Shown here piece after piece: positions 1 to 20,790 of a stretch of DNA of 20,790 nt. The notes beneath the pieces are model-generated. The model saw nothing but the letters and a program-made list of their open reading frames with translations. It was not told the DNA's origin and made no database searches. This DNA comes from a virus, in IMG/VR virus record IMGVR_UViG_3300010157_000304, positions 1 through 20,790 of that record. The stretch is one strand, 5' to 3'. The position numbers and the translations under genes were made by a program. How positions within the stretch are numbered: position 1 is the stretch's first letter; each line of letters opens with the position of its first letter.

Positions 1-1
1 T

Positions 2-1399
2 AGCCATGTAGAGCAAGACCCCATTAAATACTATGTACCAGATGAACTACTGCGCAAGCACCATGAGACTTGTGGAGATCACTTACCCAACAAGAACTGT
101 GCTAAAACTCAACGAGTAGTTGGTTACAAGCCGGTAACTGATACGGTACCAGTATACAAGAACATCCCTAACCCTACACCAGCACCCATCATCTCTTACA
201 CTGATCATTCAAAGACAGAATGGGATACTGATCCCGATACTGGTGTACGTAGAATTACTAAAATGGGACCTACAGTAACTGGCCCAGATCCACATCACCC
301 CAAAACCATTCAAGAACTTAGTGGCACTAAAGAAGTTCCCACTAGTCGTACAGAACCTGTCTTTGAAGACAAATCTGGTGAATGTCCTTTTGCCAATCAC
401 ATGAGATACTGTGACAAGTTCCATGATGAAGAATGCACTCTTAGGCCCCAGCTACAAAGAGTAGAAGGCAAGCCAGACATTAAACTTCAAGTAATGCCTT
501 TTAAATACAGTGTCGAGCATGGTGTCTATATGCCCATGGAGTCTTTTGGTAAAGACCGTCTATGGCAAGTCTCTGCACATGATGTAGAACACCTTGACCC
601 TCGTGATCAAAGTTGGCAGCCACACAACCACAACCCATTTAACCATGACGACATAGAGAGTCTTGCTAGAGGCAGTGAAGCCTGGCGAGACCTAGTGACC
701 AATCTCAATGAAGACTGGCAGAGTGGACGTCGTGTACGAGTCAACCCTGAAGCACCTCGACAGATAGTGCGTAAATGGGACCCTTTGGATATTCCTCGTA
801 TCCACAATAAAGAAAAACCAACCACTGAGCATGAAGAGATGGACGATGAAGATCTCAGGGGCTTTGGTGAAGAAGAGACCTTTGGTGGTAAGACACTAGA
901 GTCTAGTAGATTGAAGAAGTCAATGAAAATAGGCTATACCCACGTAGATGAGTCATTTGTACCTAGTGCGCCTTGTCGTTTTTGTGACGACCCCAGTTAC
1001 ACTAACGGTAAGGGTCCTGTAACACAGACCAGTACAGCAGAAGACGGTCGTGCACTTTATGCACATGATGAATGTGATGATCCCTTTGCTTTTAGCAACC
1101 ATTTTGTCTCACTGGAAAGTGGAGATCAACTCAAGTGTCCCAATTGTGGAGCTGAATGTGATACTCCTGGGCTCTGTGATCAATGTTCAGTGTCAGATGC
1201 ACAAAAATTCACTATTCAACCCAACCCAGTGGACAGTGATTTTATTCCTTCTAGAGTTTTTAATTCTTCAGCAGCACCCAACAGTAGTCTAGTGGTACCT
1301 ACTAAAGTTTTTAAGAACCCAGCAGTAGAGCAACCCGAGGTGGATGCTGAGACCCCCACAGATGTTGACAATGGCAACAAGAATATCCAACCGTTTTAG
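2..1399 (+). CDS. zinc-binding protein of unknown function, 5' partial
   Basis: The frame is open from the left edge (first codon AGC at position 2) and ends at TAG, giving 465 visible residues; the start lies outside the window, so the internal ATG at 263 is not the true start. No known family is recognised. The protein is hydrophilic, rich in Asp, Glu, His and Pro. It holds at least two Cys-pair sites: CRFC at 974-985 with a later HDEC, and a compact CPNC...CDQC zinc ribbon at about 1136-1186. An earlier Cys/His cluster (ECPF...RYC...EEC) may bind a third metal. The C-terminal tail is low complexity and carries PNPVDSDFIP (1220-1249), which reappears in the next protein, followed by two similar pieces, PSRVFN and PTKVFK. 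Its place upstream of the portal and the shared motif suggest a virion or assembly protein; that is inference. Confidence 0.8.
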   Translation, partial: SHVEQDPIKYYVPDELLRKHHETCGDHLPNKNCAKTQRVVGYKPVTDTVPVYKNIPNPTPAPIISYTDHSKTEWDTDPDTGVRRITKMGPTVTGPDPHHPKTIQELSGTKEVPTSRTEPVFEDKSGECPFANHMRYCDKFHDEECTLRPQLQRVEGKPDIKLQVMPFKYSVEHGVYMPMESFGKDRLWQVSAHDVEHLDPRDQSWQPHNHNPFNHDDIESLARGSEAWRDLVTNLNEDWQSGRRVRVNPEAPRQIVRKWDPLDIPRIHNKEKPTTEHEEMDDEDLRGFGEEETFGGKTLESSRLKKSMKIGYTHVDESFVPSAPCRFCDDPSYTNGKGPVTQTSTAEDGRALYAHDECDDPFAFSNHFVSLESGDQLKCPNCGAECDTPGLCDQCSVSDAQKFTIQPNPVDSDFIPSRVFNSSAAPNSSLVVPTKVFKNPAVEQPEVDAETPTDVDNGNKNIQPF

Positions 1400-1418
1400 C
1401 AGTAACAAATGTAATTCC

Positions 1419-1437
1419 CTAGCTATCTTATAGTTAG
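1419..1437 (+). other. RNA hairpin in the leader of the 172-residue gene
   Basis: CTAGCTAT and ATAGTTAG can pair over 8 base pairs (one G-U) around a CTT triloop. It lies between the stop at 1399 and the start at 1463 and has no T-run after it, so it is not a classic terminator. It could shape the leader or protect the message end. A short stem like this can occur by chance. Confidence 0.3.
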
Positions 1438-1462
1438 TGACAGAGACTTCAAAGGAAAAAAT

Positions 1463-1981
1463 ATGGAACCTCGTTTGAACGTAAAGATTGCCAACCTCTT
1501 TCTAGAGCCATTTGGTAATCCTAACCCCGTAGATGTTGACTTTATCCCCCAGGGTCAGCAAATGGACAATGACTTTATTGACGCAGACAGTAATGATGCT
1601 GCTCAAAACTGGCAAGTCGAACAGTCTTGGCGCAGTGACTGGGCCAATGAAATTGATCGTGACAATGCCAGTGGTCAAGCCCATGGTGCTGACCCCACTA
1701 ACCCCGGTAGTCAGACTGCCCCTTATGGACAGCCTACACTTGCTGCTCGTCAAGCTCAAGGTTTCAATAACCGCCAGGCTCGTCGTGGTGCTACCTTTGG
1801 TGTACTTGCTGAAGTAAGCAGTGGCACTCTAGTGGGTAGTCGTGTATATGCCAAGACGGCCAAGACCAATGTTCGTGGTACAGTTGTAGCCCTTGGTGAC
1901 CGTGAGTTTGCTGTTGTCTGGGATGACCGCACTGCTAGTGTTGAGCGCAAGTCAGACTTTGAGTTGGTAGTTAAAAACTAA
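1463..1981 (+). CDS. unknown protein with PNPVDxDFIP motif and SH3-like C-terminus
   Basis: 172 residues; the start is supported by AAAGGA about eight bases upstream of the ATG. Near the N-terminus (residues 20-29) it carries PNPVDVDFIP, the motif seen near the C-terminus of the preceding protein but written with different codons. The middle (about residues 30-95) is Gln, Asn, Asp and Gly rich and probably disordered. The last 50 or so residues read like a small beta barrel of SH3/KOW type: a V-R-G-T-V-V strand, a short turn, then F-A-V-V-W-D-D. That resemblance is by eye only. It ends five bases before the next gene and is probably cotranscribed with it. Function unknown; an accessory head or assembly protein is the best guess from location. 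Confidence 0.75.
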   Translation: MEPRLNVKIANLFLEPFGNPNPVDVDFIPQGQQMDNDFIDADSNDAAQNWQVEQSWRSDWANEIDRDNASGQAHGADPTNPGSQTAPYGQPTLAARQAQGFNNRQARRGATFGVLAEVSSGTLVGSRVYAKTAKTNVRGTVVALGDREFAVVWDDRTASVERKSDFELVVKN

Positions 1982-1986
1982 CTACA

Positions 1987-2631
1987 ATGATTAAAAATCA
2001 CAGAACCAAGATTCTCTCCTGGCCCCAGGAGGAAGTCCTTGAGGTTTCTACACACGGTCCTGATCTACATCAAATAGTAGGTCTAGAACGAGTGGAGTTC
2101 AAGGGTAGAGTTAGCAACTTCTTTTATGGCAGTATTGTAGACTATGATGGAGTCGAATATGACTTTGAATGGGATACACAAGAGCAAAAGTTGTCCCGAC
2201 TTGTTGGTTCTCAAGTCAATGGACTACTTTGGGGTCAAGCCTCTTTATTGGTTAGAGAGAGTTTGATGCAAGAAGAAGAAAAAGCAACTCCTCTTGAAGA
2301 CAAGATCGAAGAAAAGATTGAACAGGTAGTGGGCCAGTCGGCTTCTGCCCTAGTAGAGACTTTCACTGAAAGCTTTAAAGAACTCAATGACAAGATTGAG
2401 AACTTCCAGAAGCCTTCAATGGTTACTGTAGTAGAAACTCCCAGAGAAGTCTTTACTCCCGTAGCAGAACTTAAGCCACAACCGATTCCAGAAGTGTCTA
2501 TAGAGTACATAGATCAAGAAGAGTTTGAATTACCCATCCTCAAAGATGAAGATGATTTCTCGACAAATGCTCTACAGTTTTTGCAAGAGTCCAGTGGTGC
2601 TGATTTACAAATAGACTATCTTAGTCTCTAG
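1987..2631 (+). CDS. acidic coiled-coil protein of unknown function
   Basis: 214 residues. The gene begins five bases after the preceding stop with no clear ribosome site, so translation is probably coupled to the gene before it. Residues 35-70 form a compact beta-rich part (V-E-F-K-G-R-V, then V-E-Y-D-F-E-W-D) that loosely recalls the C-terminal barrel of its neighbour. Residues about 95-141 are a heptad-like run of Glu, Lys and Ile/Leu, a likely coiled coil. The C-terminal 70 residues are acidic and Pro rich. No membrane segment or cysteine motif is seen. It may be an assembly or scaffold-like helper, but no family is recognised. Confidence 0.75.
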   Translation: MIKNHRTKILSWPQEEVLEVSTHGPDLHQIVGLERVEFKGRVSNFFYGSIVDYDGVEYDFEWDTQEQKLSRLVGSQVNGLLWGQASLLVRESLMQEEEKATPLEDKIEEKIEQVVGQSASALVETFTESFKELNDKIENFQKPSMVTVVETPREVFTPVAELKPQPIPEVSIEYIDQEEFELPILKDEDDFSTNALQFLQESSGADLQIDYLSL

Positions 2632-2639
2632 GAGAGCAT

Positions 2640-3350
2640 ATGAATTACGCAGAAGGCAAAGGCCCACGTCAGATTAAGTCAACTTATGTTACCGGTAAGT
2701 TTGTTACCCTCTATGGCAATGGTGATGTCAACAACTACAACCCAGCTACAGTGCCATACCCCACTCAGTTAAGTGGTGCAGTACCCGGTGGAGTTGCTCC
2801 AGGTCTCAACATTAAAGTCAATGGCAATAACAGTCTCATTGATGTAGGTGCTGTCTGCTCCCCAAGTCCTGGTCTATCAGTTCAAGACATGGAAACACTC
2901 TTTGTAGACTTTTGGCTCAATCCAACTTTTAGTGGTCAAGTCTATCTTGAACTACAAGGCAGTAACAACAGATTTGTTAACAGCACTGTCTACCCTGCAG
3001 CCCAGTGGATAACAATTCTAACTGGTACGGCCAGTGGTACGGCAGCCGGTGTTACAGCTACCCTCAACAATACATCAACAGTACAGGAATATCCCAAATT
3101 GGCCTATCGAGTCATTGCCAGTGGTTACACTGGTGCCAGTGGCATCATTGACTGGGCCATTCCTGGACTATTTGTTGACTACTATGCTATGGGCATTGGA
3201 GCCAATGCTGCTGATGCCAATGGTGGTATTGGCCAGATGAGTATCCAGGGGCCTAGAGGGTACACTATCCAGAGTGGTCAATACATTACTACAGACATAG
3301 ATACAGTGCCTCTTGAAAATACCAAAGCTAATCACACCTGGATTGGCTAG
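2640..3350 (+). CDS. beta-rich virion structural protein
   Basis: 236 residues. AGGAG overlapping the previous stop region gives a good ribosome site for the ATG at 2640. Composition is dominated by Gly, Ser, Thr, Asn and Val with very few charged residues, as in capsid surface and tail proteins. The central part (V-D-F-W-L-N-P-T-F-S-G followed by V-Y-L-E-L-Q-G-S-N) alternates like a jelly-roll or immunoglobulin-like sandwich. There is no signal peptide or metal site. Its position just before the portal suggests a head-associated protein. The exact role is unknown. Confidence 0.75.
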   Translation: MNYAEGKGPRQIKSTYVTGKFVTLYGNGDVNNYNPATVPYPTQLSGAVPGGVAPGLNIKVNGNNSLIDVGAVCSPSPGLSVQDMETLFVDFWLNPTFSGQVYLELQGSNNRFVNSTVYPAAQWITILTGTASGTAAGVTATLNNTSTVQEYPKLAYRVIASGYTGASGIIDWAIPGLFVDYYAMGIGANAADANGGIGQMSIQGPRGYTIQSGQYITTDIDTVPLENTKANHTWIG

Positions 3351-3374
3351 TCCCCACTATAATAGGAGTCAATT

Positions 3375-3554
3375 ATGGAACGTTCCCAGAGAATCCAAAA
3401 AACCGCTACTCGCAGAGTTGCTCTTAATTTGAGCCTTAGTGGACTAACCATTGAGCCAAACGAACAAGGTGGAGACATCATTATGTTTGGCAGTAGTCCT
3501 AGCCTTTGCAAGAGTTGTGGTTTTGAGGTAGCTCCTGGCATCGGCTGCTGCTAA
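3375..3554 (+). CDS. 59-residue Cys-tailed miniprotein
   Basis: A 59-residue frame between the structural protein and the portal, with AGGAG seven bases before its ATG and its stop nine bases before the portal start. Four cysteines crowd the C-terminus: C45-x-x-C48-G, then C58-C59 as the last two residues. This looks like half a zinc ribbon plus a Cys pair, so it may bind one metal alone or complete a site in a partner. The N-terminal 25 residues are basic. No family is recognised. The good ribosome site and exact fit in the gap support a real gene despite its size. Confidence 0.65.
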   Translation: MERSQRIQKTATRRVALNLSLSGLTIEPNEQGGDIIMFGSSPSLCKSCGFEVAPGIGCC

Positions 3555-3563
3555 CGAGGACTA

Positions 3564-4928
3564 ATGGCTAACAAAGATTGGAGTGCTTCTTCCGAATTTC
3601 AACGGTTAAGAAGTGCTGGAACCGGTATCACTGGACCACGTAATCCAGTAGCCAATAGAGTGGCTATGAAAGACATGATGCGTATGGCCAGTAGCCCTGG
3701 TTCTATGTTCAATGATGTTGGACCTATGGCCACTGCTCTAGGCAATGGTGAAGGACGTCAACGTCTCAACAATCTTCGCAGTGATTCTTTTATGGGAGAT
3801 GTTGCTTCCACTAGTAATCGTAGAATGGCAGCTGCCACTGGTAGTGATGCTCAATGGGCTTTGCCCAAACTCCATGACCCTTTTGAGTACTGGCGTGAGC
3901 GCACCTGGTGGTTCAATATGGAGGACCCTGATGAACAAACTCGTAAAATTCGTGACTGGGCAAGACTACTCTACAGTACTCACTATCTCGTTCCCAGTCT
4001 CATTGATATTTATACCCGTTATCCTCTCCTGGATATTGAACTAGTTCACCCCGACAAAAGAATCAGTGATTTCTACAATGAACTATTCTTCAATGGTCTA
4101 GATTACCAAGAGTTTCTCTATGACCTTGGTCGTGAGCATTGGACTGTTGGTGAAGTATTTGCCATGGGCAGTTGGCATGACGGTATTGGAGCTTGGGAAG
4201 ATGATGAAATCATTAACCCCAATGATGTTGTTGTTGCAAAAAATCGGGCTCTAAGAACCTATCAGTATCACATTAAGGTTCCTGAAGAAATCAAGAGACT
4301 TCTTGAAAGCCGTGAGCCCAATCAAGAATATCAAATGCTTACCCAGCTGTACCCTGATGTAGTTGCTTGGGCTCGTCAAGACAAAGAGATTCCAGTCTCT
4401 GATGTCATTATGAAGCAGATCAAGTTCAAGACCAACCCATGGAGTGAGCACGGTACTCCTATTCTACTTAGAGCATTCCGTATGCTTATGCTAGAAGAAA
4501 GTCTCAATGCTGCTCAAGATGCCATTGCTGACCGTCTGTACAGTCCTCTCATTCTTGCCACTCTTGGGCTCCCAGATGTAGACCAAGACGGTCCATGGAT
4601 TCCAGATGCTCAAGAACTTCAAAGTCTCCGTGATGACTTGAGTATGGCCATTAACAGTGACTTCCGTCTAATGACCTATCACCATGGCCTAAAGATTGAA
4701 AATGCTTTTGGTCGTGAGGCTATGCCTCGTCTAGACAGTGACTTTGCACGTGTAGAAAGCAAAGTTATGCAGGTATTTGGTATCGGTGCTGAACTTCTAC
4801 AAGGTGGACGTCAGCAAGGCACTTATGCTGGTGGAGCACTTAACCGAGAACTCATCACCCAGCTTCTCAGTACCTATCAAAACAAGATTGAAAGATTCTT
4901 TCGTAGTCGTATGGAAGTGGTTGCTTAA
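3564..4928 (+). CDS. portal protein, N-terminal 454 residues (ends at in-frame TAA)
   Basis: The portal is the dodecameric ring at the packaging vertex through which DNA enters and leaves. This frame resembles large portals of myovirus-type phages by eye: a Trp-rich start of the folded part (F-E-Y-W-R-E-R-T-W-W at about residues 107-116), a Y-S-T-H-Y-L-V-P-S-L-I-D-I-Y segment, a G-R-E-H-W-T-V-G-E-V-F core strand, the N-P-W-S-E-H-G-T-P-I-L stretch, and a C-terminal V-F-G-I-G-A-E-L-L-Q-G-G region. The first 95 residues are a flexible, Met-, Asn- and Arg-rich arm. The start has GAGGA seven bases upstream. The frame stops at TAA (4926-4928), but the same frame continues without interruption into the next entry, and the family normally extends further. 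Portal identity is confident; whether this half is made alone is not. Confidence 0.85.
   Translation: MANKDWSASSEFQRLRSAGTGITGPRNPVANRVAMKDMMRMASSPGSMFNDVGPMATALGNGEGRQRLNNLRSDSFMGDVASTSNRRMAAATGSDAQWALPKLHDPFEYWRERTWWFNMEDPDEQTRKIRDWARLLYSTHYLVPSLIDIYTRYPLLDIELVHPDKRISDFYNELFFNGLDYQEFLYDLGREHWTVGEVFAMGSWHDGIGAWEDDEIINPNDVVVAKNRALRTYQYHIKVPEEIKRLLESREPNQEYQMLTQLYPDVVAWARQDKEIPVSDVIMKQIKFKTNPWSEHGTPILLRAFRMLMLEESLNAAQDAIADRLYSPLILATLGLPDVDQDGPWIPDAQELQSLRDDLSMAINSDFRLMTYHHGLKIENAFGREAMPRLDSDFARVESKVMQVFGIGAELLQGGRQQGTYAGGALNRELITQLLSTYQNKIERFFRSRMEVVA
4926..4928 (+). other. in-frame TAA interrupting the portal reading frame
   Basis: Codon 455 of the portal frame is TAA. The frame before it ends M-E-V-V-A and the frame after reads R-Q-G-H-Y-E-Y-R, then runs 332 codons from the interruption to the stop at 5924. 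One base change (GAA or CAA to TAA) explains it. No frameshift is needed, since both sides are in the same frame. Confidence 0.85.
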
Positions 4929-4979
4929 CGTCAAGGCCACTATGAGTACCGTAATGTTGGGGGACAGAGAATCCCCATC

Positions 4980-5924
4980 ATGGAAACTGTACTTATGGTT
5001 GATGAAGAGACCGGTGCAGAGTTTGTAGAAGAACGACCCAAATTGGCTATTCCAGAGGTACGTTTCCGTAGTATGAACCTACGAGATGAATCTATGGAAC
5101 GTCAGTTTCTACAGCAACTATCAGCCAATGGGTTCCCCATTAGTCTTGGTTCTATGGCTGTCAATATTCCAATTGACTTTGATGATGAACTTGATGCTCG
5201 TCGTGAAGAAAAGATCAAGACTGTTGTTGCTGAGCAGCAGTTCAAGAAAGAACTCTTTAATCGTCTAATGACTTTGGGACTTCCAATTCCCCCAGAGTAT
5301 GCTCAAGAATACCAAGCCTATCTTGCTATGATGCAAGACCCTGCATTGGCTGCTCAACTTGCTCCTGGAGCCATGGCCGGTCTAGAAAGTGCTCCTGCAG
5401 CACCCAATATGACTGGAGCAGGTCCTAGAAGTGATGTCACTCAAATCAATGAGATGGGAGTTGTTGCCGGTATTGAACAGCAGCAGCAACGTCAACGTCC
5501 TGAAGAAAGTTATGACCAACGCAAGACTGCACCTAAGCCCAATAAAAAGGGCAAGCCTAATGGTCCTCAAAAGAACAAAAAGACTGCCAGTGTTGGTGGT
5601 TGGGATGGGGACGATGATGACGAACCCTTTGAGACTGTTACTTATGGTGACCGTATGAAGTTTGCTGCTCCTCTTGAAAGCAAGAAGCGCAAGCGTATGG
5701 TATTGGCCAAGGGCATGAAGATTGTAACTGATGACAGCTATCAAAAGTTCAATGAAGATGAATTTAAAGAGCATCTTGCTAGTATTCTAGACGATCCGGA
5801 AGAGTCTTTGATTCCTAGACCGGGTACAAGCAACACTGACATCGACCCTATGGGTGCTGGACCCCACCATGACGATAGTGACGGCTTTAACCAAGTCGAC
5901 CGCACTGGTGATACAACCCCTTAA
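4980..5924 (+). CDS. portal protein, C-terminal part
   Basis: 314 residues from the first ATG after the TAA; in the same frame the coding signal starts earlier, right after 4928. The N-terminal part (M-E-T-V-L-M-V-D-E-E-T-G, then P-K-L-A-I-P-E-V-R-F and R-Q-F-L-Q-Q-L) reads like the clip and stem helices expected after the point where the previous entry stops. A long helix with E-E-K-I-K-T-V-V-A-E-Q follows. From about residue 150 it becomes Gln- and Lys-rich and disordered, with a poly-Gln run and a G-D-D-D-D-E acidic patch, typical of portal C-termini. Upstream of ATG 4980 there is only GGGGGA about fifteen bases away, too far for a good ribosome site. Joined, the product would have 786 positions. 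It may be a readthrough product, a reinitiated subunit, or the dead half of a broken gene. Confidence 0.75.
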   Translation: METVLMVDEETGAEFVEERPKLAIPEVRFRSMNLRDESMERQFLQQLSANGFPISLGSMAVNIPIDFDDELDARREEKIKTVVAEQQFKKELFNRLMTLGLPIPPEYAQEYQAYLAMMQDPALAAQLAPGAMAGLESAPAAPNMTGAGPRSDVTQINEMGVVAGIEQQQQRQRPEESYDQRKTAPKPNKKGKPNGPQKNKKTASVGGWDGDDDDEPFETVTYGDRMKFAAPLESKKRKRMVLAKGMKIVTDDSYQKFNEDEFKEHLASILDDPEESLIPRPGTSNTDIDPMGAGPHHDDSDGFNQVDRTGDTTP

Positions 5925-5956
5925 TGTAAACCCTCTAAGAGAATCAACTAAAAGAC

Positions 5957-6139
5957 ATGACTAGATTTCTTGATAATACAGATCCTAAAATTCTGCCTCG
6001 TCAAGCTGCTGCCAAAGTGGCTTTTCTAAGTGTAGTTAGTAATCTAGAAAAGATTGCCATCATTGAAGAGGGTGAAGGTGTCATTGCCCGTAACTCCAAC
6101 AAACTAGATCTTAGCAATTCGATCTACGAACAAGACTAA
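5957..6139 (+). CDS. 60-residue protein of unknown function
   Basis: A short frame placed between the portal and the next gene, whose ATG overlaps its stop in a TAATG. A weak purine-rich site (AAGAGA) lies about 18 bases upstream and AAAAG lies closer. The protein is probably mostly helical (P-R-Q-A-A-A-K-V-A-F-L-S-V-V-S), with a short I-A-I-I-E-E segment. No cysteines, signal peptide or family match is seen. Tight packing and stop-start coupling to the membrane protein downstream support it as a real gene. Confidence 0.6.
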   Translation: MTRFLDNTDPKILPRQAAAKVAFLSVVSNLEKIAIIEEGEGVIARNSNKLDLSNSIYEQD

Positions 6140-6465
6140 TGTCAGCTGTAGCCCATTTTCTAGGCATGACTGTATCAGACTGGGCCACACTTAGTGGTTT
6201 AATGATTTCAGTGGGAACTATTTTGTTCTTTGTCAAAAAGATGCTGGTCAAGTGGGTAGCAGAAGACGTCAAAGCTCTTAAACTAGAAGTAACCCCCAAT
6301 GGTAGAGATACACAAAAAATGGGTGACATTGCAGCACGTACAGAAACCAAGATAGACAATCTGTACAGTTTTATGGAACGTTATGCCATCAAAACTGATG
6401 ACTTAGAAAAAGAAGTATCCTACATCAGAGGGCTTCTAGAGAACACCCACGGCAAGGACAAGTAA
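6139..6465 (+). CDS. single-helix membrane protein with coiled coil
   Basis: 108 residues, started by the ATG in TAATG at 6137-6141 and ending in another TAATG. One hydrophobic helix spans about residues 15-32 (W-A-T-L-S-G-L-M-I-S-V-G), followed at once by K-K-M-L-V-K-W, which favours the C-terminus in the cytoplasm. Residues about 75-100 look like a coiled coil. Small one-helix phage membrane proteins of this layout are often called holins or are annotated as unknown families such as DUF2746. Its location between the portal and protease rather than beside the lysin makes a holin role unproven; a membrane-anchored assembly factor is also possible. Confidence 0.7.
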   Translation: MSAVAHFLGMTVSDWATLSGLMISVGTILFFVKKMLVKWVAEDVKALKLEVTPNGRDTQKMGDIAARTETKIDNLYSFMERYAIKTDDLEKEVSYIRGLLENTHGKDK

Positions 6466-7130
6466 TGATTAAGTTTGGTGCCCCTACAATAACTCTTATG
6501 GGCCGTGGTGCTCACTCATCCAATTCAGTTAGAGAGAGCATTCCTCTACATGGAGTGGGTTGGGAAGACTTTAATTTTAAAGAAGCCAGTGGTTTTGTCT
6601 ACACTGTAGTTCGTGCCATTAGTAGTCGTGTCAATGCCAACTATGATGGATGGCCAGTTGATGAACTCAAGACCAGTTACAAGACTTTTGTAGGCCGTCC
6701 GGTCTATGTAGAGCACAACAATCAAGACCCCAAGAGAGCTCGTGGAGTTATCCTTGATGCTGTCTACAAAGAAAGCAAACTGGCTAGTGGTATCACTGAT
6801 GCCAGTGTCTACTGTCTAATGGAAGTAGATGCTACAAGTTTCCCCAAATTAGCCAATGCCATTATGGAGGGCAAAATCAACGGTGTAAGTATGGGAGCCG
6901 ACGTAGACGGTACCACTTGCAGTGCCTGTGGACGTTATGCCAGTAAGCCCAGTGAATATTGTGTACACATTCCAGCTCTCAAAGGCCGTAAAGTTGTAGT
7001 CTACAAGGGTGCCAAGCGCATTGAGTCTACAGTCTGGGAGAACTGCCACAAACCCAACTTTTTTGAACTCAGTTACGTCTTTGATCCAGCTGATGAGAGT
7101 GCACACATCATGCACCGTAAGAGAGTATAA
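6465..7130 (+). CDS. prohead maturation protease with zinc knuckle
   Basis: 221 residues, coupled by TAATG to the gene before. Prohead proteases cut scaffold and capsid arms during head maturation. The family pattern is clear: V-G-R-P-V-Y-V-E-H-N with His84 as likely catalytic base, I-N-G-V-S-M-G-A-D with Ser142 as likely nucleophile, and Asp122 in M-E-V-D as a possible third member. The C-terminal P-N-F-F-E-L-S-Y-V-F-D-P-A-D-E-S-A is the usual last strand. Between Ser142 and that strand sits a metal-type site, C152-x-x-C155 and C166-x-H168, with C194 nearby. It lies between portal and scaffold/capsid genes as expected. Catalytic residues are assigned by pattern, not tested. Confidence 0.82.
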   Translation: MIKFGAPTITLMGRGAHSSNSVRESIPLHGVGWEDFNFKEASGFVYTVVRAISSRVNANYDGWPVDELKTSYKTFVGRPVYVEHNNQDPKRARGVILDAVYKESKLASGITDASVYCLMEVDATSFPKLANAIMEGKINGVSMGADVDGTTCSACGRYASKPSEYCVHIPALKGRKVVVYKGAKRIESTVWENCHKPNFFELSYVFDPADESAHIMHRKRV

Positions 7131-7132
7131 CT

Positions 7133-7882
7133 ATGCCAGTATTTAAGGTTAGTGAAGACTTACAAAAACTATCCAAAGAACTACTTCGCATTCAAATCAC
7201 TGTATTGGGTGACTGCCCTCAATGTGGTGGTAGTCAATATCGTAGTGGAGTATGTGAAGACTGTGCCTACATTAGTCCTGAAGTACAGGAAGCCATTCAG
7301 TCATGGCAACTGAGTCAAGGGCTGAGTCCTGAACAAGCTCAACGAATGCAAATGCAACAAGAGCAAGCTCGTCAGAGTCTACAAATGGGCACTCCACTGG
7401 GCACCAATCAAAGCTCTGTAGTTAAGGCAGTCGTCACTGTAGTTGATGCTTTTCCTCAACTGGCTGCAGCCAAACGCAAGAAGGACTCAGATGAGTGCCC
7501 TCGCTGCCAACGCAAAGGTTTTGACCTAGAGTGTGAAGGTTGTGGTTATGAAGAACCACCCAATGACCTCAATGTTCCTAGACCTCAGTTTACAGGACCA
7601 AGTCCTGATCTATTAAAGACACGTAGAATTAATTTTTTACCTAGTTCTGACTCTTTCCATACAAAAGTGGAAAAGAAAAAGAATGAAACCAAAAAGAAAA
7701 CCAAAGAAAAGTCCAAGAAGGCAGCACGAGATCAACAAAAAACTCCTACACCTCCCAACTTGGACAATGTAAACACCGTAAGAACGGACCCTAAACCACG
7801 TATGGACGATGCTGTTGCCCAGCTTGCCCTATCTGATTTCTATAACGGGTCCAATCCAGACACTAGCGAGGAGCTACAATGA
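7133..7882 (+). CDS. double zinc-ribbon, Lys-rich head assembly protein (candidate)
   Basis: 249 residues, two bases after the protease and overlapping the next gene by ATGA. Two zinc ribbons stand out: C28/C31 with C41/C44, and C122/C125 with C134/C137. Between them is a Gln-rich helix (about residues 65-85), and after them a strongly basic stretch (about 178-200, many Lys). The C-terminus turns acidic. No enzyme motif is seen. Its position between the prohead protease and the scaffold candidate suggests an internal head protein or scaffold partner, and the basic segment could touch DNA. That assignment rests on location; no family is recognised. Confidence 0.75.
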   Translation: MPVFKVSEDLQKLSKELLRIQITVLGDCPQCGGSQYRSGVCEDCAYISPEVQEAIQSWQLSQGLSPEQAQRMQMQQEQARQSLQMGTPLGTNQSSVVKAVVTVVDAFPQLAAAKRKKDSDECPRCQRKGFDLECEGCGYEEPPNDLNVPRPQFTGPSPDLLKTRRINFLPSSDSFHTKVEKKKNETKKKTKEKSKKAARDQQKTPTPPNLDNVNTVRTDPKPRMDDAVAQLALSDFYNGSNPDTSEELQ

Positions 7883-9375
7883 GTCGATTTGACGATGAAC
7901 TCACCAGAACTGCCGACAATGCTTGGCAAAATTCAGGTGCACCAAAGCCTGTTGTACAACGTGGTACTTATGACCAAGTAGACAACATGAACCTAGATGG
8001 TCCTTTTGGCCTAAGTTCACAAAACCCAGACCTAGTTGATGATGTCCAGGCTTGGGCCGTCAATGAACCAGCACACCGTATGCTTCAGGTCACGGACCTT
8101 GATGCTGCTGCCACTGACATTATGGGTGGACCTGGCAGTAGTGCAGTATATGCCAGTGCTGATGAAAGTCTATACCAGGTCTACAAGGCCAGTCGTAAGC
8201 TTCGTGACGCCATTGAGGCCGGTCTAGATTTTGACTTTACCAATCTATTTACAGCTGCCAATCACACTGCCAAGGCCATTCGTAGTGCCAGTAGTGATGG
8301 TTGGCTAATTCAAACCACTGCTGGACTCAACAATCTAGTTCAAGATGTAGAGACTGACCTTGTCAACACTGGTGACTACCGTCAAGCCTACAAGAATCTA
8401 GTGGAGTTTGAAAGTCTACTTGAAGAAATGAACAAGTATGCCGGTATGGACTTTGATGCTGAAGACGAGCCTACTGCTGAAGAACTGCGTCGTGCAGATG
8501 AAACGGCCATTGACAGACAACGTGAAGAAGCACTGAACTTTGAAGAAAGTCCTGGAGTAGGCAACCGTCCCGGCATTGGCTATGAACTACCCAATGCAAC
8601 CACCGAGCGTCCTTTGGGTGCAGCTGGACTCGATGAGGAAGCTGAATACAAGCCTAGTCGTGCCTGCCCTGATTGTGGTACTCAAAGAGTCAAGATCCCC
8701 GGCAAGAAGAGCCTGGCTTGCCCAGACTGTCATGCTGACAAGTTCCTAGACAGCACTACTAAAGTTAATCCTCATAATGCCAAAGTCATTACTGCCAAGG
8801 CCATTCAAGCCGACAGTTCAGGCCGACAAGAGACACTGCAGCATGACGATGTTCGCAATCTAGACAATGCCGAGCTCTACATGAATGACAATGTCATGGC
8901 TGATGCCACTGTTGACGTCACTGCTCCACAGGTTGTCAACGGTGAAGATGCCGGTTATGTAGACTATTACAATGATGGTGCTGAAACCGGTATTACACCT
9001 GGCCAGGAACCTCACAAGCAAGAAGTATTCCCCTACGACGCCACCAACCCAGCCTTGGCTCCTTATGCCGGTACGGTTGCTGCTCGTGAAAAGATTTTTG
9101 AAGCCCTACAGGTTGTAGAGCGCCTAGAGAAGCTGGGTATGGTCCAAGATACAGACCGTGCCAAGCACATCGCAAAGTTTGAGCAAATGTCAGATGCCAA
9201 GTTGGCAGGTTTCAAAGCCAGTCTTGACATGCTCGAAGAGTCTGGGGCCCGTCAACCCCGGAGCCAGAAAGTGGCTAGCGGCAATAACCGTATGCCCGAA
9301 ATGGGTCGCCTGACGACGGCCTCAACTTCCAACCGCCAGTCGATTTCGTCTGACGATTGGTTGATGACACTTTAA
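7879..9375 (+). CDS. putative scaffold / head assembly protein with zinc ribbon
   Basis: 498 residues, started by the ATG of the ATGA overlap. The protein is acidic and Asp, Ala, Asn rich, with long helical stretches (for example A-S-R-K-L-R-D-A-I-E-A-G near residue 105 and I-F-E-A-L-Q-V-V-E-R-L-E near 410). A zinc ribbon lies at C263/C266 and C281/C284. The last 45 residues are basic and Ser/Arg rich, then end D-D-W-L-M-T-L. That end has a different base composition from the rest (more C and G at third positions). An acidic helical protein between protease and capsid genes is the usual place of a scaffold, whose C-terminus binds capsid protein; a zinc ribbon in a scaffold is not usual. Scaffold is an inference from order and composition. 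Confidence 0.7.
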   Translation: MSRFDDELTRTADNAWQNSGAPKPVVQRGTYDQVDNMNLDGPFGLSSQNPDLVDDVQAWAVNEPAHRMLQVTDLDAAATDIMGGPGSSAVYASADESLYQVYKASRKLRDAIEAGLDFDFTNLFTAANHTAKAIRSASSDGWLIQTTAGLNNLVQDVETDLVNTGDYRQAYKNLVEFESLLEEMNKYAGMDFDAEDEPTAEELRRADETAIDRQREEALNFEESPGVGNRPGIGYELPNATTERPLGAAGLDEEAEYKPSRACPDCGTQRVKIPGKKSLACPDCHADKFLDSTTKVNPHNAKVITAKAIQADSSGRQETLQHDDVRNLDNAELYMNDNVMADATVDVTAPQVVNGEDAGYVDYYNDGAETGITPGQEPHKQEVFPYDATNPALAPYAGTVAAREKIFEALQVVERLEKLGMVQDTDRAKHIAKFEQMSDAKLAGFKASLDMLEESGARQPRSQKVASGNNRMPEMGRLTTASTSNRQSISSDDWLMTL

Positions 9376-9403
9376 TCCCATCCCCTACTAAGGAGAAAGA
9401 AAA

Positions 9404-9916
9404 ATGCTGCAACTTAACAGCGTAGCAAACGTTGGGGTTCACCGTACGTGCACCCCATTGTACGAGAAGTACCAGGCTACACCCTACAACACCTTCCTGG
9501 ACCCCAATGAGACGGGCAACATCTACAGTGGTATGGTTATGTACCGCAGTGGTGCAGACACCGTTGCATTGGCCAGTGGTGCCGGTACAGGTAAGCCTTT
9601 TGGTCTCTCATGTCTAGACCGTAATGCCAACATTGATGATGTTACACAAGTCGGTATCAATGCCTGGGCTGTATGGCTCGGAGGCTCCAATGCCTTCTTC
9701 CAGATTACAGCTCCAGCTTTTGACACCACCCAGAGCTACACAGTTTCTGGTAACGGTGCTCGTGCTTATCTGTACACCGCCAGTGGTACTCCCGGCCAGC
9801 TAACAACAACTAGTGGTGCTGCCAGCACATTGGGTGCTACCCCAGTTGCTGAGCTCATCGACGTTGTAAGTCCCACACAAATTGTTGTCCGACTAGTACC
9901 TGTCGGTACTCTCTAA
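9404..9916 (+). CDS. putative capsid decoration protein
   Basis: 170 residues with a strong AAGGAG site nine bases before the ATG, which suggests high output. It is Gly, Ala, Thr, Ser and Val rich with few charges, and looks all beta. Segments such as G-M-V-M-Y-R-S-G-A-D-T-V-A-L and G-I-N-A-W-A-V-W-L-G-G resemble small head-stabilising proteins that sit on capsid threefold or hexamer positions. It lies directly upstream of the major capsid gene, the usual place for a decoration protein. A minor tail role cannot be excluded. No metal site or signal peptide is present. Confidence 0.65.
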   Translation: MLQLNSVANVGVHRTCTPLYEKYQATPYNTFLDPNETGNIYSGMVMYRSGADTVALASGAGTGKPFGLSCLDRNANIDDVTQVGINAWAVWLGGSNAFFQITAPAFDTTQSYTVSGNGARAYLYTASGTPGQLTTTSGAASTLGATPVAELIDVVSPTQIVVRLVPVGTL

Positions 9917-9939
9917 TCCCCTGAAAGGAAATAAGTAAA

Positions 9940-10941
9940 ATGAGTACATTTTCAGCTGCCGATCACTTGGCTCCAAGAACAGCCAAGCGCTCGGATGACT
10001 ATGTAGCCGATATTGTAGAGGCCAAGGAGCGGTTACACACCGCTACCGGTCGTACAGTGGCTACCAAGCAAGAGAAGCAACGCCGTTTGGCTCAAATTCT
10101 AGCCGACAAGGACAACTACATGGTTCGTCTTGGTCAGGGTATGATTGGTCCAATCCAGTTGAAGCTACGTTACCAAGGTATGACCCGTAACGTACTTCTC
10201 GAAGACCCACTAACCCCCGGTGTACCGGTTATGTACGACGTCCTAGACGAGTACGGCCAGGCCTACATTCTTTCGGGCAATGAGGGTGAAGTTCGAGTTA
10301 CTCCTTTCGAAGGTAAGAAAGTTCCAGTACGTTTGTTCCGTATTGCCACCTTCCCCCAAATCAAGAAGGAAGACCTCTGGTACCTCCGTGTTAACATTGT
10401 AGAGTACGCTCAGGACATGTCCAAGCAAGCCATCATGATGCAGGAAGATGCTCGTCTAATCACGATCCTCGAAGCTGCCATCAATAACTACGCTGTCGAC
10501 CCTAACCACACCGTATCACCAAACCACGTTGTCAACGAGTTGTCGGGTTACATTACTCCTGACTCGATGTACGACCTAGTTTCGTTGATCGAAGTCCACC
10601 AGTTGGAGGCAAGTCGCTTGCTATTCAACCCAATCGACTACCGTGACCTTTACAAGTGGGACATCAACCAGACCGGTTGGGCCTTCAAGGACCGTGTTGT
10701 TGCTGGTGAGCGCATCGTTCAATTCGGTGGGTTCCAAGTTCAGCGCTCGATCGAAGTACCTCAGGGCACTGTCTACATGACACCAAGCCCAGAGTTCTTG
10801 GGTGTATTCCCAGTTATGTACTCGCTTGACGTCGAAGAGAACCACACACCCGAGAAGTTCCACAAGGGCTGGGTAATGGACGAACTCGTTAGTGAGATCA
10901 TCCTCAACCCACGTGGTCTTGGTAAGATCGTTAAGGCTTAG
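9940..10941 (+). CDS. major capsid protein (HK97-like fold)
   Basis: 333 residues with AAAGGA before the ATG. The layout fits the HK97-fold capsid proteins of larger phages: a charged N-terminal helix (about residues 20-60) that could be an arm, a long E-loop-like beta part (about 75-135, with V-P-V-M-Y-D-V-L and V-R-V-T-P-F-E-G-K-K-V-P-V-R-L-F-R), a central helical part with L-I-T-I-L-E-A-A-I, and late strands I-V-Q-F-G-G-F-Q-V-Q-R-S. Codons are biased to C-ending forms (TTC, AAC, GAC, TAC) unlike flanking genes, as expected for the most abundant protein. It sits after protease, scaffold and decoration genes in the classic head order. Cleavage by the protease upstream is likely but the site is not visible. 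Confidence 0.85.
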   Translation: MSTFSAADHLAPRTAKRSDDYVADIVEAKERLHTATGRTVATKQEKQRRLAQILADKDNYMVRLGQGMIGPIQLKLRYQGMTRNVLLEDPLTPGVPVMYDVLDEYGQAYILSGNEGEVRVTPFEGKKVPVRLFRIATFPQIKKEDLWYLRVNIVEYAQDMSKQAIMMQEDARLITILEAAINNYAVDPNHTVSPNHVVNELSGYITPDSMYDLVSLIEVHQLEASRLLFNPIDYRDLYKWDINQTGWAFKDRVVAGERIVQFGGFQVQRSIEVPQGTVYMTPSPEFLGVFPVMYSLDVEENHTPEKFHKGWVMDELVSEIILNPRGLGKIVKA

Positions 10942-10956
10942 TCTTAATATTTACAC

Positions 10957-10994
10957 TAGGTGGGGCCTGGGCCTAAAAATCTAGGTCCTGCCTA
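10957..10994 (+). other. long RNA hairpin after the capsid gene
   Basis: Positions 10957-10971 can pair with 10980-10994 over 15 positions around an eight-base loop (CCTAAAAA). Five of the pairs are G-U, which are stable only in RNA of the + strand, so the fold belongs to the late transcript. An alternative shorter stem GGGCCTA with TAGGTCC uses the same bases. No T-run follows, so it is probably not a simple intrinsic terminator; 3' end protection of the capsid message or partial termination are possible. Confidence 0.5.
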
Positions 10995-11056
10995 ACGTAA
11001 CAAGTAGTAAAGATACCCTCGAAGTAACAACTAGGTATAAGATGCGAAAGTCGTGT

Positions 11057-11094
11057 CTTTGCCCAGGAGAGCTCCACTCTCCCTTGAAGCAAAG
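11057..11094 (+). promoter_or_regulatory. two-tier hairpin that overlaps the ribosome binding site
   Basis: An inner stem GGAGAG (11066-11071) with CTCTCC (11077-11082) and an outer stem CTTTGC (11057-11062) with GCAAAG (11089-11094) are nested. The outer 3' arm shares AAAG with the ribosome site AAAGGA (11091-11096) of the gene starting at 11104. The fold could therefore lower or time translation of that gene. The 162-base gap 10942-11103 holds this, the capsid hairpin and no coding frame. Confidence 0.5.
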
Positions 11095-11103
11095 GAATAA
11101 AAA

Positions 11104-11664
11104 ATGGTAAAGACAGTTTCTAAGTCAAATGATAGCAGTAGTGAAAGTCGTCCAGTTCCCGTAAAGGATCTAGGCGGACACTATGAAGATCACAAGGCTG
11201 ACCCCATCGATGTAAGTAGTGCTCGTGCAGTAGTCCCACCAACCTTTAAGGGTATGCAGGACATCAGTACTAGTAGCTGGATCGAGAATCTGATGAATGC
11301 AGGCACAGTGTTTACAAGCCCCAAAGGTGCTTTTAAGCTGTCTCCAAATGGTTTTCATGGTTCAGTACAGACCATTGATGAAGCCATTCGTAGAGATGCC
11401 TATGTTTTAAGAGCAGTACAACGCGGTAAGATTCGTTTTCTCAATGATGACGAAGCTGCTGTTAGAATCAACGAGTTGATTGATGAAGAGTCTGCCCATG
11501 GCACTCACCTAGATCGACTCAAAGAAAGTCTTGGGGCCAATGCTTCTGAGAATAACGGTCTCTACAAGATCGATCTTCCAGATGAAGCAGAGCCCAAGGG
11601 TCGTTCTCAAACTTATGAAGAGATCTGGGAAAGCTCAGCCAGTAATGCTAAGCCTAGCCTTTAA
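11104..11664 (+). CDS. unknown protein downstream of capsid
   Basis: 186 residues. AAAGGA lies about eight bases upstream of the ATG inside a structured leader. The first 60 residues are polar and Ser rich (probably flexible); then come a W-I-E-N-L-M-N-A-G turn, a short beta part (F-T-S-P-K-G-A-F-K-L), and a helical, charged part with R-G-K-I-R-F-L-N-D-D-E-A-A. The C-terminus is acidic. No cysteine, membrane segment or known motif is present. Placement just after the capsid gene suggests a head completion or connector protein, but the sequence does not confirm that. Confidence 0.7.
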   Translation: MVKTVSKSNDSSSESRPVPVKDLGGHYEDHKADPIDVSSARAVVPPTFKGMQDISTSSWIENLMNAGTVFTSPKGAFKLSPNGFHGSVQTIDEAIRRDAYVLRAVQRGKIRFLNDDEAAVRINELIDEESAHGTHLDRLKESLGANASENNGLYKIDLPDEAEPKGRSQTYEEIWESSASNAKPSL

Positions 11665-11723
11665 TCTCTAGAACGGCCTTCGTAGTTTAACAACGTAGAC
11701 TTCGGTCTACATCTAGAGAAGGA
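11665..11723 (+). promoter_or_regulatory. structured leader with cUUCGg hairpin and 8-bp clamp
   Basis: The gap between two genes is almost fully used by RNA structure. TCTCTAGA (11665-11672) pairs perfectly with TCTAGAGA (11712-11719), closing a loop that contains GTAGAC-TTCG-GTCTAC (11695-11710), a stem capped by the very stable C(UUCG)G tetraloop. The clamp ends within the ribosome site GAAGGA (11718-11723) of the gene at 11731. It may control translation or shield the message from nucleases. Confidence 0.55.
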
Positions 11724-11730
11724 AATTCAG

Positions 11731-11922
11731 ATGGCTAATACCAATGCCGCAGGAACCAACTACTACTTCCCGTTCACTGCTCAGTTGAACAATGGAGTGA
11801 CACCTAGCGGTGCCTCCTACACTTTTAACATTGCCACCAGTGGCTGGGCCAGTCAGAACCAAGCCGGTTTTGTCTTCCAAACTGGTCAATACAATTCCAA
11901 GAGAGAAGGAAGTGGTAACTAA
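11731..11922 (+). CDS. 63-residue structural-type protein
   Basis: 63 residues with the strong site AGAAGGAA before the ATG. It is Asn, Gly, Thr, Ser and aromatic rich (Y-Y-F-P-F-T-A-Q-L, then G-F-V-F-Q-T-G-Q-Y) and nearly uncharged until the last K-R-E-G-S-G-N. It looks like a short beta protein or one strand module of a larger assembly. It is coupled to the next gene by TAATG, so the two products may act together in equal amounts. No known family. Confidence 0.65.
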   Translation: MANTNAAGTNYYFPFTAQLNNGVTPSGASYTFNIATSGWASQNQAGFVFQTGQYNSKREGSGN

Positions 11923-12602
11923 TGGCTGTCAACGTATCAGGAGAAATGGCCCTCAAGCAGGCCATCAGAGGACAAATCGTCGGTGGTGCCAACACTTGGT
12001 GGAGTAACCCCGATTACGGTATGGCAGTAGATGCCTTTGACACCAACTATGGAGTCAAGCTGGTTGACTTTGTACCTAGTGGTGGTGTCTACACGGTAAG
12101 TGGTACAGGCAACTGGACTACTGCAGTGACCGGTACAGTCGGTGCCACCAGTACTGTCAGTGGACTAGTTGTATCATTAAATGCTGTTGCCCCTAGTGGA
12201 GTTGTAATTCTGTCTCCTCGCAAGGCTACAGACCTTCTAACCAAGACCACCACTCAACTCTATGTTGTAGCTGCTACAGGTACGGCTCCTACACTAACCA
12301 ATGTTAGTGGTACTACCATTACTTCTGTAACTGGTAACCTAGCCACTCTAAGTGCTGCCTTTCCCAACTACTATGGTCCTGGCAATGCAGTTCCTACCTG
12401 GGTTGACGATGCTACAGCACACGCCTACCAATTGGACGGTGCCGGTGCCATTGTTGTCAATAGTGGTCTTGTAGTTCAAAAGCAAGTTCGTCAAATCAAG
12501 ACCGACCCTGCCGAGACCATGATCTTGGACGGTTACTTTATTGCTTACAGTGGCAATAACTTCCAGACTCAGCAGAAGAACACCAAGCAACAGCAGTGCT
12601 AA
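11922..12602 (+). CDS. beta-rich virion structural protein
   Basis: 226 residues, begun by the ATG of a TAATG overlap. A helical, polar N-terminus (K-Q-A-I-R-G-Q-I-V-G-G-A-N-T-W-W) leads into a long Thr, Val, Ser, Gly, Ala region (residues about 50-150) with alternating pattern, typical of surface-exposed phage beta domains. It ends with a Gln- and Lys-rich tail and a single terminal Cys. No enzyme motif. It probably belongs to the head-neck or tail surface; the exact part is not recognised. Confidence 0.7.
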   Translation: MAVNVSGEMALKQAIRGQIVGGANTWWSNPDYGMAVDAFDTNYGVKLVDFVPSGGVYTVSGTGNWTTAVTGTVGATSTVSGLVVSLNAVAPSGVVILSPRKATDLLTKTTTQLYVVAATGTAPTLTNVSGTTITSVTGNLATLSAAFPNYYGPGNAVPTWVDDATAHAYQLDGAGAIVVNSGLVVQKQVRQIKTDPAETMILDGYFIAYSGNNFQTQQKNTKQQQC

Positions 12603-12737
12603 ATGGACTCTGTACTGCCAGTTAAAGTACAGATTAAAGCAGTAATAATTCGATCTGATGGTACTCAAGACAACTTGGGTACCATCAGTTCATATAACCC
12701 TGAACAAGAAGAAAAATCGAATAATGACGATTTCTAG
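12603..12737 (+). CDS. 44-residue small protein
   Basis: This frame starts with the ATG directly after the previous TAA (TAAATG) and overlaps the next gene by 14 bases. The product starts with a possible beta hairpin (V-K-V-Q-I-K-A-V-I-I-R) and ends acidic and Asn rich. There is no separate ribosome site, so it would rely on coupling. It exactly bridges the gap between two genes, which favours a real gene, but its size leaves doubt. Confidence 0.5.
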   Translation: MDSVLPVKVQIKAVIIRSDGTQDNLGTISSYNPEQEEKSNNDDF

Positions 12738-13341
12738 TACACTTACTTCCTGGGGTAGAAGTTCTCTAGTGCAGCGTGTAGTTAGTGGCACTAACTATAC
12801 AACCCCTCGGTATCTACAGCAGGGTACTGGCACTAGCACAGCATTGGCTACTGATCAAACTGTCTCTAGTCCTTATGGGTCTAGAGTTACTTGTACAGTT
12901 AGTGCTGCTACAGTCAGTACCAGTGGTGATACTTTTAGACTAACTACTACAGTGGCCTACTCTTCGGCGCAGACCATTACCAACATTGGTGTCTTTGATG
13001 TAGTCACTCTAGCTCCCCAAACAGTATTGCAGTCCCAATTGAACCCTGGTGTCACTACCGTAACAGTTACCGGCTACGGCACCTTTCCCAGTTATCCCTT
13101 TAATGCACAGTTGGGCTCTGAAGTCATTACAGTGACCACTGGCAACGGTTCTAATTCTTGGACTGTAGTAAGAAATACCAATGGAAGTCCGATTTCTACT
13201 AGTGGATTCCCTGCCGGGACTGTAATTGTTGGAGGAAGTCAAACTAGTAATGGAAATATGTTCTTGAAATCTAGTTTTGATGGTATTCCGTTAAATGCTG
13301 GAGACCAGATCCAGTTTACAATTGACGTACAGTTCGCTTAA
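12724..13341 (+). CDS. virion beta-sandwich protein with inserted domain
   Basis: 205 residues from ATG 12724. An ATG at 12658 in the same frame lacks a ribosome site and adds an unlikely basic leader, whereas 12724 follows AAGAAGAAAA and opens with M-T-I-S-S-T. The outer parts (residues 1-94 and 173-205) match a familiar phage pattern: T-N-I-G-V-F-D before and G-N-M-F-L-K-S-S-F-D plus N-A-G-D-Q-I-Q-F-T-I after. Between them, residues about 95-172 form a separate unit with G-Y-G-T-F-P-S, G-S-E-V-I-T-V-T and W-T-V-V-R-N-T-N-G, a small domain type that also appears at the start of the protein at 16260. It is probably a tail or adsorption protein. Confidence 0.7.
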   Translation: MTISSTLTSWGRSSLVQRVVSGTNYTTPRYLQQGTGTSTALATDQTVSSPYGSRVTCTVSAATVSTSGDTFRLTTTVAYSSAQTITNIGVFDVVTLAPQTVLQSQLNPGVTTVTVTGYGTFPSYPFNAQLGSEVITVTTGNGSNSWTVVRNTNGSPISTSGFPAGTVIVGGSQTSNGNMFLKSSFDGIPLNAGDQIQFTIDVQFA

Positions 13342-13400
13342 GGAGTGTAGTGCAAGTACAGCTCGGTAATGATAGACCAACTACCCCTTAGGAGTAAATT

Positions 13401-15113
13401 ATGTCATTTACAATGCCACAAGCACAGGACAATCCTACATGGCCTGCACAAGCCGTTCCAGACTCTACTGATTTTGCCGTCATTACAGCAGGAGAGGCAG
13501 GGCATGGCATTATCAATGGATTAGCCACTACTGTAGCCAGTGCATCGGCCTATACCTATAAAGCGACAGTGGCTACAGGTACGTTCACTGTCAGTGGAGT
13601 GGCCTATTCTCTGGGCTCTGCCACTACTGTTACCGGAGTCATAGCCGGTGCTGGTGATCGCAAGGATCTAGTGTCCATTAACTCAGCCGGCACTGTCACT
13701 CTAACCACAGGAACCACTTCTATAGTTACCAACTGGCAGACAACTTCAGTCATCAATCCTCCTATTAAGCCGTCGATTCCATCTAACAATGTTGCTCTAG
13801 CCGAAATCTATGTACCGGGCAGTGGCAGTTACACTACCCCAGCTGCCACTTGGGTAACAGACAAGTCTCTAGTACTATTGACCAGTAATGCCGTTACCAG
13901 TGGCAGTGCAGCCGGTGGAGATCTAACGGGCACTTACCCAAACCCCGCTTTCGCAGCTGTTGGAACATCTGGAACCTACGGCTCTGCTTCTGTGGTTCCC
14001 GTCATCACGACAGACTCTAAGGGTCGAGTCACCGGAGTTACGAATACAGCCATAGCAATTGCGGCAATCGCTGCTGGCGCTCAGCAAGACCTCTACATCA
14101 AATCGGCCGCAAGAACATCTAGTGCGACAATCACAAATAACGAAGTGGCGCTTTTTGATACCACCGCTGGAGCATTGACCTGCACCCTGCCAGGGGTGCC
14201 ATCACGCGGCCAGATTGTGGTGACATTGACCGCAGGTTCCAACCCGCTGACAATCTCCGCTGGATCGGGTCAGACATTCAATGGCTCATTATCATCCATC
14301 ACCCTCACCGGGTCAGGACAATCTGTTCGTCTTGTTGGCTATCAGGCCGGTGCCACTTACATAATCGTTGCCAACTCGTCGGTTGGAGCAGGTGCGTCAG
14401 GCTTTGCCGTCGGTGGTGATCTAACAGGCTATTTGCCCAACCCCACCGTGGTCAGTGGTAGCACTAGCTTGGCGGGTAAGGTCCAACTTACCGATAGCAC
14501 AAGTTCAACATCAACGACTACAGCTGCAACGCCCAACTCGGTGAAAACTGCATACGATTTGGCCAACTCAGCACATGCTTTGTTAAACCCTATTTCTGGT
14601 TTGTACTACAAAACTCCAACGACCACCTTAACTACGACTGCCACCACAACCGTAAACACCACCCACTACACGCCAATAGAATTCTCTCAATCTGTAACGC
14701 TTGATAGGATTGCAATCAGTACGGGTTCTTCATTTTCCGGAACTGCATCTGTGCGACTTGGTATTTTTGCCAACTCAAGCGGCAAGCCGGGAAACTTAAT
14801 TCTGGATGCTGGAACGGTTGCACCCACCGCTGCTTCAACCTCTTACGCAATCACCATTAGCCAGGCACTTTCGGCAGGCATTTATTGGGTAGCAATGAAT
14901 ACAATTACCGCAGCAACAACCAACGCCTACTATGGTACAGCACTTGGCACTACCACTTTTAACCCCCTGATAGGCGGTGCGGTTGCATCCATTCCAGGAA
15001 GTGCCGGCATCGCGGGATTCACACAGACCTACACGGCAACTTCTTCGTTCGCCAATGCTGGAAGCGTTACCGCAGCGGGCGTAGTGATGCTTGCTTATGT
15101 GAGGGTGGTATAA
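13401..15113 (+). CDS. tail fibre protein, composite
   Basis: 570 residues with TAGGAG before the ATG. Residues 1-165 are an N-terminal part likely to attach to the particle (N-V-A-L-A-E-I-Y-V-P-G at 130-140). Residues 172-182 show the tail-fibre motif GGDLTGTYPNP, then G-T-Y-G-S-A and T-D-S-K-G-R-V-T-G-V. A second copy, GGDLTGYLPNP, lies at 338-348, followed by G-K-V-Q-L-T-D and T-P-N-S-V-K-T-A-Y-D-L-A, a repeat common in phage fibre shafts. Residues about 400-570 form a terminal sandwich (T-L-D-R-I-A-I-S, A-S-V-R-L-G-I-F, G-I-Y-W-V-A-M-N) likely to bind the host surface. Codon use changes near residue 185: AGT serine becomes rare and TCN common, so the distal part looks acquired. Confidence 0.8.
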   Translation: MSFTMPQAQDNPTWPAQAVPDSTDFAVITAGEAGHGIINGLATTVASASAYTYKATVATGTFTVSGVAYSLGSATTVTGVIAGAGDRKDLVSINSAGTVTLTTGTTSIVTNWQTTSVINPPIKPSIPSNNVALAEIYVPGSGSYTTPAATWVTDKSLVLLTSNAVTSGSAAGGDLTGTYPNPAFAAVGTSGTYGSASVVPVITTDSKGRVTGVTNTAIAIAAIAAGAQQDLYIKSAARTSSATITNNEVALFDTTAGALTCTLPGVPSRGQIVVTLTAGSNPLTISAGSGQTFNGSLSSITLTGSGQSVRLVGYQAGATYIIVANSSVGAGASGFAVGGDLTGYLPNPTVVSGSTSLAGKVQLTDSTSSTSTTTAATPNSVKTAYDLANSAHALLNPISGLYYKTPTTTLTTTATTTVNTTHYTPIEFSQSVTLDRIAISTGSSFSGTASVRLGIFANSSGKPGNLILDAGTVAPTAASTSYAITISQALSAGIYWVAMNTITAATTNAYYGTALGTTTFNPLIGGAVASIPGSAGIAGFTQTYTATSSFANAGSVTAAGVVMLAYVRVV

Positions 15114-15242
15114 ATGGGAAAGCAAGTAACATACGGCACCGGCGGTTACGACCCAACCAAGCCAAACAACAATGTTGTTGAAGAAATTGACTCACCAGAT
15201 GACGAGGCATTGGCGGTAGCGTCGGATAATGTCCAAGCTTAG
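15114..15242 (+). CDS. 42-residue protein after the tail fibre
   Basis: The ATG immediately follows the fibre stop (TAAATG). The product starts polar with G-T-G-G-Y-D-P-T-K-P and ends acidic. Its base use (GGC, GCG, TCG) resembles the distal half of the fibre rather than the rest of the window, so it probably arrived with that segment. It could be a small accessory of the fibre; nothing in the sequence shows this. Confidence 0.5.
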   Translation: MGKQVTYGTGGYDPTKPNNNVVEEIDSPDDEALAVASDNVQA

Positions 15243-15262
15243 GCCATCACAGGATCTATCTA

Positions 15263-15523
15263 ATGTATAGACAACAATTGGGCAGAGTAGTATTGGGCCA
15301 ATGGATGCTTGGCGGTCAGGGTCCACGAACTCTGAGTCTCTCGATAAGAATTGTAGCAGACTCATTAACCCCAGGCAAGTTTGCATCATCTTCAGACTAC
15401 AGTAGACCCAGTAGTGGACAACCTGTTCCTGGCACTGGCCCTGAAATTTTTGATGACGTTCCCGAAACAGTCAATGAAGACAACAACCCTCTTGGTACAG
15501 ACATAGTTCCCGTCTACTCATAG
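15263..15523 (+). CDS. 86-residue unknown protein
   Basis: AGGA lies eight bases before the ATG. The N-terminal 35 residues are moderately hydrophobic and basic (R-V-V-L-G-Q-W-M-L, then L-S-L-S-I-R-I-V-A) and could pack as two strands. The C-terminal half is Pro, Ser, Asp rich and probably flexible. Serine codons return to AGT, marking the end of the foreign-looking fibre segment. No family is recognised. It sits 47 bases upstream of the endolysin. Confidence 0.6.
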   Translation: MYRQQLGRVVLGQWMLGGQGPRTLSLSIRIVADSLTPGKFASSSDYSRPSSGQPVPGTGPEIFDDVPETVNEDNNPLGTDIVPVYS

Positions 15524-15570
15524 AATGTACTCGAACTCAGTAATTACACTATAGATATAAGGAGTAAGTC

Positions 15571-16260
15571 ATGACACAAGATGCACGTCCCGGAATTGTT
15601 GCTTGGGCTCGATGGGGTGTAGCCAACAAGGCACAAATCCACTATCAGCAAGTTCGTCCCTTTCCACTCAACAGTAATCTACCTCTAACCACTGACTGTA
15701 GTGGTTATGCTACACTATGCTATTTTCTAGCTGGAGCTCCAGACCCCAATGGTCTCAACTACAACCATTACGGTTATACGGGTAGTCTACTACAACACGG
15801 TAAAAAGATCTCACTCTCTGAAGCCCAACCGGGAGACCTAATTGTATACGGTGCTGGCACCGGAGACCATGTTGCCATCATCGTGGAAAATGACGGTAAA
15901 GACCCCATGACCATCAGTATGGGTCAAGACAGTGACCCCAGCTATGTCAAGGTGAGTCAAGATGGCCGCAAGCCACAAACTTACCTACGGTTCAACACTG
16001 CCACCAACAATCCCAAGCTGCCCGGTACCAGTACCCCTGGAGCCAGTGCTCCCAAGCCCAGTCCTGCAGTGGCTCATACCACCATCTACAAGGGCAGTAC
16101 CGGCAGTGCAGTAATTCTAGTTCAGCAAAAGCTTGGGGTAGTCCAAGACGGTGTCTTTGGCGATGCCACTGATGCTGCTGTTCGCAATTTTCAAAAGCAA
16201 GCCAAATTAACAGTTGATGGTGTTGTCGGACCCAACACTTGGAAGGCACTTGGAGTCTAA
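15571..16260 (+). CDS. endolysin: NlpC/P60-type peptidase plus peptidoglycan-binding domain
   Basis: 229 residues with AAGGAG before the ATG. The N-terminal domain has the NlpC/P60 signature: T-T-D-C43-S-G-Y with Cys43 as the nucleophile, G-D-H100-V-A-I-I with His100, and the usual Q-P-G-D-L-I-V-Y strand between them. Such enzymes cut peptide bonds in the cell wall, usually involving D-Glu-meso-DAP. A Pro/Ser/Thr/Ala linker follows (about 148-168). Residues about 174-228 are a PG_binding_1 domain (V-Q-Q-K-L-G-V, G-V-F-G, V-R-N-F-Q-K, D-G-V-V-G-P-N-T-W). There is no signal peptide, so a holin or similar would be needed for export, or the protein could be part of the virion. It ends in TAATG with the next gene. 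Confidence 0.9.
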   Translation: MTQDARPGIVAWARWGVANKAQIHYQQVRPFPLNSNLPLTTDCSGYATLCYFLAGAPDPNGLNYNHYGYTGSLLQHGKKISLSEAQPGDLIVYGAGTGDHVAIIVENDGKDPMTISMGQDSDPSYVKVSQDGRKPQTYLRFNTATNNPKLPGTSTPGASAPKPSPAVAHTTIYKGSTGSAVILVQQKLGVVQDGVFGDATDAAVRNFQKQAKLTVDGVVGPNTWKALGV

Positions 16261-17186
16261 TGTCCCGTGTTCGTAGAAATTTCATTACTGGTACTCTAGG
16301 TGCCAGTCTAGCCACTGGTGGCACCAGTATTACTTTCACTACAGCTCCTCAGCTGCCCAATATCAGTACACCTGACTATGCTGCGTTGATCATTAACCCC
16401 ACCCCTTATGGTGCAGTGTCCAGTGGTAGTGAAATTGTCTACCTTACTTCTTATGCAGGTGGTACTGGTGGTACTGTCACTCGTGCTCAAGAAGGCACCA
16501 GTTCACCCACCACTTGGGTCAGTGGTACTCCCTATGCCTTGGGTGTACTGAGCAGTGATTTCACTCTAGTCAGTGGTATGAACAATGGTGACTTTCCCAC
16601 TCCCACAGCCAGTGGGCAACTGTTTGTCAGTACTGCCAGTGGAGCCAGTAACCCCAGTTGGACCAAGACAGTAAGTGGATTGACTATTACCGGTAGTACT
16701 TTTGCTGGTGGTTCTATAGGCCCTACCACCATCAACAGTAGTAGTTTCAATGGTGGTGGAATTCTTACCAGTATAATCTACAGTGGCAATACTTTCAATG
16801 CCGGTTCAGTGCCCGGTAGTGCAGTGACTGGAGCTTTGAGCTCTAACACTACAGCCAGTCAAACTTGGAGCAACTACGGTGCTACCACCACTGTAACTCA
16901 AACAGTAAGTGGATATAACTCTTATTTACTCAGCTGTAATAGAACTTACTACAGTAGTAGTACTAGTGACCAAATTATACAAACCCTTAAAATAGGTGCT
17001 ACCACAGTTGCTACAGCGAATGCAAGAATCACCCCTACAAGCGCTGGACCTGATGTAGTTAGTTTAAGCTGCACTTGCGCTTATAGTCCCGGTAGTACGG
17101 CTGCTTTTACTGTAAGCTATACTTATACTGGTGGTACGGGAGTTAATCTCGCCAACGGTCTTCTTAGTGTCATCGGATTTAATTAA
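16260..17186 (+). CDS. tail or adsorption protein with N-terminal beta domain
   Basis: 308 residues. The true start is the ATG in TAATG at 16258-16262; an ATG 21 bases upstream would overlap the lysin and has no ribosome site. Residues about 1-100 carry a domain common in phage adsorption proteins (Y-A-A-L-I-I-N-P, S-E-I-V-Y-L-T-S-Y, G-T-V-T-R-A-Q-E-G-T). The same type occurs inside the protein at 12724. The rest is a repetitive Ser/Thr/Gly beta region (S-G-L-T-I-T-G-S-T-F-A-G-G-S, then N-S-S-S-F-N-G-G-G, then Y-S-G-N-T-F-N-A-G-S) suggestive of a beta-helix shaft, and a C-terminal sandwich. AGT is the main serine codon. Confidence 0.75.
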   Translation: MSRVRRNFITGTLGASLATGGTSITFTTAPQLPNISTPDYAALIINPTPYGAVSSGSEIVYLTSYAGGTGGTVTRAQEGTSSPTTWVSGTPYALGVLSSDFTLVSGMNNGDFPTPTASGQLFVSTASGASNPSWTKTVSGLTITGSTFAGGSIGPTTINSSSFNGGGILTSIIYSGNTFNAGSVPGSAVTGALSSNTTASQTWSNYGATTTVTQTVSGYNSYLLSCNRTYYSSSTSDQIIQTLKIGATTVATANARITPTSAGPDVVSLSCTCAYSPGSTAAFTVSYTYTGGTGVNLANGLLSVIGFN

Positions 17187-18043
17187 TGCGCATACGTCCC
17201 ATTCCTGAAAATGCTGTTGAACCCATAGGCATCATGATCTATGTTCAGGGTGTACTGACCAATGCCGATTCTGCTCCCCAGCTGGTGGTCACCAACAACA
17301 GTAATGGCGTGGTATTGGTCAGTGGAGCCAGTGTCCAGGAAAGCACTGGCAAATATCAATACATGCTGAGCAGCACTCAGACTGCTGTTCAAGGCACCTA
17401 TGATGTAGCTTGGAGCTACACCGTCAATAGCGGGCAGCGCTACTACAATGACAGTTTTGTCATTACCGACCAAATGCCCTACTGGCAGAATCTCACCTAT
17501 GACGAACGTCAGATGGTGACAGGCATTGTGCACCGACTGGACAAAAGTTTTGACAGCACCAGTGGTGGTCCCTACCTACAGGAAATGCGACAGAGCGGCT
17601 TCAACTTCTACGAAGAAGTGGCCATGATCATGAGCACTGAAACCATGGACTATATGAACTATGAGTTCCAGCCCATCTTTCAACCGGCCTATGAAGTGGG
17701 CTTCAATGCCATGGCTCCCTGGCCCACCAATTACTGGGGAGTATTGGCCACCCAGACCTATGCTCACATTCTCAAACACATTGCTCGCAACTACATTGAA
17801 CAGCCCACTCCTCAAGGCATGACGGCTGCTTGGATGGACCGTAGAGACTATTACACTCGTTGGCTCAATCTCTACCAGATGGAAAAAGAAATTGCCGACA
17901 AGCAACTGCGACAGATGAAGCGTCAATACATGGTGGGCTCCAAGCGCAGTCTACTGGTTGCCGGTGGTCTAATTCCACGTATGTTTGTAAATCCTGCTCG
18001 TCCTCACTTTATGTACGCAGCAGTCAATGCCGGAGGTATCTAA
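17186..18043 (+). CDS. putative neck or tail structural protein
   Basis: 285 residues, started by the ATG in TAATG. Residues about 1-95 form an immunoglobulin-like beta part (G-I-M-I-Y-V-Q-G-V-L-T, then G-T-Y-D-V-A-W-S-Y-T-V). The rest is helical and rich in Trp, Tyr, Met and Phe (N-F-Y-E-E-V-A-M-I-M-S, W-G-V-L-A-T-Q-T-Y-A-H-I-L-K-H-I-A), as in proteins at the head-tail joint. A basic, Gln-rich helix (E-K-E-I-A-D-K-Q-L-R-Q-M-K-R-Q) lies near residue 235. No enzyme motif. Neck assignment is inference from layout and composition. The gene ends in TAATG with the next. Confidence 0.7.
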   Translation: MRIRPIPENAVEPIGIMIYVQGVLTNADSAPQLVVTNNSNGVVLVSGASVQESTGKYQYMLSSTQTAVQGTYDVAWSYTVNSGQRYYNDSFVITDQMPYWQNLTYDERQMVTGIVHRLDKSFDSTSGGPYLQEMRQSGFNFYEEVAMIMSTETMDYMNYEFQPIFQPAYEVGFNAMAPWPTNYWGVLATQTYAHILKHIARNYIEQPTPQGMTAAWMDRRDYYTRWLNLYQMEKEIADKQLRQMKRQYMVGSKRSLLVAGGLIPRMFVNPARPHFMYAAVNAGGI

Positions 18044-18180
18044 TGAATTGGAATCAACGTTACGCAGCAGAACTGGGTATCGGCAAACACTGTGATCAGT
18101 GTGGTAGTGAACTTCCGAGTCCTGCCGGCAATCACTGTGACCAATGTGGTAGTAAGCTAATGGGTACAAAAGAAGACTAA
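18043..18180 (+). CDS. 45-residue double zinc-knuckle protein
   Basis: The ATG is in TAATG at 18041-18045, and the stop forms another TAATG with the next gene. The product is almost only a metal site: C17-x-x-C20-G-S and C32-x-x-C35-G-S, each preceded by His, giving the repeated string HCDQCGS. The four Cys are spaced as a rubredoxin-like zinc ribbon. The two halves differ at silent positions, so this is not a recent exact duplication. A longer frame in phase reaching back to 17860 is a shadow of the upstream gene. A zinc-bound structural or adaptor role is likely; no family is known. Confidence 0.7.
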   Translation: MNWNQRYAAELGIGKHCDQCGSELPSPAGNHCDQCGSKLMGTKED

Positions 18181-19310
18181 TGTCCGTCAAGTTCAACAGT
18201 AGACACCAGTCTTGGACACAACGTTACTCTAAGGACAAGTCCAAAGACTGTGTATTTTGTGGTCAATCTGGTGGTCACTGGGATCAAATCCACACTGCAG
18301 CTCCTTACGACAAAGACACAGGAGTGGGTTTTCCACGTCCTACTTTTGAGGACTACAGTCATAATTTTGGGCCTGACGGTCTACCTGGAACTGTAACACG
18401 GCCTGGAATAGGCAATAATGCCAGTGGTGGCAAACAGTTCAGTAGCAGTTTACCACGTAGTGGCCTAGAGGCACTAGTGTCACGACACAATCGTCAATGT
18501 TCCAATGGCTGTAAATCCAGCTGTGGTCTAGATCAAATGTTTAGACTGGCCGAGGACAATGTTCGTCGCTATTCTGTAGACCAAATACAAGAGATGGCCA
18601 CTCGTGAAGAAATGCCTCTTCGAATCCACAATGACCACCTCTTGGAGTCTTTGGCAGATCGCAATAGTTCACACCAAAATCTACACCTCAAGTCCCCAGC
18701 TCCGTATCTGTTTGTCACCAACAATGGTGCTCCCATGGCAGGACCTCCGGGACTAACTCGTCAAGAAGCCTCTAGACGCATGGAGAGTGGTGGTTGCATT
18801 ATCTGTGGAGAGCACATCAAACCCGGAGAACCCAGTACAAGCTGGACTCGTGTGTCTAGAAGTCCTGAAACCATTCTACCCGATCACAACCCACAATTGA
18901 AGATGCGTCAACTCAACTGGTTTGGCTCACAACGTGGTGGCAACCTAGGCCTTAATGACCAAGATTACGAAAAGTTCAACAATCGCTATCTCAAGTATCA
19001 GTTAGATGCTCACAAAAAATGGCGCTACAATCCTGCAGCCTTGATTAGAATCAACAAGCAGAGAGATGAACCAAATCCAGATCTAGTGATTCAAAGAGAC
19101 ACTGACCGACTCCCAGACAATGGTGGGGTTGGCGGATTTCGGGTGGACAATGAAAATAGATTCATTGGTCCGGCTAGATTCCCAGCCCATGCAAGTCCAT
19201 GTTTCAAGCTATGGCAACAGCACTGCCCCGGTGTACAAAACAAGCCTGAATCAGACTTCGAGCACGGTACTGGTGGCGGTGTTCACTTCATTCCCAACGG
19301 GAGACAATAG
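18180..19310 (+). CDS. zinc-binding protein of unknown function
   Basis: 376 residues, begun by the ATG of TAATG and ending at TAG, which overlaps a GTG start of the next gene. Metal-type sites: C24-x-x-C27 with H33 and H38 near the N-terminus, C107-x3-C111-x3-C115 in the middle, and C206-x-x-C209 with H212. The protein is polar and Asn, Arg, Gln, Asp rich and has several His-containing segments. Near the end another Cys pair (P-C-F-K and H-C-P-G) appears. It resembles the left-edge protein in style (large, Cys-pair sites, charged), but no direct motif is shared. No enzyme signature is seen. It could be a virion-internal or assembly protein. Confidence 0.7.
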   Translation: MSVKFNSRHQSWTQRYSKDKSKDCVFCGQSGGHWDQIHTAAPYDKDTGVGFPRPTFEDYSHNFGPDGLPGTVTRPGIGNNASGGKQFSSSLPRSGLEALVSRHNRQCSNGCKSSCGLDQMFRLAEDNVRRYSVDQIQEMATREEMPLRIHNDHLLESLADRNSSHQNLHLKSPAPYLFVTNNGAPMAGPPGLTRQEASRRMESGGCIICGEHIKPGEPSTSWTRVSRSPETILPDHNPQLKMRQLNWFGSQRGGNLGLNDQDYEKFNNRYLKYQLDAHKKWRYNPAALIRINKQRDEPNPDLVIQRDTDRLPDNGGVGGFRVDNENRFIGPARFPAHASPCFKLWQQHCPGVQNKPESDFEHGTGGGVHFIPNGRQ

Positions 19311-20790
19311 TGACACATAACCCAGAGCAAGAAGATCTACAGTATCTCCAAGACTACCATGGCATTCACCCCCATGAGGTACAAGAGATACGTTCAGCAC
19401 TGAATCGACATTGGGGTGGTCAAGAATACTCACCAATGTCTTATACCCTCCCTGACTATGTACACGGCAGAAGTCTTGGAATTCCACACCATGAGCTATT
19501 AGAGGCTGCAAACAGCTCTGACAGTGGGTCTACCTTAAGCGTCTACACCAGAGCAAGAGCACTGGGTATAGAGCATGACCAAGCTATAAAACTCCCAAAT
19601 TGGAATGGTGCCTACGGCTATCTAAATGCACGAGAAGTGGGTGCCACCCATGACGAACTTAAACAAGTACAACACAAAGGTATAAGTTTGTTCAATTATG
19701 CTTACCGTAGACAGCAGGGTCATAGCCACGAAGAAATTATGTCCCAGCCAGAGGAGAACCCTAATTCAGACGGCGGCTCTGAGTATCTACGTCGTGTCAA
19801 TGAATCAAAAGAATTAAAAGAAAATCTTGACTCAGAGTACAATCAATACTACTACAAAAAAAGTCTAAGTCATGGTGCTACCCATGATGAAATTGTGGAA
19901 GCACACCAGGCCGGTGTCAATCTCAGTGACTATGACTATGCACGACACCCACAACATCGCTACAATCCTAATTTTTCACTCTCGCACAATGAAATTATAA
20001 ATTTGCACAAGTCTGGAATGATGAAGGGCTATAACTCTACTCAAGGCTATGTTGAAGGTAGAGCAGTGGGAATTCCACATCATGAACTTGCAGAAGCACA
20101 CCAAACTATAGAGGGCGCAGGTATAGACCCAGAAGAAGGCAACTCTAGTTTTGGACATGCCAGCCCTTTAAAAGACTATGTAGAGAGTCGTGAACTAGGA
20201 CTAAATCACAAAGAGTCCCTGGGTCTTCTCGGTCAAGGTATAAGTCCTACAGCCTACGTAGAGGCTAGATACAATGCTTCTCACAAAGACATACAAGATG
20301 CCATAGGCCATGGGGTGAATGTAGGCAGCTATGGTTACTTAAGAGAGTATGCCACACATAAACAGGCTCTAGAAGTGAACTCCAGCGGTATGGATAATTA
20401 CAACTACGGATACCCTAGACACAAGGGTGCCACTCATGAAGAAGTCATGGATGCATATCGAGCTAAAGTCCACCCAGCGTCTTATGGACACTATAGAGGG
20501 CAGGGACTCTCCCATGAAGAAGCCATTGCAAAATACATAGAAGAAGACATGACGTCTACTCCTATTCGTCCCAATCCACCTACTGCAAGTCGTCAAAACA
20601 AATTCAATAGTCATATAGCTGCCAAGGGTGACCCCGTCTATATCAGCAATGACACTCTCAAGAAGTTTCGTGATGAACACCGCAAACTGACTACTGAAGG
20701 TCGTATCAAGGCTTCTCAAATGCTCAATGCTGCTGCTGCACTGGGTGACCGCAGTGAGAGTGGTGACTGGGATGCTGCCAAAAAGTACAA
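19310..20790 (+). CDS. His-repeat helical solenoid protein, 3' partial
   Basis: The frame runs from GTG at 19310 (TAGTG overlap with the previous stop) to the right edge without a stop, 493 codons. No better ATG lies near the start. It contains about thirteen copies of a short motif G-x-x-H-x-E (for example G-A-T-H-D-E, G-I-P-H-H-E, G-L-S-H-E-E), with the key His at residues 22, 60, 89, 114, 140, 192, 226, 257, 300, 325, 350, 376 and 402. Many gaps are 25 or 26 residues. The unit reads Y-x-x-x-R-x-x-G-A-T-H-E-E-h-x-x-A-x-x-x-G-h followed by Tyr, a two-helix repeat likely to stack as a solenoid. From about residue 415 a non-repeat part begins and leaves the window. Binding of protein or another ligand is plausible; the function is unknown. 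Confidence 0.75.
   Translation, partial: MTHNPEQEDLQYLQDYHGIHPHEVQEIRSALNRHWGGQEYSPMSYTLPDYVHGRSLGIPHHELLEAANSSDSGSTLSVYTRARALGIEHDQAIKLPNWNGAYGYLNAREVGATHDELKQVQHKGISLFNYAYRRQQGHSHEEIMSQPEENPNSDGGSEYLRRVNESKELKENLDSEYNQYYYKKSLSHGATHDEIVEAHQAGVNLSDYDYARHPQHRYNPNFSLSHNEIINLHKSGMMKGYNSTQGYVEGRAVGIPHHELAEAHQTIEGAGIDPEEGNSSFGHASPLKDYVESRELGLNHKESLGLLGQGISPTAYVEARYNASHKDIQDAIGHGVNVGSYGYLREYATHKQALEVNSSGMDNYNYGYPRHKGATHEEVMDAYRAKVHPASYGHYRGQGLSHEEAIAKYIEEDMTSTPIRPNPPTASRQNKFNSHIAAKGDPVYISNDTLKKFRDEHRKLTTEGRIKASQMLNAAAALGDRSESGDWDAAKKY

Follow-up and report, generated by a model that had tools for sequence, protein, structure and literature searches.

Gordonia phage Pupper, Rhodococcus phages Finch and E3 and Mycobacterium phage Pleione (Bixzunavirus) each have a single annotated portal gene, 829-879 codons long, and none of these four portals contains an internal stop. 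Portal proteins are essential. Here, we analysed a stretch of IMG/VR record IMGVR_UViG_3300010157_000304 (positions 1 to 20,790, 20,790 nucleotides, hereafter the window), in which a portal of the same family, PHROG 2833, is interrupted. The portal frame, examined over positions 3564-5924, has 786 codons up to its natural stop and a single in-frame TAA at codon 455 (Table 1). The first open reading frame, 3564-4928, starts with the ATG at 3564 and codes for 454 amino acids before the TAA, and the frame then resumes with CGT (RQGHYEYR...) and runs for 331 sense codons and a stop. The family profile was matched over both halves of the frame, at profile positions 65-456 by the first and 459-595 by the second. 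Since these positions adjoin, we conclude that the two parts are a single interrupted gene, and that the second is no chance open frame. The initial annotation, which had described a portal frame cut by one TAA with intact coding on both sides, is thereby confirmed. The first half shares approximately 38-39% identity with its best matches among the PHROG 2833 portals, which are from Gordonia and Mycobacterium phages, and the second half 44-50% over its first 120-130 residues. The window differs from Pupper, Finch, Pleione and E3 in that these phages have one open frame with a glutamate where the window has its stop.

Table 1. Features of the interrupted portal gene, in window coordinates.
Feature	Position	Strand	Remarks
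Portal gene 5' part, codons 1-454	3564..4925	+	PHROG 2833, E 3.7e-119; 38.8% identity with Gordonia phage Pupper portal
In-frame TAA, codon 455, private to the window contig	4926..4928	+	Glu codon in all relatives
Portal gene 3' part, codons 456-786 and natural stop	4929..5924	+	PHROG 2833, E 2.4e-41; joined to the 5' part in relatives
ATG proposed as restart, internal Met473	4980..4982	+	Met in 29/29 close relatives within one continuous frame; Tyr in four named phages

Among the PHROGs and Pfam profiles, the portal family of the window is recognised in PHROGs only. Pfam-A gave no match to either portal half, and the Pfam portal models PF04860 and PF07230 did not match the window, the second of these searches being run without a positive control. 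Comparison of the portal with PDB sequences likewise gave no match. An AlphaFold2 model built with 29 relatives was poor and too weak for use (mean pLDDT 43, pTM 0.28); in it, codon 455 falls close to the end of a helix spanning residues 422-457.

A search of IMG/VR with the first half retrieved 77 distinct related loci, one of which is 100% identical over the whole first half, the rest being 64-91% identical in their best segment; the second half retrieved loci only on contigs already reached with the first. The whole frame, with an X in place of the stop, was aligned to all related loci, and a glutamate codon was found at the position of the TAA in all 77 contigs (67 GAA, 10 GAG). The stop is thus missing from the relatives: no related contig (0/77) has one at codon 455, and the residue aligned with it is also glutamate in Pupper, Finch, E3 and Pleione (4/4). 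The glutamate belongs to a stretch, V453-A-E-R-Q-G458, that is invariant in an alignment of 29 intact IMG/VR relatives, and conservation among these relatives is still high to about residue 600. Judging from this alignment, a portal product ending at residue 454 would miss this conserved region. From the known essentiality of portals, we infer that such a 454-residue product would be unable to build a portal.

The most informative relative is L001 (IMGVR_UViG_3300027749_000701), a near-identical strain that overlaps with window positions 1-12453 and whose portal frame is intact, coding for 786 amino acids. An uninterrupted frame is expected of a PHROG 2833 portal, and interruption by a TAA at codon 455 was found in the window contig only, L001 being uninterrupted. 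Over the first 12,092 bases the window and L001 differ at 13 single bases, of which ten are synonymous, two missense and one nonsense. This preponderance of synonymous differences suggests that purifying selection has acted between the strains. The nonsense change, which is the TAA at codon 455 and a transversion, is an outlier to this pattern. All three differences located 3' of the stop are synonymous. When IMG/VR was scanned for the exact sequence surrounding the codon, any base being allowed at the variable position, the contig of L001 was the only one found, although such a scan may omit records that lie very close to that of the window.

Two further observations concern the comparison with L001 and its surroundings. 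Approximately 224 bases at window positions 12095-12318, within the open reading frame 11922-12602, are very unlike L001 and contain in-frame indels, whereas the two contigs are 99.9% identical before this block. The protein encoded by this reading frame, whose gene lies downstream of that for the major head protein, is altered in its middle only, and the block has the appearance of an allele exchanged by recombination. In addition, L001 carries five tRNA genes (Asn, Asp, Ser, Gln and Met) at positions 311-710, upstream of the structural genes, and several other relatives also have tRNA genes upstream of the portal.

We propose, with high confidence, that the stop is a one-base nonsense substitution private to the window contig. 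Either the consensus contains an error of sequencing or assembly, or the population sampled included a defective genome. On this reading, the phage is a large tailed one with a distant relationship to the Bixzunavirus (cluster C1) mycobacteriophages and an ordinary portal encoded by a single gene, and the copy of this gene on the window contig has a nonsense change of one base at codon 455. In its functional form, the phage makes an unbroken portal protein of about 786 residues. As to whether the consensus is in error or a real defective or minority genome was sampled, we estimate the chances to be about even. A second pair of contigs illustrates that these assemblies do contain private breaks of one base: in L052, an additional A within a run of A residues (position 4836 of L052) disrupts the portal frame, whereas that of L049, 99.88% identical over 10.3 kb, is intact. 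The window resembles this case, and private breaks in metagenome-assembled genes in general, in that a single base is affected in one contig and a near-identical relative is intact; it differs in that its break is a substitution and not an added base. Consensus errors and defective or minority genomes are both ordinary causes, and the stop at codon 455 is therefore an ordinary finding that involves no new mechanism.

Three options had been raised for the stop in the initial annotation, namely a sequencing or population variant, programmed readthrough, and a portal of two subunits with a restart at the ATG at 4980. The first of these is supported, as every relative including L001 has a sense codon at this position, and the other two are not. 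Programmed or tolerated readthrough of the TAA would yield a short and a long form of the portal, and the intact coding on either side of the stop, together with the solely synonymous differences from L001 downstream of it, would fit such a process. However, intact downstream sequence is equally expected from an error or a very recent stop. As no relative carries the stop, there is nothing conserved that could be programmed; moreover, a suppressor tRNA was found neither in the window nor in 36 related loci, and the window has no match to an Rfam family. We consider readthrough to be highly unlikely. More unlikely again is the two-subunit portal, in which the first half would end at the TAA and the second would be restarted at the ATG at 4980. 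This ATG, located 52 bases past the stop, is real and in frame, but what it encodes is an internal methionine, Met473, which is replaced by a tyrosine in Pupper, Finch, E3 and Pleione. It is also not preceded by a well-placed ribosome-binding site: the 25 bases 5' of it contain the sequence GGGGGA, in our judgement too far upstream for a usual one. The break between the subunits would lie inside the invariant stretch, and a check for relatives with two separate portal genes revealed none among the 77 contigs and the four named phages, the latter having one gene each.

Reassignment of TAA to an amino acid in this phage is the least credible reading, and we regard it as practically negligible. 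A single in-frame TAA inside a conserved gene could be taken to indicate it, but most genes in the window end in TAA and the alignments of the conserved genes to their relatives finish at those stops, in agreement with the earlier view that the codon is not reassigned. In addition, no tRNA genes were found in the window, and no anticodon that reads a stop codon was present among the phage tRNAs of the 36 related loci, including the array of L001, these loci being stretches and not whole genomes. None of the three, readthrough, restart or recoding, has positive support. Given that L001 is a contig separate from the window and that there are real strain differences between the two, the TAA might instead be fixed at codon 455 in a real strain that still makes its portal, either by leaky readthrough or by restarting to give two chains; this, too, we consider very improbable. 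Searches of the literature for truncated portals and for in-frame stops in phages from metagenomes turned up nothing bearing on codon 455.

Some relatives have a long insertion at about residue 290 of the portal, and some also a second one at about residue 114. In L059 (6165-9668) and L075 (9989-14737), the portal frame is open through the insertion at about residue 290, an in-frame intein, and L075 has a second in-frame intein at about residue 114. LAGLIDADG and intein-splicing domains were detected in both contigs, the LAGLIDADG domain above the Pfam cut-off in both and the splicing domain in L075 only. Judging by a break in the match at about residue 290, L060-L066, L068-L070, L072-L074, L076 and L077 would carry the intein at this site as well. 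Portal inteins have already been recorded in cluster C1 mycobacteriophages (PMC5050341), and those of the relatives have no bearing on codon 455.

Taken together, our analysis calls mainly for caution: when an isolated in-frame stop turns up in a single metagenomic phage contig, near-identical relatives should be consulted before recoding or a split gene is invoked as the mechanism. Were the stop real and fixed, it would mean that the portal ring of this phage is built despite a break amid a highly conserved region.
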